A stretch of DNA of 64,000 bases from an uncultured Sphingomonadaceae bacterium (lineage in GTDB: Bacteria; Pseudomonadota; Alphaproteobacteria; Sphingomonadales; Sphingomonadaceae): positions 1 through 64,000 of the forward strand of contig CAMYJW010000011.1 of the NCBI GenBank assembly GCA_947258815.1, written 5' to 3'. A program made the translations under genes and the position numbers. How positions within the stretch are numbered: position 1 is the first letter of the stretch; each line of letters begins with the position of its first letter. Under the pieces are notes generated by a model. The model was given only the letters and a program-made list of their open reading frames with translations, made no database searches and was not told where the DNA came from. Positions 1 to 64,000 of this stretch are shown here, piece by piece.

Positions 1-91
1 AGACGAGAAACCGCCATTTGCGCGTCGCTCATCCTTGAATATGCCCAGCATGTCCCGCGTCTTCGCTTCTTGAACTGGCGGTTTCTCGTCT
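1..91. repeat. 16-bp perfect inverted repeat at the left edge
   Basis: Bases 1-16 (AGACGAGAAACCGCCA) are the exact reverse complement of bases 76-91, with 59 bases between. The element lies downstream of the minus-strand gene ending at 124, so transcription of that gene runs into it. The enclosed bases are open in more than one minus-strand frame to the window edge, so they may be the start of an unseen gene. There is no T-tract, so a classical terminator is not supported. It could be the end of a small mobile element or a folded RNA; the window edge prevents a decision. Confidence 0.6.
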
Positions 92-123
92 GGCCGTGAC
101 AACAGGGAATTTGTCCACGCCGC

Positions 124-1053
124 CTAGCCACACATCATCTGCCGCGCCTGTTCGTATTGGGCGATCAGGCGCGCAATATAGTCGCCCGCCGGTTCAGAGC
201 GCTTGATCGCGCCGATGCCGTGGCCTGCGCTCCAGATTTCCTTCCAGGCCTTGGCGTTGCTGCCGCCATCGGCGATGTCGATTGCCATGCCTTCAGCGCG
301 GTGCAGGTTTTCCGGGTCCAGCCCATGCTCTAACAAGGACGGGCGCAGGAAATTGGCATCGACACCGGTAAAACAGTTGGTGGTGACGATATCGCTTGCC
401 GCACAATCGACGATCATCTGCCGGAATGCATCCTGCGTGTTGGCCTCAGTCGATGCGAGGAACGGCGAGCCGATATAGGCAAGGTCCGCACCCAGCGTTT
501 CGGCAGCGAGAACAGCGCGGCCGGTTGCAATACACCCTGACAGGATCAGCAGACCATCCCACCACTCGCGAATTTCCTCTATCAGCGCGAAAGGAGAAAG
601 GTTGCCCGTGTGCCCGCCAGCCCCGGCGCCGACTGCGACAATGCCGTCAACACCCATCTCGGCGCACTTTTGCGCGTGGCGGTTCTTGATCACATCCTGA
701 AAAACAAGGCTGCCGTTGGCCTGCAGTTGTTTCACCAGATCGGGGTTGGCCGCCAGCGCCAGCACCACGATCGGCACTTTGTGCTTCAGCACAATTTCAA
801 GATCGGCTTCGAGCCGCGGGTTTGTGTGATGGGCGACCAGATTGATCGCATAAGGCGCATCGCCCACATTCTCGCGTATCCGGGCGATATCTTCATCCAG
901 AGCATCGGTGGAACGCGGATTAAGCGCAGGCATGGCGCCGATAATTCCGGCCTTGCACTGCGCGACCACCAGATCTGCGGTTGACGCGATGAACATCGGC
1001 CCGGCCATGACCGGGATTTTCAGCTTGGCACGAAGCTGCGCAGCGATTGTCAT
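124..1053 (-). CDS. Nitronate monooxygenase-like flavoprotein (NPD/IpdC-like family)
   Basis: The 309-residue product is a TIM-barrel FMN enzyme of the nitronate monooxygenase/2-nitropropane dioxygenase family. The N-terminal PVMAGPM stretch (residues 14-20) and the AGGHTG phosphate-binding loop (residues 145-150, His148) are typical. Family members oxidise nitronates, but a related branch (IpdC) acts as an oxidoreductase on hydroxylated ring CoA esters in steroid degradation, and that role would suit this CoA-rich neighbourhood better. I chose the ATG at 1053 because it overlaps the stop of the upstream SDR gene in an ATGA junction, which suggests translational coupling. A GTG four codons earlier is possible. 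The exact substrate is unknown. Confidence 0.88.
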   Translation of the reverse strand: MTIAAQLRAKLKIPVMAGPMFIASTADLVVAQCKAGIIGAMPALNPRSTDALDEDIARIRENVGDAPYAINLVAHHTNPRLEADLEIVLKHKVPIVVLALAANPDLVKQLQANGSLVFQDVIKNRHAQKCAEMGVDGIVAVGAGAGGHTGNLSPFALIEEIREWWDGLLILSGCIATGRAVLAAETLGADLAYIGSPFLASTEANTQDAFRQMIVDCAASDIVTTNCFTGVDANFLRPSLLEHGLDPENLHRAEGMAIDIADGGSNAKAWKEIWSAGHGIGAIKRSEPAGDYIARLIAQYEQARQMMCG

Positions 1054-1964
1054 ACCGGTTCCCACGTGAACACGTCTGCCGATCGGTGGAGCGGATAGAA
1101 ATCATTCGCAAACTGATCGAAAACACGCTCGGCAATGGTTTCGGGTGTCCAGCCATCGGCGGTGTGTGCGGTGCGGATCGGCCGCGGCTGCGAGAACAGG
1201 AAAATCTCGTTGTTGCGCACTGCGAAAATCTGGCCCGAAACATCCTTGCCCGCATCGCTGCACAGCGCCACGGCAAACGGCGCAATCTTGTCTGCGTCCA
1301 GCTTCTTCAGGCCTTCGACACGCTTTTGCTGTTCGGGCGTGTCAGTGGGGATCGAATCGATCATCCGGGTCCACGCAAATGGCGCAATCGCGTTTGAACG
1401 CACATTGAAACGCTGCATATCAAGCGCGATGGATTTCGAAAGGCCAACGATACCCAGCTTCGCGGCGGAATAGTTCGCCTGTCCGAAATTGCCGACAAGG
1501 CCGCTGGTCGATGTCATGTGCACATACGCGCCGCTTTGCTGTTCCTTGAAGAACGGCGCGGCAGCACGGCTGGTGTGAAAGCTGCCCATCAGATGCACAT
1601 CGATCACCGCGCGAAAATCGTCCGGGCTCATTTTGTGGAAATAAACATCGCGCAGATTGCCTGCGTTGTTCACCACGCCATCGATCCGGCCGAAATTTTC
1701 AACGGCCGCTTTCACCATCGCGCACGCGCCATCCCAATCGGCAACGCTATCGTGATTGGCAACAGCCTTGCCGCCCATCGCGCGAATTTCCTCAACCACC
1801 TGCTCCGCAGGCGATGCTTCGCCCTGATTGTCTCCGGTAAGCGATACACCCAGATCGTTGACCACAACGCTGGCTCCGGCGCTGGCCATGGCCATCGCCA
1901 CGCCGCGCCCCACGCCGCGCCCGGCACCTGTCACCAAAACGGCTTTGCCATCCATCATCGCCAT
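1050..1964 (-). CDS. SDR resembling the (3R)-hydroxyacyl-CoA dehydrogenase domain of MFE-2
   Basis: This 304-residue short-chain dehydrogenase has the TGAGRGVG nucleotide loop (12-19), NNAG (99-102) and the catalytic YSAAK (Tyr165, Lys169). The segments VVNDLG, GNFGQANYSAAKLG and NAIAPxAxTR closely match the dehydrogenase domain of the peroxisomal multifunctional enzyme type 2, which oxidises (3R)-hydroxyacyl-CoA esters. That fits a beta-oxidation role here. The open frame extends upstream to 2576, but the ATG at 1964 is preceded by a good GGGAGAG ribosome site and matches SDR length. It is the first gene of a two-gene operon and is divergent from the SDR gene at 2190. Confidence 0.92.
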   Translation of the reverse strand: MAMMDGKAVLVTGAGRGVGRGVAMAMASAGASVVVNDLGVSLTGDNQGEASPAEQVVEEIRAMGGKAVANHDSVADWDGACAMVKAAVENFGRIDGVVNNAGNLRDVYFHKMSPDDFRAVIDVHLMGSFHTSRAAAPFFKEQQSGAYVHMTSTSGLVGNFGQANYSAAKLGIVGLSKSIALDMQRFNVRSNAIAPFAWTRMIDSIPTDTPEQQKRVEGLKKLDADKIAPFAVALCSDAGKDVSGQIFAVRNNEIFLFSQPRPIRTAHTADGWTPETIAERVFDQFANDFYPLHRSADVFTWEPV

Positions 1965-2189
1965 CGCACTCTCCCTATATCGCTCTATCTTCAAACCCGC
2001 CTGTGACGCAGCGGCGATTCGGCCAGATTGGTTCGCCGCCACGTTATCTGGCCCCAGCGGCGCCGCCAGCTTTTCCGCGCCGCGCCAGCAGCAAAACAGA
2101 CTCAGCTTGACAGCGGCTCTCGCCATAGTAAACCTGTTAACCAATGAATGGCAAGCGGGTTTTCCGCTTGACCGGATGGGGAAGGAAAC

Positions 2190-3092
2190 ATGGACGGCTC
2201 CCGGACAATTTTTCGCGACGATGTGCTTGCGGGCAAGAACATCCTGATCACCGGCGGCGGTGGCGGGCTGGGCAAGGAAATCGCCACCGCGCTTTCCGCT
2301 GCGCATGCCAAAGTGCATATTTGCGGCCGTCGCCTTGGCATGCTTGAAGAAGCGGCCGACGCTATCGGCGCGAAAACGGGGCACAAGGTTCATGCCCATG
2401 CCTGCGATGTGCGCGATGCCGATGCGGTGGACGCGATGATCGATGGCATCTGGCAGGATCAGCCGCTGACCGGCCTGATAAACAACGCCGCGGCCAATTT
2501 CATCGCGCCGACCAAGGATCTGAGCGCGCGCGGATTTCGCGCGATCACGTCCACGGTTATGGACGGCAGCTTTCATGCCACGCTTTCATGCGGCAAGCGC
2601 TGGATCGATCAGGAGCTGACCGGATCGGTCGTGTCCAATCTGGTGACCTGGGTGTGGACGGGATCGGCCTTCGTCGTTCCATCGGCAATGGCAAAAACGG
2701 CGCTGCACGCGATGACAATGTCGCTGGCGGCAGAATGGGGTCCATATGGCATTCGCCTGAACGCAACCGCGCCCGGCCCCTTCCCGACACCCGAAGCCTG
2801 GGAAAAGCTTAATCCGCTACCCGATACGCAAAGCTCCGCAACCAATTGCGATACGATACCGATGCGGCGCTTCGGCCAGATGCCGGAACTGACCAATCTG
2901 ATCACGTTCCTGCAATCGGATGGCTGCGATTTCCTGACCGGGCAGACGATCGCCGTGGATGGCGGACAACATCTTGCCGCGCCGAGCACGTTTGCCGATC
3001 TCACCAATCTGACGCCAGACCAGTGGCAGGCCGCGCGCGATGCGATCGAAGCTTCCACCGCCAAATCCAAAGCCGCGCAAAAGCAGGACTGA
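2190..3092 (+). CDS. 2,4-dienoyl-CoA reductase-like SDR
   Basis: The 300-residue product has the TGGGGGLG cofactor loop (21-28), but the usual YxxxK catalytic motif reads SAMAK (Ser165, Lys169). Loss of this tyrosine, together with the AAEWGPYGIRLN stretch and the following PGPFPT, is characteristic of the SDR-type 2,4-dienoyl-CoA reductases (human DECR type), which use other active-site residues to reduce conjugated enoyl-CoA esters with NADPH. A GGGGAAGGAAA ribosome site precedes the ATG. It opens the plus-strand cluster that contains the acyl-CoA dehydrogenase and the BadH/BadI-like genes, so it probably removes a double bond from a pathway acyl-CoA. Confidence 0.87.
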   Translation: MDGSRTIFRDDVLAGKNILITGGGGGLGKEIATALSAAHAKVHICGRRLGMLEEAADAIGAKTGHKVHAHACDVRDADAVDAMIDGIWQDQPLTGLINNAAANFIAPTKDLSARGFRAITSTVMDGSFHATLSCGKRWIDQELTGSVVSNLVTWVWTGSAFVVPSAMAKTALHAMTMSLAAEWGPYGIRLNATAPGPFPTPEAWEKLNPLPDTQSSATNCDTIPMRRFGQMPELTNLITFLQSDGCDFLTGQTIAVDGGQHLAAPSTFADLTNLTPDQWQAARDAIEASTAKSKAAQKQD

Positions 3093-3097
3093 ACACA

Positions 3098-4261
3098 ATG
3101 ATCGAACGCAGTCTATTCACATCCGAACATGAAATGTGGCGCGATTCGGTGCGCAAGTTCATGGAGCAGGAAATCGTTCCCCTTCACGATCAGTGGGAAA
3201 AGGATGGCATTGTCCCGCGCGATCTGTGGTTGAAAGCGGGCGAAGCAGGGATGCTGTGTTGCACGGTGCCCGAAGAATACGGCGGCATCGGCGCGGACTA
3301 CCTTTACGATGTCGTGGTGTTTGAAGAACTGTGGCGCGCAGGCACCAGCGGCCCCGGCTTCCTGATCCATACCGATCTTGTCGCCAGTTATGTGCTGGCA
3401 TTCGGAACTGATGAGCAAAAAGCCCAGTGGCTGCCCAAGATGGTCAGCGGCGAGGCAATCGGTTCGCTCGGGATGACCGAGCCGCATGCCGGATCGGATC
3501 TCAAAGCAATCAAGACCAAAGCCGTGCGCGATGGCGACGACTATGTCATCAACGGGCAAAAAGTGTTCATTTCCAATGGCCAGATGTGCGATATTCTGGT
3601 GCTGGCCACCAAAACAGACAGCGAAGCAGGCGCAAAGGGCGTTACCCTGTTTCTCGTCGATACCAGCCTGCCCGGCTTCAAGCGCGGCCAGAATCTCGAT
3701 AAGCTGGGCATGAAGGCCCAGGACACATCGGAGCTGTTCTTCGAAGATCTGCGCGTTCCCGCCAGCGCCATGCTGGGCGCGGAAGGCGAAGGCTTCAAGA
3801 TCATGATGACCAAGCTGGCGCAGGAACGCCTCGCGCAGGCGATCCGTTCTGCAACGGTGACGGAAACGGTCATCGAATGGACAGTCGATTACACCAGCGA
3901 GCGCAAGGCTTTTGGGCAGACCATCGCCGATTTCCAGAACACCCAGTTCGTGCTTGCCGATCTCAAGGCGCGCGCTGTCATGGCCCGTGTTTTCACGGAC
4001 AAATGCATCGAATTGTTCATGCAGGGCAACCTCGATCCGGTTGATGCGGCAATGGCCAAGATGACCACATCCGAACTGCATTGCGAAGCCGTGGACGAAT
4101 GCCTGCAGCTGTTCGGCGGCTGGGGCTATATGTGGGAATATCCGATCTGCCGCGCCTATGCCGATGCCCGGATCGTCAAGATCGCGGGCGGCTCTATCGA
4201 GATCATGAAAACGATCATCGCGCGCGACATGTTCAAGGGCAAGCTGAGCCGCAAAAAGTGA
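3098..4261 (+). CDS. Acyl-CoA dehydrogenase
   Basis: This 387-residue FAD enzyme has the complete acyl-CoA dehydrogenase fold: the MTEPHAGSD flavin-binding motif (about 126-134), the DLRVP signature and the C-terminal GGWGYMWEYP helix. The C-terminal position that carries the catalytic glutamate in medium-chain enzymes reads GGS, so the base is more likely Glu243 in LAQERL, as in long-chain and isovaleryl-CoA dehydrogenases. It starts five bases after the upstream SDR. Beside BadH- and BadI-like genes it may act as the cyclohexanecarboxyl-CoA dehydrogenase step (AliB in Rhodopseudomonas), but sequence alone cannot fix the substrate. Confidence 0.93.
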   Translation: MIERSLFTSEHEMWRDSVRKFMEQEIVPLHDQWEKDGIVPRDLWLKAGEAGMLCCTVPEEYGGIGADYLYDVVVFEELWRAGTSGPGFLIHTDLVASYVLAFGTDEQKAQWLPKMVSGEAIGSLGMTEPHAGSDLKAIKTKAVRDGDDYVINGQKVFISNGQMCDILVLATKTDSEAGAKGVTLFLVDTSLPGFKRGQNLDKLGMKAQDTSELFFEDLRVPASAMLGAEGEGFKIMMTKLAQERLAQAIRSATVTETVIEWTVDYTSERKAFGQTIADFQNTQFVLADLKARAVMARVFTDKCIELFMQGNLDPVDAAMAKMTTSELHCEAVDECLQLFGGWGYMWEYPICRAYADARIVKIAGGSIEIMKTIIARDMFKGKLSRKK

Positions 4262-4335
4262 TCCAGTCCGCGCTCCCCCTTGCCAATACCGCACCGCGCT
4301 ATACTCCGGTCGAGTCAATCTCCGGAGCTTTGCCA

Positions 4336-4809
4336 ATGCTGAAGAATCTCGATGCCAACCTCAGGTTTGGCTTCCTCATCCATGACGTATCGCGCCTGCG
4401 CCGCATCGTGGTTGACAGGGCGCTGAAACCGCTGGGCATCACCCGCTCGCAATGGTGGGTGCTCGCGTTCCTGTCTCGCCGCGAAGGCATGACGCAGACC
4501 GCGCTTGCCGCGGAACTGGATCTGACCAAGGTTGCCATTGGCGGGCTGGTCGATCGGATGGAATCGGGCGGCTTTGTCGAACGCAGGGCCGATAAAAAAG
4601 ACGCGCGCGCGCGCCGGGTGTTTCTCACCAGTGAAGGCCAGAGACTGGTCGAAACGATCCGCGAAGCGGTGGATACGGTGGAAACGAGCATTCTTGCCCA
4701 GGTAACCGACAAGGAACTGGAGCAGGCATCCGGCGTGCTGCTGAAGATCAAGAGCCAGCTGATCGATCTGGTCGGCGAAGATGCGGAAGCGCAGGGCTTT
4801 GATGGATAA
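4336..4809 (+). CDS. MarR-family regulator, BadR-like position
   Basis: The 157-residue protein is a winged-helix MarR regulator: residues from about 30 (SQWWVLAFLSRREGMTQ) through the recognition helix (LDLTKVAIGGLVDRMESGGF) and the wing (RRADKKDARARRVFLT) match the family well. A CCGGAG ribosome site precedes the ATG. In Rhodopseudomonas the MarR protein BadR represses the badHI/aliAB genes for cyclohexanecarboxylate and is relieved by a ring acyl-CoA. Here the regulator sits directly before the BadH- and BadI-like genes, so local control by a CoA-ester ligand is a reasonable inference. I did not find a convincing operator in the 74 bases upstream. Confidence 0.9.
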   Translation: MLKNLDANLRFGFLIHDVSRLRRIVVDRALKPLGITRSQWWVLAFLSRREGMTQTALAAELDLTKVAIGGLVDRMESGGFVERRADKKDARARRVFLTSEGQRLVETIREAVDTVETSILAQVTDKELEQASGVLLKIKSQLIDLVGEDAEAQGFDG

Positions 4810-4839
4810 TTTTTCAGACCTTTAAAAACGGAGATTGAC

Positions 4840-5601
4840 GTGCAGGGATTGGCAGGAAAAGTCGCCATCGTAACAGGTGGCGGACAGGGAATTGGCAGGG
4901 CGCTGGTGCTGCGTCTGGCGCAGGAAGGCTGCAAGGTCGCGATTTTCGATCTCAGCGTCGAGGCAGGCGAAGAAACCGCCAAACTGGCGGGTGGCGATGC
5001 CACGATCAAAACCTGGCAGGTCGATGTCAGCGATTACGATGCAGTCGAAAAGGCCGTGGGTGAAGTTGAAAGCGATCTCGGCCCGGTCTGGACGCTGGTC
5101 AACAACGCAGGCTGGGACAAGCCGCAGCCGTTCCTCGTCACCGATCCGGCATTCTGGGACAAGGTCATCTCGATCAACCTCACGGGTAATCTCAACACCC
5201 ATTTCGCGGTTGCCGGGCGCATGGTGAAGAACGGCGGCGGACGGATCATCAACATCGCATCGGATGCCGCCAAAGTCGGCACCAGCAACGAAGCGGTCTA
5301 TTCGGCCTGCAAAGGCGGCCTGATTTCCTTCACCAAATCGATCGCGCGCGAACTGGCCCGCAAGAACGTTCTGGCCAACTGCGTCTGCCCCGGCCCGACC
5401 AACACCCCGATGATGGCATCGGTGGTGGGCGAAGGCCCGGAAGCGGAAAAGTGGAAAGACGCAATGGTGCGCGGCATTCCGCTCAAGCGCATGGGTGAAC
5501 CGGAAGACTATGCCGGGATCGTTGCCCTGCTTGCATCAGACGATGGCAACTACATCACCGGCCAGGCCATTTCGGTCTCGGGCGGGATGAACATGGTCTG
5601 A
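4840..5601 (+). CDS. badH-like: BadH-like 2-hydroxycyclohexanecarboxyl-CoA dehydrogenase (SDR)
   Basis: This 253-residue SDR has TGGGQGIG (12-19), LVNNAGWD (87-93) and the catalytic Ser141, Tyr154 and Lys158 (YSACK). The NNAGWD segment, the INIASDAAKVG stretch, the EAVYSACKGGL block and the C-terminal GQAISVSGG closely resemble BadH of Rhodopseudomonas palustris, which oxidises 2-hydroxycyclohexanecarboxyl-CoA to the 2-keto ester. The start is a GTG after an ACGGAGAT ribosome site. It is followed by a thioesterase and a BadI-like ring-cleaving hydrolase, so the two consecutive steps of the Bad route are encoded together. Other beta-hydroxyacyl-CoA substrates remain possible. Confidence 0.85.
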   Translation: MQGLAGKVAIVTGGGQGIGRALVLRLAQEGCKVAIFDLSVEAGEETAKLAGGDATIKTWQVDVSDYDAVEKAVGEVESDLGPVWTLVNNAGWDKPQPFLVTDPAFWDKVISINLTGNLNTHFAVAGRMVKNGGGRIINIASDAAKVGTSNEAVYSACKGGLISFTKSIARELARKNVLANCVCPGPTNTPMMASVVGEGPEAEKWKDAMVRGIPLKRMGEPEDYAGIVALLASDDGNYITGQAISVSGGMNMV

Positions 5602-5611
5602 GAACAAGGCA

Positions 5612-6040
5612 ATGAGTGCACCGATGCCGCCGGGCGAAAATTATGAAGTGATCAAACTGGGCGATCCGTTCTGGGTGCCCATCGGCCCCTTGTATATAGA
5701 CAAGGCCCGACAGCGTTTGTGCATGTATGTTTCCGAAGCCGCCTGCAACTACACCGGCAAGCTGCACGGCGGCGCGCTGTCCACACTTGCCGATGCACAG
5801 CTTATCGCGATGGGCGAACACCACGCCGACCCGGAAACGCACACACCCACGATCAACCTGACAGTCGATTTTATCGGCATGGCGCAAGTGGGAGAGTGGC
5901 TTGAAGCGGAAGTGACCTTGCTGCGCGTGACGCGCCGCCTGCTGTTCACCCAGGCGCTGATCACCGTGGGCGACCGGCTCGTCGGCCGCTCAAACGCAAT
6001 TTACAGAAACAACCCAAAGTCGAGGTATAAACTGACATGA
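5612..6040 (+). CDS. PaaI-type hotdog acyl-CoA thioesterase
   Basis: The 142-residue protein has a single hotdog domain with the GKLHGGALSTLADA helix (50-62), the hallmark of PaaI/YdiI-type thioesterases, followed by the TINLTVDFIG strand. Such enzymes hydrolyse CoA esters and often relieve trapped CoA when a pathway stalls. It lies ten bases after the BadH-like gene and its stop overlaps the start of the BadI-like gene by four bases (ATGA), so all three are probably translated together. A proofreading or CoA-recycling role for ring acyl-CoA intermediates is inferred from this position; the true substrate is unknown. Confidence 0.88.
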   Translation: MSAPMPPGENYEVIKLGDPFWVPIGPLYIDKARQRLCMYVSEAACNYTGKLHGGALSTLADAQLIAMGEHHADPETHTPTINLTVDFIGMAQVGEWLEAEVTLLRVTRRLLFTQALITVGDRLVGRSNAIYRNNPKSRYKLT

Positions 6041-6831
6041 CCGATACACCTGCATTTGAGGATATCCTCTACGAAGTGCGCGGCCGCGCCGCATGGATCA
6101 TCATCAACCGGCCCGAACTCTACAACGCCTTTCGCGCCCAGACGATCGAGGAAATGATCGCAGCTTTCAAGCTGGCCGCAGACGATCGCGGCGTTTCCAG
6201 CGTGGTGCTGACCGGCGCGGGCAACAAGGCCTTCTGCACCGGCGGCGATCAGAGCGCCAAGGACGGCCAGTATGACGGGCGCGGCATCGTTGGCCTGCCG
6301 ATCGACGAACTGCAATCGATCATCCGCGACATCCCCAAGCCCGTCATCGCGCGGATCAACGGTTTTGCCATCGGCGGCGGCAATGTTTTTGCCACGCTGT
6401 GCGACATGTCGATCATGGCTGACACTGCAAAGCTGGGCCAGGTCGGCCCGAAAGTCGGCTCGGTCGATGCTGGCTGGGGCACTGCCTACCTCGCGCGCAT
6501 TGTCGGCGACAAGAAAGCCCGCGAGATCTGGTATCTCAATCTGCAGTATTCGGCGCAGGAAGCGCTGGAAATGGGACTTGTCAACAAAGTCGTCCCCGCC
6601 GCCGAGCTGGACGATGCCGTGAACGAGTGGACGCAGACCATTGGTGAGCGTTCCCCCACCGCGCTGGCGCTGGCCAAACGCTCATTCAATGCAGACAGCG
6701 ACAATATCCGCGGTATCTCGATGCTCGCGCTCAATTCCGTGAAGCTTTATTACGACACGGACGAGTCCAGGGAAGGCATGCGCGCTTTCCAGGAAAAACG
6801 CACGCCAGACTTCCACAAATACGTGAAGTGA
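6037..6831 (+). CDS. badI-like: BadI-like 2-ketocyclohexanecarboxyl-CoA hydrolase (ring cleavage)
   Basis: This 264-residue crotonase-fold protein closely matches BadI: NKAFCTGGDQS (63-73), YDGRGIVGLP, KPVIARINGFAIGGGN, the active-site GQVGPKVGSVDAG with Ser142 and Asp144, and the C-terminal LYYDTDESREG. BadI, like MenB, forms a Dieckmann/retro-Claisen branch of the family; it adds water to the 2-keto ring acyl-CoA and opens it to the dicarboxylic pimeloyl-CoA. The GYG seen in BadI reads GWG here (Trp147). The gene is coupled to its upstream neighbour by a 4-base overlap. The ring might carry substituents, so the natural substrate may differ from the Rhodopseudomonas one. Confidence 0.88.
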   Translation: MTDTPAFEDILYEVRGRAAWIIINRPELYNAFRAQTIEEMIAAFKLAADDRGVSSVVLTGAGNKAFCTGGDQSAKDGQYDGRGIVGLPIDELQSIIRDIPKPVIARINGFAIGGGNVFATLCDMSIMADTAKLGQVGPKVGSVDAGWGTAYLARIVGDKKAREIWYLNLQYSAQEALEMGLVNKVVPAAELDDAVNEWTQTIGERSPTALALAKRSFNADSDNIRGISMLALNSVKLYYDTDESREGMRAFQEKRTPDFHKYVK

Positions 6832-6874
6832 TCGATCTGCATGATCGAACCGGCGCACGCGCGGAGGCGCTGAT

Positions 6875-8119
6875 ATGACAGCAAAGCCCCTGCCCTTGCG
6901 TAGCGGAGAGCTGGCTTCGCTGCTTCCGCCGGGCGGATTGACCCTGGTGTCATCCTGCTCGGCGGAATCCGATGTGCTGGCACAAGAGGTGCGCGCGGCT
7001 GGCAACGCGCTGGGCGAGATGGACTTTTCGGGCATTTTCGTGCCCGGCCTCAATCGCCAGAACTGGCACGCCGGCTCCAGCGCCAAAGTGACCACATTTT
7101 TCCAGACACCCGATCTGCGTAAACGCTCTGATCGCACGCGCTTTTTGCCGATTTGTTATCAGGACATCTCACGCCTGTATCGGCAGGAAAAGCCGCAGGC
7201 GGCGCTGCTGATGTGCTCCCCGCCGGATGATGATGGCAATTGCAGCTTCGGCACCGAAGTGGCGTTCATTGCCGAGATGTGGCGCGACATTCCGGTGCGG
7301 ATTGCCCATATCAACCCTTCAATGCCCCGCACACCGGGCGATCCGGGCATTCCCTATGCAGAGCTGACCGCCGTTATCGAAGCCGGGCAGGATCTGCGGG
7401 GCATGCCCGCCGCGCCCGCAAACACCATCAATTCTGCGATTGCCGCGCACGTGGCTTCGCTGGTGCCCGATGGCGCAACGCTGCAAACCGGGCTGGGCAA
7501 ACTGCCCGATGCGGTTCTGGCCGCGCTGAGCGATCATGCCGATTTGCGCCTTCACACCGGATTGATCGGGGATGGAGTCGTGTCTCTGCTCGATTCCGGC
7601 GCGCTGGCCCGCGAAGGCGCAGGGCTGGTCGGCGTCGCGATTGGCAGCCCTCAGCTTTATGAACGGCTTGGCGATCCGCGCTTCCAGTTCCGTCCGGTAT
7701 CCATAACCCACGGACCAGACGTGCTCGCCAGCATCGAAAAACTGGTAACGATCAATTCGGCCATGGAAATCGATCTGTTCGGGCAAGTCTATGCCGAAGC
7801 ATCGTCACGCGGGTTTCAATCCGGCCCCGGCGGCGCAAGCGATTATGCACGCGGCGCACGGCGCAGCGAGGGCGGGCTGCGGATCATCGCCCTGCCATCG
7901 GCGGCGCGCGATATCAGCCGCATCATTGCGCCGGGCACCGGCCATGGCCCGGTTTCGCTGTCGCGCTTCGATGTCGATTGCATCGTCACCGAACACGGGA
8001 TCGCCGATTTGCGCAACAAGGATTATCACCAGCGCGCCGCCAGCCTGATCGCCGTTGCCGCGCCCGAACATCGCGATGCGCTGGACGATGCGTGGCGCGC
8101 CATCGCCAACCAGATCTGA
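6875..8119 (+). CDS. Acetyl-CoA hydrolase/4-hydroxybutyrate CoA-transferase-fold protein lacking the catalytic Glu
   Basis: The 414-residue product has the two-domain layout of the 4-hydroxybutyrate CoA-transferase/acetyl-CoA hydrolase family, including the CoA-binding TGLGKLPDAV loop (205-214) and INSAMEIDLFGQV (293-305). In characterised members the glutamate that forms the glutamyl-CoA intermediate lies in an HTE motif just after the loop; here that segment reads HTGLIGDG, with Gly229 in the glutamate position. A normal ping-pong transferase mechanism is therefore doubtful. A hydrolase or C-C cleaving role, as known for the transferase-fold enzyme IpdAB of steroid degradation, is a possible alternative. 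It follows the BadI-like gene with a GCGGAGG ribosome site. Confidence 0.82.
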   Translation: MTAKPLPLRSGELASLLPPGGLTLVSSCSAESDVLAQEVRAAGNALGEMDFSGIFVPGLNRQNWHAGSSAKVTTFFQTPDLRKRSDRTRFLPICYQDISRLYRQEKPQAALLMCSPPDDDGNCSFGTEVAFIAEMWRDIPVRIAHINPSMPRTPGDPGIPYAELTAVIEAGQDLRGMPAAPANTINSAIAAHVASLVPDGATLQTGLGKLPDAVLAALSDHADLRLHTGLIGDGVVSLLDSGALAREGAGLVGVAIGSPQLYERLGDPRFQFRPVSITHGPDVLASIEKLVTINSAMEIDLFGQVYAEASSRGFQSGPGGASDYARGARRSEGGLRIIALPSAARDISRIIAPGTGHGPVSLSRFDVDCIVTEHGIADLRNKDYHQRAASLIAVAAPEHRDALDDAWRAIANQI

Positions 8120-8131
8120 CCGAGAGAGACA

Positions 8132-9418
8132 ATGACCGATACACTGCCCAGCCTCACCCAGTTTCGCATAGAGCCGCAAGACAACGGGCTTGTCCATCTG
8201 GTGTTCGATTGCCCGGATCGCTCGATGAATGTGTTTTCGAACAAGGCCATTCATGAGCTGGGGCAGTTTGCCGACTGGCTTCGCGCCAGCGATGTGCGCG
8301 GTGTGGTGGTGCGATCGGGCAAACCCACCGGCTTTTGCGCAGGCGCAGACCTGAACGAGCTGGGCGCTGCCTATGATATGATCGTCGCCGCTCCGGCCTA
8401 CGAACGGTTTGACAAGGCCTTCAACCATTTCTTCCCGCTCGGCCATGCCATCCGCCGGATGGAAACCTCGGGCAAACCCGTCGCCGCGGCGATCGCCGGC
8501 GTTGCGCTTGGCGGCGGCTGCGAACTGGCGATGGGCTGTCATTACCGGGTGGCGACATCGGCAAAGCACGCGATGCTGGGCCTTCCCGAATGCGCGGTCG
8601 GCCTGTTGCCCGGCGCGGGCGGAACGCAGCGGATCACGCGGATCGTCGGGCTGGAACTGGGCCTTGATGTGCTGCTGTTTGGCCGCAATCTGCAAGGCGA
8701 AGACGCGCTCAACGCCGGACTGGTGCATGAAATTGTCGATGAAGGCGCCGAAGTGGCCGCCGCCGAAGCATGGCTGCTTTCCGATGCGGCGCACGGCACC
8801 CAGCCATGGGACCAGCCCGATCACCGCCCCGCCCCGCACAGCGAAAGCGCAAGCCTTATCGAAACCACTCGCACCCGCGAACTGGCACGCATGCTGGGGC
8901 ATGAGCCTGCACCGCTTGCCATTCTCGACTGTGTTGAACTGGGCTTCATGCAATATATGGACGGTGCGATCCGGGCGGAAATGTCTGTCTTTTCGCGGCT
9001 GATCCAGCGGCCCGAACCGCGCAACATGATCCGCACGATGTTCATGGGCAAACAGGCTTATGATAAAGCAAAGCGAGCCGGGACGATCGACGACGCCACC
9101 GAGCAGGCCAAAACAGACGTGCTGCAAATTGTCGAACGTGCGGTTGAGAGCTGCCCAGACCTGAAACGTGCCGGGTTCCTTGCGCAGGGCGCGGATCTGC
9201 AGCCAGTGCGCAGCAATGCCGGAAATGGCTTCTGGTTTACATCAGACAGTGCGCTGCTCGAAGCCGCACAGGCGATCAGCGATCAGGCAGCGCCGGTTGC
9301 CGACACGCTTGATGACAGTCAGAAGCTTCTGCTCGATCACATGCTGGCAGCCGAAGGCATCGTGCCCGGCTATCTGGGCGGCCTGTTCGGACTGAAAGCG
9401 GCCTGCGCTGCCGATTGA
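8132..9418 (+). CDS. Enoyl-CoA hydratase resembling the N-terminal half of FadJ, without a dehydrogenase domain
   Basis: Residues 1 to about 200 form a crotonase domain with the oxyanion-hole segments (FCAGADL, ALGGGCELA) and both hydratase glutamates in place (Glu131, and Glu153 in LPECAVGLLPGAGG). The segment EPRNMIRTMFMGKQA corresponds to the helix that joins the two halves of FadJ proteins and matches the paralogue at 10627-12789. Instead of a GxGxxG dehydrogenase domain, about 110 further residues follow that I do not recognise. At 428 residues the protein is a hydratase with an altered tail rather than a broken gene: its frame is open to the stop and nothing dehydrogenase-like follows. 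It ends the plus-strand cluster. Confidence 0.83.
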   Translation: MTDTLPSLTQFRIEPQDNGLVHLVFDCPDRSMNVFSNKAIHELGQFADWLRASDVRGVVVRSGKPTGFCAGADLNELGAAYDMIVAAPAYERFDKAFNHFFPLGHAIRRMETSGKPVAAAIAGVALGGGCELAMGCHYRVATSAKHAMLGLPECAVGLLPGAGGTQRITRIVGLELGLDVLLFGRNLQGEDALNAGLVHEIVDEGAEVAAAEAWLLSDAAHGTQPWDQPDHRPAPHSESASLIETTRTRELARMLGHEPAPLAILDCVELGFMQYMDGAIRAEMSVFSRLIQRPEPRNMIRTMFMGKQAYDKAKRAGTIDDATEQAKTDVLQIVERAVESCPDLKRAGFLAQGADLQPVRSNAGNGFWFTSDSALLEAAQAISDQAAPVADTLDDSQKLLLDHMLAAEGIVPGYLGGLFGLKAACAAD

Positions 9419-9463
9419 CTGGCATGGGGCAAATACGCCGCCCAGTCGATCGGTCACAGTCGA

Positions 9464-10621
9464 TCAGGACAGCTTGCGTTCGTCCAGACCCAGCCCGCGC
9501 CCGATAATTTCGAGCATGATTTCGCTGGTTCCGGCAAAAATCCGGCTGATCCGCGCATCGGTATACATCCGGCTGATCCGGTATTCTTCCATGTAGCCGG
9601 CGCCGCCGTGGAACTGAACGCACTGGTCCATCACCCGGCCTTCCAGCTCGCTGCACAGCAATTTCGCCGAAGACGCGTCCTCGGCTGACAGCGCCTTGTC
9701 ATTGAGCAGCATCACGCACTGATCGACATAGGTCTGCGCCATGTCGAGTTCGGCACGCATCTGCGCCATCTTGAACCGGGTGTTCTGAAATGCGCCGATC
9801 GGCTTTCCGAAAGCACGGCGCTCTTTCACATAATCGAGCGTCAGATCGAACGCCGTCTGCGCGGTTGCCATAAAACCGATGGCGGCGATGATGCGTTCCT
9901 GCGCCAGCATCTGCGCCAGATATTTAAAGCCCTGTCCGGCTTCTCCGATCAGGTTGGCCGTGGGCACTTTCACATCGGTGAAAAAAAGCTCGGCCGTGTC
10001 CTGGCTTTTAAGGCCCATCTTATCAAGCTTGCGGCCGCGTTCGAAACCTTCCATTCCGCGTTCGACCAGAAACAGACTGATGCCGTGCGGGCGGTCTGGA
10101 TCGGTGCGCGCGGCAACGACGATCAGATCGCCAAGAATGCCATTGGAAATATAGGTCTTCGCGCCGTTCAGAACCCAGTGATCGCCTTTGTCGACCGCGC
10201 GAGTTTTCATCCCCGCCAGATCGCTGCCCGTCGAAGGCTCGGTCATCGCCACGGCAAGAATGGTCTCGCCCGAAATGATGCCGGGCATAAAGCGCGCTTT
10301 TTGCTCTTCGTTGCCCAGCTTGTGAATATAAGGCGCGACGAGATCGTTGTGCAGGTTGATGTAAAACCCGATATCGCCGTGGCGCATATTCTCTTCAACG
10401 ATGATCTGATCGAAGCGCATATCCTCGATCCCGGCGCCGCCATATTTCTCTTCGCCGAAAATGCACAGCAGGCCCTGTTCACCCGCCTTGAGAAAGACTT
10501 CGCGATCCACCATGCCTTCTTCGCGCCAGCGATCGACATGCGGGGCGACTTCGGCCTGCATGAATTTGCGAACGCTGTCGCGAAACTGCTCGTGCTCGGG
10601 TTCGAAAATCGTGCGCTGCAT
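9464..10621 (-). CDS. Acyl-CoA dehydrogenase, long-chain type
   Basis: This 385-residue enzyme has the MTEPSTGSD flavin motif (126-134), NGAKTYISNG (152-161), the FFTDVKVP signature and the C-terminal GGAGYMEEYRISRMYTD block. As in long-chain and isovaleryl-CoA dehydrogenases, the C-terminal site reads FAGTSEI, so the probable catalytic base is Glu242 in LAQER. It is the last gene of a three-gene minus-strand operon with a thiolase and a FadJ-like protein, only five bases after the latter. The set covers a full beta-oxidation turn: desaturation here, then hydration, oxidation and thiolysis by its neighbours. It converges on the hydratase gene ending at 9418. Confidence 0.94.
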   Translation of the reverse strand: MQRTIFEPEHEQFRDSVRKFMQAEVAPHVDRWREEGMVDREVFLKAGEQGLLCIFGEEKYGGAGIEDMRFDQIIVEENMRHGDIGFYINLHNDLVAPYIHKLGNEEQKARFMPGIISGETILAVAMTEPSTGSDLAGMKTRAVDKGDHWVLNGAKTYISNGILGDLIVVAARTDPDRPHGISLFLVERGMEGFERGRKLDKMGLKSQDTAELFFTDVKVPTANLIGEAGQGFKYLAQMLAQERIIAAIGFMATAQTAFDLTLDYVKERRAFGKPIGAFQNTRFKMAQMRAELDMAQTYVDQCVMLLNDKALSAEDASSAKLLCSELEGRVMDQCVQFHGGAGYMEEYRISRMYTDARISRIFAGTSEIMLEIIGRGLGLDERKLS

Positions 10622-10626
10622 CGCAG

Positions 10627-12789
10627 TCAGGCCTTTTCTGGTGCGGGATAGAAACCTTCGCCTTTGGCGGCCTTTTCGCGCAGCCAGGCAGACGGTGCGA
10701 AGCGCGAACCATAAGCCTGTGCCAGACGATCTGCCTCGCGTACGAATTCTTCGATACCGATGGTGTCGACATAGCTCAGCGTGCCGCCGGTCCAGACCGG
10801 GAAGCCCCAGCCGAGAATCGCACCAAGATCGGCATCTTCGGGCGTTTCCAGAACGCCTTCTTCAAGACAGCGCGCGGTTTCGTTTGCCTGCGAATAGAGG
10901 AACCGCTTTTTCAACTCATCCTGATCGGGCTGATTGGCGGTGGCCGGGAACAGCTCGTCCAGTCCATCCCACAGATGCTTTCCGCCTTCGGCCGGATAAT
11001 CGTAAAAACCGCCACCCGCCTTGCGACTGCCACGGCCAAGTTCGATCATCTTCTTGAGCACATCCAGACCGTTTTCGATCGTGTAGGTGTTGTTGTCTTC
11101 ATTTTCGGCTTCGGAAAGGATCTTGACCGGAAGTTCCATCGTCACTTCATCAAGCAACGCCAGCGGACCGACCGGGAACCCCGCAGCCTTGGCGGCATTT
11201 TCGATCCGTGCCGGCTCGACCCCGTCCTGCAGCATTGCCACACCTTCAAAGATGAACATGCGGAAGACCCGGCTGGTATAAAAGCCGCGTGAATCGTTGA
11301 CCACGATTGGCGTCTTGCGCAGCTGGCCAATGAAATCGAGCGACTTTGCCAGTGTTTCAGGCGAAGTCTGTTTGCCCATGATGACTTCGACGAGCCCCAT
11401 CCGGTCAACCGGAGAGAAGAAGTGCAGGCCGATGAACTGATCGGGCCGCGCGGATGCCTTGGCAAGTTCGGTAATCGGCAGCGACGACGTGTTGGTGGCG
11501 AACACCGCTTCGCTCGGCAGAACGGCTTCGGCCTTCTTCGTGGTTTCAGCCTTGATGCCCATATCCTCGAACACGGCCTCGACCACCAGATCGCAACCTT
11601 CGAGCTTGGCGAAATCGTCGGTCGGCGTGATCAGCGCAAGCGCCGCATCGGCCTTTTCCTGCGCCATTTTGCCTTTGGAAACGAGCTTGCCGAACACCTT
11701 CTCGCTATAGCCCTTGCCTTTTTCGGCAGTGGCGGTGTCGCGATCGATCAGGATCACTTCGATCCCGGCCTTCGCCGAGACGAGCGCAATGCCCGCGCCC
11801 ATCATGCCCGCACCCAGAATGCCAACTTTGGCCACTTTGGACTTGGGAACGCCAGCCGGGCGACGCGCGCCTTTTTCGGCGGCCTGTTTGGAAATGAAGG
11901 TGGTACGGATAATATTGCGCGCAACCGGATCGGTTATCAGCTTGGCGAAATACTTGCTTTCGATCGACAGACCCTTGTCAAACGGAAGCTGAAGCCCTTC
12001 GAACACGCAAGACAGGATCGCGCCGGGCGCCGGGAAATTATAGCCCGACTTGCCAGCAACCTGCGCCACTGCAACCGAATAGCCCATCGACACTTCGGGA
12101 ACGATCATGCCGCGCATTTCGGGCATGAAAAAGCCTTTTTCATCCCATGCCTGCATCGCTGAAGGGCCGCTTGCCAGCCATGCCTTTGCAGCCGAAATCA
12201 GCTGATCGGCGGGAACGACCTGATCGACAACTTTCATCTCAAGCGCTTTTTGCGGCGTGAGCGAACGGCCCGTGAGCAACAGATCAAGCGCCTTTTTCGG
12301 GCCGATCATCCGGGCAAGACGCTGCGTGCCACCCGAACCGGGCAGCAGACCGAGATTAACTTCGGGCAGGCCGACCACGGCGCGCGGATCATCCACGATG
12401 ATGCGATGGTGACAGGCCAGAGCCAGTTCAAACCCGCCGCCCAGCGCCAGGCCGTTGAGCGCGCAGACAACCGGCTTTTCCATCGTTTCAAGCGCGCGGT
12501 GCATCTTGCTGGCAACCTGGCTGAATTCATACGCTTCATGCGCGGTCAGCCGGCCATAGCCTTCAACCATCTGCTTGAGATCGGCCCCGGCCATGAACGC
12601 CGGTTTGCCCGAAGTGATGATAACCCCCGTCACCGCATCGTCATCGCGCAGATCGGCAATGACGGCGTTCATTTCGCCGAGCCAGTCGGTCGAAACGACG
12701 TTCATGCTCTCATCGGCATTGTCGAGGGTCAGAATGGCGACGCCGTCGGCGCCCTTGTCCAGCTTTATATGTCGCATAGTCTCGCTCAT
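10627..12789 (-). CDS. fadJ-like: FadJ-like 3-hydroxyacyl-CoA dehydrogenase/enoyl-CoA hydratase
   Basis: The 720-residue bifunctional protein carries an N-terminal enoyl-CoA hydratase domain with ALGGGFELA (Glu121) and LPEVNLGLLPGSGG (Glu143), then a 3-hydroxyacyl-CoA dehydrogenase domain beginning at KVGILGAGMMGAG (321-333), the NTSSLPI and LHFFSPVDRM catalytic segments, and a C-terminal helical domain. It hydrates trans-2-enoyl-CoA and oxidises the resulting (S)-3-hydroxyacyl-CoA. The length is normal for the family. It lies five bases after the thiolase and five before the acyl-CoA dehydrogenase. Together they could degrade the chain released by the BadI-like ring opening, but general fatty acid oxidation is equally possible. 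Confidence 0.95.
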   Translation of the reverse strand: MSETMRHIKLDKGADGVAILTLDNADESMNVVSTDWLGEMNAVIADLRDDDAVTGVIITSGKPAFMAGADLKQMVEGYGRLTAHEAYEFSQVASKMHRALETMEKPVVCALNGLALGGGFELALACHHRIIVDDPRAVVGLPEVNLGLLPGSGGTQRLARMIGPKKALDLLLTGRSLTPQKALEMKVVDQVVPADQLISAAKAWLASGPSAMQAWDEKGFFMPEMRGMIVPEVSMGYSVAVAQVAGKSGYNFPAPGAILSCVFEGLQLPFDKGLSIESKYFAKLITDPVARNIIRTTFISKQAAEKGARRPAGVPKSKVAKVGILGAGMMGAGIALVSAKAGIEVILIDRDTATAEKGKGYSEKVFGKLVSKGKMAQEKADAALALITPTDDFAKLEGCDLVVEAVFEDMGIKAETTKKAEAVLPSEAVFATNTSSLPITELAKASARPDQFIGLHFFSPVDRMGLVEVIMGKQTSPETLAKSLDFIGQLRKTPIVVNDSRGFYTSRVFRMFIFEGVAMLQDGVEPARIENAAKAAGFPVGPLALLDEVTMELPVKILSEAENEDNNTYTIENGLDVLKKMIELGRGSRKAGGGFYDYPAEGGKHLWDGLDELFPATANQPDQDELKKRFLYSQANETARCLEEGVLETPEDADLGAILGWGFPVWTGGTLSYVDTIGIEEFVREADRLAQAYGSRFAPSAWLREKAAKGEGFYPAPEKA

Positions 12790-12794
12790 CGGGT

Positions 12795-14000
12795 TTATAC
12801 CCGTTCAATAATGGTTGCAGTGCCAAGGCCGTTTCCGGCGCAAAGCAACGTCATCGCGGTGTTGAGATCGCGGCGTTCCAGTTCATCCAGCACAGTGCCC
12901 AGAATCATCGCCCCGGTCGCCCCCAGCGGATGGCCAAGCGCAATCGCGCCGCCCGCCACGTTGGTTTTGGCGTGGTCGATCTCAAGATGGTTCATGAAGC
13001 GCATCACGACGCTGGCGAATGCTTCGTTCAGTTCATACAGATCGATATCGTCTTTCGACATGCCTGCGTTCTTGAGCGCCTTCTTCGCCACATCGACCGG
13101 CGCGGTGAGCATGATCGTCGGTTCAGACCCGATCGAGGCCCACGCCTTGATCCGGGCGCGCGGTTTGAGGCCCGCAGCCTTGCCGAATTCCGCACTGCCC
13201 AGCATGACAATGCCCGATCCATCGACAATACCGCTGGAATTGCCGCCGGTGTGCACATGGCTGAGTTCTTCGATCTGGGGATAGCGCTCTTTCGCAACTC
13301 TTGCGAAGCCCATGTCGGCAAAACCGGGGAACGCGGGCTTGAGGCCGGAAAGCGATTCAACCGTTGTTTGCGGGCGGCGATACTCGTCGTTATCAAGAAC
13401 GACATCGCCAATCACGTCCTTGACCGGCACGATCGACCCGGCAAAGTTGCCCTGATCCCACGAAGCCGCCGCGCGCCGCTGGCTTTCGGCCGCATAGGCA
13501 TCGACATCATCGCGCGAATATCCTTCGAGCGTGGCGATAATATCCGCACCGATCCCTTGCGGCGCATAATAGTTGTGCAGCGCCACGCTGGGATCGGCAA
13601 CCCAGGCACCGCTGTCATAGCCCATGATAACCCGGCTCATGCTTTCGACACCGCCGCCAATGCCGGCGCTGGCCATTCCGGTCGCCACCTGCGCGGCGAC
13701 ATTGTTGACTGCCTCAAGGCCCGATGCACAGAACCGGTGCAGCTGCTGGCCGCCGACTGACTCGGCATAATTGGCATTGAGAACCGCGCCGCGTGCCAGC
13801 ACACCGCCTTGTTCGCCAACCGGCTGCGCGCAACCGATCACGACATCATCGAGCAGTGACGTATCCAGATCGTTGCGATCACGCATCGCTTCAAGCAATT
13901 GAGTCACCAGTTCGATGGCCGGTATCTCATGCAAGGAACCATCGGGACGCCCGCGCCCGCGAGGGGTGCGGACATGATCGTAAATAAATACATCCTGCAT
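12795..14000 (-). CDS. fadA-like: Acetyl-CoA C-acyltransferase (thiolase)
   Basis: This 401-residue thiolase has the nucleophilic cysteine in HRFCASGLEAVNN (Cys91), the GHPLGATGA histidine (His357) and the second cysteine in LLCAGNGLG (Cys387), which is the complete catalytic set. It cleaves 3-ketoacyl-CoA with free CoA to acetyl-CoA and a shortened acyl-CoA. It is the promoter-proximal gene of the thiolase, FadJ-like and acyl-CoA dehydrogenase operon. The short N-terminal region and the GCAQPVGEQGG segment place it with degradative rather than biosynthetic thiolases. Its place near ring-cleavage genes suggests a share in alicyclic acid breakdown. Confidence 0.95.
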   Translation of the reverse strand: MQDVFIYDHVRTPRGRGRPDGSLHEIPAIELVTQLLEAMRDRNDLDTSLLDDVVIGCAQPVGEQGGVLARGAVLNANYAESVGGQQLHRFCASGLEAVNNVAAQVATGMASAGIGGGVESMSRVIMGYDSGAWVADPSVALHNYYAPQGIGADIIATLEGYSRDDVDAYAAESQRRAAASWDQGNFAGSIVPVKDVIGDVVLDNDEYRRPQTTVESLSGLKPAFPGFADMGFARVAKERYPQIEELSHVHTGGNSSGIVDGSGIVMLGSAEFGKAAGLKPRARIKAWASIGSEPTIMLTAPVDVAKKALKNAGMSKDDIDLYELNEAFASVVMRFMNHLEIDHAKTNVAGGAIALGHPLGATGAMILGTVLDELERRDLNTAMTLLCAGNGLGTATIIERV

Positions 14001-14124
14001 TGCTGCACGTCTCCAGAAAGATCAGGCCAACGACTGCCGGCCCAAAAAAGGTTAGCTGCCCTTCCGATCACGACAGATGTTCAACACCTATCGTGCGGTA
14101 GGACTGCCGCGATAGCTGGCGCTC

Positions 14125-15207
14125 TTAACTCCAGGCTTTGAGCGCGGTTTCTATCGAGACGGTCGAACCATCGCGAATCGATCCGCCAGTCTCTGAAAAG
14201 CGCGGCGCGGGTGTGGCCTGTTTAACGCCATTGTGCTCGATGAAAACACCCCTCTCAACATTGACCGGATGCTCCATCGCCTCGCACATCGAAAGCACCG
14301 GAGAAACGCAAGCGTCCGTTCCGGCAAATCGCTTCTCCCATTCATCGCGCGTGGCTGACGCGAATATGCGGGTGAACTCTGCTTCCATTTCCGGCCACTG
14401 CGATTTGTCATGCTGAACAAAGCGATCGGCGGGCAGGCCCAGCCCTTCGATCAGAAGCGCATAGAACTGCGGCTCGAGCGAGCCGACCGCGACGGACCCG
14501 CCGCATTTGCATGTGTAGCATCGATAATATGGCGCGCCGCCATCCAACAGGTTTGAGCCAGCTTCATCCACCCAGTTATCGGTCGCAAGCCACGCGTGAT
14601 ACATGGCGAGCAGATTTGCCACGCCGTCAACCATCGCAGTATCGACCACCTGCCCTTTGCCGGTGGATCGTGCGGCCATGATCGCCGAGACGATCCCCAG
14701 CGCGAGGAACATGGTTCCACCCGCATAATCGCCGATGATATTCAGCGGCACCTGCGGCGGCTCATCCTTCTTGCCGATGCCGTGAAGCGCGCCCGTCATC
14801 GCGATATAGTTCAGATCGTGCCCCGCAGACTGACTCAGCTGCCCTTGCTGCCCCCAGCCGGTCATCCGGCCATATACAATGCGCGGGTTTGCCGCGAGAC
14901 ACTCTGCCGGGCCAAGGCCAAGCCGCTCCATCACGCCGGGCCGCGCGCCTTCCATCAGGCCATCAGCCTTGCTGACCAGATCCAGAACAGCCTGCCTGCC
15001 TTCATCGGATTTCAGATTGAGCTGCACTTCGGTGCGTCCGCGCAGCAACACGGCCTCGCCCAGATCGTCCCACGCGCCGCCGCCCGATGGACGGGTTATG
15101 CGCACGATATCCGCCCCCAGCCCGGAGAGGATCATTCCGCACAGCGGGACTGGCCCGATCGCATCCATTTCAATCAGTCTGACGCCGTCAAGCGGACCAT
15201 TTCCCAT
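14125..15207 (-). CDS. Alpha-methylacyl-CoA racemase-like CaiB/BaiF family protein
   Basis: The 360-residue protein belongs to the class III CoA-transferase/racemase family. The AGHDLNYIA segment (His130) and GDYAGG (Asp160) are spaced exactly as the catalytic His-Asp pair of alpha-methylacyl-CoA racemases (His126 and Asp156 in the mycobacterial enzyme), so a racemase is favoured over a formyl-CoA-type transferase. Racemases invert 2-methyl branches so that S-specific dehydrogenases can act, which is needed for steroid side chains and isoprenoid acids. It stands alone, 124 bases upstream of the thiolase on the same strand and divergent from the TonB receptor. Confidence 0.88.
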   Translation of the reverse strand: MGNGPLDGVRLIEMDAIGPVPLCGMILSGLGADIVRITRPSGGGAWDDLGEAVLLRGRTEVQLNLKSDEGRQAVLDLVSKADGLMEGARPGVMERLGLGPAECLAANPRIVYGRMTGWGQQGQLSQSAGHDLNYIAMTGALHGIGKKDEPPQVPLNIIGDYAGGTMFLALGIVSAIMAARSTGKGQVVDTAMVDGVANLLAMYHAWLATDNWVDEAGSNLLDGGAPYYRCYTCKCGGSVAVGSLEPQFYALLIEGLGLPADRFVQHDKSQWPEMEAEFTRIFASATRDEWEKRFAGTDACVSPVLSMCEAMEHPVNVERGVFIEHNGVKQATPAPRFSETGGSIRDGSTVSIETALKAWS

Positions 15208-15573
15208 CGTTCTTCCCAGATTTCGTTGAACTATCCGCAGAGCCGTTATCAGATGTATGCCGAACCGGCAAAACGCCCTCCATCATTTTCTTTCCCAGGG
15301 AGGCGACCCAGTTTCGCATGCCGGACCGCCCGCACAGCAAGCCGCAATTCAAGTGCAGCTGCCGCGCATTTATCCGGCTTGCGGCAAATCGGCCCTGTGT
15401 GACCTTTTTGCATCGCATTGAAACAAATCCGTCAAGAAAACCACACTTCCTACCTTTCGATAGGAAGGCATTTCTCACGGTCAACTACGCGGATCAGGCA
15501 CGTTTGCGGTTATTGCAGCGAACGCGTGATTTCCGGATCGGACCATTCCGATCCGCCTATCGGGAGGAATACA
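15208..15573. other. Divergent intergenic region before the TonB receptor
   Basis: These 366 bases separate the minus-strand racemase gene from the plus-strand receptor gene. I see no convincing gene; the short open frames across it have no ribosome site or recognisable product. It should hold the promoters of both genes and ends with the folded leader described at 15535-15563. I cannot place a -35/-10 pair with confidence. Confidence 0.6.
15535..15563 (+). promoter_or_regulatory. Overlapping hairpins in the receptor leader
   Basis: GGATCGGA (15535-15542), a four-base loop and TCCGATCC (15547-15554) form a perfect 8-bp hairpin just upstream of the GGGAGG ribosome site. A second possible 5-bp pairing, CCGAT (15548-15552) with ATCGG (15559-15563), shares bases with the first and covers the start of the ribosome site, so the two would be mutually exclusive. 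This could be a protein operator or a translation switch; the second helix is short and may mean nothing. Confidence 0.45.
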
Positions 15574-17991
15574 ATGAATTCATATCGGCTCAAGGCCGCG
15601 CTTGCCGCGTCGGTTGCTGCGGCAACTCTGATACCCACGGCCAGCTTCGCCCAGACGTCCGATGAAGGCGCCAGTGACGGCGGCTTTGACGTTATCATCG
15701 TGACCGCGCGTAAGGCAGACGAGAATCTGCAGAAGACCCCGGTTGCGGTTACCGCAATTTCGGCTGAAGGAATTCAGACCCAGCAGCTAGCGACTGCCGT
15801 CGATGTGCAACGTGCAGCTCCTGGTTTGCTTGCTCGTGGCGCAGGCACCGGCCCTACCGCCATCGTAACCTACGCGCTTCGCGGCAATGCCCAGAACAGC
15901 CCTAACTCGGTTTCAGAATCGGCGGTCGGCATCTATCTGGATGGCGTCTATCTCGCTCGCCCGATTTCGAGTAACCTCGGCTTTCTCGACGTCGCCAATA
16001 TTCAGGTCGTTCGCGGCACGCAGGGCACCTTGTTCGGACGCAACACCACGGGCGGCGCGGTGCAGTTCACCACAACGCAGCCCGATGGCGATTTCGCGGG
16101 CTATGTAAAAGCCGAAGTTGGCAACTATGATCACCGTCTGGTTGAAGGCGCGGTTACCCTGCCGATTGCAGGCGAAGAACTCTCCGCCCGTTTCGCCGCC
16201 CGCTATACAGAGCGTGACGGCTATGGCGAAAACCAGTTCACCGGCGCGCCACTGGGTGACATCGAATCCGACGTCTCCACCCGCGCTACAATCAAATGGG
16301 CCCCGGCTTCGATGCCGGTTACACTCACCGTTTCAGGCGAGTATCTGAAGTCGAACGACAACGGCGTTGTGCATGCACTTGGTGCCGTTAATCCAGCCGG
16401 ACCATTGGCAAACTTTTTCCCTGGTCAGTTCTCTACCGATTTCATCCAGACGCCCAATAACTTTTATGACAGCTTCGGCGGAACCGTTACACCATCGGAA
16501 AATGTCAACACACCGCGCAACTACAACGAAGCCTTCGGCTTCACCGGCACGCTGGAAGTTGATCTGGGTGGCATAGAAGTTAAGTCAATTACCGCGTATC
16601 GCGATTCCGATTCAGGCAACACGCTTGACCTTGACGGCACCCCGGCCGGTGGCGTTGAGTTCGATTCCCAGTACAGACAGCACCAGTTCAGTCAGGAACT
16701 GACGCTGGCTGGCGAAATGGGATCGCTTGAGTGGATTGTAGGCGGCTACTACTTCAAGGAGTCGGGCGACGAACGTTCCGACTCATATGCGCTTCATGAT
16801 GTGCCCGCGTTGGGCGGTATCAGCCTGACGCCATCCCGGCGCACATTCAGTGATTTCAAGGGGCGCTCTGCTGCTGTCTTTGGACAGGTTAACTACAACT
16901 TCACCGACGCGCTACGTGTTACGGGCGGGCTGCGCTACACTTGGGACAAACGCAATATTGTTGGCCGTGGTATCAACAATCTTCGCACGGTTCCGGAAAT
17001 TACACCCGGTGGCGTTGTTCAGCCCGGCACATGCGGCGTTGGCCCGAACGCGGGAACGCTGCCCCCGACACCTTGTGAAAACCCGTTCAGCGCTTCATTC
17101 AGTTATCCGGCCTGGACATTTGGCGTCGATTATCAGGTCAACCCCGATCTGCTGGTCTACGCCAAAACCGGCGGTGCATCGCTTTCGGGCGGTTTCAACA
17201 CCCGTCCCGTTCCGCTTGGGGCCGAAGCTTTTGAACCTGAAGATGTCCGGGACATCGAGGCCGGTTTCAAGGGTGAATTCCTGAACAACCGTCTGCAAAC
17301 GAACCTTGCCGGATTCTACGTTTGGCGCAACAGTTCGCAAAGCATCGTGAACACGCTCGTGAACGGTGCCCTGACGCAATATGTTGAAAACTCGGGCAGC
17401 ATCAGGTCCTATGGCGCTGAACTGGAAGTCCGTGCGCTTCCATGGGAAGGAATGGAAATCCGCAGCGCAGTATCGCGCCTGTGGTCCAAGTACAAGGCGG
17501 GTTCATTCGTCAACGACGGCCTTCTGGGGCCGGTCGATCGCAGCGATGAAGACGTCGCTCAAACTCCGGAATGGACGTTCAACATCGGCGCCACGCAGAC
17601 GGTTGAAGCGGATTGGGGCAAAATGTCTTTTCACCTCGACTACGCCTATATCTCGTCGAGAAACTTCGGTCAGGACACGGCTGACGTGACCGGCATTGAC
17701 CCGCAGGGCCCCGAACCGGTGCGTCCGCGCACTCCGGCGGAAATTGCCGACATTATTGCCTTCACGGATCTCACAAACCAATTGGGCACGCTCGATGGAT
17801 ATGGAATTCTGAATGGCCGTGTCGCTATTGAATTTGACGATCCCGGCCTGGAACTTGCGATCTGGGGTCGCAATATGCTGGGCAAACGGTACAGCCAGAA
17901 CCTGTTCAACAACTATGGTGGCATTGGCTTCGTATCCTACAATCCGGGGCCGCCAGCAACGTTCGGCGCAACAGCCACTGTTCGCTGGTAA
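15574..17991 (+). CDS. TonB-dependent outer-membrane receptor
   Basis: The 805-residue protein starts with a signal peptide (MNSYRLKAALAASVAAATL, cleavage near AFA-QT at residue 26), followed by a TonB box region (DVIIVTARK, 39-47), the plug domain (LGFLDVANIQVVRGTQGTLFGRN) and a long beta-barrel ending in the typical aromatic residue (TVRW). It takes up a substrate across the outer membrane using energy from TonB-ExbBD. The start was placed at the ATG behind GGGAGGAAT. Sphingomonads carry many such receptors beside catabolic genes, often for hydrophobic compounds or steroids. A strong bidirectional terminator follows. The ligand is not predictable from sequence, but the position suggests it is the pathway substrate. 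Confidence 0.95.
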   Translation: MNSYRLKAALAASVAAATLIPTASFAQTSDEGASDGGFDVIIVTARKADENLQKTPVAVTAISAEGIQTQQLATAVDVQRAAPGLLARGAGTGPTAIVTYALRGNAQNSPNSVSESAVGIYLDGVYLARPISSNLGFLDVANIQVVRGTQGTLFGRNTTGGAVQFTTTQPDGDFAGYVKAEVGNYDHRLVEGAVTLPIAGEELSARFAARYTERDGYGENQFTGAPLGDIESDVSTRATIKWAPASMPVTLTVSGEYLKSNDNGVVHALGAVNPAGPLANFFPGQFSTDFIQTPNNFYDSFGGTVTPSENVNTPRNYNEAFGFTGTLEVDLGGIEVKSITAYRDSDSGNTLDLDGTPAGGVEFDSQYRQHQFSQELTLAGEMGSLEWIVGGYYFKESGDERSDSYALHDVPALGGISLTPSRRTFSDFKGRSAAVFGQVNYNFTDALRVTGGLRYTWDKRNIVGRGINNLRTVPEITPGGVVQPGTCGVGPNAGTLPPTPCENPFSASFSYPAWTFGVDYQVNPDLLVYAKTGGASLSGGFNTRPVPLGAEAFEPEDVRDIEAGFKGEFLNNRLQTNLAGFYVWRNSSQSIVNTLVNGALTQYVENSGSIRSYGAELEVRALPWEGMEIRSAVSRLWSKYKAGSFVNDGLLGPVDRSDEDVAQTPEWTFNIGATQTVEADWGKMSFHLDYAYISSRNFGQDTADVTGIDPQGPEPVRPRTPAEIADIIAFTDLTNQLGTLDGYGILNGRVAIEFDDPGLELAIWGRNMLGKRYSQNLFNNYGGIGFVSYNPGPPATFGATATVRW

Positions 17992-18044
17992 CTGAAACGG
18001 TTGGACAGGCTGCCGGATCGGCAGTCTGGCCAGTCCCCAAAAAA

Positions 18045-18077
18045 GAAAAGGCCGGGCAGCGATGCCCGGCCTTTTTT
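18045..18077. terminator. Bidirectional rho-independent terminator
   Basis: GGCCGGGCA, a four-base GCGA loop region and TGCCCGGCC form a strong GC stem with an A-tract before and a T-tract after it. It lies between the convergent TonB receptor gene and the flavoenzyme gene ending at 18135, so it can serve both. Confidence 0.9.
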
Positions 18078-18134
18078 CTGTCGTCAGCGCACGGCGGAGG
18101 CGAGCGATCGGCCCGCCTTCCGCTTCGCCTTACA

Positions 18135-20090
18135 TCACAGCATCATCGCAGCACGGCGACCGTCCTTGATCGCCTCATCCGTGGCAAAGGTGCTCCACCG
18201 CGCTTCGCGTGCATCACCGGCAATGTGAACTTCCAGCCCGCTGTCCTGCAACGCGTGAAACAGCTCTTCCTGCGGCGGTTTTGACGTGATCATGATGGTG
18301 TTGTGAATGTCCTCCAGCACCGTCTCTTCGCCTGTGGCATAATGAGCCAGCGTTACATTTGCCGGGTCGATTGCCTTGATCCGGGTCTGCGGCAGGAATG
18401 TCACCTTGGGCAGCACGCGCTTGGCCAGTACCTTGTTGATCCCGATCTCGGTGACGGACATCGCCATGCCGCTGTCGATCGTGACGAGGAATACTTCCTT
18501 GCCCTGATCCGCCAGCCATTCGGCAATGCCGGGGCCAACTTCATAGGCTGTGTTGTCATACACGACGACCCGATTGCCCGTGCGTTCATGTTCCAGCAGG
18601 ATTTGTTCTGGCGTGAAGACATGCTCCAGCTCTGCACCGGGCACACCTTCAAGCTGGTTCTTGCTGACACCATTTGCCGTGTACCGCGCGCCGGTCGTCA
18701 CGATCACGGCGTCCGCTCCCAACTGCGCGATCAGGTCCGGCGTCGCCTCGGTGTTCAGCTGGATATCAACGTTCAGCTTGTCCAGTTGCAGCTCAAGCCA
18801 GCGCACGATATCGGCGCGATCCTCAAGCCCCGGCAGCATGGCCTGCATTGTCACATGACCGCCAAGCGCATCGGACTTTTCAAGCAGCGTAACCTTATGC
18901 CCACGCCGCGCCGCATCGTAGGCGGCCTGCATGCCGGCCGGACCGCCGCCCGCCACGACAACGCGCTTGGGTTTCTCGGCCTGTGATGGCGCGGGCAGAT
19001 ATTCGCTGCCGATCTCCGGGTTGACGGTGCATCCCACCGGATGGCCGATGCATGAGCGCAAAAAGCACCCTTCGAGATCGCCAATACAGGCACGGATTTC
19101 GTTAGTCTGGCCATCGCGCGCCTTGTTGGGCCAATCGGGATCGGCGATCACCGAGCGGGCAACGAAAATCATGTCCAGCTTGCCTTCGTCGATAAGCTGA
19201 TCGCCATAAGCGGCATCGAGGATACGCCCGCCGCTGACCACCGGTATGTCGACAACTTTCTTCACCTCGGCGGCCGCATAAACGTGCGTGCCCTGCTCGC
19301 CCATGTAGGAGGACGGATAGTGATAATGCGTCATCTGCGGTTTCTGTCCGCGCGCGGTGATGCGCAACCAGTCAACCTTGCCGCTGTCCGAAAGGTGTTT
19401 GCAGATCGCCAGACCTTCGCTCAGGCCGTCACCGCCAAGCGTGCTGTCATCCGCGTTGACCGCCAGACCGATCACGAAATCAGGATTGCAGCGCTCGCGG
19501 ATTCCCTCGACGATCTCCATGACGATACGCATCCGGTTTTCCAGACTCCCGCCATATTCATCGGTTCGCGTGTTATAAAGCGGCGAGGTGAAGGACTGCA
19601 TCCCTGCGCCCCCGCCAATCGGAAATTCAAAACCGTCCGCGCCGGCTTCTTCGGCATGCTGCGCGGCAACGATATGCGCTTCGGCCAGCGCCTTGATTTC
19701 GGGGATTGTCATGGAGCGTGGCTGAGTATCGCTCATCATCGTGTGCGGCGCACCGCCAGAAGCCGCAGCCTGAGAAATCCAGATACCCTGCATAACGATC
19801 TTGCTGCCATGCTTGTGCGCGGCATTGACGATGTTTTTAATCGCCGGAATGTGATCGCGGTCGTAGGCCTGGATGAACCAGCCCGGCGGCATCAGCGGCT
19901 CTGGCTGAACCATGCAGCTGGCGATTACCATAAAGCCACAACCACCCTTGGCCCGCGCTTCAAAATAGCCTGCCTGCGCTTCAGACCCGATGGGGAGGCC
20001 TGCCATGCCATGGGGCGACATGAAAACCCGGTTCTTGAGTTCCAGATTGCCGATCTTGAACGGGCTGAAAAGATGTTTGAAGGTGCTCAT
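18135..20090 (-). CDS. FadH/Bai-like NADH:flavin oxidoreductase with an altered Fe-S motif
   Basis: The 651-residue protein has an N-terminal Old-Yellow-Enzyme TIM barrel (NTRTDEYGGSLENR, 173-186), a cysteine cluster and a C-terminal FAD/NAD(P) domain (VVVAGGGPAGMQAA, 377-390). This is the layout of 2,4-dienoyl-CoA reductase FadH and the bile-acid enzymes BaiCD/BaiH. FadH binds [4Fe-4S] with CxxCxxxCx11C; here the positions read Cys335, Asp338, Cys342 and Cys354, with an extra Cys347. The FadH active-site tyrosine position reads Met164. It may reduce a conjugated enone or dienoyl-CoA in a ring system. A GGAGAG site precedes the ATG. The DUF1330 gene 33 bases upstream shares its operon. Confidence 0.9.
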   Translation of the reverse strand: MSTFKHLFSPFKIGNLELKNRVFMSPHGMAGLPIGSEAQAGYFEARAKGGCGFMVIASCMVQPEPLMPPGWFIQAYDRDHIPAIKNIVNAAHKHGSKIVMQGIWISQAAASGGAPHTMMSDTQPRSMTIPEIKALAEAHIVAAQHAEEAGADGFEFPIGGGAGMQSFTSPLYNTRTDEYGGSLENRMRIVMEIVEGIRERCNPDFVIGLAVNADDSTLGGDGLSEGLAICKHLSDSGKVDWLRITARGQKPQMTHYHYPSSYMGEQGTHVYAAAEVKKVVDIPVVSGGRILDAAYGDQLIDEGKLDMIFVARSVIADPDWPNKARDGQTNEIRACIGDLEGCFLRSCIGHPVGCTVNPEIGSEYLPAPSQAEKPKRVVVAGGGPAGMQAAYDAARRGHKVTLLEKSDALGGHVTMQAMLPGLEDRADIVRWLELQLDKLNVDIQLNTEATPDLIAQLGADAVIVTTGARYTANGVSKNQLEGVPGAELEHVFTPEQILLEHERTGNRVVVYDNTAYEVGPGIAEWLADQGKEVFLVTIDSGMAMSVTEIGINKVLAKRVLPKVTFLPQTRIKAIDPANVTLAHYATGEETVLEDIHNTIMITSKPPQEELFHALQDSGLEVHIAGDAREARWSTFATDEAIKDGRRAAMML

Positions 20091-20122
20091 AGTGCTCTCC
20101 CTATGTGCCGGCTTGCTGCCGG

Positions 20123-20407
20123 TCAGGAATCGAAAGTGATGACGAAACTGGTGTCCGCTGAAGCCTGCCGGATTGGTATAACCTCCTGATAGCCTTCAGA
20201 GAAATACCATTCGCGTGCTGCTCCGGCATCCGCAAATTTCATGATGATGATCGAGCTGCCCGGAAATTCGCCTTCCAGCGTTTCGGGGCTTTCCGCCGCG
20301 GCCACTTCCACTTCGATACCGTCAATCAAACGGAAGCCCGCTTCGGCATACTCGTTGTATTTATCAACGTTATGCTTGTTCACCACGGCAACGAGATAGG
20401 ACGCCAT
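20123..20407 (-). CDS. DUF1330 family small protein
   Basis: This 94-residue protein has the ferredoxin-like alpha-beta fold of DUF1330: an N-terminal SYLVAVVNKHNVDKYNEY strand-helix and a central PGSSIIIMKFADAGAAREWY segment. The family is of unknown function and related to dimeric alpha-beta barrel proteins such as small monooxygenases and chaperone-like pathway proteins. I chose the ATG at 20407 with its GGGAGAAG ribosome site over an in-frame start ten codons earlier. It is transcribed just ahead of the FadH-like flavoenzyme gene and may serve the same step. Confidence 0.85.
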   Translation of the reverse strand: MASYLVAVVNKHNVDKYNEYAEAGFRLIDGIEVEVAAAESPETLEGEFPGSSIIIMKFADAGAAREWYFSEGYQEVIPIRQASADTSFVITFDS

Positions 20408-20485
20408 TTCACACTTCTCCCAAGCAAACTTTTGCAATGGGCGCGCATGCTATTCGTGTTTGGCAAAAGGTGAAGGCTGGAATTT

Positions 20486-21130
20486 TTATTCTGGTAAAGC
20501 ATCGGGCCGCAGCCCGCGCAGCACAAGCTCCGTCACATATTCGCGCCACATGGCAATTCCTGCCTCGGACGCAAAATCGACGCCGCTGCTTTCAGACATC
20601 GACCAGCTTTGCGTGAAAGCGCCGGTGGCAAGCGCGAAAACCGACCAGTAGAACAGGTAAGGATCGACGCCGGATTTGAAATCGCCCGACGCCGCGCCGC
20701 GATCGAGCATCGGTATGACCCACCCTTCAACGAACTTGCGAACCGTGGGCAAATACTGCGAACGGCGGGTCACATGTTCGCCCTTGTGCAAATCCTGATC
20801 GACAGTGATGCCAACCAGATAGGGGCGCTCGATAAAGTTCTGCATGATCCGCTCTATCAATGCCGCAACGGCTTGCGGCGGACTGAGCCGATCATAATCC
20901 GGGCCGGTCAGCATCTCCAGCATTTCCTCGGCCACGCGATCGAGGACCAGCCCGTACAACTCTTCCTTGGTCTTGAAGTAATGATAGACGAGCTGCTTGG
21001 TGACACCGGCTGACTTGGCAATGTGATCCAGTCTGGCGCCATCGAAACCGCGCGCGGCAAAGGCATCACGCGCCGCTTCGACAATGCGATCGATCGTTAC
21101 CCCGGATGAATGGCGCGCGCGTCCCGCCAT
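20486..21130 (-). CDS. TetR-family regulator
   Basis: The 214-residue protein carries a TetR DNA-binding domain near the N-terminus: IDRIVEAARDAFAARGF, then LDHIAKSAGVTKQLVYHYFKTKEELY, a near-perfect helix-turn-helix. The C-terminal part (from about residue 80) fits the ligand domain of the family. The ATG at 21130 follows a GGAG site; an in-frame start 11 codons upstream is less likely. It is divergent from the MaoC-like hydratase gene at 21380 across 249 bases and may control it or the DUF1330/FadH-like pair downstream. No clear palindromic operator was seen in the gap. Confidence 0.9.
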   Translation of the reverse strand: MAGRARHSSGVTIDRIVEAARDAFAARGFDGARLDHIAKSAGVTKQLVYHYFKTKEELYGLVLDRVAEEMLEMLTGPDYDRLSPPQAVAALIERIMQNFIERPYLVGITVDQDLHKGEHVTRRSQYLPTVRKFVEGWVIPMLDRGAASGDFKSGVDPYLFYWSVFALATGAFTQSWSMSESSGVDFASEAGIAMWREYVTELVLRGLRPDALPE

Positions 21131-21379
21131 CAGTTTCGCTCCGCATATGAGCGAGCGATACAACGCGGGCGAGCAAACACGGCTGCATCCGTATCAGCGT
21201 GCATTCTTATGGATGTCCGGCAACGAAACATGGGCTCCATTGTGGCAAAGCCGGTATGGGTGGGGCAAGGGGATTCGCACTGCAATGTGCGTTGCGATCC
21301 GCCTGCCGCAAGGGAGGAGCGATCGCCAACATATCGCCCCATGCAACCGCGCGCGGACTATGGCAGACAGGCAACCTCA

Positions 21380-22252
21380 ATGACCCAACCTTTGAACATC
21401 GAAAAACTGCAATCCTTCAGCATCCCGCAGGCGCAGGACGATTACGATCCGCGCGATGCTATCCTTTATGCGCTGGGCGTTGGCGCGGGGCTGAGCGATG
21501 AGATCGATGAGACGAGCTTGCTGTTCGAACGTGGCCTGCAGGTTTTACCAACCATGGCGCTGGTGCTGGGCACGCCCGGTTTCTGGCCGATGGATCCCGG
21601 CACCGGGCTGGACTGGCTGACCATCCTGCATGGCGAACAGCGGCTTAAAATCCATGAGCCACTCGATCCGTTCGGAACGCTGATCGGCGATACCAAAGTG
21701 ACCGACATTGCCGATAAAGGCCCCGGCAAGCCCGCTCTGGTGCGCGCGGCGAAAGAGCTGAAAACGCTCAGCGGCCTGCTGGTTGCGGAAACGAGCGACG
21801 TCTGGGTCAATCGCGGTGCGGGCGGCTTTGGCGGCGTGCGCGAACTGCCCGGCGATCCTTTGCCCGCGGTTCCGACACGCGATCCCGATTTCGAAGTTGT
21901 TTTGCCAACATCGCGCGTGCAGGCGGCAACCTATCGCCTGTCCGGCGATCGCAACCCGCTGCATATCGATCCTGAAACCGCCGGAAACGCCGGGTTTGAC
22001 CGGCCAATCCTGCATGGCCTTTCCACCATGGGCGTTGTTGCCCGCGCGGTTATCCACGCCTGCTGCGCCAGCATTACGCAAAACCTGTGCGAGATCGGCG
22101 TGCGCTTTACCGCGCCGGTTTATCCCGGCGATACGATCCGCACCCATATCTGGCAGGAGGAAGACACCGTGCATTTTCGCGCCGATGCGGTGGAACGGGC
22201 CGTGCGGGTGATCGATAACGGCCTTGCAAAGCTCAGCGTGCCGGCGGTTTGA
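21380..22252 (+). CDS. MaoC-like (R)-specific enoyl-CoA hydratase (hydratase 2)
   Basis: The 290-residue double-hotdog protein has the hydratase 2 motif YRLSGDRNPLHIDPETA (185-201) with Asp190 and His195, followed by GFDRPILHG. It hydrates trans-2-enoyl-CoA to the (3R)-hydroxy ester, and the length agrees with the hydratase 2 region of peroxisomal MFE-2 and the actinobacterial steroid hydratases. The (3R) product would suit the MFE-2-like SDRs at 1050 and 26795, so the window may encode an R-specific beta-oxidation branch in addition to the FadJ branch. The 3' end overlaps the convergent VOC gene by 20 bases. Confidence 0.92.
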   Translation: MTQPLNIEKLQSFSIPQAQDDYDPRDAILYALGVGAGLSDEIDETSLLFERGLQVLPTMALVLGTPGFWPMDPGTGLDWLTILHGEQRLKIHEPLDPFGTLIGDTKVTDIADKGPGKPALVRAAKELKTLSGLLVAETSDVWVNRGAGGFGGVRELPGDPLPAVPTRDPDFEVVLPTSRVQAATYRLSGDRNPLHIDPETAGNAGFDRPILHGLSTMGVVARAVIHACCASITQNLCEIGVRFTAPVYPGDTIRTHIWQEEDTVHFRADAVERAVRVIDNGLAKLSVPAV

Positions 22253-22622
22253 AACAATAAGCGCAGATCTTGTTTCCATCGGGATCGAACAGGTAAGCGC
22301 CATAGGCATGTGGCACCGCGCCGCGCGGCCCCGGCGGCCCGGCATCGGTTCCGCCCGCTGCCAGCCCCGCCGCATGAAACGCCGCCACGGCTTCGCGGTC
22401 CGGCGCCTTGAAACCTATCGTAATGCCATTGCCCGGCGCGGCTGGCGCGCCATCGATCGGGCGCAGCACCAGAAACTCGGCCAGCCGGGTTCCATAGCCC
22501 AGCCCCTGATCGAGAAAATCGCCCAGTGGCGAAATTCCCAGTGGCGCCAGCGCGGCATCATAGAAACGGCCCGCACGATCAACATCGTTGGTTCCCACGC
22601 AATTGTGCGTGAAAATGCCCAT
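22233..22622 (-). CDS. VOC-family (glyoxalase-like) protein
   Basis: The 129-residue protein fits one VOC module pair: FTHNCVGTNDVDRAGRFYDAAL at the N-terminus and the terminal GAYLFDPDGNKICAYCF strand, a common signature of glyoxalase/bleomycin-resistance-like proteins. Such proteins bind metals or small ligands, but this subgroup has no fixed function. The ATG at 22622 shares its first base with the stop of the MFS gene (TGATG), so the two are translationally coupled. It ends a four-gene minus-strand operon of LLM oxidoreductase, kinase, transporter and VOC protein. Confidence 0.87.
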   Translation of the reverse strand: MGIFTHNCVGTNDVDRAGRFYDAALAPLGISPLGDFLDQGLGYGTRLAEFLVLRPIDGAPAAPGNGITIGFKAPDREAVAAFHAAGLAAGGTDAGPPGPRGAVPHAYGAYLFDPDGNKICAYCFKPPAR

Positions 22623-23932
22623 CAGGCGAGTTCCCCCTTGCCCGGCATCTTGACCAGCAAAATAGCCAGCAACGATAACGCCGATCCGCATGAGATGATC
22701 AGCGTCACGCTTGAAACATCCAGTCCGCGCGCGAACAGAATGCCCGCCAGTGCCGGGCCCATCGCCGCCCCCGCACGGCCAAACCCGATGCCAAACCCGG
22801 TGCCCGTCGCCCGCACGCGCGATGGGAAGCCCATTGCCATCAGCGCATAGAAACCAACCGCCGCAGCGTTTGAGAAAAACGCGGTCAGCCCGGCGATCCA
22901 GCCCAGCATGGCCACGTCAGGCGGCGCATTGCCAAACACGTTGAGCATCACGAACGCACCGGCCAGAACGATCAGCGTTGCCTTGCGAATACCGATCCTG
23001 AGCGAAACAAGCCCCAGCGTTCCGCCGCCGATCGCGCCGCCCAGCATGGCCCAGGTCAGCACGCCGCCGCCCGCACTGGCATCGAAGCCCATATCGACCA
23101 CCAGCTTGGGTATCCATTTGACGAAGTAATAATATGCGGTGACATGAGTCAGATAAGCCAGCGTCAGCAGGATCGTGCGCGTTACCAGCGGCGGCTGGAA
23201 TATCTCCACCAGCGATGCACGCGGCTTTTCCTTTGGCGGTGCAGGTAGCTCGTGTGCATCGGGCAGGCCAAACCGTCGCAGGATCGTGTTGATCCGCTCA
23301 AGCGCGTTGGCAGGCCGCCGTGCATTAATCCAGTCAGGCGTTTCGGGTATCAGCCAGTAGGCCAGCGGAATGCTGAGGACAGTCATCCCCGCGCCAAGGT
23401 AAAACACTTCGCGCCAGTCACCATCGGCAAGCCAGATACTTGCCAGCGATCCGCCAAGGAATGCGCCAAGCGGATAGCCGATCAGCATCAACGGCAGGAT
23501 CAGATCGCGATACCGCGCATTGCAGAATTCCGCGACAGTTGCGTTGAGCGCGGCAAGCATGCCGCCAATCCCCAGTCCGGTAAGCAGCCGCCACAGGGAC
23601 AACTGCGTCACATCGGTGGAGGTTGGCGCCATAACCATTCCCACGGCCATCACGATCAGACAGCCAAGGATCGTGGGCCGGCGGCCAAAGCGATCTGCCA
23701 TGCCGCCCAGCAGGATGGAGCCGACCGCCATGCCGATCAGTTCCATCGACAGAACCCAGCCCAGCACATCTCTGGGCACGTTCCATTCCTCGGCAATGCC
23801 CGGCGCTGCAAAGCTGATCGACATGACATCGAAGCCATCGAGCGCGTTGAGGAAAATCGTCATCCCCAGCGCGGCAATCTGCCATCCGCCAAGGCGCCCC
23901 TCGTCCACAATCTCGCGCGGCGTCTTCGCCAT
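22622..23932 (-). CDS. MFS transporter, aromatic/alicyclic acid:H+ symporter type
   Basis: The 436-residue membrane protein has twelve predicted hydrophobic segments. The first helix region ends in DGFDVMSISFAAP, the charged motif in helix 1 of the aromatic acid:H+ symporters (PcaK, BenK), and loop 2-3 carries GMADRFGRRP, the family signature. A cytoplasmic loop between the two halves contains PAPPKEKPRAS. It probably imports an organic acid across the inner membrane. It lies between an APH-like kinase gene and a VOC gene with tight spacing, so the cargo should be a substrate or intermediate of this operon. Confidence 0.92.
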   Translation of the reverse strand: MAKTPREIVDEGRLGGWQIAALGMTIFLNALDGFDVMSISFAAPGIAEEWNVPRDVLGWVLSMELIGMAVGSILLGGMADRFGRRPTILGCLIVMAVGMVMAPTSTDVTQLSLWRLLTGLGIGGMLAALNATVAEFCNARYRDLILPLMLIGYPLGAFLGGSLASIWLADGDWREVFYLGAGMTVLSIPLAYWLIPETPDWINARRPANALERINTILRRFGLPDAHELPAPPKEKPRASLVEIFQPPLVTRTILLTLAYLTHVTAYYYFVKWIPKLVVDMGFDASAGGGVLTWAMLGGAIGGGTLGLVSLRIGIRKATLIVLAGAFVMLNVFGNAPPDVAMLGWIAGLTAFFSNAAAVGFYALMAMGFPSRVRATGTGFGIGFGRAGAAMGPALAGILFARGLDVSSVTLIISCGSALSLLAILLVKMPGKGELA

Positions 23933-23981
23933 CAGTCAACTCCATTGGCAACAAACAGCCGCCTTAACAGACATTTGCGCT

Positions 23982-25115
23982 TCAGGCGTCGTCCTTATTA
24001 TCCACCGGCGTCAGCTTGCTCATGAAGGCCACGAAATCCGGCCCCAGAACGGGCAGTTCCATGCCCAGCCGTTCGGCCAGATAGAGCGTCATGAAATTAT
24101 CGTTGAGCGATTTGTTTTCCGGCGGGATGTTGCCCAGCCCCACTTGCCGATCAAACGCGCCGAGCGCGACCAGCGCCATGCGCAAGGCGACAACCACATC
24201 ATAATATTCAAGATGCTGCGCGGTTTTGCCGGTCGCCGCTTCCCAGATGGCGATTGTCTCGTCGTTGGTGGGCAGGCCTTCGAGACGCTCCACACCAAAA
24301 CGCCTGCTGAACAGATCGTCGAAATACAGCCACCAGGCCAGATCGAGCTCCGCCGGGCCAAGCGCGGCCAGTTCCCAGTCTATCAGTGCATTGACGCTGC
24401 CGTCCGCTGCGAACATCACGTTGGATGGCGTGCTGTCCCCCCATAACACGTTAACCGCAGTGTCCGATGGCTGCTCTTCGCGGATATAGGCGATCGCGCG
24501 ATCGAGATAGGGCAGATCACGGCCCTTGCGCAGGCCTTCATACCAGGCCTCGATATAGCCGAGATACTGATCCAGCCCCGGCTCTCCCCAATCGGGCCGC
24601 GCCAGAAAACCAAAGCCATCGCTCTGCCAGTCAATCCGTGACATCCCGGCAAATGCGTTCAATGCATTCTTGAACGTGGCAAGGCGCTGCGCGGGTGTCA
24701 TGTCCACCAGCCAGCCGACGGTGTTGTAATTGGGGTTCTGCGTCGCCGCCTCCCCGTCAACGCGGCCCATCACCAGAAACGGCGCATCCAGCACGGCGGG
24801 ATCAAGCTCCATCCCTATCCAGTCAGGCACTTTAACGGTGCCCAGCGCATCGAGCGCGGCGATCATCTGGCCCTGAAGTTCAAGGCTGGAGCCGAACACC
24901 ACTTCATGATCCTGCGGCTGACGGCGCACCACCAGAGTGCGCTTTTGCGGCCCGTCGGTATCGTTGTATGTCACATCGACGAAGAAAATCTGCGCCGAAA
25001 AGCCAGAGCCAACCGCCACATCAAGCGGCGTCAATGCAACATCGCGCCAGCCATCCATTTTCGCTTCAAGCCAGTCGCGCAGACGGCTTTGAACCTCTTG
25101 TGCTGTCAGCGCCAC
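23982..25115 (-). CDS. APH-like small-molecule kinase
   Basis: The 377-residue protein belongs to the aminoglycoside phosphotransferase/choline kinase-like fold, with the catalytic loop VLWGDSTPSNVMF and the metal-binding ALIDWELAALGPAELDLAWW. The family includes the kinase domain of ACAD10, which phosphorylates a hydroxyacyl-CoA so that phosphate can be eliminated. In an acyl-CoA island such a hydroxyl-activating role is attractive, but antibiotic resistance is not suggested by anything here. It starts with GTG one base after the LLM oxidoreductase stop, so the genes are coupled. A second family member is at 56943. Confidence 0.88.
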   Translation of the reverse strand: MALTAQEVQSRLRDWLEAKMDGWRDVALTPLDVAVGSGFSAQIFFVDVTYNDTDGPQKRTLVVRRQPQDHEVVFGSSLELQGQMIAALDALGTVKVPDWIGMELDPAVLDAPFLVMGRVDGEAATQNPNYNTVGWLVDMTPAQRLATFKNALNAFAGMSRIDWQSDGFGFLARPDWGEPGLDQYLGYIEAWYEGLRKGRDLPYLDRAIAYIREEQPSDTAVNVLWGDSTPSNVMFAADGSVNALIDWELAALGPAELDLAWWLYFDDLFSRRFGVERLEGLPTNDETIAIWEAATGKTAQHLEYYDVVVALRMALVALGAFDRQVGLGNIPPENKSLNDNFMTLYLAERLGMELPVLGPDFVAFMSKLTPVDNKDDA

Positions 25116-25116
25116 G

Positions 25117-26193
25117 TTACAGCCCTTTCGCCGCCAAGGCCCGCTTCAGCTCCTGCGTCAGCGGCCCCATGCTGAACGGCGACGATCCGTGCAGCAAAAT
25201 CTCATCCGCACCGGCATCGAGATAATCCATCAGCTGATCGGCACACGATGCAGCCGTGCCCACAGCAGCGCCTTCATCAATCCACTGTTGCGGCAACAGC
25301 TGGCCAACATCGACCAGTTCCTGACGGGTATATGCCTGATCGGCGGGCTTGCCATTCAGGCCAGCGATCTTGGGATGCGCGCGCACTTTATCGAGCACGG
25401 ATTTGTCCCATTCGTTGATCTCGACAATCAGATCGCCAAAGCCGGGCAACTCAAAATAGGTGATCGCCCGGCCACGCACGACGGCGTCTTCTTCATCCTT
25501 GGGCAGATCGGGCGCGACGATGGTGTTGTGATAGATGCGCACACTCATCGGATCGCGCCCGGCTTTTTCGGCAGCATCGCGCACGATTTTGGTGCTGTTT
25601 TTAACGCCGGTGGGCGCGATAAACGGATGGAGCAACACGCCATCGCAATGCGTTCCGGCAAACGCCAGACTTTTGGGACCGATCGCGGTGAAAATAATCG
25701 GCGGGCGCGGGCCATCGTGATAATCGGTCAGTTTCAGGGTGGGGAATTTTCCGAGAATCCCTTCGTAGGAAACTGTCTCGCCATCCCACAGACGCCGAAA
25801 AATGCTGATGTAATCGGCAAGGCGCTCCATCGTGATCGCGGGCGCGCCCATCATTTTCATATAGGCGGGGACAGCGCGGGCAAACATCACGCCAAAGCGA
25901 TCGCCGCTCATCGCCTGCATCATGTTGGCCACGCTGGCTGTTACCAGCGGATGCCGCATTGTTGCGTAAAACGTGCCGTTGACGCGAATTTTCGAAGTCG
26001 CTTCGCTTACCGCGCCTGCCAGAACCGCCGGTTCCTTGAGCGCGAAACGCTCTGAAATCCAGACAGCGCCCAACCCGATCCGCTCTGCTTCCAAAGCCTC
26101 ATCGATGCCGCGGCGCGGATCATCGACCCGGCCCGGAAGAATATAGGTGCCAAACTTGTCAAACAGCGCCTGCGCGCCCGGCTCATTCGTCAT
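25117..26193 (-). CDS. LLM-class F420- or flavin-dependent oxidoreductase
   Basis: This 358-residue TIM-barrel protein has the luciferase-like monooxygenase (LLM) pattern: LEAERIGLGAVWISERF near the N-terminus, MRHPLVTASVANMMQAMSG and a C-terminal YLDAGADEILLHG. It resembles mycobacterial probable F420-dependent oxidoreductases. The ATG at 26193 follows an AGGCAGGAACC site and is preferred over a TTG upstream. It leads the operon with the APH-like kinase (one base away), MFS transporter and VOC protein. F420 synthesis genes lie at 60-63 kb, so F420 is a plausible cofactor, but FMN use cannot be excluded. Confidence 0.9.
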   Translation of the reverse strand: MTNEPGAQALFDKFGTYILPGRVDDPRRGIDEALEAERIGLGAVWISERFALKEPAVLAGAVSEATSKIRVNGTFYATMRHPLVTASVANMMQAMSGDRFGVMFARAVPAYMKMMGAPAITMERLADYISIFRRLWDGETVSYEGILGKFPTLKLTDYHDGPRPPIIFTAIGPKSLAFAGTHCDGVLLHPFIAPTGVKNSTKIVRDAAEKAGRDPMSVRIYHNTIVAPDLPKDEEDAVVRGRAITYFELPGFGDLIVEINEWDKSVLDKVRAHPKIAGLNGKPADQAYTRQELVDVGQLLPQQWIDEGAAVGTAASCADQLMDYLDAGADEILLHGSSPFSMGPLTQELKRALAAKGL

Positions 26194-26318
26194 TCTGGTT
26201 CCTGCCTGCAATGTTACTCTAAGTTAGTATTCCGGTAGCCGACCCCACAATCAACCTGCCGCAAGACAGGCGGAACTTTGCGCCACCCCGCCGCATTTTC
26301 ACAACAAGGGAGATGGCA

Positions 26319-26759
26319 ATGGATCAGCTGGAAACACTTTTGGCAATCGAAGCGGTGCGCGCGGTGAAGGCGCGTTACTGCCGCATGCTGGATACGAAGG
26401 ACTGGGATGGATTTGCCGCGCTGTTCACCAGCGACGCGGTGATGGACGTTTCGCAGGATACCGGCAATCCGCCGATCACCGGCATTGATGCAATCGTGGC
26501 GCAAGTCCGCTTCGCGGTGGATCACGCTGCATCAAGCCATCAGGTCCACACCCCCGAAATCACGCTGGACGGCCCCGATGCAGCGCATGGCGTTTGGGCC
26601 ATGCAGGATCGCGTGGTCTGGCAGGAAGGCAAATCACCAATTCCCGGAGTCGGCTCGATCACCGGCTATGGGCAGTATCACGAAAGCTATCGACTGGAAG
26701 ATGGCGTGTGGAAGATCGCTTCGCTGCGCCTCACGCGCTTCCATGTGGACATGCTGTGA
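26319..26759 (+). CDS. SnoaL-like NTF2-fold protein
   Basis: The 146-residue protein begins with a helix typical of SnoaL-like domains (LLAIEAVRAVKARYCRMLDTKDW), followed by FAALFTSDAVMD and the terminal WKIASLRLTRFHVDML strand. This NTF2-fold group includes dehydratases, ketosteroid isomerases and ring cyclases; catalytic residues are too variable to assign a reaction. Two ATGs are two codons apart; AAGGGAG at 26306-26312 is better spaced to the ATG at 26319. It precedes an MFE-2-like SDR by 35 bases in the same direction. Confidence 0.85.
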   Translation: MDQLETLLAIEAVRAVKARYCRMLDTKDWDGFAALFTSDAVMDVSQDTGNPPITGIDAIVAQVRFAVDHAASSHQVHTPEITLDGPDAAHGVWAMQDRVVWQEGKSPIPGVGSITGYGQYHESYRLEDGVWKIASLRLTRFHVDML

Positions 26760-26794
26760 CCGCGCATCGGGCTGAATTGAAACGGGAGACGGAT

Positions 26795-27694
26795 ATGAAC
26801 GAAATGCGGTTTGACGGGAAAGTCGTTATCGTCACGGGCGCCGGGCAGGGGATCGGCCGGGGGCACGCCCTGTTTCTCGCGGCACGAGGCGCGTCGGTGG
26901 TCGTCAACGATGCAGGCGTCGATCCCGATGGCTCGGGAATGTCCGCCGGCCCGGCCGCAAGCGTTGTTGCCGAGATCGACGATGCGGGAGGCAAAGCCAT
27001 CGCCGTGACGGCATCGGTCGCGACCGAAGACGGGGCAGCGGAAATCGTGTCAGCTGCACTCGACAGCTACGGCAGGATCGATGCGGTCATCAACAATGCC
27101 GGGATTTTCTCCAGTCACACGATCGAGGAACTGACCGCGGAAACCTTCAACCGCGCACATGATGTCCATGTGCTGGGCAGTGCCCTTGTTACGCGCAATG
27201 CCTGGCCGCACCTTTCAAAAAGCGGCGGGCGGATCGTCAATACGATGTCGGCAAGCATTTTCGGCATGCCCACGCATTCGTCCTATATCACGGCCAAGGC
27301 CGGGGTTTTCGGATTGACCCGTGCCCTTGCGGTCGAAGGCCGCATGGCAGGCATCAAGGTCAATTGCATTGCACCGGCTGCGGCGACCCGGCTGATGTTC
27401 GTGGAACGCAAGGAAATCCCCGCGGAAATGGCCGAACACTACAAACAACTGATGCCGCCAGAGGCGATTGCGCCGGTTGCCGCTTATCTCGCTCACGCGG
27501 ACTGCGCGATTTCGGGCGAATGCCTTGCGGTGGGCGGCGGACGGGTGACGCGCTACATTCTTGGCGAGACGCCGGGCATCGTGCGGCCTGCGCTCACGCC
27601 CGAGATCATCCGCGACGAGCTGGAAGCGATCATGGACACCGAGGGCTTCAACCTCTGGCCCGATACCGCCACGCTTGAGCAGGCGACTGTTTAG
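26795..27694 (+). CDS. SDR, MFE-2-like hydroxyacyl-CoA dehydrogenase family
   Basis: The 299-residue SDR has TGAGQGIG (14-21), INNAG (99-103) and the catalytic YITAK (Tyr164, Lys168). VVVNDAG, VHVLGSA and CIAPAAATRLM resemble the dehydrogenase part of MFE-2, as in the gene at 1050. An extended C-terminus of about 50 residues (VTRYILGETPGIVRPALTPE) is also shared with that family. It likely oxidises a (3R)-hydroxyacyl-CoA or a ring hydroxyl. The ATG at 26795 is preceded by GGGAGACGGAT. The gene is followed by a pair of palindromic repeats and the convergent P450 gene. Confidence 0.91.
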   Translation: MNEMRFDGKVVIVTGAGQGIGRGHALFLAARGASVVVNDAGVDPDGSGMSAGPAASVVAEIDDAGGKAIAVTASVATEDGAAEIVSAALDSYGRIDAVINNAGIFSSHTIEELTAETFNRAHDVHVLGSALVTRNAWPHLSKSGGRIVNTMSASIFGMPTHSSYITAKAGVFGLTRALAVEGRMAGIKVNCIAPAAATRLMFVERKEIPAEMAEHYKQLMPPEAIAPVAAYLAHADCAISGECLAVGGGRVTRYILGETPGIVRPALTPEIIRDELEAIMDTEGFNLWPDTATLEQATV

Positions 27695-27730
27695 AGCGGT
27701 TTCCGATCAATCGGGACGAAAGCCGCAACA

Positions 27731-27856
27731 AGCCCGCGCGGCGTTTGAGCGTTGCTTTTCCGTTCGCGTCAGCCTGAACGGAAAACGCCCCAAAGCCCGC
27801 GCGGCGCCTGAGCGTTGCTTTTCCGTTCGCGTCAGCCTGAACGGAAAACACCCCAA
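27731..27856 (+). repeat. Two tandem units of a 63-bp palindromic repeat
   Basis: Two near-identical 63-bp units start at 27731 and 27794. Each contains the perfect hairpin TTTTCCGTTC-N10-GAACGGAAAA (27756-27785 and 27819-27848) and a GC-rich AGCCCGCGCGGCG segment. The same repeat, inverted, is found at 35291-35415. It lies between the convergent SDR and P450 genes. The A/T-flanked hairpin could act as a terminator on both strands; the spread of the unit suggests a REP-like dispersed repeat. Confidence 0.88.
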
Positions 27857-27893
27857 AAACCGCGCACACCGCCCTCATTCAGACGTGCGACAC

Positions 27894-29117
27894 TCAGACA
27901 TCCCATTCCAGCTTGAGTTCGGGAACGTGGGTGATGTTGCCCGCGTGGTACTTGATCTGGAACCCTTCGGCGACACGGAACGGGGGCACCAGTTTCAGCC
28001 ACTGTTCCAGCGCGGTCTGCATTTCCATGCGCGCCAGATGCATGCCCAGACATTTGTGGATGCCAAAGCCCAGCGAGATATGCGGCGCCTTGCGATCAAA
28101 GCGAATGTCCTGTGGGTTTTCGTAATAGTCAGGATCATACCCGGCAACGGCCGTGGATATGCCGACATAATCGCCCGGCAGGATTTTCTGACCACGGATT
28201 TCGATTTCCTTGGCGGCGATGCGGAACACGCTGACCGGGGCAAAGGCGCGCAGGAATTCCTCAACCGCCAGAACGATCTTCTTGGGATCATCGCGCAGTT
28301 CCTGCTGCTTATCGGGGTTCTTCGCCAGATAAGTGAAGATATTGCCCAGCAGCGAAGTTACCGTATCGAGCCCGCCGATGAACAGGTTGAAACAGTGGCC
28401 AAACACTTCGGCATCGTTCCACTTGCGGCCTTCAACTTCAAAATCGAAAATCTGGCTGACATAATCGTCGCCCGGATTCTCGCGCCGGTCCGCGATCATT
28501 TCACGCAGATATTCCACCACTTTGCGAACCGCGCTGGTGCGCAGTTCAAAATCGTTGGTGTGGAAGATATCTTTCTCCCACTGCAGAAATTCCTCCATCC
28601 GGTCCTGCGGCAGGCCAAGCAGATCCAGCACGATGTAAATCGGAAACTTGGATGAGAAATCGGCCACGAACTCGCAATGCCCCTGATCGCGGAACGCGCC
28701 GATCTGCGCGATCGCGCGCTCGTGCAGTTCATCGCGCATTTTCGCGATTTTCTGCGGTGCGAAAAAGGGATTGAGCGCCTTGCGATATTCGCCGTGGATC
28801 GGCGGATCGGTTTCGGTGGGAATTACCAGCCAGTCCTCACCGATGGACTGCGCGAACTTGCCCATGCCGTTTTTCGTATAGTTATCGGGATCGCGCAGCA
28901 CCGTCTGCATATCCTCAACCTTGGTCAGCAGCCAGCCGCCCATATCGCCTGGAAAGATGTTGCTGCACCAGGTGATCGGATCAAGCGTGCGCTGAATTTC
29001 GGGCAGCATCGTTTCTTGCGGACACACATCGACATTCTCACGCGCGAAGAAATCCAGCCGGACAACCTTGTCCGCCGGAACGTGCGCGGGAACTTCCTGT
29101 TTGGGGCGAGTAGCCAT
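27894..29117 (-). CDS. Cytochrome P450
   Basis: The 407-residue soluble protein has the heme-binding FGIHKCLGMHLAR loop (Cys356), the helix K ExxR in EEFLR, and a helix I segment FIGGLDTVTS in which the usual acid-threonine pair is present. It has the size and layout of the class I bacterial P450s (P450cam-like), which hydroxylate terpenes, steroids or fatty acids with electrons from a ferredoxin. A putidaredoxin-type ferredoxin is encoded at 44772, but no ferredoxin reductase was found. The ATG at 29117 follows GGAGAATTGAAT. The DUF1214 gene lies 35 bases upstream on the same strand. Confidence 0.94.
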   Translation of the reverse strand: MATRPKQEVPAHVPADKVVRLDFFARENVDVCPQETMLPEIQRTLDPITWCSNIFPGDMGGWLLTKVEDMQTVLRDPDNYTKNGMGKFAQSIGEDWLVIPTETDPPIHGEYRKALNPFFAPQKIAKMRDELHERAIAQIGAFRDQGHCEFVADFSSKFPIYIVLDLLGLPQDRMEEFLQWEKDIFHTNDFELRTSAVRKVVEYLREMIADRRENPGDDYVSQIFDFEVEGRKWNDAEVFGHCFNLFIGGLDTVTSLLGNIFTYLAKNPDKQQELRDDPKKIVLAVEEFLRAFAPVSVFRIAAKEIEIRGQKILPGDYVGISTAVAGYDPDYYENPQDIRFDRKAPHISLGFGIHKCLGMHLARMEMQTALEQWLKLVPPFRVAEGFQIKYHAGNITHVPELKLEWDV

Positions 29118-29152
29118 ATTCAATTCTCCAAGTCTCGAATCTGTGTGTTGAG

Positions 29153-30340
29153 TTACCAGATTGCGCGCATCTGGGCGGCAATCCTGCGGTTTCGCAAAGC
29201 CGCCGCGCGCTGTTCGCGGCTGACACGTTTGGTATCTTGCGGCAGCTGGTCTGCCACCTCGGCCAGCTTTACCTTGCGGATCGTTGGCATGGGTTTTTCG
29301 CTCGCCTCAAACCAGCGTCCCTGTATCGCGCCGGATGCATAGCCTGCCGTATCGAGCCAGTTGTGAACGCCCGGATCGCCTGCCGAAATAACCGTGCGAA
29401 ACACGCCATCGGCATCGACCACGCCTTGCGCATCATTGAGGCTGGACTGATTGTTATACCAGTCCGTCGTCTCATACAGATCGTTGGTCAGGATGATCGA
29501 CCAGTAACGCGATCTGGCGGGCACTTTCACTTCTGTGATCAGCGCCTCATCGTCTGCCAGTTCATACGCGCCTTCGTAATAGAACTGGCCGGAAAGCCCG
29601 GACATCTGCGAAACATCGAATATCTTGAGGGTGTTGAGAAAGCCCTCGTCGCGCAGTTCCTCCACATGCGTGGGAAATGCCAGCGCGCAAACCCCGGTGA
29701 TGCCGGGCATTTCATCGAATGCGCCATGAAGAGCCTTTGCAGATGGCCTGCCCTTGCCTTCATCGACATCGAGCCGGACGATACCGAAACGCGGTTCGCG
29801 CTCAACGCCCCAATCGCAGCTGACAACGCGCACCATGAATTTTTCGCACTGCGGGTCCAGCGCGAACCAGTCACCCGCATAACCCGCCGGGCGTTCAGGC
29901 GAGATCAGCACTTCGAAATGGCCTTTGGCGTCCAGTGTCAGCGTATCGAAATCGATCTGCCCCAGCACCGGATGATGCTTGCCCGTGCGCAGCGTATCCG
30001 GCCCCATCTGCGCCAGAATGACCATGCGCACCGTGCCGCGATCACCCTTCAGCAGGTAACTGCCGCCTTTTTCGATCAGACACGATTTGTAGATCGTATC
30101 GGCGTTGGGCTGAAAAATGTTCTGCGCAATATTGAGTTCGGGCACAAACATCGGGTGGCGGCGATCGCCGACCAGCGCATCGGAACTGGCGCGGCCCAGA
30201 CCATAAAGCAGCAAACGCATCGATTCCGCCATAACCTGCGGATCACCGCGCAAACGCTCTGGCACGCGCTTTCGCATCGCGTCGCCCAGAGGCCGCAATG
30301 CGTCGATCAGTTTTTCCCAGGCCAGACCGTCATCCGCCAT
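29153..30340 (-). CDS. DUF1214 domain protein
   Basis: The 395-residue product contains a DUF1214-like beta-rich domain (SRYWSIILTNDLYETTDWYNNQSSLN and VHNWLDTAGYASGAIQGRW). Function is unknown; related proteins occur beside catabolic genes in sphingomonads and mycobacteria, and a paralogue is at 35991. I report the ATG at 30340, which gives a protein starting like its family. The frame stays open upstream to an ATG at 30484 that would add a Tat-like signal (RRSLLK plus hydrophobic stretch), though this would overlap the divergent hydrolase start by 17 bases. The choice between a cytoplasmic and an exported protein is open. Confidence 0.82.
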   Translation of the reverse strand: MADDGLAWEKLIDALRPLGDAMRKRVPERLRGDPQVMAESMRLLLYGLGRASSDALVGDRRHPMFVPELNIAQNIFQPNADTIYKSCLIEKGGSYLLKGDRGTVRMVILAQMGPDTLRTGKHHPVLGQIDFDTLTLDAKGHFEVLISPERPAGYAGDWFALDPQCEKFMVRVVSCDWGVEREPRFGIVRLDVDEGKGRPSAKALHGAFDEMPGITGVCALAFPTHVEELRDEGFLNTLKIFDVSQMSGLSGQFYYEGAYELADDEALITEVKVPARSRYWSIILTNDLYETTDWYNNQSSLNDAQGVVDADGVFRTVISAGDPGVHNWLDTAGYASGAIQGRWFEASEKPMPTIRKVKLAEVADQLPQDTKRVSREQRAAALRNRRIAAQMRAIW

Positions 30341-30467
30341 ATGCGCTATCCCGTTTTTCGTGTTTAGCGTCTGTTTGCGATCTGTCGCCGCTCGCAACCT
30401 TTCGCCCGGTAGGAGAATCCCCAGCCCCGCTGCCCATGTTATTGCTTTCAACAAGGAGCGCCGCGCG

Positions 30468-31346
30468 ATGAAATCAACTGACATGATGCTGGATGTTACC
30501 TCCGCTGCCGGCCTTGGTGAACCCACGCACATCGCCGCAAGCCTGCACATGCCCGATGATATACCCGATAACGCACGGCTGCATCTGGTTTTCGCGGTTC
30601 ATGGCGGCGGATATCGCCGGCATTACTGGCACCCGCCCTATGCGGATGAAAGCTACAGTTTCGCGCGCTGGTTCACCGATCATGGCAAGGCGGTTCTGAC
30701 CATTGATATGCTTGGCATGGGAGACAGCAGCAAGCCTGAACCCGAAAGCAGGCTCAGCAGCGCAGCTATTGCAGCCGCTCATGCCGATGCACTGGCGCAA
30801 GTGGTGGCAAAGCTCGACAGGCCGCTCAACGTAACCGGCATCGGCCATTCGATGGGCGGGATGATGATCATCGCGCAAGCGGCAGCGCACCCCGCGCTTG
30901 ATCGGGTTGCTGTGCTTGGCTGGGCGAACGAGCCAATGCAGCTTGGCGATACCGACGTTGAAACGATGCAGGCGGACCTGATCCCCAGCGGCTATCTCCA
31001 CACCCCTCGCGAAGCGATGCGCAAGCTGTTTTACTGGCCCGACGTGCCGATCGAACTGATCGAAGCCGATGAAGCCCACGCTTCGGCATCCCCGGCAACC
31101 ATGGGCCGCGCCGCGTTGACGCCGGGCATTGTCCACGATGCCGCCGCCAGCATCGCGGTGCCGGTGCTGGTTATGCAAAGCGTGATCGACACCAGCCCCG
31201 ATCCGCAAAAGGAACTGGCCTATTTCAGCGGATCGCCCGCGGTCGAATTGCAGATCCTGGAAGACGCCGCGCATTGCCAGAACTTTGCCGGAACCCGCGC
31301 CGTCCACTGGGCCGACATGAACGACTGGATCGACCGGACCAGCTAA
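30468..31346 (+). CDS. Alpha/beta hydrolase
   Basis: This 292-residue alpha/beta hydrolase has the oxyanion strand VFAVHGGGYRRHYW, the nucleophile elbow GIGHSMGG (probable catalytic Ser in GHSMG), an acidic residue in the VIDTSPDPQKE region and a histidine in EDAAHCQNFAG. Together these form a full Ser-Asp-His set. Substrates could be an ester, lactone or C-C bond in a ring-cleavage product. AAGGAGCG at 30452-30459 is ideally placed for the ATG at 30468. It is divergent from the DUF1214 gene and converges on the flavoprotein gene at 31377. Confidence 0.9.
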   Translation: MKSTDMMLDVTSAAGLGEPTHIAASLHMPDDIPDNARLHLVFAVHGGGYRRHYWHPPYADESYSFARWFTDHGKAVLTIDMLGMGDSSKPEPESRLSSAAIAAAHADALAQVVAKLDRPLNVTGIGHSMGGMMIIAQAAAHPALDRVAVLGWANEPMQLGDTDVETMQADLIPSGYLHTPREAMRKLFYWPDVPIELIEADEAHASASPATMGRAALTPGIVHDAAASIAVPVLVMQSVIDTSPDPQKELAYFSGSPAVELQILEDAAHCQNFAGTRAVHWADMNDWIDRTS

Positions 31347-31376
31347 CGCCGCCGCGCTGCTATTTCAGGCACGGGG

Positions 31377-32945
31377 CTATTTCAGAAAACGCCGCACGCG
31401 GTCTGCCGCGATGCGCCCGGCAATGCCCGAAACGCCGCCGCCCGGATGGCTGCCCGCGCCGCCAAGAAACAGGCCGGGCACCGCGGGTTTTGGCCCGCCA
31501 AACCCAGTCGCCGGGCGATGCAGGCCAGAACGCAATGCGCCAAAATCAACATGGGTGACGCAGCCATTGGTGGCGTTGAGCCGCACTTCGCGTTCTCTTG
31601 CGGTTTCCACAAAGCGGCCAACTTCATGCTGGAATCCATCATAAAATTCGGAAACCTGCGCAATGATCGAGGCCATCGTCCGGTCTTTCAGTTCAGCAGA
31701 CCAGCCTTCGCGGGCGTCCACTGCCATCGCAGGGAGGTAAAGATAGGCGATCGAACACCCCTCCGGCGCTTGTGACGGATCGATATTGGACAGCGGGCTC
31801 AGCGATACCGCGTGCCGCTGCGGAATATCGCCGCGCCGGGCCGCCGCGAAACTTTCACGCACGTCATCAGCCAGCCCGATCAGGCCAACCGCCTGATTGA
31901 TATCGGCATCATCGTGGCGCATGTCCTGATGCTTTTTCAGCCGCAGCGGCGCTTTCATCGCAACATTGGCCAGAAACGGCGCCGCGTTCGAACGGTTGGC
32001 CGGGACATGGGCGATGCGCTGCATCAGCTTGCGCTCCACCGCATCGGGCGTTGTCAGGGCAAATGTGGTTTTCGGGTCACTCGTGGCGATCACCGCCTTT
32101 GCCCTCAGCACCCGGCCATCATCCAGCCGCACGCCTTTTGCAGCGCCATCCTCAACCAGAATTTCGGCCACCGGCGCGTTGAGCATGATTTCCGCGCCCG
32201 TTTCGGTGATGCTTTTGGCCATCGCATTTGCAAATGCCTGCAAGCTGCCCACCGGTTTGCCCGTGCCCAGCCGGTGCGTCACGGCGAAGATCATATAGGC
32301 TGCCGCGTTGCCATCATCATCGACCGGACCGGCCCCTGCCGCAATGCCATTGAGCAGCGCAATCGTTGCCGGGTGCTCAAACCACTCGCACGCCACCTGA
32401 TCCGCTGTGCCTTTGGAAATAGCGATCAGCTGTTCGCGCAGCTTCACACTGCGAACCGCGCTGGAAATCATCTTGCCGATGTTGCGGAAATCGGGCCGCC
32501 CCGGCTCCGCCATCATCAGCGGAAAGCCGATGTCCATCATCGCGTCCATCACTTCCATGAACTTGAGATACTGCTTGCCGTCAGCAGGATGGATGCGGGC
32601 GATATCATCGGCGGTGCGCTTATAATCGCGAAACAGCGCGATCGACTGGCCATCGGGATGCAGATAGACATAACTGGGATCGGGATCGATTGTGGTCAGC
32701 CCGTGGCGATGCAGCTCAAGATCCTCGATAATGCCCGACCCGCGCGCAAACAGCAGCTCCACCGCGCACGGCGTCACCAGATAATCGGGCGCTTCGGGAA
32801 TCATGTATCCCGAACTGGTCATCCCGCCGACTTTCTCCATCCGCTCGACAACCGCGACTTTCTTGCCCGCGCGGCTGAGATAACCCGCCGCCGCCATGCC
32901 GTTGTGGCCCGCGCCCACGATCACGCAATCGTAAATGTCAGTCAT
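31377..32945 (-). CDS. Phytoene desaturase/PYROXD2-like FAD oxidoreductase
   Basis: The 522-residue flavoprotein begins with YDCVIVGAGHNGMAAAGYLSRAGKKVAVVERMEKVGGMTSS, an ADP-binding fold typical of the CrtI/PYROXD2 group (quoted motif positions 5-45; key glycines 11, 13 and 16). The C-terminus PGLFLGGAGSHPGGGVSG matches the same group. Members desaturate or isomerise hydrophobic polyenes and terpenoids. Its start overlaps the stop of the MFS transporter gene by four bases (ATGA), so it is coupled to a transporter. No carotenoid genes are nearby, so a catabolic desaturation is more likely than carotenoid synthesis. Confidence 0.88.
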   Translation of the reverse strand: MTDIYDCVIVGAGHNGMAAAGYLSRAGKKVAVVERMEKVGGMTSSGYMIPEAPDYLVTPCAVELLFARGSGIIEDLELHRHGLTTIDPDPSYVYLHPDGQSIALFRDYKRTADDIARIHPADGKQYLKFMEVMDAMMDIGFPLMMAEPGRPDFRNIGKMISSAVRSVKLREQLIAISKGTADQVACEWFEHPATIALLNGIAAGAGPVDDDGNAAAYMIFAVTHRLGTGKPVGSLQAFANAMAKSITETGAEIMLNAPVAEILVEDGAAKGVRLDDGRVLRAKAVIATSDPKTTFALTTPDAVERKLMQRIAHVPANRSNAAPFLANVAMKAPLRLKKHQDMRHDDADINQAVGLIGLADDVRESFAAARRGDIPQRHAVSLSPLSNIDPSQAPEGCSIAYLYLPAMAVDAREGWSAELKDRTMASIIAQVSEFYDGFQHEVGRFVETAREREVRLNATNGCVTHVDFGALRSGLHRPATGFGGPKPAVPGLFLGGAGSHPGGGVSGIAGRIAADRVRRFLK

Positions 32946-34267
32946 CGGGAGTTCTCCTCAATCTCTTCGATCTCAGCTGCAATGGCGCGCGCCGCCACCC
33001 AGTATAGTGCCACCGCGATCAGCAGGAACAGGCCAAGCAGCAGCAAGGCATGCTGCAAGCCGGTGCCAGAAGCTGCCGCGCACGCCGCCGATGGCCCGGC
33101 TGCCTGTTGCGCCAGACAATCCGCGCCGTAACCCGCACCATAATGGCTGCTGGCCAGCCGGTCGCTCATCCAGCCCAGAAAAGCAGATCCCACCCCAAGC
33201 CCCAAGACCGACTGCCCGAAAGCATGTATCGCCGCCGCGGTCGCGCGCATGCGCGGTTCCACCAGCCGCTGTGTCACGGTCATGATCGTAGGCAGGAATG
33301 CATAAAGGCAAAACGTCGCGCCAAACAGCAAAACCACCATCATCCGCCAATCGTCCTGATAGATCGCGGCAAGATAGAGCGGAAGCGCAAGCGCGGACGC
33401 CGTCATCGGCAACAGGCCATAGCGACGATGGCGAACCGCGGCGAAACGATCCGCAATCATGCCGCCAACAACACCGCCCAGCGCTGTCGCCACGCTGAAG
33501 CTGAGCGCGAACGTAAGCGCGGCATCTTTCAGATCGAAACCAAAGCGCCGCACCAGCAGCGGAATCAGAAACAAGTTCAGCCCGAAGCCAACCAGACCAA
33601 CAACCCCGCTGCCCAGCGTAAAACAAACAAACGCGCGCGATCTGGCCACCCGGCGCAGCACCTGCCTGAAAGGCGGTGCATGTTCGCCAGCGTTCAGACG
33701 AACCGGCTCCTTGATGGTAAGCCACAGCAACAATGCCAGCAGCAGGCCGGGTGCACCCATCACGATGAACGCCATGCGCCAGCCATAGGTATGCGCGATC
33801 CAGCCGCCGCCAAGCACCCCGATCGCCCCGCCAACCGACACGCCAACCGCGATCAGCGAAAACACCGTTGCGCGCTTTTCGGGCGCAAACCGGTCTGCGA
33901 TCATCGAAACGACCGGCGGCGTAAAACCGGCCTCACCAATGCCCACGCCCATGCGCGCCAGCAGCAACTGCGCATAACTGCCCGCAGCGCCCGAAAGCAC
34001 GGTCATCGTTGACCAGATCGCCGTTGCCGTGGCGACGATCCCCACGCGGCTAATGCGCTCTGCAAGCCGCGCCAGCGGAATGCTGACCCCGCCATAAAAC
34101 AACGCAAACGCCGCGCCGCCCATGATACCAAGCTGAAAATCCGAAAGGCCAAACTCGCGGCGGATCGGCTCTCCGACAACGGCGATGATCATCCGGTCAA
34201 TGAAATTGAACGCATAGATCGTGCCCAGAAGGACAATGAACCAAAGATCACGGCCAGCAAACCGCAT
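32942..34267 (-). CDS. MFS transporter, spinster-like
   Basis: The 441-residue membrane protein starts with a transmembrane helix carrying YAFNFIDRMIIAVV, close to the N-terminal signature of spinster-like MFS transporters, and has LARLAERISR in loop 2-3 in place of the usual GxLaDrxGRR. About twelve hydrophobic helices are visible. It is the first gene of a two-gene operon with the CrtI-like flavoprotein and is divergent from the SDR gene at 34474. The third transporter in the window (55660) is of a similar type. Cargo is unknown but probably a pathway substrate. Confidence 0.9.
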   Translation of the reverse strand: MRFAGRDLWFIVLLGTIYAFNFIDRMIIAVVGEPIRREFGLSDFQLGIMGGAAFALFYGGVSIPLARLAERISRVGIVATATAIWSTMTVLSGAAGSYAQLLLARMGVGIGEAGFTPPVVSMIADRFAPEKRATVFSLIAVGVSVGGAIGVLGGGWIAHTYGWRMAFIVMGAPGLLLALLLWLTIKEPVRLNAGEHAPPFRQVLRRVARSRAFVCFTLGSGVVGLVGFGLNLFLIPLLVRRFGFDLKDAALTFALSFSVATALGGVVGGMIADRFAAVRHRRYGLLPMTASALALPLYLAAIYQDDWRMMVVLLFGATFCLYAFLPTIMTVTQRLVEPRMRATAAAIHAFGQSVLGLGVGSAFLGWMSDRLASSHYGAGYGADCLAQQAAGPSAACAAASGTGLQHALLLLGLFLLIAVALYWVAARAIAAEIEEIEENSR

Positions 34268-34473
34268 CAGACAGGCCGCCGGTTTGCGCCGCTGTCCGCC
34301 ATTATACGGATCAAGGGCCTCACCGCCACCAAAGCACTCCTGCGATTTTTCAAAGCCCGCCCCTCAACATAAGCATCCTGCGTTAAGCGCCCGCGCCAAG
34401 GCCGGACCTTCCATTCGGCAGGTCACGATTCTGGCCCGCTATGGCGAGCAGCATGGCCGAAGGGATCACATGT

Positions 34474-35289
34474 ATGGCACAGCGGCTTGAAGGCAAAACA
34501 GCGATCGTCACCGGCGCGGCAGGCGGGATCGGCGCGACATCGGCAAAACGGCTGGCGCAAGACGGCGCAACGGTTGTGCTGGCGGATATCGATCTGGCTG
34601 GCGCTCAAGCAGCGGCGGACGCGATCGACGGGGCCAGCGCCATGCAGGTTGATCTGACGGACGAAGCCGCGGTGCAATCGTTGTGCGAAACGGTGGTCAG
34701 CAAGTTTGGCGGCATCGATATCCTGCACAATAACGCCGCGATTCAAAGCGACGGGCAACGCCAGCGCGATCTTGATGTGATGAACCTCGATGTCGCGGCA
34801 TGGGATATGGCAATGGCGGTCAACGTGCGCGGTGCGATGCTGATGGCCAAATATGTCGTCCCGCAGATGATCGCATCGGGCGGCGGATCGATCATCAACA
34901 GCGCATCGGGCTTTGGCGTTCAGGGCGAATCGACGCTAACCGCCTATGGCACATCGAAAGCCGCGCTGATCCAGCTCAACCGCATGATCGCCACGCAATA
35001 CGGCAAGCAGAACGTGCGCTCCAACTGCATGGTTATCGGCTTTGTGCTCACCCCGATGGCGGTGGAATCAACGCCCGATGTGGTGAAAGATATCCTGCTT
35101 TCGCATCACCTTACCCCGCGTCTGGGCCAGCCTGAAGACATCGCCAATCTGGTCGCCTTTCTGGCAAGCGACGAAAGCAGCTTCATCACCGGCGCTGCGA
35201 TCCCTATTGATGGCGGCGTGACCGCGCATCAGCCTAGCTATGCCGATTTCCAGAAGATGTTCGCCGAAATGGGCAGCGGAAAGCTTTAG
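34474..35289 (+). CDS. SDR with an HQPxYAD C-terminal tail
   Basis: The 271-residue SDR has TGAAGGIG (13-20), DILHNNAA (82-89) and the catalytic Ser145, Tyr158 and Lys162 (YGTSK). The C-terminus ends in DGGVTAHQPSYADFQKMF. This HxPxYAD tail, placed after the last strand, is shared with the SDRs at 39195 and 58097 and marks a subfamily. The start was set at 34474, seven bases after GAAGGGA; ATGs at 34441 and 34453 lack a comparable site. It probably oxidises an alcohol in the pathway; substrate unknown. An inverted pair of palindromic repeats follows. Confidence 0.91.
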   Translation: MAQRLEGKTAIVTGAAGGIGATSAKRLAQDGATVVLADIDLAGAQAAADAIDGASAMQVDLTDEAAVQSLCETVVSKFGGIDILHNNAAIQSDGQRQRDLDVMNLDVAAWDMAMAVNVRGAMLMAKYVVPQMIASGGGSIINSASGFGVQGESTLTAYGTSKAALIQLNRMIATQYGKQNVRSNCMVIGFVLTPMAVESTPDVVKDILLSHHLTPRLGQPEDIANLVAFLASDESSFITGAAIPIDGGVTAHQPSYADFQKMFAEMGSGKL

Positions 35290-35290
35290 A

Positions 35291-35415
35291 GCGTTTTTCG
35301 TTCAGGCTGACGCGAACGGAAAAGCAACGCTCAGGCGCCGCGCGGGCTTTTTGCGTTTTCCGTTCAGGCTGACGCGAACGGAAAAGCGACGCTCAGGCGC
35401 CGCGCGGGCTTTGGG
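35291..35415 (-). repeat. Two tandem units of the 62-63-bp palindromic repeat, inverted copy
   Basis: This is the reverse orientation of the repeat at 27731-27856, again as two tandem units with a 62-base period. The second unit has the perfect hairpin TTTTCCGTTC-N10-GAACGGAAAA at 35356-35385; in the first the left arm has a mismatch. The GC-rich part GCGCCGCGCGGGC follows each hairpin. It also sits between convergent genes (SDR ending at 35289 and VOC gene ending at 35462), the same context as the first copy. Confidence 0.87.
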
Positions 35416-35461
35416 GGACGATCTCCGCTCCCGATTGGTCCCGCATCGTGCTCCCGGCAAA

Positions 35462-36001
35462 TCAGGCCAGTTCTGCCAGCCGGTCCATGCCGCGCACCGG
35501 ATCGGTCACGCCGTCCCAGTTGGCGTGGGCCTTTTCCATCAGCGCAAGCGAGCCTTGAATCGCATCGGACATTTCCATCAGTTCGATGTAATACCCATAG
35601 GCCTTGCAGGTATCGAACAGGCAAAACCGCTCACCCGATGGCATCTGGCCGCTATAGGCAACTCGAAAACCTGCCTCGCTGAGCCGCTTGTATCCCGCTT
35701 CAAAATCCGTGCGCGGCATCACATGATGCAGGCCCGGCCCGTTTTTGGCCAGAAAATCGCGGAACGGCGATTTGCCGTCGTTGGTCTGGGCCAGCAGTTC
35801 GATCAGCTGGCCGCCCGAAAACCCGAAGCCCACTTTCATCGCAACTTCGGTCGGCTCTCCATAATAGAGCTGTCCGGGCAGAACCGGCACATCGAACACA
35901 AAGAACGGCCCCGCGCCAAGATCACGCGTCCAGTGTTCCAGCGCCGCATCCAGATCTTCCACCACATGGCACAGTTCAAGCACTGATCCTTCAGGCTGCA
36001 T
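35462..36001 (-). CDS. VOC-family protein, methylmalonyl-CoA epimerase-like
   Basis: The 179-residue protein has two VOC half-modules: VLELCHVVEDLDAALEHWTRDLGAGPFF and GLHHVMPRTDFEAGYKRLSEAGFRV, with a final GYYIELMEM strand. His in the first strand, His in GLHHV and Glu in YYIELME correspond to the metal ligands of the superfamily. It resembles glyoxalase_4/methylmalonyl-CoA epimerase-like proteins, but the reaction cannot be stated. The ATG at 36001 lies inside the end of the upstream DUF1214 gene (11-base overlap) behind AAGGAAGGATGG. It is the last gene of the ten-gene minus operon. Confidence 0.87.
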   Translation of the reverse strand: MQPEGSVLELCHVVEDLDAALEHWTRDLGAGPFFVFDVPVLPGQLYYGEPTEVAMKVGFGFSGGQLIELLAQTNDGKSPFRDFLAKNGPGLHHVMPRTDFEAGYKRLSEAGFRVAYSGQMPSGERFCLFDTCKAYGYYIELMEMSDAIQGSLALMEKAHANWDGVTDPVRGMDRLAELA

Positions 36002-37244
36002 CGATCCATCCTTCCTTGCTTGTTCGCTGGGAAAACGCGGCTGTCCGCGCGGCAATCTGCGCGTGGCGGCCCGCCAGATCGGCGCGCGGAACATCGCCGG
36101 GAATATCGGCAATCTTCACCAGCCGGACATCGCGGATCATCTGATCCTTGGGCGGGTTTTCCGGCACGCCCTGCCAGCGCGTCAGCATCCAGCCTTCATG
36201 CAGGCCGCACGTATCGATCCAGTTGGCAACGCCCGGATCGCAAAGCGCGATCGCATAAGTCACCGTGCCATCCGGGTTGGGCGTGATCTGCGCCTTGTTC
36301 AGGCTGGCCAGCCGCAGCATCGGATCGGGCGCGATGGTCCACGGATCGGTGATCTGAAAGCCGGTGTAATAGCTGCCCACCGGATCAAGCGTGATCAGCA
36401 CCGCCTCATCATTTGCCAGCGCAAAACGGCCACCGGCAAGATAGCCCCAGTTGCCATCGCGCCCGTTCGGGCCAACAAGCGTGTTGGGATCGGGGAAGCC
36501 AAGAAAGTCATCCTTAAACCCACGCCAGAAACGCACCCAAGCGGGCATATCGGCAATGATCGCGGCGGCAATTTCCTCTTCGGTGCGCGGCTTCCAGTCT
36601 GCCGGAGGATCAAGACGGCGCACGCTGACTTGTGCGGGCAACTGGTTCCAGTCTGCCTGACTGTCGCGCGTGTATATCTGGATACGTCCCGATTGCGATT
36701 GCAGATGCAGCGGGCCGCCTTCTTCCGGCCCGACCGTAACCGTCACGCGCCGCGCTTCATCGCAATGGGGAAGCAGATCCTGCAGCGTAAGCGCGCCAAT
36801 ATTGTGGCCCAGCCCGGCGTGATGTTTCGGCTCCATTTCGATCACGATGCTGAATTGCGGCGGATTTTCCGAAAATTGCAGATCAATCTCATAATGCGCG
36901 TCGCCATCGATGGGTATTTCGCGGTTGAAATTGTCCGGGTTATCGATCGCCACGGCAGCGCCATGATAGACATGGCCAAACCAGTTGCGCGGCGGATTGG
37001 AGACGTTCCATGTCACGCGCGGATCGGCGGTATCCCCATTGGCTTCGCGCATCGCCAGCGCCAGCACCCATTGATCGAGCGCGCGGTCCAGCGCCAGATT
37101 GCCATCGACCGTGTTCGCGGCGGGATCGGCAAGCATGCCCGAACGCGCCGCTTCACGCGCGGCGCGAATGTCGGCCCACTCTATCAAACGCAGCGCCAGC
37201 TTTTCGGCGGCTTCCTGATCGGGCGTATAGAGCGGATTGGTCAT
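35991..37244 (-). CDS. DUF1214 domain protein (second copy)
   Basis: The 417-residue protein shares the overall plan of the protein at 29153: a central beta-rich domain (NWFGHVYHGAAVAIDN, SIVIEMEPKHHAGLGHN), a segment DEAVLITLDPVGSYYTGFQITDPW, and the C-terminal GVANWIDTCGLHEGWMLTRWQ. It has no signal peptide, so it should be cytoplasmic. The family function is unknown; occurrence of two copies among catabolic genes suggests a role in handling the substrate. Its start overlaps the preceding SDR stop by four bases (ATGA), and the VOC gene overlaps its 3' end. Confidence 0.86.
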   Translation of the reverse strand: MTNPLYTPDQEAAEKLALRLIEWADIRAAREAARSGMLADPAANTVDGNLALDRALDQWVLALAMREANGDTADPRVTWNVSNPPRNWFGHVYHGAAVAIDNPDNFNREIPIDGDAHYEIDLQFSENPPQFSIVIEMEPKHHAGLGHNIGALTLQDLLPHCDEARRVTVTVGPEEGGPLHLQSQSGRIQIYTRDSQADWNQLPAQVSVRRLDPPADWKPRTEEEIAAAIIADMPAWVRFWRGFKDDFLGFPDPNTLVGPNGRDGNWGYLAGGRFALANDEAVLITLDPVGSYYTGFQITDPWTIAPDPMLRLASLNKAQITPNPDGTVTYAIALCDPGVANWIDTCGLHEGWMLTRWQGVPENPPKDQMIRDVRLVKIADIPGDVPRADLAGRHAQIAARTAAFSQRTSKEGWIDAA

Positions 37245-38017
37245 GCGATCGTGCCCACGCGCCCGCCTTCGACAAACACCGTGCTGCCGGTGGTGTAGCT
37301 TGAAGCATCGCTGGCGAGCAGGATCGCCGCGCCCACCGCTTCATCCGCCGCGCCAAACCGCTTGATCGCATTGCGCTCTGCCAGTCCCAGCCCTTTATGA
37401 ATTTCCGCTTCCTGCCCGTCCGGGCTCATCGAGCCGACGCACAGCGCATTGACACGGGTGTGCGGCGCCAGCGCTTTGGCCAGAGAGCGCGTCAGGAAAG
37501 CCAGTGCCGCCTTGCTGACACCATAGGCAACCGCAGGCGGGATCGGCGTAAACCCACCGCAGCTTTGCACCGAAATGATCACGCCCTTGCCATGCGCTTC
37601 CATTTCGGCAGCGGTCAGCTCAGAAAGCCGCCATGTCGCCAGAACGTTGACATCCATCGCGGTTTTCCAGACTTCATCGGTATTGGCCCAAAGCCCGCCA
37701 TCGTGCGCATAGACAACGCCCGCAGCCGCATTGTTGAACACGATATGGATCGGCCCGAATGCCTCGCGCGCTGTGTTGACCAGGTTTTCCAGATCGGCCC
37801 GCTCACCCGCATCGGCGGCCACGGCCAGCGCACGCCCACCATCGAGCGCGTTTATTTCATCCGCGATCCGATCCAGCCGGTCTTGCGAGCGCGCGGAAAT
37901 GACCACGTTGGCGCCCAGTTCGGCATAGGCTTTGGCAACATGTTCTCCAACGCCGGGGCCAACGCCGGTAAGGATTGCGGTGCGGCCATCAAGCCGGAAA
38001 CGATCTAGCACGCTCAT
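37241..38017 (-). CDS. Short-chain dehydrogenase
   Basis: The 258-residue SDR has an N-terminal TGVGPGVG (17-24), FNNAAAG (94-100) and catalytic Ser152, Tyr165 and Lys169 in YGVSK. The ASDASSYTTGSTVFVEGG end is typical. NAD(P) use and substrate are not decidable; SARSQDR after the second strand favours NADPH because of the arginine-rich loop. Both ends overlap neighbours by four bases (sulfotransferase upstream, DUF1214 gene downstream), so it is firmly part of the minus-strand operon. Confidence 0.91.
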   Translation of the reverse strand: MSVLDRFRLDGRTAILTGVGPGVGEHVAKAYAELGANVVISARSQDRLDRIADEINALDGGRALAVAADAGERADLENLVNTAREAFGPIHIVFNNAAAGVVYAHDGGLWANTDEVWKTAMDVNVLATWRLSELTAAEMEAHGKGVIISVQSCGGFTPIPPAVAYGVSKAALAFLTRSLAKALAPHTRVNALCVGSMSPDGQEAEIHKGLGLAERNAIKRFGAADEAVGAAILLASDASSYTTGSTVFVEGGRVGTIA

Positions 38018-39198
38018 GCGTTTGCTCCTGTTTCGGGCCGGCCCAGCAAGTGGCCAAACCGGTCGTAATAATCCGCCATGCGGGTGCGCACCTGCGCAAC
38101 ATCGATGCCATATTCTTCGGGCGAATGTTTGTGCTTGCCCATCCGTTTTGCGGCCGGGTTCTCAATCAGAAACCGATCAATCCGGGCCTTGTGCTCGTCG
38201 GAAAAGGTGAGACCGAACTTGTCATAAATCCGCTGGATTGCGCCTTTGGGATCGGCAACGACATCCTTGTGCGCCAGATCGATAATCCGGCTTTCAATCG
38301 CCGGATCGGATCGTGCGGCAAGGCCTCTGTTCATCGCCGCGGTCCATGTTTCCACCACGTCCTGCCCGATTGCAGCCTTGTCCTTGTCTCCACCAAACGC
38401 GGCAAGGAACCCGGCAATAAAGCTCGACAGGGATGAAAACGTCAGCGCCGGATCGCGGTGAGTCCACACCAGCATCGCGCCGGGATAGGCCTTGAGAAGC
38501 GCGGGCAGATAGAACAGATGCTGCGGCGATTTCAGCGTCCAGCGCCCTTTGGGGCCTTTCCACTGGAAGTTCTGCAGCAGCCGTTTGTGCGAGGCATAAA
38601 GCCCCGGTGCATCGCTGCCGCGCAGCCATTGGGCAAAATCAGGCACACCCAGTTCGGCCGCGAAGTTGGTGCTGGCAAAATGATACTGCATGCCATGGTT
38701 GCACTCACCGGGCTGGGTGCAGTCAAACCGCTGGATATCCAGCAGCTGCGGCGCGTGTTCCAGCCAGTTATCATACATCGCGGTGACTTGGGCAATGCGC
38801 GGATCGCTGTCGAAAGTCGCCTCTTCGGGCGCGGGCCAGGGGATATACCATTCCCATTCGCGCGGCGCGCGCGCTTCGGGATCAAGGCACAGCAGATCAT
38901 AGCTGATCGTCGTTCCGGTGCGCGGCAGGCCGATAACGATCAGCGGATCGCCGATATCCTGCTGCGCGATTTCGGGGTGAAGCCGGTCATCCTCGACAAA
39001 CCGCAGGCGCGTGGAAAGCTGGCCAACGATGTTGTGCGTGGCAAGATGGCGCAGCTGATCGTTTGGCCCCATCGCCTCAACCGCGGCGACCAGACGTTCA
39101 AAGCCTTCGCGCCACCCGGTGTCGGGCCCAAAATCGCCAAGGCCGGTTGCTTCACGCGCGGCGGCTTCAAGCCCGCCAACAGTCAGCGGCGCGCTCAT
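38014..39198 (-). CDS. Sulfotransferase-family protein
   Basis: The 394-residue protein has the 5'-phosphosulfate loop VIGLPRTGTT (88-97) and, later, the 3'-phosphate segment (VWTHRDPALTFSSLSSF), the two PAPS-binding elements of the sulfotransferase_3 family. It may transfer sulfate to a hydroxyl on the substrate or an intermediate, although many bacterial members of this family are uncharacterised and may not be true sulfotransferases. No PAPS synthesis gene was seen in the window. Its start and stop each overlap neighbouring SDR genes by four bases. A second such gene is at 43469 on the other strand. Confidence 0.88.
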   Translation of the reverse strand: MSAPLTVGGLEAAAREATGLGDFGPDTGWREGFERLVAAVEAMGPNDQLRHLATHNIVGQLSTRLRFVEDDRLHPEIAQQDIGDPLIVIGLPRTGTTISYDLLCLDPEARAPREWEWYIPWPAPEEATFDSDPRIAQVTAMYDNWLEHAPQLLDIQRFDCTQPGECNHGMQYHFASTNFAAELGVPDFAQWLRGSDAPGLYASHKRLLQNFQWKGPKGRWTLKSPQHLFYLPALLKAYPGAMLVWTHRDPALTFSSLSSFIAGFLAAFGGDKDKAAIGQDVVETWTAAMNRGLAARSDPAIESRIIDLAHKDVVADPKGAIQRIYDKFGLTFSDEHKARIDRFLIENPAAKRMGKHKHSPEEYGIDVAQVRTRMADYYDRFGHLLGRPETGANA

Positions 39199-39998
39199 GA
39201 CAGATGCTGCTCCATCATTTCCAGCAGATCGGCATAATGTGGCTGATGCGAAAGCCCGCCACCTGAAATCGAGATGTTTTCGCCAGTGATATAGCGGCTT
39301 TCATCGGCTGCGAGGAACGTCACCAGCGCCGCGATATCATCCGGCGTGCCAAATTCAGGCGTCAGGATATGGCGCTGGATAATTTCCTTAAGACCCGGCG
39401 CCGTTGCTTCCAGCGCGGCTGTTAGAACCACACCGGGCGAAACCGAATTGCAGCGGATATTCTGTTTGCCATATTGGGTGGCGATATATTTCGAAAGGGT
39501 GATCACCCCGGCTTTTGACGAGCCATAAGCGATCCGCGCGAGATCGCCTGCAACACCGCTGTTCGATGCGGTGTTGACGATGGAGCCGCCGCCGCGCTTC
39601 AGCATGTGCGGGATCGCGTGCTTGCAGCCCAGCATATAGGCGCGCAGATTGATATCGAGGATCTCGTCCCAGATTTCGACCGGAATATCGACCGCGGTGC
39701 TATCGAGCGGGTGCTTGGCCGGATCGGTCATCGCCGCGTTGTTGTGCAACACATCAAGCCCGCCGAAATGGGCAACGGTGGTTTCCACCATCGCTTCTAT
39801 CGAAGCCGGGTCTGCTGCATCGAACTGCACCGCGAGCGCCGCATCGCCCAGCGGTTCGGCTGCGGCGCGGGCGCTGTCTTCAAACAGATCGGCGATGGCG
39901 ACTTTCGCCCCTTCCGAAACCATTCTGCGCGCGACCGCCGATCCGATACCGCCACCGCCGCCTGTCACAATCGCGATCTTGCCTTCCAGTCTGCGCAT
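39195..39998 (-). CDS. SDR with an HQPxYAD C-terminal tail
   Basis: The 267-residue SDR has TGGGGGIG (12-19), DVLHNNAA (82-89), catalytic Ser145, Tyr158 and Lys162 (YGSSK) and the tail SHQPHYADLLEMMEQ. It is a clear paralogue of the genes at 34474 and 58097: the same DILHNNAA-type block, IATQYGKQNIRCNSV and H-x-P-x-Y-A-D ending. Paralogue expansion suggests several similar alcohols (epimers or successive hydroxyls) are oxidised in the pathway. It overlaps the sulfotransferase gene by four bases and follows the SDR at 40003 after four bases. Confidence 0.91.
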   Translation of the reverse strand: MRRLEGKIAIVTGGGGGIGSAVARRMVSEGAKVAIADLFEDSARAAAEPLGDAALAVQFDAADPASIEAMVETTVAHFGGLDVLHNNAAMTDPAKHPLDSTAVDIPVEIWDEILDINLRAYMLGCKHAIPHMLKRGGGSIVNTASNSGVAGDLARIAYGSSKAGVITLSKYIATQYGKQNIRCNSVSPGVVLTAALEATAPGLKEIIQRHILTPEFGTPDDIAALVTFLAADESRYITGENISISGGGLSHQPHYADLLEMMEQHLS

Positions 39999-40002
39999 CG
40001 GA

Positions 40003-40827
40003 TTACCCCCCGGTGAATGTCTTGTTGAATTCGACGAAGCCTATCAGTCGTTCCTTGCGTTCCACTTCCAGCCGCGCGACATCCTTGCTGCTGGGTCCGC
40101 TGAACAGAATCTGGATCGGTTCGCCTGCCAGCAGTCCGGCAAGCGCGTTGTGAGTCACCTCACCCGGATCATAAACCTGCGACAGATCAAATCCTTCGGG
40201 GACGGTGCGCAGCAGCATCGGCGTTTTCATCATCGGCGCGGCTACTGCGATCACATCGATCCCGCGCTCATTATATTCCGCCCAAAGCGATTCCGCGAAA
40301 TTGATCTCGAACGCCTTTGTTGCCGAATACATCGCAAGATTGGGCTGGCCGCCCAGACCTGCGCCTGAAGCCATAACGATCAGTCCGCCGCATCCACGCT
40401 CAAGAAACTTCCTGCCAAACCCGTTCGATGCATCGATCAGAGTGGACACATTCATGCGCACAAGCCGGTGGGCAGCGGACGTATCGTCCTCGAAGAACCG
40501 ATTGAACGCATCCGCGCCCGCATTTGAAATATACAGGCCGACATCAATATCGGACGCCGCTTCAAGAATGCGCAGTCCCGCGCCGTCTTCGGTCAAGTCC
40601 TGCGCAACCGCGCGATATTCGATGCCATGTTCGGCTTTCAGCGCTTCGCCCAGCGCTTTGAGCGCCTCTTCCCGGCGGGAAACGAGGACGAGATTGATCC
40701 CCATTTCAGCCAGTTCGCGGGCAAAACATTCACCAGTCCCTTCAGACGCGCCGGCAATAACCGCCCATGGGCCATATTTCTTGACGAAGGCCGCTTTATC
40801 CAGCGGCAGTTGAGGAAGATCACGCAT
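40003..40827 (-). CDS. SDR, 17-beta-hydroxysteroid dehydrogenase 12-like
   Basis: The 274-residue SDR differs from the others in the operon: the cofactor loop is AGASEGTG (25-32) after a KYGPWAVI lead-in, a pattern shared with the 17-beta-HSD12/3-ketoacyl reductase group, followed by VSRREEAL (NADPH-type). Catalytic Ser154, Tyr167 and Lys171 (YSATK) are present. Instead of SNNAG it has SNAGAD. It likely reduces or oxidises a bulky ketone/alcohol. It lies three bases after the carboxymuconolactone decarboxylase-like gene in the operon. Confidence 0.9.
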   Translation of the reverse strand: MRDLPQLPLDKAAFVKKYGPWAVIAGASEGTGECFARELAEMGINLVLVSRREEALKALGEALKAEHGIEYRAVAQDLTEDGAGLRILEAASDIDVGLYISNAGADAFNRFFEDDTSAAHRLVRMNVSTLIDASNGFGRKFLERGCGGLIVMASGAGLGGQPNLAMYSATKAFEINFAESLWAEYNERGIDVIAVAAPMMKTPMLLRTVPEGFDLSQVYDPGEVTHNALAGLLAGEPIQILFSGPSSKDVARLEVERKERLIGFVEFNKTFTGG

Positions 40828-40830
40828 CGC

Positions 40831-41217
40831 TTATTTCGCCTTTTTCATTTCGGCAACACGGGCCTTGGCCGCTTCGATACCGCGGAACAGCGCGGTGGTG
40901 TTGCCAGCGCCGCAATAGAACAGCAGGAAAAGCGGAAGCTGCTCAAGCTGCTCTTCAGTGAATTCCTCGTTCACCAGCGCGCCCGTCATCTGGATTTCGA
41001 TCAGATCCTGACGCCCCATCATCGTGGTCGCACCCAGCACCATCAGCCGCTTGTCACGGATCGAAAACGCATCGTCGCCCCATGTGTTGGCAAACTGATT
41101 GCCGACGATTTCCTGATTGAGCGGCGTGTCCTTGTATGGTTTGACCATCTCGGACGCACCCGGCCCATAGACCCGGTCAAACACTTCGAGGCCTTTTTCC
41201 CAGTTCTTCTCGCTCAT
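40831..41217 (-). CDS. Carboxymuconolactone decarboxylase-family protein
   Basis: This 128-residue helical protein fits the CMD/AhpD-like family: LEVFDRVYGPGASEMVKPY, then FANTWGDDAFSIRDKRLMVLGATTMMGRQDLIEIQMTGAL and a helix ending in FLLFYCGAGN. The redox CxxC of AhpD is absent, so peroxidase function is unlikely; the layout is nearer to PcaC-type decarboxylases, whose key residues I cannot verify here. In this operon it may decarboxylate or isomerise a ring-cleavage product. It is 24 bases after the phosphatase-like gene and three before an SDR. Confidence 0.88.
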   Translation of the reverse strand: MSEKNWEKGLEVFDRVYGPGASEMVKPYKDTPLNQEIVGNQFANTWGDDAFSIRDKRLMVLGATTMMGRQDLIEIQMTGALVNEEFTEEQLEQLPLFLLFYCGAGNTTALFRGIEAAKARVAEMKKAK

Positions 41218-41241
41218 CGTATTGCTCCTGAAATTGCAGTG

Positions 41242-42030
41242 TCAGTTGTTTGATTGGCCGGACGCATCGCGATCGCCAACAAGGAATCGTCTGATCGCCT
41301 GTTGTACCTGTTGATCGACGCCGGCCTGCGTAAGATATCCGGGCACACCGGACCAGTTTTCGTCAATCACGCGCCACGCCGCTTCGAGATAAAGCGCACG
41401 CACGCCGATCAGCGCATCGACCTGGCCGGGGCTGGGCATAAAGCCGTAGCTGCCCATGAAGCCCGCCTCCAGCTTGCCGCTTTTCTGCAGATTATCGCCA
41501 AATATCTGCGATCGCAGGTAATCCTGCATAATGTCATCACGCGAAACGCCCGCGACTTCCAGCAGCACCGCGACGGCGACGCCGGTCCGGTCCTTGCCGG
41601 CTGTGCAGTTGACCAGAACCGGCGGTTCATGATCGCTCAGGCATGCGCCGATCACGCCCCAGTGCGGCATCAGTGCTTCAGGTATTTCGCGGTAGGTATC
41701 GGCCATCGTATCCAGCGCGATTTGCGGATCGGGCCCGAGAAGCAGGCGATTGCGCCCTTCGTTGCCAAACACCCGCAGATCGGCATCGACATTGAGCCCG
41801 TGCCACGCGCATTCATCCCCGTGCCATTCGTGCGGCGTTTGCTCGCGCTCATGCGCGGAACGCAGATCGATGATGTTGCGAATGCCCAGCGAAGCAAGCG
41901 CAGAAAACTGCTCTGCCCCGAAATTTGATGGTCCTTCACTGCGATAAAGCACGCCCGGACGGATTTCTCCGTCGCTTGCGGGAATGCCGCCCAGATCGCG
42001 AAAATTAAGACCACTGAGTGGCATTGTCAT
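41242..42030 (-). CDS. Tyrosine-phosphatase-like protein (DSP family)
   Basis: The 262-residue protein starts with LSGLNFRDLGGIPASDG and SEGPSNFGAEQFSALASLGIRNIIDLRS, the usual N-terminus of bacterial atypical tyrosine/phosphoinositide phosphatases, and carries the P-loop NCTAGKDRTG. The C-x5-R of the PTP family is intact but the residue before the cysteine is Asn, not His. It may remove phosphate from a protein or small molecule; with two APH-like kinases in the window a metabolic role in a phosphorylated intermediate is possible but unproved. Its ATG directly abuts the stop of the VOC gene upstream. Confidence 0.88.
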   Translation of the reverse strand: MTMPLSGLNFRDLGGIPASDGEIRPGVLYRSEGPSNFGAEQFSALASLGIRNIIDLRSAHEREQTPHEWHGDECAWHGLNVDADLRVFGNEGRNRLLLGPDPQIALDTMADTYREIPEALMPHWGVIGACLSDHEPPVLVNCTAGKDRTGVAVAVLLEVAGVSRDDIMQDYLRSQIFGDNLQKSGKLEAGFMGSYGFMPSPGQVDALIGVRALYLEAAWRVIDENWSGVPGYLTQAGVDQQVQQAIRRFLVGDRDASGQSNN

Positions 42031-42534
42031 TTACCCCGGATAACTTGGAATGGCAGCCGCCATCGCACGATAGAACTCTGGATCGAACCACACATGCTCA
42101 ACATAGTGGCCCAGTGTCGCGCGCTCATCGGTGTAGGCATAGCGCATCATGTCTCCCAGCGCGCCACTCCAGATCACCGGGTGGCGCTGCGGATCGAGCG
42201 AGGCCATGTGCGCGTCGAAATCGGCAAGCGCGCCATCGATGCGCATCGCCACATGATGAAACCGCATCGCGAAGCTGCCATCTTGCGGCAGAACTTCGGC
42301 ATGCATCGGCGCTTTTCCGGGAACCGGCTCAATCAGCTCGATTTCCACTCCGCCAACCAGTGCCAGCGCGATCCGCATCTCATAGTGCGGCGATGCCTCA
42401 AGCCCCGGCGCATCATTGGCGAAAACGTGGAAGGACGGCACATCGAAATCATCGCGCCAGATCGCCATCGCGCGATCGAGATCGTTCGTCACATAGGCGT
42501 TCTGGCTGTGCCGGGCTGCTGTTCGGGCAAACAT
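42031..42534 (-). CDS. VOC-family protein
   Basis: The 167-residue protein reads as a VOC domain: an N-terminal HSQNAYVTNDLDRAMAIWRDDFDVPSFHVF module and a second half with FAMRFHHVAMRIDGALADFDAHMASL and YVEHVWFDPEFYRAM. The first histidine (position 9), the second (HHVAM) and the glutamate in VEHVW could bind a metal. Catalytic function is not assignable. It is the second gene of the ten-gene minus operon, 11 bases after the leading SDR. Three VOC genes in the window (22233, 35462, 42031) all end up in operons with SDRs or LLM enzymes. Confidence 0.86.
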   Translation of the reverse strand: MFARTAARHSQNAYVTNDLDRAMAIWRDDFDVPSFHVFANDAPGLEASPHYEMRIALALVGGVEIELIEPVPGKAPMHAEVLPQDGSFAMRFHHVAMRIDGALADFDAHMASLDPQRHPVIWSGALGDMMRYAYTDERATLGHYVEHVWFDPEFYRAMAAAIPSYPG

Positions 42535-42545
42535 GAGGCTGTCCT

Positions 42546-43331
42546 TCAGTTGTTCACGATCTTGCCGCCATCGATCACCAGCGTGTCACCGGTGTGATAG
42601 CGCGAAAGATCGCTGGCAAGATAAACCACCGCGCCCCACAGATCATCGGGCATACCGGCCCGGCCAATCGGCGCTTTTTCGGCAACCGAGTCGGCGATCA
42701 TCTTGCCGATTTCAGGATCGGCCATCGTCATTTCGGTGATGATGAAACCCGGCGCGATAACATTGCAACGAATGCCGTGCGGGCCAAGCTCTGCCGCGAT
42801 CCCCTTGGAAAGCGCCGCCAGCGCGCCCTTGGCCGCGCCATAATGTGTAAGCGTTGGCACCCCCTGAAAGATCGAGCCGCTGCCGCACAGGATCATCGAG
42901 CCGCCCGGATCGCCCGCCTCGGCCCGCTGCACCATATGTCTGGCCACTTCGCGCAGCGTAAACACAACGCCATGCTGGTTCACATCGATCAGCCCGTGAT
43001 AGGTTTGCGCATCCATTTCAACGAACGGCTTTTGTGTCGCGATCCCGGCATTGGCGACCACCGTATCAATCCGGCCCATCGCCGCAATTGCATCGGCAAC
43101 GCCTGCCACGATCTGCGCTTCGTCCGTCACGTCAACCGAAGCGGTGTGAACCTTCACGCCATGCGCGCGCAGTTTGTCTGCCGCGGCTTCGTTGGCTTGC
43201 GCGCGGCGCCCCCAGATCACCAGATCGCTCCCCGCGCGGGCCAGTCCTTCGGCAAAGCCAAAGCCCAGCCCGGAGTTCGCGCCGGTTACCAGGGCAACCT
43301 TGCCCGTCAGGTCGAAGAGATTTTGCGGCAT
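42546..43331 (-). CDS. Short-chain dehydrogenase
   Basis: The 261-residue SDR has TGANSGLG (16-23), VANAG (92-96), catalytic Ser151 or Ser153, and Tyr164 and Lys168 in YGAAK. Sequence WGRRAQANEAA after the second strand suggests NADPH. It resembles gluconate 5-dehydrogenase/2-deoxygluconate-type SDRs in overall form, though the substrate is unknown. I chose the ATG at 43331, which gives the usual SDR N-terminus; a GTG nine codons earlier is possible. It is the first gene of the minus-strand operon, divergent from the sulfotransferase gene at 43469. Confidence 0.9.
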   Translation of the reverse strand: MPQNLFDLTGKVALVTGANSGLGFGFAEGLARAGSDLVIWGRRAQANEAAADKLRAHGVKVHTASVDVTDEAQIVAGVADAIAAMGRIDTVVANAGIATQKPFVEMDAQTYHGLIDVNQHGVVFTLREVARHMVQRAEAGDPGGSMILCGSGSIFQGVPTLTHYGAAKGALAALSKGIAAELGPHGIRCNVIAPGFIITEMTMADPEIGKMIADSVAEKAPIGRAGMPDDLWGAVVYLASDLSRYHTGDTLVIDGGKIVNN

Positions 43332-43468
43332 GGTTTGTCTTATGTCCTCTCTGGCCACTGGCTAGCCGGACGAATCGGGCAGGCCGCATATCTTTCGGTA
43401 GGCCAAGTTTGGAATTTCTGGCCGTCTAGACACATGGCGATCCGCAAGCGCAAACGGGAGTGAGAGCA

Positions 43469-44740
43469 ATGGCACACGCCGCAGCGACGGGACAGGTGTT
43501 CGAGATAACGGACATGCTGGAACCAGTTCTGAGCGATGCGCAAAAGGCGGTTCTGGCAGGCGCGGCGCAGGCCAGTTTCGATTTCTCCTCCGATGCGATC
43601 CTGACTGCGGCAAAACAGCAGACCGGCCTTGATGACTTTGGCGCGATGGACTTTGTCGAACGGCTCGATCTGTGGTGCGCATGCGTCAAGGAGGATGCGT
43701 TCCTCTCACCTGTCAGCCATGCCGCGTTGTGGACGATGTTTCTGCGCTATGCGAGCGACCGGCTGCGCATCGAAGACATCTGCAAGCGCCATCCTGAAAT
43801 TCTCGACATTGAAATCGACCGTCCGATAATCGTTGCCGGGCCGCCGCGTTCGGGCACGACCCATCTGCTGGGGCTGCTTTCGGCAGACACACGCCTGCGA
43901 TCGCTGCCATGGTGGGAGGCAACAGCGCCTGTCCCGACCCAAGCCGATACGCCCACTGTCGACGATCCCAACCCGCGATGGACCCGCGCGCAGGCCGGAT
44001 GGGAACAGCAGGATGCGCTGCTCCCGCTGATGAAATTCATGCACGAATTTTCGCCCGATCATGTCAGCGAAGATATCGAATTGCAGGCGCTCGATTTTTC
44101 ATCCTACCTGCTCGAATGGCTGGCCTATGTCCCCAAATGGCGCGACTATTATCTCAGCCACGATCAGTCCGGCCCATATGCCTATCTGAAAAAGGCCTTG
44201 CAGGTTCTCACGTTCCTGAAAGGCCCGAACCGATGGGTCATCAAATGCCCGCAACACATGGAACAGCTTCCGGTGCTGCGCAAAACGTTTCCCGATGCGA
44301 CTTATGTGATCACCCATCGCGATCCGGTCGGCTCGATCCGATCAACGCTTTCGATGGCGCTTTATGCCTCGCGCATCCTGCGCACCAAATCCGATCCCGA
44401 AGAACCCAAGGGATACTGGATCGATCGCTACAAAACCTTGCTGGGCCGCTGCGTGCGCGATCGCGATTGCCTGCCCGCGGAGCAGACCGTGGATGTCTAT
44501 TTCCACCAGTGGATCAAGGATCCTGACGCAATCCTGCAGGAAATCTATGCCAAGGCCGGAATACCGCTCGATTCAGGCACGCTGGCAACCCTGCATAAAT
44601 ATCACGCCGATAACGATCCGGCGGTAAAGGGGCGGGTCGTGTTCGATCTGGAACGCGATTTTGGCCTGACCGCCGAGGATATCCGGCGCGATTTCCAGTT
44701 TTACTTCGATCGCTTTCCGGTCGAGAAAGAAGTCAGGTAA
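43469..44740 (+). CDS. Sulfotransferase-family protein (second copy)
   Basis: The 423-residue protein has the 5'-phosphosulfate loop [11 protein letters not shown] (123-133) and a 3'-phosphate segment ([17 protein letters not shown]), both needed for PAPS binding. It differs enough from the protein at 38014 to be a separate lineage. The ATG at 43469 is preceded by ACGGGAG, and an in-frame GTG three codons earlier is less likely. It begins a plus-strand operon with a ferredoxin, a limonene-epoxide-hydrolase-like protein and an LLM oxidoreductase, divergent from the ten-gene operon. Sulfation before ring oxidation would be unusual, so an acyl or other transfer role should be kept in mind. Confidence 0.88.
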
Positions 44741-44771
44741 CAGCTTACCGAAGCTTTTTACGGAGAATGCA

Positions 44772-45089
44772 ATGCCAACGATTAACGTGATTGACCGGGC
44801 CGGAGCCACCAAGGCGGTTGAAGCCAAGGACGGCGTATCGCTGATGGAAGTGATCCGCGACGAAGGCTTTGACGAGCTGCTCGCGCTGTGCGGCGGCTGC
44901 TGTTCATGCGCAACCTGCCACGTCCACATCGATCCGGCGTTCAAGGACAAGCTGCCCGAGATGACCGAAGACGAAAACGACCTGCTCGACAGCTCCGATC
45001 ACCGCGACGAAAACTCGCGCCTGTCGTGCCAGATCGAAATGTCCGCCGATCTCGATGGCATCACCGTCACCATTGCAGAGGAAGACTGA
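44772..45089 (+). CDS. [2Fe-2S] ferredoxin, putidaredoxin/adrenodoxin type
   Basis: The 105-residue protein has the four cluster cysteines Cys40, Cys46, Cys49 and Cys86 (CxxxxxCxxC, then LSCQIEM), the spacing of putidaredoxin. Two extra cysteines (Cys43, Cys44) lie inside the loop. It should carry electrons to a P450, such as that at 27894, or to the Rieske protein at 48167. No matching reductase is present in the window. It lies 31 bases after the sulfotransferase gene and overlaps nothing; the epoxide-hydrolase-like gene begins two bases after its stop. Confidence 0.94.
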
Positions 45090-45091
45090 TC

Positions 45092-45472
45092 ATGAGTGAT
45101 CCCCTTGCACAGGTGCTGGGCTTTTTCGAAGAATGGAAGCCCAGCTTGGAATCGATGCTGGCATCGATGGAAAAGCGCTTCACCGATAAAACCGTCTGGG
45201 AAAACGTCGGCATTTCCAAAACCACCGGCTTTGCTGAAGCCAAGGGCTTTATGGACGGGTTCGCGCAGATGTATCCGATCCAGAGCGGCGAAGTGATCGT
45301 GCATCATGCTGCTGTGAACGGCGATGTCGTCCTCACCGAACGGACCGACAATTTCTATGATGGTGATGGCAAACTGCTTGTTTCGATCAAACTGATGGGC
45401 GTGTTCGAGATGGACGGCGACAAGATCGTTTCGTGGCGCGACTATTTCGATACCGCCAAAGGCTTCGGATAA
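45092..45472 (+). CDS. Limonene-1,2-epoxide hydrolase-like protein
   Basis: The 126-residue NTF2-fold protein keeps the catalytic arrangement of limonene-1,2-epoxide hydrolase: Arg84 and Asp86 in LTERTD, and Asp117 in SWRDYFD. The 31-residue spacing of the two aspartates equals that of the limonene enzyme (Asp101 to Asp132), and WENV (Asn38) corresponds to its water-holding asparagine. It would open an epoxide to a trans-diol. Placed next to a ferredoxin and near a P450, this could follow an epoxidation. It is the third gene of the 43469 operon, with a two-base gap to the ferredoxin. Confidence 0.87.
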   Translation: MSDPLAQVLGFFEEWKPSLESMLASMEKRFTDKTVWENVGISKTTGFAEAKGFMDGFAQMYPIQSGEVIVHHAAVNGDVVLTERTDNFYDGDGKLLVSIKLMGVFEMDGDKIVSWRDYFDTAKGFG

Positions 45473-45569
45473 AGTCCGGCGCAGTCGCATGAGGCCGGAC
45501 AAGGTCGGTTAGGCCCAGTCGGACAGGCCCAGTCGGGTTGGGCAAGACGGATAAGGAAAGAGACGGACA

Positions 45570-46592
45570 ATGATTGAAGGCAAACGCATCTGGGCGGAAT
45601 TGCCCGTGCTTGCCGCCAGTGAGCTGGTGCCGCTGGTGCAGCGGCTTGAAGCGGCGGGCGTTGAAGGCGTTTGGGCGCCGCAGATTTTCGGCGCGCCGTT
45701 CACCGTGCTGGCCGCTGCCGCTGCCGTCACCCAGCGCATCAAGCTGGCCACCGGCATTGCGCTGGCCTTCACGCGCAGTCCGCTGGAAACGGCATGCAGC
45801 GCGATTGATCTTGACCACATCAGCGATGGCCGCGCGGTTCTGGGCCTTGGCTCAAGCGCGAAAAGCCAGATCGAAGGCAGCTTCGGCATGGAATACGGCA
45901 AGCCGCTTGCCCACATGCGCGAAGTCGTCTCGCAAGTGCGCGCGGTAATCGAAAAAGGCCACACCGGCGAACTGCAGAAGCTGGAAGGCGAATATCACAC
46001 GCTGGATCTGTCGCACTTCCGGCTGGTGCGCCCTGCCCGTCGTCCCGCGATTCCGGTCTATCTGCCTGCGGTTTTTGAAAAAGCCTGCGAACAGGCCGGA
46101 GCGATCGCCGATGGGCTGCTCGGCCATCCGCTGTGGACGACGGACTGGGTGCGCGACAAAGTCGGCACGCATCTGCAAGCCGGGCTGGACAAGAACGGAC
46201 GCGAACGGTCTGACATCGATGTCAATCTGATGCTGTTCACCGTCATCAACGATGACCGCGCCGAAGCGATTGCCGATGCCCGCGCCAACATCGCGTTTTA
46301 CACGCAATCGCCCCAGTATCTTCGCTATTTCACCGAGATCGGGTTTGGCGATGAGGCGCAGGCGATTCAAGCTGCCTTCGCCGCGCAGGACTATGAAGCG
46401 ATGGCGCGCGCCTGCCCCGATGAAATGGTGACCGCGATCACCATACTGGGGTCCGCTGACGACGTGATGGCGCAAACAATCGAGCGCGCCCGGTTTGCCG
46501 ATTCGATCACCCCGGTCGTGCCGCAATTCGGGGTGGAGCCGGACAAGGCGGCCACCTATCGGCAACGCATCGCCGATCTCTTTTATCCTTGA
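45570..46592 (+). CDS. LLM-class oxidoreductase, MSMEG_2256-like F420 family
   Basis: The 340-residue TIM-barrel protein shows the LLM pattern FGAPFTVLAAAAAVTQRIKLATGIALAFTRSPLETA with DLDHISDGRAVLGLGSS, resembling mycobacterial probable F420-dependent oxidoreductases of the MSMEG_2256 group. It is paralogous to the gene at 50185 (shared RSPxETAxSAI, GRxVLGLG and HxREVV blocks). It likely transfers hydride between F420 (or FMN) and a ring or alcohol substrate. The last gene of the 43469 operon, it is preceded by GGAAAGAGACGGACA. A 97-base gap before it holds only a short GCCCAGTCGG direct repeat. Confidence 0.9.
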   Translation: MIEGKRIWAELPVLAASELVPLVQRLEAAGVEGVWAPQIFGAPFTVLAAAAAVTQRIKLATGIALAFTRSPLETACSAIDLDHISDGRAVLGLGSSAKSQIEGSFGMEYGKPLAHMREVVSQVRAVIEKGHTGELQKLEGEYHTLDLSHFRLVRPARRPAIPVYLPAVFEKACEQAGAIADGLLGHPLWTTDWVRDKVGTHLQAGLDKNGRERSDIDVNLMLFTVINDDRAEAIADARANIAFYTQSPQYLRYFTEIGFGDEAQAIQAAFAAQDYEAMARACPDEMVTAITILGSADDVMAQTIERARFADSITPVVPQFGVEPDKAATYRQRIADLFYP

Positions 46593-46645
46593 GCGGCTGA
46601 AACGTTCGCGGTCAGTATCAGCACCAGAATCAGGATCAGAATCTG

Positions 46646-47314
46646 TTACTCTGGCGTATCGGCTGTGTCCGCTTCGGCTGGTGCCGGTTCCACAGGGCGG
46701 AAATGGATTTCGAACGCCGGTGCCCAGCTTTTGCCGCCGTCGTATGAAAACTCGCCGGTTTCAACCCAGCCCGCCGCGCCGTCCTCGCCGATTTCAGGCC
46801 AGGCCAGAAACCGCACGTTGCGCGCGCCGCCTGCGATCGACCACTGCAACTTGCCGTCTTCGCGGAAATGCCCGGTGCCTTTCTTGATGAGCCCGCGCAC
46901 GAACGCGGTGACACGGTAAGTTCCTGTCTCGGTATCAAAATCAAAAACGCCGAAATTCTCAACCACCGGCGGATCATCAAGGCCAGCGCCAGACGCAAAT
47001 TTCCGCCCGGCAATGGTCAGGATATCCCCTCCCATCCGGTATCTGATGGTATCCGCGCTGCGTGATCGCGTTTCCTTGCCATCGCTCGTCCGGCTGACAT
47101 TCACGCCTTCCCAGTCGCCTTCCAGAAAGCCAAGCCGCGCCATAGCCGCCTTGCGCGCAACCGCGCTCGCTTCTGCGGCTTCCTGCGCTGCGCGCGTCAC
47201 CGCGTTTTCAGATGGACTGGCATAGGCCTCGGCGGAAATGGGCGCTGTTGCAAAAGCCATTGCCGCAAAAATTGTCATGCCCACACGGCCTGTCGTCTGT
47301 CCGATTGCTTTCAC
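46646..47314 (-). CDS. Secreted protein of unknown function (DUF1579-like)
   Basis: The 222-residue product has a signal-peptide-like N-terminus (VGMTIFAAMAFATAPISAEAYA; cleavage near residue 30) and a soluble domain with LGFLEGDWEGVN, DTIRYRMGGDILTIAG, and FEIHFRPVE. The LEGDWEG strand and beta-rich layout recall DUF1579-type lipocalin-like periplasmic proteins. No catalytic residues can be named. The start is uncertain: GTG at 47314 with a GAGG site very close, or ATG at 47278, which would shorten the n-region. It is followed upstream by a TetR regulator on the same strand. Confidence 0.78.
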   Translation of the reverse strand: MKAIGQTTGRVGMTIFAAMAFATAPISAEAYASPSENAVTRAAQEAAEASAVARKAAMARLGFLEGDWEGVNVSRTSDGKETRSRSADTIRYRMGGDILTIAGRKFASGAGLDDPPVVENFGVFDFDTETGTYRVTAFVRGLIKKGTGHFREDGKLQWSIAGGARNVRFLAWPEIGEDGAAGWVETGEFSYDGGKSWAPAFEIHFRPVEPAPAEADTADTPE

Positions 47315-47355
47315 GCTCCTCGCCCCCGTTTTCTTATGCGGCCTTTTGCGCCCGC

Positions 47356-48090
47356 CTACTTTCCCGCAAGCAAGCCTGCCAGAAGGAACTGCGCCATCGC
47401 ATCGGCGTGGGCTTCATCGCCGTTCAGATTGCCCGCGTCGCCATATTGATCGGGCAGCAGTCTATCCTGCAACGGCCCCAGCGCGAAATAGGAACTGACG
47501 CCGTGCACCAGAATCGCCATCAGCGCGCCTGAACCGATCGGCGTCAGCTGTCGCCGCGATGCAACATCGCCCAGCAGGCGTTGCAGGCGTTTCTGAAATG
47601 GCAGAATGAACCGGGCTGTCAGATAATCGAGACGCCAGCTATCCTGCTGCCCTTCGCTGTAGCTGATGGCAACGATATCCGAATTGGCAATCGCCCAGCG
47701 GCAGAAACGATGCACCAGATCGCGAAGCTGATCTTCAGAGCTTGCGCCCGTTGCAAACGCCATTTCCACATCGCGCGCAGCTTCCGCCAGCCGCCAGTCC
47801 ACCGCGGCCTTCCACAGTTCGGACTTGCGGCCGAAACGCACATTGAGAAGATTGTGGCTGACGCCCAGCTCGCGCGCCATCGCCCGCATTGTCGATGCTT
47901 CATACCCTTGCGCCGCAAACATCGCGAACGCGGTTTGCAACAGATGCGCTTCATCGATCGACGCGCTGGTATCCGCCTTTGGCCGCCCACGCTTGCGTTC
48001 ATGAACAACCGGGGCATCACCCTCAGGGACAGGTGGTTTTTCTGCCAGTGAAACCGAAACTGGATCCGCCAGTGAATCTGAAGATGCCAT
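47356..48090 (-). CDS. TetR-family regulator
   Basis: The 244-residue protein has an N-terminal extension of about 45 residues, ending in the basic segment HERKRGRPKAD, before the TetR helix-turn-helix (LLQTAFAMFAAQGYEASTMRAMARELGVSHNLLNVRFGRKSELW). The RKRGRPK segment is AT-hook-like and could add minor-groove contact. The ATG at 48090 is taken; a good ribosome site is lacking. A perfect 17-bp palindrome lies 11 bases upstream, between this gene and the divergent Rieske gene, so autoregulation and control of the split oxygenase operon are likely. Confidence 0.9.
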   Translation of the reverse strand: MASSDSLADPVSVSLAEKPPVPEGDAPVVHERKRGRPKADTSASIDEAHLLQTAFAMFAAQGYEASTMRAMARELGVSHNLLNVRFGRKSELWKAAVDWRLAEAARDVEMAFATGASSEDQLRDLVHRFCRWAIANSDIVAISYSEGQQDSWRLDYLTARFILPFQKRLQRLLGDVASRRQLTPIGSGALMAILVHGVSSYFALGPLQDRLLPDQYGDAGNLNGDEAHADAMAQFLLAGLLAGK

Positions 48091-48100
48091 CAAAGGACAT

Positions 48101-48117
48101 TGACAATTTAATTGTCA
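48101..48117. promoter_or_regulatory. TetR operator-like palindrome
   Basis: TGACAATT-T-AATTGTCA is a perfect palindrome with 8-bp arms, in the 76-bp gap between the divergent TetR gene (start 48090) and the Rieske gene (start 48167). A partial copy (TGTCAATTTATTTGCC) follows directly at 48120. The position suits an operator where a bound TetR dimer would block both promoters. Confidence 0.72.
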
Positions 48118-48166
48118 GCTGTCAATTTATTTGCCAATCGCATGCTAGGGAGAGTATGAGTCGCGC

Positions 48167-49090
48167 ATGACCGAGGCAGTTTGGTGGGCCGTCGCCCGCT
48201 CCGAAGAGATCAGCAAGGACAAGCCCGTCAATGTCGATATTGGCGATCAGCCGATCGTGCTGTGGCGCGATAGCGATGGCATTGTTCGTGCGCTGGAAGA
48301 TCGCTGCCCGCATCGCCGCGCACCGCTTTCGCTGGGATGTGTGCTTGGCAGCGGGATGATCCAGTGCGGCTATCACGGCTGGACGTTTGACGGCGCGAAT
48401 GGCCAGCTCGTCGATATCCCCAATCTCAAGAGCGAGCGTAAATTCCCGCCCGTCTATCGCGCCAGAGCCTTTGGCGTGACGGAAAGCGGCGGCTTCATTC
48501 GTGTGTGTCTTGATGCAAAAACCCCGCAGCCCGCCCCGGCTGAGGAAACACTGCCGCTTTCGGGGACGGAAAACGTCGCGCTCGATCACGATCAGTATAT
48601 CAATGCCCTGTTTGATGATCCGGCGCTGGTTATCGGCATTCGCGGGGTGCGCTTTTCGCCCTATCTCATGGCCGAACTGAAAGAACAGGATGGCAGGCTG
48701 GTGCTGGAGCGATCCTGCCAGTGGGCCTCGCCGCACTGGCCCGCGCCCTTTTCTTCGGATTTCCCGATCACGCTGAAAATCTCGACCGATCCCGCTTCGG
48801 GAGAAAGCGACCTGCTGCTGCGCGACGATCAGTTCAATCCGCTGCTACGCGCCACCCTTGCACCGGTTCCCGGCGCCAGAGGCGTAACGCAAGTGCGCTG
48901 GAGGGCAAAACTCGAAGCGAAACGTCCCGGATTGATGGCAAAAGCCATGGGGCTGGGCGATCCGCTTACCGTGCATTCCCATGTCGATGGCGCTGCGTTG
49001 CGTGTGCAAAAACCATCGGCATCCATCCATGCGGTGGAACTGCGCAAAGAGATCGCCGCGCGAACAGAGCGCCAGGAAACCGCCGCGTAA
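48167..49090 (+). CDS. Rieske [2Fe-2S] protein lacking the mononuclear-iron motif
   Basis: The 307-residue protein has a complete Rieske motif: Cys47, His49, Cys67 and His70 (C-x-H-x17-C-x2-H) in EDRCPHRRAPLS and IQCGYHGWTFD. In ordinary ring-hydroxylating or Rieske monooxygenases a NxxDxxHxxxxH iron site follows about 100 residues later; none is present in residues 100-307, although the remaining domain has oxygenase-like length. The next gene product has the iron site but no Rieske cysteines. I infer that this protein is the electron-carrying partner of a two-protein oxygenase. A ribosome site AGGGAGAG precedes the ATG. It is the first gene after the TetR operator. Confidence 0.88.
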   Translation: MTEAVWWAVARSEEISKDKPVNVDIGDQPIVLWRDSDGIVRALEDRCPHRRAPLSLGCVLGSGMIQCGYHGWTFDGANGQLVDIPNLKSERKFPPVYRARAFGVTESGGFIRVCLDAKTPQPAPAEETLPLSGTENVALDHDQYINALFDDPALVIGIRGVRFSPYLMAELKEQDGRLVLERSCQWASPHWPAPFSSDFPITLKISTDPASGESDLLLRDDQFNPLLRATLAPVPGARGVTQVRWRAKLEAKRPGLMAKAMGLGDPLTVHSHVDGAALRVQKPSASIHAVELRKEIAARTERQETAA

Positions 49091-49123
49091 TCGCGGCGCA
49101 TATTCTAACCTAAGGAACTGACT

Positions 49124-50188
49124 ATGCTTGATATTCAGGACAGCATCCCAACAGCGGACCATGATGATCCGATCAGCTCGGACCCGCGCACATTCGCGGC
49201 CAAGGTCAATTCGTGGGTGCCCCACGATATCGTTCTGAAAGATGCCTGGTTTCCGCTGGCGCACAGCACCTCGGTCGGCACAAAACCGGTCCGGCGGGCG
49301 ATTTATTCGCAGCCGTTCTTCCTGTGGCGTGAAAGTGGCCAGCCGGTTGCATCCGAATTTCACCCCGCCGAAGGGCTTTCCGCCTCAAAAAGCGAATACA
49401 GCGATGCCCAAGGCCGATATCCGGTGATGGAAAAATACGGTTTTGTCTGGGGCTGGTTTGGCAATCCCGCCAATGCCGCGCCCCAACACCTGCCCGATAT
49501 TCCCTACCTTCCCGAAGAAGGCGGCGTGCCCGAACATATGATCGGCACCGTGCGCTTCGATTGTTGCGCCCCGCTGAGCCTTGAAAACCTGATCGACCTC
49601 ACCCACGCCGATTTTCTCCATGCCGATGTTGTTGGCGATGAGAAGATGGACAAGGAAACCGTGGAAGTGTTTCACGACAGCGAAACGATCACCATGGTCC
49701 GCACGTGCGTCAACAAATCGGTCGCACCGGTAATGAAATGGTTTGGCGGTGTGCGATCGGATGTGCAGCAGGTTCGTCAGGTGATCCGCATTTACCTGCG
49801 CAGCCACGTTGCGATGGCTTATGGCCGGTTCAGCCCCGGTGACAATGTCCAGCTGTTCCACCCCTGCGTGCCTGAAACGCGCGACCGGACACGGCTGGAC
49901 TATGTGATGAACACAACCAACGTGAAGAAACGCAATCCCTTCCGCTATATCATGCCAACGGCAAGCTATAAGGTTTCGCGCCAGGACAGTTCGATGACTT
50001 CGCCGCAAAGCCCGCGCTATATGCGCCCCGAAGCGCGCAAGGATCTGCACTCGCCGCTGGACGAAGCGGGGCAGAAATATCGTGTTCTCATGCTCGCACT
50101 AGCCGAAAGACAGGCGCGCGGCGATTTCGAATATCGTGATGATGTCAGCGCTGATTGCAGTGAGCTGATAGGATACGATGGAACATGA
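49124..50188 (+). CDS. Rieske oxygenase catalytic-domain protein with the Rieske ligands missing
   Basis: The 354-residue product has the canonical mononuclear-iron motif N155-x2-D158-x2-H161-x4-H166 (ENLIDLTHADFLH) in an oxygenase alpha-subunit-like catalytic domain. The N-terminal region still looks like a degenerate Rieske fold (FFLWRESGQPV, GFVWGWFGNP), but it contains no cysteine before residue 147, so it cannot hold a [2Fe-2S] cluster. This complements the preceding protein, which has the cluster but no iron site. A split of this sort is known for the caffeine N-demethylase pair NdmC/NdmD. A 33-base gap with AAGGAACTG separates the genes; the LLM gene overlaps its end by ATGA. Confidence 0.9.
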   Translation: MLDIQDSIPTADHDDPISSDPRTFAAKVNSWVPHDIVLKDAWFPLAHSTSVGTKPVRRAIYSQPFFLWRESGQPVASEFHPAEGLSASKSEYSDAQGRYPVMEKYGFVWGWFGNPANAAPQHLPDIPYLPEEGGVPEHMIGTVRFDCCAPLSLENLIDLTHADFLHADVVGDEKMDKETVEVFHDSETITMVRTCVNKSVAPVMKWFGGVRSDVQQVRQVIRIYLRSHVAMAYGRFSPGDNVQLFHPCVPETRDRTRLDYVMNTTNVKKRNPFRYIMPTASYKVSRQDSSMTSPQSPRYMRPEARKDLHSPLDEAGQKYRVLMLALAERQARGDFEYRDDVSADCSELIGYDGT

Positions 50189-51243
50189 CCAAACTGACTA
50201 ATGCCACCGGCGGTGATCGCCGCTGGTGGGGCGTAATGCCGGTTCTTCCTGCCCCGGTTATGGGCGGCATGGCAAAACAGATGGAACAGGTCGGGTTCGA
50301 AGGCTGTTTCTCTTTGCAGATATATGGCGCGCCGTTCGTGCCGATGGCCGCTGTTGCGGCGATGACGGACACGCTGAAAGTATCGCCCGGCATTGCTGTG
50401 GCGGGCACGCGCAGCCCGGTGGAAACCGCCTATTCGGCAATCGAATGCGATACGATCAGCCAGGGCCGCTTCGTGCTGGGCCTGGGCACATCGCTGCACA
50501 GCGCGCTTGAAGGCATTTATGGCGAACCGCACCGCAAATTGCTGACCCACTTGCGCGAAGTCGTGAAGATCGTGCGTTATGTAAACGCCAACGGCCACAA
50601 GGAAATGGAGCCGCTGCACGGCGAATACTACAATCTGGAATGGACCGAAAAGATGATGACCGCGCCGCCCGTGCGCGAGAACATCCCCATCTGGATTGCC
50701 GCGCTGAAAGACAAGCTGACCAGCATGGCGCTTGAAATCGGCGATGGCCTGATTGTCCATGCGCTGTGGACGGCGGATTATACCAATCACAAGAAACCGT
50801 TCATCGAAGCCGAACTCGCCAAATTCGGCCGCAAGCGCGAAGATGTTGAAGTCAACGCATGGCCATGGGTTGCGGTGAACGATGACAAGCAGCAAGCCAT
50901 TGATGACAGCCGCGCCACGGTGGCCGGGTATATCGGCTACAAGGAATATGAGAACTTCTTCGACACCATCGGCTTTGGCGATCTCGCCCGCGATTGCCAG
51001 CTGAGCGCCGGAGAACATGGCGACGTTTCCAGCGTGATTGACAAGGTGAGCGACGAAGTTGTTCAGGCGTTCGTTAAATGCGGGCCGGTTGATGAAGTCC
51101 TCGAACAGATCGAGCCGTTCTGGAATGTGGTCGATTCGCTCTGCCCGATGACCCCCTATCGCAACCTGTCGATGGAAAAGCTGACCGCCTACAACGAAGG
51201 CATCTTCAAAATGGTGGCGGAAGCCAAGCGCCGTGAAGCCTGA
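50185..51243 (+). CDS. LLM-class oxidoreductase (paralogue of the 45570 protein)
   Basis: The 352-residue TIM-barrel LLM protein shares FGAPF-like IYGAPFVPMAAVAAM, AGTRSPVETAYSAIECDTISQGRFVLGLG and the HLREVVKIVRYV block with the gene at 45570. F420 or FMN is the likely cofactor. Its start overlaps the split oxygenase catalytic gene by four bases (ATGA), so it is translated with it and probably handles the product or substrate of that oxygenase. A roughly 80-base gap to the convergent SDR gene contains no clear terminator, only an 8-bp GGCCTGCG/CGCAGGCC inverted pair far apart. Confidence 0.91.
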   Translation: MTKLTNATGGDRRWWGVMPVLPAPVMGGMAKQMEQVGFEGCFSLQIYGAPFVPMAAVAAMTDTLKVSPGIAVAGTRSPVETAYSAIECDTISQGRFVLGLGTSLHSALEGIYGEPHRKLLTHLREVVKIVRYVNANGHKEMEPLHGEYYNLEWTEKMMTAPPVRENIPIWIAALKDKLTSMALEIGDGLIVHALWTADYTNHKKPFIEAELAKFGRKREDVEVNAWPWVAVNDDKQQAIDDSRATVAGYIGYKEYENFFDTIGFGDLARDCQLSAGEHGDVSSVIDKVSDEVVQAFVKCGPVDEVLEQIEPFWNVVDSLCPMTPYRNLSMEKLTAYNEGIFKMVAEAKRREA

Positions 51244-51326
51244 TCGATCTGGACAGGCCTGCGCTGGTTCACTGACCTGCCTTCAGGATATGAACTGAAC
51301 GCGCGATAACGCAGGCCGGGCACGGT

Positions 51327-52169
51327 TTATTGCTCGGCCTGCGCTACCAGTTCCTCGCTGATCTTCCAGAGCCGGGCCGCGCCTTCATCGCTTTGCGCCG
51401 CCGGCGTAAGATCACCCAGTTTGCGTTTGGCAAAATACTCGCCCGTCGCTTCGGGCGCGCCGCCTTGCGCCAGCCACAGGATCGTGTCCGCCCCCTTTTC
51501 GGGCGTCAGTGAGAACGGGCGGCTCAGCAGATACATCAGCTTGACGATGACATTGCCGTGGCTGTCAAAGTTCGTCTGCACCAGGCCGGGATGAACCGCA
51601 TTGATGCGAATGCCATCCGGTTTAATTCTGCGCGCCAGCTCACGCGCATGCAGGATATTGGCCAGCTTCGATTGCGTATAGGCGTCGTTGGCGCTGAACT
51701 TCAGCGTTTGCTGGAGATCGTCCCACTTCATGTCCTTGATGAACTTGTGGGCAACCGAAGCGGTATTGATGATCTGCGCTCCGGGGCCGGCGGCCTTGAT
51801 CAGTGGCAGCAAACGGTTGGTCAGCAAAAACGGCGCGAGGTGATTGGCCGCAAAGCACTGCTCAAACCTGTCCACTGTCTCAACGCGTTGCGCAGGCATG
51901 AAACCGGCATTGTTGACCAGAAGATCGATCCGCTCGGTCTGCGCAGCGATATCATCTGCAAAGCGCGATACGTTCGCCATGACCGACAGATCGGCCAGCA
52001 CCATATCGACGTGCGCCTGAGGCGCGGCACGACGGATATCGGCCAGCGCAGCCTCTGCCCTTGCCGGATCGCGCCCATGCGCGATCACACGCCAGCCGCT
52101 GCGCGCCAGTTCACGGGCTACAACCAGGCCGATGCCGGAGCTGGCGCCCGTAACAACCGCGGTCTTCAT
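51327..52169 (-). CDS. SDR, retinol dehydrogenase/WWOX-like
   Basis: The 280-residue SDR has TGASSGIG (7-14), VNNAG (85-89), NTASVAHKF and catalytic Tyr164 and Lys168 in YTQSK, as in the retinol dehydrogenase/light-dependent protochlorophyllide reductase-like branch. Insertions around 140-160 (HKFIKDMKWDDLQQTLKF) are typical of that branch. It probably works on a hydrophobic alcohol or ketone. The ATG at 52169 shares its first base with the stop of the sterol-desaturase-family gene upstream (TGATG); a GTG one codon earlier is unlikely. It ends the minus-strand operon that begins with the NTF2-fold genes. Confidence 0.9.
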   Translation of the reverse strand: MKTAVVTGASSGIGLVVARELARSGWRVIAHGRDPARAEAALADIRRAAPQAHVDMVLADLSVMANVSRFADDIAAQTERIDLLVNNAGFMPAQRVETVDRFEQCFAANHLAPFLLTNRLLPLIKAAGPGAQIINTASVAHKFIKDMKWDDLQQTLKFSANDAYTQSKLANILHARELARRIKPDGIRINAVHPGLVQTNFDSHGNVIVKLMYLLSRPFSLTPEKGADTILWLAQGGAPEATGEYFAKRKLGDLTPAAQSDEGAARLWKISEELVAQAEQ

Positions 52170-53035
52170 CACCCCGCCTCAATGTTTGTGGCTGGGGAAG
52201 CAGGCGAACGGTCATCGACATCGTCCGCCTCGCTCGATTTCTTGCGGAAAAACGGGAAAAACACCTCTTCGCGCCAATCGGCGTTGGTGCCGGGCAATCC
52301 ATAGCGGAACGGCCGGCCGGAAGGGATATACAGGCTGCCGAATATTGTATCATAGATTGACAGCATGATCCCGTAGTTACGAAAATTGCCGCCGTCGCGC
52401 CCATATCCATGGTGCGAATGATGGATGCCGGGCGAAACGATCACATGTTCCGCCAGCCGTATCACCGGGCCGAACACACTGTGACGGCGAACCGCATCAT
52501 CCCAGCGGAAGTGGCTGTGCGTTACCAGCCCCCACATCGTGAACAGGAAAATCGCCAGTGCCGCCGCCTCTAACTGTCCGGCATATACCGCAAAGCCCGT
52601 AACCCAGGGCAGCGGCATAACAAACGGCCAGAACGGATTGACCCTGAAAACCAGCAGCACATTGACATATTTGCCCGAATGATGAGTCCGGTGAAGCCGC
52701 CACAGCCAGTCAAAATAACGCGAACCCTTGGCTTCATGAGCGGATCGGTGGACCCAGTAGCAAAAGAATTCCGCCGTCACGATGGTTGCCGCCAGCGACG
52801 GCAGAAGCCCCCAGTGCGCCAGAAAACCCTGATGCTGCGGGTGCAACAAGCCCAGACCAGCGGCCACCATCATTGCCGCCAGCGGGCGCGTGATTGCCAT
52901 GCCAATCAGCGTGCACAGCCCGTTCACCAGATGATCCTCACGCCGGTAAAGGCCGCGGTGGCGACCAAACAGCAGCTCGGCAAGAAGCAAGACCAAAGCC
53001 GTTCCGGCCATCCACGCAGTTTGTTCAGCAGTCAT
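52169..53035 (-). CDS. Sterol desaturase/fatty acid hydroxylase-superfamily membrane protein
   Basis: The 288-residue membrane protein has the diiron histidine boxes HRSAH (96-100), HRTHH (115-119) and HHSHH (205-209) between about four hydrophobic segments. Family members hydroxylate or desaturate sterols, fatty acids and carotenoids at a membrane-bound diiron site. This suggests a hydroxylation of a lipophilic ring compound. It sits between the KstD-like flavoprotein and an SDR on the minus strand, with the downstream SDR coupled by a one-base overlap. The electron donor is unknown. Confidence 0.91.
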   Translation of the reverse strand: MTAEQTAWMAGTALVLLLAELLFGRHRGLYRREDHLVNGLCTLIGMAITRPLAAMMVAAGLGLLHPQHQGFLAHWGLLPSLAATIVTAEFFCYWVHRSAHEAKGSRYFDWLWRLHRTHHSGKYVNVLLVFRVNPFWPFVMPLPWVTGFAVYAGQLEAAALAIFLFTMWGLVTHSHFRWDDAVRRHSVFGPVIRLAEHVIVSPGIHHSHHGYGRDGGNFRNYGIMLSIYDTIFGSLYIPSGRPFRYGLPGTNADWREEVFFPFFRKKSSEADDVDDRSPASPATNIEAG

Positions 53036-53062
53036 CCAACGCTCCCCGCATCGTTTCGCAAC

Positions 53063-54709
53063 TCAGGTTGACACGGATCTCCCGGCGATAAAGCCCGTCA
53101 CCATCGCCGGGCCGACATTGCAGCCATGCGCGGGCGATTTGCCCTGCCAGATCGAATTGGCATCAAGCCCGGCTGCCCAAAGGCCCTGAATGGGCTGGCC
53201 GTCCTCGCCCTGAACGCGGCATTCGGCATCGATCTTGACGCCCACCGTAGTCGAGCCATCGCCGGGGAAGATTTCAACCGCATAATACGGCCCTTCACCA
53301 ACCGGCCCGAAACAGGGGTTGGGCGTGTGCTTGGGATCGCCGATCTCCTGATCGATCAGCGTATCGCCCTTGCCAAAATCGCTGTCCTTGCCGGTTGCCG
53401 CATCGGCGTTGACTTTGGCAACCGTGGCTTCAAGCCCGGCCGGATCGACCCCGATCTGGCCCGCAAGTTCCGCCAGCGTGTTGCCGGTTTTCATGTAGCC
53501 GGTGGCGACCATTTCCTTGATCTTGCCGCCGCCGGGCAGAACCAGCCCCATGCCGTATTTCTTGACGAATTTGGCATTGGCGATGATGTGCGCGGGAACC
53601 GTGCCGGTTGCATGCATATCTTCCACAAAGTGCACGCTGGCTTCGTTGCCGAACCGCTTGCCTTGCTTGTTGACCGCAATGCACCCCGGCTTCGACATGT
53701 CGATCAGGTGCGCATAGCGTTCAAGATAGCCATCGTCGCGCTGGCGTTTGGAAACCACTGCCCACACCGCGTTGACATGGTTTTCAGCGCCCATTGCCGC
53801 GCCGGAAGCGGTGGCCGCATTGATGCCGTCGCCCGTGTTTTCGTAAGGCAGGATCGAGACATGCTGTTCGGCGAACGGGATGTAGGCCTTGCGCATTTGC
53901 GCGTTTGCCGAAAACCCGCCAGATGCCAGAATCACGCCTTTCGACGCGCTGATTTCGGTGGAAACGCCTTTCACCGTCGCGCGCACGCCGGTTACTTTGC
54001 CATCAGCCGTGATCAGGCTTTCAACCGGGGTGGATTCATACAGATCAATCCCCGCATCCAGCGCAGAGCGCATCAGCCGCCCGGCCAGAGCGTTGCCCAT
54101 CGTCAGCCGCGAACCACGGCCCAGCTTTTTCTTGTCGAGCGCAAAGCGGATCGCGATCTTGGCCATGTGCCACAGCGCGCCGGGCGCAGGCAGGCGTTCG
54201 ATATAGGCGAGATCGAACAGGTCGATCATCATCCCGCCGGGCGCGTTAAACTCCTGCCGGGGTTTGTTGAGCCGATCAAAATCGTCACCCAGCTTCTTGC
54301 CATCGTATTCCGTTGGTGAAAGCAGGCGGCCTTCGTGGGCGGCGCCATCCACTTCGGGATACCAGTCGCTCGACGGAGGCGAGAGCAGAAACTCAACCGA
54401 GCTGTTCTGTGCCAGCCACGCAACCATTTCGGGTCCGGTTTCGATATAGGCTTCGATCAGTTCGCGCTCTGCCCGGTTGCCGACAACCGCCAGCGCATAA
54501 TCAAGTGCGGTGCGCTTGCTGTCGCTGACGCCAGCGGCCTTGGCCTGCGGGCTTTCGGGAATCCAGATGCCGCCACCCGAAACGGACGTGGTGCCGCCAA
54601 AATGCTCCGCCTTCTCCAGAACGGCAACTTTCCGGCCCGCTTTGGCCGCGACCAGAGCCGCTGTCAGCCCGGCCGCGCCGGACCCCATCACCACGACATC
54701 ATATTGCAT
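53063..54709 (-). CDS. KstD-like FAD-dependent dehydrogenase
   Basis: The 548-residue flavoprotein opens with VVVMGSGAAGLTAALVAAKAG (FAD loop, Gly9, Gly11, Gly14) and has GGTTSVSGGGIWIP, a signature of the 3-ketosteroid-Delta1-dehydrogenase/fumarate reductase family. The end GLWAAGLDANSIWQG plus GPAMVTGFIAG also fits. A GPYYAVEIFPGD segment resembles the KstD region that carries an active-site tyrosine. It would introduce a double bond next to a keto group in a ring. It is preceded by two NTF2-fold genes and followed by a sterol desaturase-family gene, so a steroid-like or terpenoid keto compound is plausible. Confidence 0.88.
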   Translation of the reverse strand: MQYDVVVMGSGAAGLTAALVAAKAGRKVAVLEKAEHFGGTTSVSGGGIWIPESPQAKAAGVSDSKRTALDYALAVVGNRAERELIEAYIETGPEMVAWLAQNSSVEFLLSPPSSDWYPEVDGAAHEGRLLSPTEYDGKKLGDDFDRLNKPRQEFNAPGGMMIDLFDLAYIERLPAPGALWHMAKIAIRFALDKKKLGRGSRLTMGNALAGRLMRSALDAGIDLYESTPVESLITADGKVTGVRATVKGVSTEISASKGVILASGGFSANAQMRKAYIPFAEQHVSILPYENTGDGINAATASGAAMGAENHVNAVWAVVSKRQRDDGYLERYAHLIDMSKPGCIAVNKQGKRFGNEASVHFVEDMHATGTVPAHIIANAKFVKKYGMGLVLPGGGKIKEMVATGYMKTGNTLAELAGQIGVDPAGLEATVAKVNADAATGKDSDFGKGDTLIDQEIGDPKHTPNPCFGPVGEGPYYAVEIFPGDGSTTVGVKIDAECRVQGEDGQPIQGLWAAGLDANSIWQGKSPAHGCNVGPAMVTGFIAGRSVST

Positions 54710-54721
54710 CTTAAATTCCCC

Positions 54722-55144
54722 TCACGCGCACATGATCGCGCGCATAGCCTTGTCATCAATGCCAAGCTGGCCCGCACAATCGAGCGCATCCCAGTATTCG
54801 CGCCACCACACGATCTTGCCTTGCGCATCTATATCGAAAACGCCGACGACATTGGTGGTTGTCTTTTGACCGTTGGCAAGCTGGCGACAGGTATCGACCC
54901 GCTCGGTGAACACGGTGTTTCCGCTCACCGCCACATGCAGGATGTCGCACGCACATTCATCGTAAAGCTCATACTGGCGTTCAAGTTCGCCCACGATCGC
55001 ATCGGCGCCCTGCCGAACCGGCGCAATCGGAACGACCGGCTGATAACGGGCATCGTCGGCCAGCATCGCCCTGACAGCCGCACCATCAAGTTTTTGCGTG
55101 TGAAACAGCGCCAGAAAATCGCGCGCGATCTGTTCATGATTCAT
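54722..55144 (-). CDS. Limonene-epoxide-hydrolase/NTF2-fold protein
   Basis: The 140-residue protein has LEH-like segments FTERVD (Arg82, Asp84) and IVWWREYWD, in which the second acid is Glu116 rather than Asp. It is related in plan to the protein at 45092. Epoxide hydrolase activity is possible but weakened by the substitution; ketosteroid isomerase-like or binding function is an alternative. It lies 12 bases before the KstD-like gene and three bases after the next NTF2 gene, so the three are one operon. Confidence 0.85.
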   Translation of the reverse strand: MNHEQIARDFLALFHTQKLDGAAVRAMLADDARYQPVVPIAPVRQGADAIVGELERQYELYDECACDILHVAVSGNTVFTERVDTCRQLANGQKTTTNVVGVFDIDAQGKIVWWREYWDALDCAGQLGIDDKAMRAIMCA

Positions 55145-55147
55145 CAG

Positions 55148-55534
55148 TCAATCTCCCTGCGGGCCGAAAAAGGCGGCAACTTTACCCGTGTCAAAATATT
55201 CACGGCCATGAACGATCTGGCCATCACGTATGACAAACAGATCATGATATTCGTTGGCGTAAACGCGATCGCCGAAATGAAATTCCGAGCGCAGTTCTGC
55301 GGCAACTTCATCGCCTTCCGCCACCAGGCGATCAATTTTCACTTGTCGCGGGCTGGCGGCAAGCAGCATGTTCTTCACCTCGTCGGTATAGGATTCCCGC
55401 GAAATATCGCCCAGGCCCACAACCCACCACGTGCAGTCCGGCGCTTGCAGCGCCTCTACCGTATCGATATCGCCGGTGACGACGGCATCGAGAAAACGGC
55501 GAACGATTTCCTTGTTTGCTTCGGTCTGACTCAC
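55148..55534 (-). CDS. SnoaL-like NTF2-fold protein
   Basis: The 128-residue protein starts with NKEIVRRFLDAVVTGDIDTVEALQAPDCTWWVVG, the typical SnoaL/ketosteroid isomerase-like opening, followed by RSEFHFGDRVYANEYHDLFVIRDGQIVHGREYFDT. Acidic residues are present in the pocket strands, but an exact catalytic pair cannot be assigned. The start is a GTG behind GGAGGGGAGC. It leads the minus-strand operon (NTF2, LEH-like, KstD-like, sterol desaturase-family, SDR) and is divergent from an MFS transporter gene. An isomerase role next to the KstD-like enzyme is a plausible inference. Confidence 0.86.
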   Translation of the reverse strand: MSQTEANKEIVRRFLDAVVTGDIDTVEALQAPDCTWWVVGLGDISRESYTDEVKNMLLAASPRQVKIDRLVAEGDEVAAELRSEFHFGDRVYANEYHDLFVIRDGQIVHGREYFDTGKVAAFFGPQGD

Positions 55535-55659
55535 CCTGCTCCCCTCCTCGTTTTCGCGATTGTCCGGCAGGCAGGCAATGATCGCCCCTTTCCTTGGACA
55601 GGTTGAGGTTTACACGCCTCTGCAATGTTCGCGCACAAACAACACTGGAGAGAAGCCGG

Positions 55660-56940
55660 GTGGCAAGCACCGCGCAGAATACAGCACCTGAATCGAACTA
55701 TCGCTGGTATGTCCTTGGCATGCTCACGCTGGCGCAGACCTCGCTTGGCATGGACCGCGCGATCATCGGTCTGGTGCTCAAGCCGATCGGCGACGAATTC
55801 CACCTGACGGGCGAACAGATGGGTCTGCTTGCGGGCATCGCGTTCGGGCTGCCGTTCGCATTGGCGGCAATCCCGTTCGGTTATGCGGTAGACCGGTTCA
55901 ACCGCAAGAACCTGCTGACATTCGCGCTTGTCGGCTGGAGCGGCGCAACCGCGCTTACCGCATTGGCAACGGGTTTGTGGGGTCTTCTGGCCGGGCGCGC
56001 GGCGGTTGGCGCTGCCGAAGCGGGCGGATCGCCCACCGGCCTTTCGATCCTTTCAGACTATTTCGGCGCGGAACGGCGCGCAACCGCGGTCGGGCTGTGG
56101 TATCTCAGTTCGGGTTTCGGGTTTGCTCTGGCGTTCTTCGTGGGCGGCTGGATCGTCATGCTTTATGGCTGGCGAACGACGCTGCTGTTCGCGGGCCTGC
56201 CCGGCCTTATCCTGGCGCCGTTTCTCTATTTCACCTTGCGGGAACCCAAGCGCGGGACGCTCGACAAACCAGAGGTGCTGGGCAAACAGGATCTGTGGGG
56301 CCGCGTGCGTGATCTGTGCGCCCGCCCCGGCATACTTATGGCAATTGCCGCCGTTACCTGCATTGCCGTTGGCATCTATGGGATGAGCGTGTGGATCGCG
56401 ACGTTTCTGGTCGAAAGTCATGATTTCACCCTTGCGCAAGCCGGGTTGCTTGCCGCGGTTGCCTATGGCGTGCTGGGGTCTATCGGCGGCTTTTCCGCCG
56501 GTTGGGGCGTGGACCGTCTCAACGATCGCATGGGCGGCTTCGATCCGGCACGCACCGCGCTGGTTTCGGCTGTTTTTCCGTTCGTGACCGCAATCGCCGG
56601 AATTATCGCCATGGCGACCGACAACGCAACGATTGCTGTAATCTTCATCCTGATCACCGGCCTTACCGGCGCGTCTTACAACGGGCCGCTCAATTCGGTG
56701 TTTCTCACACAGGCAGGCCCTAACCTGCGCGGTCTGGCGGTTTCCATCTATCAGATGAGCGCCAACCTGATCGGCGTGGGCTTTGGCGCGTGGCTGATCG
56801 GAAAAGTCAGCGACATGGCCGACGGAAAGGACGGCGTGGCGCTGGGCATCGGCACCGCGCTGGTGTTCTGCCTGATCGGTTCCATCCTGCTGTTGTTTGC
56901 CAGTCGCCAGATCAAGAAATCAGAATTGCAAAGGAGTTGA
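55660..56940 (+). CDS. MFS transporter
   Basis: The 426-residue membrane protein has about twelve hydrophobic helices, the loop 2-3 signature YAVDRFNRKN, and an N-terminal YRWYVLGMLTLAQTSLGMDRAIIGLVLKP, characteristic of spinster-like/MFS1 transporters. The GTG at 55660 is preceded by GGAGAGAAG, and this fits the family better than an in-frame start further upstream. It begins a three-gene operon with an APH-like kinase and an SDR and is divergent from the NTF2/KstD operon. It should import or export a pathway compound. Confidence 0.9.
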   Translation: MASTAQNTAPESNYRWYVLGMLTLAQTSLGMDRAIIGLVLKPIGDEFHLTGEQMGLLAGIAFGLPFALAAIPFGYAVDRFNRKNLLTFALVGWSGATALTALATGLWGLLAGRAAVGAAEAGGSPTGLSILSDYFGAERRATAVGLWYLSSGFGFALAFFVGGWIVMLYGWRTTLLFAGLPGLILAPFLYFTLREPKRGTLDKPEVLGKQDLWGRVRDLCARPGILMAIAAVTCIAVGIYGMSVWIATFLVESHDFTLAQAGLLAAVAYGVLGSIGGFSAGWGVDRLNDRMGGFDPARTALVSAVFPFVTAIAGIIAMATDNATIAVIFILITGLTGASYNGPLNSVFLTQAGPNLRGLAVSIYQMSANLIGVGFGAWLIGKVSDMADGKDGVALGIGTALVFCLIGSILLLFASRQIKKSELQRS

Positions 56941-56942
56941 AA

Positions 56943-58094
56943 ATGGATCCTCAGGCACCTGCCCAATATCATAATCCGGTTGTTGATCCCAATTGCGTGC
57001 CGCGCCCTTATCCGGCCCGCACCGATCACCTGCCCACCTCGATGGACAACATCGATGCCGCATGGCTCAGCCGGATGATGAGCTACAAATACCCCGGCGT
57101 CGAAGCCAGCAACATGGAAACGGTGGAACTGCTGAACAGCCACACCACCAAATGGCGGATCAAGGTGGACTGGAACGATGCCGGCAAGGCAGCGGGTCTG
57201 CCCCAGCATCTTTGCATGAAATCGAACTGGTCGGGCGCGTTCGACAATGTCGATATTCATGCCGTGGAAGCGCGTTTCTATCATTTCATGATTGATGAAA
57301 TGAAAGTGCCCACCGCCAAATGCTATTATGCCGACTGGGATGACGATGGCAGCGCCCATGGCTTCGTCGTGCTGGAAGATCTTGTCCAGAGAGGCGGCAA
57401 ATTCGGCCACAGCACCGATGCCAATGGCGTTGATATGATCTTCGATAATCTCGAAGGACTGGCCAAACTGCATGGCAGCTTGTGGGACAGCGACAAGATC
57501 AGCCCCGCCAACGCGCCGTGGCTGCAAACCCAGATGGATACGCCGTGCGACAGCGATCAGGTGCGCATCATGTGGCAGTGGATTGCTGCCAATCTTGAAG
57601 ACCCCGGTTTCTGCGAAATCGCGCCGCAGCACTATCTTGACGATCCGCGCAAAGTGGAACGCGCGTTTGACCGGCTGGGCGAGATCGACCGCGCCTATGA
57701 TGCGCCATACTGCATCGTGCTGGGCGATTGCCATCAGGGCAACACCTATATCCTGCCCGACGGTGATCGGCTGTGGCTGGACTGGCAGCTTGTTCGTCGC
57801 GGTCGTCCATGGCGCGATCTCACTTATTTCGTGATCGGCGCGCTCTCGATCGAAGAGCGTCGCAAGTTTCACAAGGACATGGTGAAGAAATACCGCGAAT
57901 ATCTGATCGCCACGGGTGCACAGGGCGTGCCCAGCTTCGAAGAGGCGTGGGAGCAGACCCGCCTGTTCGTGATGTATGGATTGCAGGCCTGGGTCGCGAA
58001 CTTGGATGCCTGGGGACAGAACGGCATCCCGATGAATGAACGCTTTTTCACCGCTGCCGAAGATTACGGCACTTGGGGACTTCTAGGAGAATAA
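56943..58094 (+). CDS. APH-like small-molecule kinase (second copy)
   Basis: The 383-residue protein has the APH catalytic loop VLGDCHQGNTY (Asp in GDC) and the metal-binding LWLDWQLVRRGRPWRDLTYF, with an upstream ATP-binding region. It is only distantly like the kinase at 23982 and represents a second subgroup. Its start lies two bases after the transporter stop, behind AAGGAG, and its stop touches the SDR start, giving tight translational linkage. A role in phosphorylating a hydroxyl of a substrate or intermediate is inferred from fold and context; no substrate can be named. Confidence 0.88.
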   Translation: MDPQAPAQYHNPVVDPNCVPRPYPARTDHLPTSMDNIDAAWLSRMMSYKYPGVEASNMETVELLNSHTTKWRIKVDWNDAGKAAGLPQHLCMKSNWSGAFDNVDIHAVEARFYHFMIDEMKVPTAKCYYADWDDDGSAHGFVVLEDLVQRGGKFGHSTDANGVDMIFDNLEGLAKLHGSLWDSDKISPANAPWLQTQMDTPCDSDQVRIMWQWIAANLEDPGFCEIAPQHYLDDPRKVERAFDRLGEIDRAYDAPYCIVLGDCHQGNTYILPDGDRLWLDWQLVRRGRPWRDLTYFVIGALSIEERRKFHKDMVKKYREYLIATGAQGVPSFEEAWEQTRLFVMYGLQAWVANLDAWGQNGIPMNERFFTAAEDYGTWGLLGE

Positions 58095-58096
58095 TG

Positions 58097-58912
58097 ATGG
58101 GTCTGGTTGAAGGTAAAGTCGCGATTGTCACCGGGGCAGGCGCGAACATTGGTGAGGCCTGCGCCAAGATGCTCTCGGCAAATGGCGCATCGGTGGTGGT
58201 TGCCGATATCAACGCCGAAGGCGCCGAGCGCGTGGCCGGTGAAATCAACGCGGGCGGCGGCACGGCCATGGCCCACGCGGTTGATCTGGGCGACGAAGCC
58301 AGCATCGCCGCGATGGTTGCGGCAGTGATGGAGCGGTTTGGAAAGATCGACATCCTGCACAACAACGCCGCCAACACCGGCGCCGCGCAGATGACCCGCG
58401 ATGCAGCACTGCTGGAAATGGAAGAAGAAGTCTGGGATGCGGCGTTTGATATCAACACGCGCGGCACCATGCTGATGACCAAACATGTCATCCCGCACAT
58501 GATCGCGGGCGGCGGCGGATCGATCGTCAACACCAGTTCGGGCACATCACTACTCGGCGATGTGCTGAACCCGGCCTATGCGGCATCCAAAGCCGCCGTC
58601 AACGCGCTGACCCGCAACACCGCGGCGCAGTTTGGCAAAGCAAACATCCGCTGCAACGCGGTGCTTCCCGGGCTGGTACTCAGCCCCGTGGCACGCGCGC
58701 AGATGACAGAAGAACAGCTCAACCTTATCCAGCGCCATGTGCTGTTGCCGCGTGAAAGCGTGGCCGACGACATTGCCGGGGTTGTGACCTGGCTGGCTTC
58801 GGACATGTCCGGCTTCGTCACCGCGCAGATCATTTCCGCCGATGGCGGCATCTGCCACCACTTGCCGCACTATGCCGATATGATGGACATGATGGCAGCG
58901 GCACAAGGCTGA
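58097..58912 (+). CDS. SDR with an HxPxYAD C-terminal tail
   Basis: The 271-residue SDR has TGAGANIG (12-19), DILHNNAA (85-92), catalytic Ser148, Tyr161 and Lys165 (YAASK) and the C-terminal DGGICHHLPHYADMMDMM. It is the third member of the subfamily with the genes at 34474 and 39195. Two ATGs overlap (58094 and 58097); AGGAG at 58085-58089 is best spaced to 58097. The upstream kinase stop overlaps the first ATG. A strong terminator follows. Substrate unknown; paralogous SDRs suggest several similar alcohol groups are oxidised. Confidence 0.91.
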   Translation: MGLVEGKVAIVTGAGANIGEACAKMLSANGASVVVADINAEGAERVAGEINAGGGTAMAHAVDLGDEASIAAMVAAVMERFGKIDILHNNAANTGAAQMTRDAALLEMEEEVWDAAFDINTRGTMLMTKHVIPHMIAGGGGSIVNTSSGTSLLGDVLNPAYAASKAAVNALTRNTAAQFGKANIRCNAVLPGLVLSPVARAQMTEEQLNLIQRHVLLPRESVADDIAGVVTWLASDMSGFVTAQIISADGGICHHLPHYADMMDMMAAAQG

Positions 58913-58932
58913 ACATCACCGCACCTGCAACG

Positions 58933-58973
58933 AAAAAGGCCCGGCCTCGAACATTCGAGACCGGGCCTTTTTT
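58933..58973. terminator. Bidirectional rho-independent terminator
   Basis: AAAAAGGCCCGG, then a CTCGA/TCGAG inner stem with a four-base loop, and CCGGGCCTTTTTT form a long hairpin with A-tract and T-tract on either side. It lies between the convergent SDR gene (end 58912) and the LLM gene (end 59015). Confidence 0.92.
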
Positions 58974-59014
58974 CACGCCCGACCATAATGGCCGGGCCAG
59001 AATCAGGCGGGCAA

Positions 59015-59935
59015 TCAGATTTTGGGCATAATCTCTTCGGCCACCCAGTGCTGGCGATCGATCCATGCCTGCGCGTCGGTCAGCCCCGGCGGCAGCGGCA
59101 CGATTGTTTCGGTCATGCCCAGTTCTTTCAGCCAGCCGATCTGATCGATGATCTTGGCCGCGTCGCTGGTGCCCGGTGCGCGCGGATCGTCGAGAATTTC
59201 GTGGTGTGCGCCAACATTCAGCATTTCGAGCGCAAAGAAAAACTCAAGCGGGCGGCCATCGTATTCCGGCTGCGATTTGATGTAATCGATGCAATCGGGG
59301 AACGTTTCAGGCGGAGTGCGGAATGGCGACCAGCCATTGCCGAACTTTGCCACCCGGCGCTGAACCGCAGGCGCATCGCCGCCAAACCAGATCGGCAGAC
59401 CCGGTTTCTGCACAGGCCGGGGGCCAAATCCGCAATCCTTGAAGCTAACATATTCGCCTTCAAATTCAGGATTTTCGCTCGTCCACAATTCAATGATCGC
59501 AGCCACATATTCATCCGCAATCGCGCCGCGCTTGTTGAACGGCACGTTCAGCATATCGAACTCTTCCTTGAGCCAGCCGACGCCAAACAGCGCTTCGGCG
59601 CGGCCGCCGGTCAAAAAATCAATCGTTGACCAGCCTTTCGCCTGCACAATCGGATTTTGCAGCGGCAGGATCGAAACGGATGACGACAAACGCAGGTTCT
59701 TCGTCTGCCCGCCAATATAGCCAAGCGCGGCAACAGTGTGGAAATACCAGTCGCCCGAAAGCTCGATATGCTCATTGGGGATAATAAAATGCTCACCCAG
59801 CATGCATTTATTGAAGCCAAGATCATCAGCGACAGACATCAGCCTGCCGATCTCCGCACCATCAAGCGCGGCTTCCCACGGCTGCGCCATCGCGGCAACT
59901 TTCATACTGTTTGGAACACCAATATTGAGCTTCAT
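59015..59935 (-). CDS. LLM-class oxidoreductase, Rv2161c-like F420 family
   Basis: The 306-residue TIM-barrel protein has LMSVADDLGFNKCMLGEHF, SVSILPLQNPIVQAKGWSTIDFLTGGRAEALFGVGW and GLPIWFGGDAPAVQRRVAKFGNGW, matching the Rv2161c group of probable F420-dependent oxidoreductases. The ATG at 59935 follows CAGGAGAG. It lies downstream of the F420 genes on the same strand, after a 137-base gap, so it might be co-transcribed with them. The 137 bases hold no gene. Function within the pathway is unknown, but the cofactor is probably F420. Confidence 0.9.
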   Translation of the reverse strand: MKLNIGVPNSMKVAAMAQPWEAALDGAEIGRLMSVADDLGFNKCMLGEHFIIPNEHIELSGDWYFHTVAALGYIGGQTKNLRLSSSVSILPLQNPIVQAKGWSTIDFLTGGRAEALFGVGWLKEEFDMLNVPFNKRGAIADEYVAAIIELWTSENPEFEGEYVSFKDCGFGPRPVQKPGLPIWFGGDAPAVQRRVAKFGNGWSPFRTPPETFPDCIDYIKSQPEYDGRPLEFFFALEMLNVGAHHEILDDPRAPGTSDAAKIIDQIGWLKELGMTETIVPLPPGLTDAQAWIDRQHWVAEEIMPKI

Positions 59936-60072
59936 GACCGGCTCTCCTGTAACTGCCATTTGTGCAAAAGTGTGCGGGAGCGCCTGTGCCGATCAACCTG
60001 TCCACGGACAGGCGAATCAGGCCTTGCGCGGATGATTGCCCTAAAGGGCAATATTTTCCGGCAAGCCGATGC

Positions 60073-60828
60073 TTATCGAAACAGGTCTTCGTTTTTGGGG
60101 CGCAGCGCGGCACCGATGGTTTGCGCCTCTGACTGCCAGGAAAGGCCGCGCACGATACAGGCAGGCAAACCTTCCGCCCCTTCGCCCATCGCCAGCCCTG
60201 CGGCGGCCGCGACCGAATCGGCAAAGGCGATCTGCGTAACCTGCATGGTCCGCCCGTCCCGGTCTGGCTCTCCGCGCTGATCAAGCACGGCGGGAAGGCC
60301 CGAAATGCCGATCGCAACGTTGACCGTGCCAACCCGCCACGGCCTGCCGAAGCTGTCTGAAATTATCACCGCCACGCCCAATCCAGTCGCCGCTTTGCAC
60401 GCGCTGGCGATCCGGGCCGCGCTGGCATCGGGATCTTCGGGCAAAAGCAGCACATGCCCACCATGCGCAGAGCCGATATTGGATGCATCAATCCCGGCAT
60501 TGGCCATCACATGGCCCAGTTTGTGGCGTGTGATGAGGATATTGGGCGCGCGGCGCACCACCGCGCTTGATTCGCGCAGCACCAGCTCAACCAGCGCCGG
60601 GTCTTTGCCCACGTCCGCGGCCAGCGCGCGCGCGTCTGCCGATGGCGTAACAGCCGCGGGATCGACCATGCGCCCTTCGGCCTTGGATACGATTTTCTGC
60701 GTAACCACCAGAATATCGCCCGCCTGCAAGCCGGGATCGCCTTGCGCCAGCCGCCGCGCCAGAATTGCGGGCAGATCATCGCCATCGGCAAACTCGGGCA
60801 GCCCGGCAATCGGTTTAACGCAATACAT
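60073..60828 (-). CDS. cofE: F420-0:gamma-glutamyl ligase
   Basis: The 251-residue protein matches CofE/FbiB ligase domain: GDILVVTQKIVSKAEGR near the N-terminus, VLRESSAVVRRAPNILITRHKLG in the centre, and DSFGRPWRVGTVNVAIGISG. It adds gamma-linked glutamates to F420-0, the last step of coenzyme F420 synthesis. Unlike mycobacterial FbiB it has no nitroreductase-like C-terminal domain. It lies 17 bases after the FbiC-type gene on the same strand. CofC and CofD are not in the window and may lie beyond its right edge or elsewhere. Confidence 0.94.
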   Translation of the reverse strand: MYCVKPIAGLPEFADGDDLPAILARRLAQGDPGLQAGDILVVTQKIVSKAEGRMVDPAAVTPSADARALAADVGKDPALVELVLRESSAVVRRAPNILITRHKLGHVMANAGIDASNIGSAHGGHVLLLPEDPDASAARIASACKAATGLGVAVIISDSFGRPWRVGTVNVAIGISGLPAVLDQRGEPDRDGRTMQVTQIAFADSVAAAAGLAMGEGAEGLPACIVRGLSWQSEAQTIGAALRPKNEDLFR

Positions 60829-60845
60829 CGACGGCTCCGAACCGG

Positions 60846-63164
60846 TCAGTCAGCGCAGATCAATTCGCGCTGGCGCACCTGATAAAGCGTGCTGCGCTCG
60901 ACCAGCGAACGCCCCAGCCCTTCAGCCAGCTCGCGCATCTGTACGACGCCAAATTCCTGCCCGTTAACGCCGCCTGCCGCGCGCGTAATCGATTCGTCCA
61001 TCAGCGTTCCGCCAAGATCGTTTGCGCCAGCCTGCAGCATCGCCGCCGCACCCTCTGGCCCCAGTTTCACCCAGCTTGCCTGAATGTTGGGGATCGCCCC
61101 ATCCAGCGCAATGCGCGCCACTGCATGCATCAGCACCGCCTCGCGCCATGTCGGGCCAGAGCGTGTCTCGCCCCGGCGCCAGTTGGGCGCTTCCATGTGC
61201 ACAAACGGCAGCGGCACAAATTCGGTAAACCCGCCCGTTTCCTGCTGCAACTGGCGCACGCGCAGCAAGTGAATTGCCCAGTGATCGTGTGTTTCAACAT
61301 GGCCAAACATGATCGTCGCGGTTGATTTCAGGCCAACAGTGTGCGCCGCGCGCATCACCGCCAGCCACTCCTGAGTGTTGACCTTATCCGCGCAGATGAC
61401 ATCGCGAATATCATCGGAAAGGATCTCCGCTGCCGTGCCCGGCAACGTCGCCAGCCCGGCCTCTTTCAACGAAGCCAGATATTCCTCATAGGTCAGGCCC
61501 AGCGTCGTCGCCCCGTGATGCACTTCGAGCGGCGAAAAGGCATGAACATGCATTTCGGGCACGGCCTCTTTCACCGCCCGGACAATCGCGCGATAGGTGT
61601 TGCCATCATAGCTGGGATGGATGCCGCCTTGCAGGCAAACCTCGCTTGCTCCGCGCTCCCACGCCTCGCGCGTGCGCTGCGCAATTTCGGCATGGTCGAT
61701 GTTATAGGCGGGGCCACGCTCACTTTTGGTGCTGCCTTTGGAAAAGGCACAAAAGCCGCAGCGATAAAGGCAGATGTTGGTGTAATTGATATTGCGATTG
61801 ACAGCATGGGTGATCGTATCGCCCACCCGATCCTGCCGCAGTTCATCGGCAAACCGGCTGACCGCCTCAAAATCGCGCCCTTCGGCAGTGAACAGCCGCG
61901 CGACCTGATCGGCTTCCAGTTCCTCGCCATATTCAACCCGGCCAAGCGCCGCGCGGATCGCAGGATCGCGGCCCGCAACCAGCGAGGGGAAAGTTTCGGG
62001 AATTTCCCCGCCGGTGCCCGCAGACCAGTCACTGTCACGCGGCAGGCCGCGCGCGTCTACCGCACGGCGAATGCGGGTGTGCAGTGCCTCATCGGCCCAG
62101 CGCACCGGATCGCGCGCAAATGCCGGGCCAATTGCCAGTCGCTGCCGCAGATGCCTGCCAGCGCGTTCGGTTTCGGTTTCCAGCTTTTCAAGATGCGGCC
62201 ACGGCGCTTCTGGATTGACATGATCGGGCGTGACCGGAGAAACCCCGCCCCAATCGTTGACCCCGGCGCGGACCAGGGGTTTGAGCTGGCCGGGCTGCAG
62301 GTTTGGCGGGGCCTGTATCGTCATATCCGGGCCAAAGATCAGGCGCGCGGCGGCAATCGTCCACAGATGCTCATCCAGCGGCAGATCGGGCGCATCGCGC
62401 ATCAGCGTATCGGGCTTGGACCGGAAATTCTGGACGATCACTTCCTGAATGTGGCCATAGCGCACATGCAAATCGCGGATCGCCAGCAACGCCTCTATTC
62501 GTTCCAGCCGGGTCTCGCCAATGCCGATCAGCAGCCCGGTGGTAAACGGAACCTGCGCTTCTCCGGCAAGGCGGATCGATTCAAGCCGCACGGCAGGAAC
62601 TTTATCGGGCGAGCCATAATGCGGCCTGCCTTTTTCGCATAACCGATCAGAACTGCTTTCCAGCATCAGCCCCATCGATGCCGATAGCGGACGCAACGTT
62701 GCATAGTCGTGCGCATCCATGATGCCGGGGTTGAGATGTGGCAGCAGCCCGGTTTCATTCAGCACCAGCTTCGCAACATGGGCCAGATAGTCCAGCGTGC
62801 TGGAAAAGCCGCGTTCGGCCAGCCATTCGCGCGCGGTGGAATAGCGCGCCTCGGGCCGGTCCCCCAGCGTGAACAGCGCTTCGCGGCAGCCCTGCGCCTC
62901 TCCTGCGCGGGCAATTTCCAGCACTTCTTCAGGCTCAAGAAACGGCGCTTCAAGCTGCGACGGGCGATGCGCGAAGGTGCAATAATGGCAAACATCGCGG
63001 CACAATTTGGTGAGCGGAATGAACACCTTGCGCGAATAAGTGACCAGCGTGCCCTGCCCGGCCAGCGTTTGCGTTTCGGCTTGACCCAGCAGATCGGGCA
63101 GCGCCATCGGTTCCAACCGGTCAAGCCAGTCGCGCGCTTCTTCTCGGTTCCACCACTGCGTCAT
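60846..63164 (-). CDS. fbiC: FO synthase, CofG-CofH fusion (FbiC type)
   Basis: The 772-residue protein has two radical-SAM domains. CofG comes first, with the cluster motif Cys55, Cys59, Cys62 (CRDVCHYC); CofH follows, with Cys465, Cys469, Cys472 (CLYRCGFC) around NRNINYTN. CofG and CofH together make the 7,8-didemethyl-8-hydroxy-5-deazariboflavin chromophore (FO) of F420. The fusion order is that of FbiC in mycobacteria, in a slightly shorter form. It precedes cofE by 17 bases and follows an LLM gene by seven. F420 synthesis in a probable sphingomonad is notable. Confidence 0.96.
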   Translation of the reverse strand: MTQWWNREEARDWLDRLEPMALPDLLGQAETQTLAGQGTLVTYSRKVFIPLTKLCRDVCHYCTFAHRPSQLEAPFLEPEEVLEIARAGEAQGCREALFTLGDRPEARYSTAREWLAERGFSSTLDYLAHVAKLVLNETGLLPHLNPGIMDAHDYATLRPLSASMGLMLESSSDRLCEKGRPHYGSPDKVPAVRLESIRLAGEAQVPFTTGLLIGIGETRLERIEALLAIRDLHVRYGHIQEVIVQNFRSKPDTLMRDAPDLPLDEHLWTIAAARLIFGPDMTIQAPPNLQPGQLKPLVRAGVNDWGGVSPVTPDHVNPEAPWPHLEKLETETERAGRHLRQRLAIGPAFARDPVRWADEALHTRIRRAVDARGLPRDSDWSAGTGGEIPETFPSLVAGRDPAIRAALGRVEYGEELEADQVARLFTAEGRDFEAVSRFADELRQDRVGDTITHAVNRNINYTNICLYRCGFCAFSKGSTKSERGPAYNIDHAEIAQRTREAWERGASEVCLQGGIHPSYDGNTYRAIVRAVKEAVPEMHVHAFSPLEVHHGATTLGLTYEEYLASLKEAGLATLPGTAAEILSDDIRDVICADKVNTQEWLAVMRAAHTVGLKSTATIMFGHVETHDHWAIHLLRVRQLQQETGGFTEFVPLPFVHMEAPNWRRGETRSGPTWREAVLMHAVARIALDGAIPNIQASWVKLGPEGAAAMLQAGANDLGGTLMDESITRAAGGVNGQEFGVVQMRELAEGLGRSLVERSTLYQVRQRELICAD

Positions 63165-63171
63165 TATTGTC

Positions 63172-64000
63172 TCACAGTTCCTTGCGCGCCGCTGCCAGGC
63201 CGCGAATTGTCACCAGCGGATCGGCATGACCGGGCAACGCCGCGATCAGCGTCGAGACACCCATTGCCTCCATCTTGCGCATCACATCTGTCATATGGGG
63301 TTCCGGCCCGGTAATTGTATCGAAATCCTGCAAAAATTCGGTCAGGCCCATTTCATCCATCATTTGCACGTTCTTGCCGCCGACCACGACATGTTCGGAC
63401 GGATCATAGCGAGTCTGATAGGCTTCGATCAGCGGGCGGACATTGGGCGGCAGCATCGCCAGCGCTTCAGGCGTGCGGATCGCCATCGCGTTGACCGAGA
63501 TAAACGCCTTGAGATCGTCAATCGCCTGCTGGCGTTCGGGCCGCACCGAAATGAAACTGGTCACCCAGATATCAATCGCATCGGCATCGCGCCCGGCTTT
63601 GGTCGCGGCATCGCGCACCGCGGCGATTTTTGCTTCCAGCCCCTCAAGATGCTGATCGCCAGCAAACAGGATGGCGCCGTCTGCCTGCTCACCCGCCAGC
63701 GCCAGCGCCTTGGGGCCGAACGCGGAATAGTAAATCGGCACAGGGCGCGCGAAGCGCAGCGGTTTGACGGGCCGCCCTTCCCACTCGATAGGCTCACCCG
63801 CGAACAACCCGCGATAGGCGGCAAGTTCGGCGCGGATTTCCTTTTGCGTGGCAGGCATGCGGCCAACCGCAAGGATCGTGCTGCCGCCGGTGGCAAGGCC
63901 CAGAACCGCGCGGCCGCCGGTCAGTTCGTCCAGTGTTGAAAAGGCATTGGCCGCAACCAGCGGATGCCGCATGAACGGCGATGTGACGAGCGAACCAATC
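63172..64000 (-). CDS. LLM-class oxidoreductase, N-terminus beyond the window
   Basis: The visible 276 codons end at 63172; the frame continues past base 64000, where GSLVTSPFMRHPLVAANAF begins a typical LLM region, so the N-terminal part (about 80-100 residues) is missing. LDELTGGRAVLGLATGGS and PVPIYYSAFGPKALALAGEQADGAIL are typical F420-dependent oxidoreductase segments, comparable to the methylenetetrahydromethanopterin-reductase-like branch. It lies seven bases upstream of fbiC on the same strand, so an enzyme and the synthesis of its likely cofactor share an operon. Confidence 0.9.
   Translation of the reverse strand, partial: IGSLVTSPFMRHPLVAANAFSTLDELTGGRAVLGLATGGSTILAVGRMPATQKEIRAELAAYRGLFAGEPIEWEGRPVKPLRFARPVPIYYSAFGPKALALAGEQADGAILFAGDQHLEGLEAKIAAVRDAATKAGRDADAIDIWVTSFISVRPERQQAIDDLKAFISVNAMAIRTPEALAMLPPNVRPLIEAYQTRYDPSEHVVVGGKNVQMMDEMGLTEFLQDFDTITGPEPHMTDVMRKMEAMGVSTLIAALPGHADPLVTIRGLAAARKEL

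What the first reader, a model, noticed from the sequence alone, without database searches (positions are those of the whole stretch)
48167..50188. A Rieske oxygenase split into a cluster protein and an iron protein
Two adjacent genes share the parts of one enzyme. The first product has Cys47/His49/Cys67/His70 but no NxxDxxHxxxxH; the second has N155/D158/H161/H166 but no cysteine before residue 147. Established knowledge: Rieske oxygenases pass electrons from the cluster of one subunit to the iron of its neighbour, and NdmC/NdmD of caffeine demethylation shows one such split. Inference: these two form an obligate heteromer in which the cluster and iron sites evolved apart, with a TetR-controlled operon and a coupled LLM enzyme. 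It appears unlike ordinary alpha-subunit systems and may be undescribed.
Basis: partly seen in the sequence, partly recalled or inferred. Interest (0 to 1): 0.85.

Follow-up and report, generated by a model that had tools for sequence, protein, structure and literature searches.

The report
Rieske oxygenase built from two half-enzymes
Two neighbouring bacterial genes encode sister-like proteins that each keep only one of the two metal sites of a Rieske oxygenase and are found together, so they most likely form one two-part enzyme in which the electron hand-over between the sites can be studied piece by piece.

Summary
Gene A (48167-49090) keeps a complete Rieske cluster motif but no iron motif; gene B (49124-50188) keeps the iron motif but no cluster motif. 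This is not local decay. A second, 34-35% identical split pair lies in the same genome. In a genome collection, 28 of 28 split-family B loci (mostly Proteobacteria) have A directly upstream, and searches for A and B point to the same 5 of 249 family genomes and the same 4 plasmid records.

Nor is it one protein cut in two: both models are whole alpha-subunit folds with opposite sites lost. A keeps the bridging Asp but not the iron ligands; B lacks about 30 residues of the Rieske domain. A read-through A-B model docks with pTM 0.87.

Best explanation: a heteromeric monooxygenase in which A's cluster reduces B's iron. The substrate is unknown; neighbours suggest a hydrophobic alicyclic or carboxylate compound. 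TetR and LLM genes are not core. Closest precedents: the two-chain chlorophyllide a oxygenase of Micromonas and NdmC/NdmD. Ten literature searches found no description of this bacterial family. The cluster-to-iron distance could not be measured.

The parts
48167..49090 (+). Gene A: Rieske-site protein, 307 aa; alpha-subunit fold with intact cluster site and lost iron site
48305..48376 (+). Rieske [2Fe-2S] ligand motif of A (C47, H49, C67, H70)
   Evidence: present in 30 of 30 rows, one with an undetermined base in the H49 codon
48605..48640 (+). Remnant of the iron motif in A (residues 147-158): N and both His lost, bridging Asp kept as D150
   Evidence: profile alignment; column counts, (D150 in 29 of 30)
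49124..50188 (+). Gene B: iron-site protein, 354 aa; alpha-subunit fold with intact iron site and cluster-less Rieske domain
49235..49471 (+). Rieske-domain remnant of B (residues 38-116), with about 30 residues including the cluster loops missing
   Evidence: hhalign of residues 30-116, E 6e-15 to canonical enzymes; landmark spacing 59-66 against 95-99 residues in canonical enzymes
49586..49621 (+). Mononuclear iron motif of B (N155, D158, H161, H166)
   Evidence: conserved in 30 of 30 rows
49985..49987 (+). D288, probable third (carboxylate) iron ligand of B
   Evidence: Asp in 29 of 30 rows, the other row being the frameshifted L049; ligand role inferred from the profile alignment to canonical enzymes
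50185..51243 (+). LLM-class oxidoreductase, start overlaps the end of gene B by 4 bp; context, not core
   Evidence: found in 10 of 28 loci
47356..48093 (-). Divergent TetR regulator; context, not core
   Evidence: found in 9 of 28 loci
44772..45089 (+). [2Fe-2S] ferredoxin (nearest curated family: ISC type, below its cut-off), candidate electron donor to A
   Evidence: found in 8 of 28 loci

Best explanation
A and B are two alpha-subunit homologues that each lost the metal site the other kept, and they work as one heteromeric Rieske oxygenase. An electron enters the [2Fe-2S] cluster of A (in this genome plausibly from the ferredoxin at 44772). It crosses the A-B interface to the mononuclear iron of B through the conserved bridging Asp158. 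There, O2 is activated to monooxygenate a hydrophobic, probably alicyclic or CoA-linked substrate of a catabolic pathway. The dead domain of each protein is kept as scaffold. Shown: the motifs, the pairing, both folds (as predictions), confident docking of a fused model. Inferred: the direction A cluster to B iron, stoichiometry, electron donor, substrate and activity.
For: Reciprocal motifs without exception in 30 A and 30 B rows. Co-occurrence: 28 of 28 split-family loci in genome contigs; strong matches to B and matches to A in the same 5 of 249 family genomes, 8 places each; A in 4 of 72,556 plasmid records at E 1e-20, the same four that rank first for B. A is upstream in 41 of 41 loci, spacing -17 to +65 bp with starts chosen by script. 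Quick trees set A and B each apart from 54 canonical sequences (SH-aLRT 98 and 100). The A model aligns over 264-285 residues to dicamba monooxygenase chains (Z 21.7-22.5); the B half aligns over 284 (Z 29.3, rmsd 2.5). The read-through A-B model has pLDDT 90.2 and pTM 0.87 over 673 residues; unplaced halves would give roughly 0.5 (my estimate, no control run). In A the Rieske half is conserved and the dead half drifts (mean identity 0.56 against 0.34), unlike canonical enzymes (0.58 and 0.54). Bridging D158 in 30 of 30 B rows.
Against: No biochemical data. The docking comes from a covalent read-through fusion with only 6 paired rows, the query included, of 50, and AlphaFold knows the alpha3 interface from training. 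No coordinates or PAE, so orientation and metal distance are untested. A's fold match is loose (rmsd 3.9-4.5 to DdmC chains), and its C-terminal part alone has no significant profile match (E 0.016). B's dead Rieske domain is about as conserved as its catalytic half (0.51 against 0.55), which would also fit a B homotrimer. The A-B distance correlation (r 0.95) is expected of any neighbouring genes. The trees carry long-branch warnings, for the second pair of this genome above all, and the A tree has few columns.
Confidence: 0.8

Rival explanations
1. A is a dissociable Rieske-type electron carrier that docks on a B homotrimer, like the Rieske ferredoxin of carbazole dioxygenase, rather than a fixed subunit.
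For: A's Rieske half is conserved and its C-terminal half drifts. Rieske ferredoxins and the like (NirD, AndAb, CarAc) are among A's weaker matches. B's dead Rieske domain is still conserved.
Against: A is 307 aa and is modelled as a whole alpha-subunit fold, aligned from residue 1 to about 304, not a ferredoxin of about 100 aa. The fused A-B model is placed with high confidence. In a B trimer the dead Rieske domain of the neighbour would occupy the site facing the iron (inference).
Confidence: 0.12
2. B no longer needs a cluster and A serves another, complete oxygenase of the cell.
For: The genome holds other Rieske proteins (15 matches to A including A itself).
Against: No A without B was found in 249 genomes (E 1e-35) or among plasmid records (E 1e-20), and no B without A among the strong matches.
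Confidence: 0.04
3. The genes are decaying remnants of one oxygenase (local loss).
For: Each lacks one site.
Against: A second split pair in the same genome and 28 paired loci from several bacterial classes, with the retained ligands conserved.
Confidence: 0.01

Closest known systems
Chlorophyllide a oxygenase of Micromonas pusilla (two-chain CAO; Kunugi et al. 2013, paper not held, cited through PMC9615114)
   Same: One Rieske oxygenase found in two polypeptide chains, active in vitro with the reductase VanB, and suggested to be a heterodimer or a trimer of dimers (PMC9615114, passages). That the cluster sits on one chain and the iron on the other is recalled, not read.
   Different: Algal, chlorophyll b biosynthesis. 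A and B show no match to the PaO-type domain expected of CAO (expectation recalled; no such row). Likely a separate, convergent origin (inference).
NdmC/NdmD/NdmE of Pseudomonas putida CBB5
   Same: NdmC is an iron monooxygenase without a Rieske cluster, and the cluster is supplied by another protein (PMC4408171, passages).
   Different: There the Rieske domain is fused to the reductase NdmD and the GST-like NdmE is required. Here A has only Rieske matches in Pfam plus a dead alpha-type catalytic domain.
Dicamba O-demethylase DdmC, guaiacol O-demethylase 7qwt, saxitoxin oxygenases SxtT/GxtA
   Same: Among the best sequence and fold matches of both A and B.
   Different: Those carry both sites in each chain; DMO, SxtT and GxtA are listed as alpha3 (PMC12445004, passages).
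NdmA/NdmB alpha3alpha'3 oxygenases
   Same: Two different alpha-type chains in one assembly (PMC12445004, passages).

Membership tests
Canonical Rieske oxygenase alpha subunit | Rieske motif C-x-H...C-x2-H and iron motif N-x2-D-x2-H-x4-H on one polypeptide | tested here: not met
   0 of 30 A rows have the iron motif, 0 of 30 B rows the cluster motif; met only by the pair together
Canonical Rieske oxygenase alpha subunit | Rieske domain plus helix-grip catalytic domain fold | tested here: met
   A residues 1 to about 304 and B residues 35-334 align to DdmC chains in predicted models; the iron ligands are missing in A and the cluster loops in B
Canonical Rieske oxygenase alpha subunit | C3-symmetric oligomer with about 12 A between cluster and neighbouring iron | not testable with these tools
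   no multimer prediction and no coordinates; pTM 0.87 of the fusion only shows confident docking
Micromonas-type two-chain chlorophyllide a oxygenase | cluster and iron on two separate chains | tested here: met
Micromonas-type two-chain chlorophyllide a oxygenase | PaO/CAO-type C-terminal domain (recalled) | tested here: not met
   Pfam scan gives only Rieske and Rieske_2 for A and VanA_C for B up to E 0.01
NdmCDE-type split | Rieske domain fused to a flavin reductase | tested here: not met
   A has only Rieske matches in Pfam and the rest is modelled as a catalytic-type domain
NdmCDE-type split | glutathione S-transferase-like third subunit | not tested
   neighbour genes were only sampled; no search for it
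Rieske ferredoxin plus oxygenase | cluster protein is a small single-domain ferredoxin | tested here: not met
   A is 307 aa and modelled as an alpha-subunit fold throughout

The most novel reading that the evidence does not exclude
A bacterial family of reciprocally inactivated alpha/alpha' Rieske oxygenases that cannot obey the usual C3 head-to-tail design. In any three-membered ring that mixes A and B, exactly one of the three interfaces joins an A cluster to a B iron. The enzyme must therefore either work with one active site per trimer or have replaced the trimer by A-B dimers (or a trimer of such dimers). That would make the cluster-to-iron step separable and titratable subunit by subunit.
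Probability: 0.5. Interest if true: 0.8.

Novelty: new variant of a known kind. Interest (0 to 1): 0.68.

Why it matters
In ordinary Rieske oxygenases every alpha chain holds both metals, so mutating the gene changes both ends of the electron path at once. A natural pair with one metal per chain lets each site be loaded, reduced, mutated or swapped alone. It would give a clean test of inter-subunit electron transfer, of the bridging Asp and of how many active sites an assembly needs. It also shows in bacteria, probably independently of the algal chlorophyllide a oxygenase, a route by which an enzyme divides its sites between two genes. In three annotated plasmids the halves are labelled separately as 'Rieske protein' and 'oxygenase' or 'dioxygenase subunit alpha', which hides that they are probably one enzyme.

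Tried and rejected
Local loss, a missing true alpha partner and pseudogenes were rejected by the homologue survey. A recalled lead, that the pair might be a bile-acid side-chain oxygenase of Sphingobium sp. Chol11 (Nov2c349), was dropped: the paper describes Nov2c349 as a TesA2-like 9,10-seco-steroid monooxygenase component (passages of PMC8540908, PMC8399759 and PMC12175502). Sequence profiles of A's C-terminal part alone did not show what it is: hhalign of residues 116-307 against canonical enzymes gave E 0.016; the structure model and the full-length profile alignment did. Class- and phylum-wide samples searched with the B profile (385 and 398 genomes, E 1e-30) gave only this genome, so the family looks rare and patchy. 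PHROGs gave no match.

Whether A and B come from one duplicated ancestor or from two oxygenases was not resolved: A and B share little alignable sequence, and I built no joint tree. The distance between the metals could not be measured; /data holds no model coordinates. The VIA-align rows are matches to single chains.

Literature: ten searches, seen as listings apart from the passages cited, found the Micromonas and NdmCDE cases and no description of this pair. The library lacks most subscription journals, so absence there is weak evidence.

Full report
Observation. Gene A (307 aa) matches only Rieske families in Pfam; gene B (354 aa) matches only the catalytic VanA_C domain. They lie 33 bp apart, in the same reading frame, and gene B overlaps the following LLM gene by 4 bp.

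It is a family, not an accident. The window's genome holds a second split pair at G000:C10 (298 and 351 aa, 34% and 35% identical to A and B, genes overlapping by 4 bp), beside a gene similar to annotated cytochromes P450. A profile of the two B proteins searched in 249 genomes of the family gave 20 genomes at E 1e-15. Of these, 5 have strong, nearly full-length matches (8 places, E 2.1e-106 or better); the other 15 lie between E 9.2e-20 and 8.6e-16 and cover part of the profile. All 8 strong places have a Rieske-only gene directly upstream. The converse search with A (E 1e-35) found the same 5 of 249 genomes and the corresponding 8 places, and no A alone. In a sample of 296 genomes of the order, 4 have B at E 1e-40, this genome included; in samples of 385 of the class and 398 of the phylum only this genome does, at E 1e-30.

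L034-L061 (28 loci) are 41-83% identical to B; L062-L112 (51 loci) are at most 32%. In 46 of these 51 the script printed an ORF with both motifs on one chain; in the other 5 the match lies outside the stretch it printed, and a whole-locus scan of the 51 gave 54 two-motif sequences, from L070 and L094 among others. In 27 of the 28 split-family loci the script found the Rieske-only partner directly upstream. In L053 it is also there, with one undetermined base in the His codon, so 28 of 28. By their titles these loci come from Alpha-, Beta- and Gammaproteobacteria, one Verrucomicrobiaceae MAG and unclassified MAGs. They are not all independent: L042 and L044 have the contig lengths of G237 and G049 contigs, two lie in one Pseudomonas fluorescens assembly, and L049 may be misbinned. 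Among 72,556 plasmid records, A matches 4 at E 1e-20. B matches 74 at E 1e-5; its four best (44.6-80.5% identity) are these same four, the next listed is at 22.7%, and 54 records were not listed. In 41 of 41 loci A is upstream of B, spacing -17 to +65 bp, with start codons chosen by script.

What each protein is. After dropping 11 near-duplicates of 41 loci, 30 of 30 A rows have the cluster motif and 0 the iron motif; 30 of 30 B rows have the iron motif and 0 the cluster motif. In a profile alignment A's segment around 'NALFDDPAL' lies on the canonical 'DNLMDLTHETYVH'. At the corresponding columns the motif Asn is A or V in 28 of 30 rows, the first His is kept in 1 of 30, the second in none, while the bridging Asp stays in 29 of 30. 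In B the Rieske domain is still recognisable (hhalign E 6e-15), but 59-66 residues replace the canonical 95-99 between two landmarks (values from 26 of 30 B rows and 46 of 54 canonical rows). So each protein looks like a whole alpha subunit with one site erased.

Structure. Because A and B are in frame, the window's own DNA read through its two TAA codons gives one 673-residue chain. AlphaFold2 with 50 rows, 6 of them naturally paired (the query included), gave pLDDT 90.2 and pTM 0.87. A alone, with 27 rows, gave 91.5 and 0.88. If the two halves were unplaced relative to each other, I would expect a pTM near 0.5, so docking is predicted with confidence; this is my estimate, not a control run. 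Against PDB chains, the B half aligns to dicamba monooxygenase over 284 residues (Z 29.3, rmsd 2.5, model 354-653). A aligns to chains of the same enzyme over 264-285 residues between residues 1 and 304 (Z 21.7-22.5, rmsd 3.9-4.5). I could not obtain coordinates, so the cluster-to-iron distance and the orientation remain untested.

Constraint. Over 28 pairs (two B rows dropped: L049 frameshifted, L059 truncated), mean pairwise identity is 0.56 in A's Rieske half and 0.34 in its dead half, against 0.51 and 0.55 in B and 0.58 and 0.54 in canonical enzymes. The B figures do not single out its dead half. Quick trees place 30 A rows and 29 B rows each on one side of a branch from 54 canonical rows (SH-aLRT 98 and 100), with warnings of long branches and, for A, of few columns.

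Context and function. In this window and on the Croceicoccus and Novosphingobium resinovorum plasmids the pair sits with a ferredoxin, a sulfotransferase, LLM enzymes, a flavoprotein (in the window one that resembles 3-ketosteroid dehydrogenases, below the cut-offs) and F420 biosynthesis genes. The window has CofGH and CofE, and the genome has CofC and CofD on another contig. Among the 28 loci, within flanks of up to 8 kb and at tblastn E 1e-10, the downstream LLM was found in 10, TetR in 9, the ferredoxin in 8, CofGH or CofE in 5. Elsewhere the pair sits among enoyl-CoA hydratases, acyl-CoA dehydrogenases, CoA transferases, acyl-CoA ligases and SDRs, sampled in Massilia, Pseudomonas, Spongiibacter and the Verrucomicrobiaceae MAG. 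Of the genes I traced, only A and B are common to all. A monooxygenase for a hydrophobic alicyclic or carboxylate substrate fits both settings; this is inference. The only NCBIfam family that matches both proteins is 4beta-methylsterol monooxygenase, far below its cut-off (65 and 26 bits against 600), so it is no assignment.

Mechanism. In canonical enzymes the cluster of one subunit lies about 12 A from the iron of the next and about 45 A from its own (PMC12445004, passages). Dividing the sites between two chains keeps the inter-subunit path and gives up the one that is too long to serve. In a three-membered ring containing both A and B, only one interface can be A cluster to B iron; this is geometry, not a result. 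Hence the assembly should either be a trimer with one working site or be built from A-B dimers, as suggested for Micromonas CAO ('trimer of dimers', PMC9615114, passages).

Known relatives. The Micromonas enzyme and NdmC/NdmD (PMC4408171, passages) show that such a division is possible. The pair here differs from NdmCDE by having no reductase fusion, and from CAO by Pfam family and setting. A 2025 perspective describes each alpha subunit as two-domain and the characterised assemblies as consistently C3-symmetric, and does not contain the word NdmC (PMC12445004, passages only). My ten literature searches found no account of this bacterial family, in a library that lacks most subscription journals.

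Verdict. Real, spread over several bacterial classes though rare, and most likely a heteromeric Rieske oxygenase whose two metal sites are carried by reciprocally inactivated alpha subunits. New variant of a known kind; interest 0.68.

Noticed in passing
window 60073-63164 (-), G000:C16:35175-37440: A coenzyme F420 pathway in this genome: CofGH and CofE in the window, CofC and CofD on another contig, with F420-type LLM oxidoreductases nearby. Croceicoccus marinus and Novosphingobium resinovorum plasmids carry similar clusters.
   Followed up: partly
L002 / G000:C10:183243-185188: A second, divergent split Rieske pair directly followed by a gene similar to annotated cytochromes P450, with TonB receptors and a GntR regulator close by.
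   Followed up: partly
L049: A MAG labelled Paraburkholderia carries a pair nearly identical to that of the Novosphingobium resinovorum plasmid pSA2, with an apparent frameshift in the C-terminal part of B; possibly misbinned DNA.
   Followed up: no
L047 and L048: Pseudomonas fluorescens isolate PS662 holds two loci with the pair on different contigs, giving the same match figures.
   Followed up: no
window 52169-53035 (-): A fatty-acid-hydroxylase-type protein lies within the same oxidative cluster.
   Followed up: no
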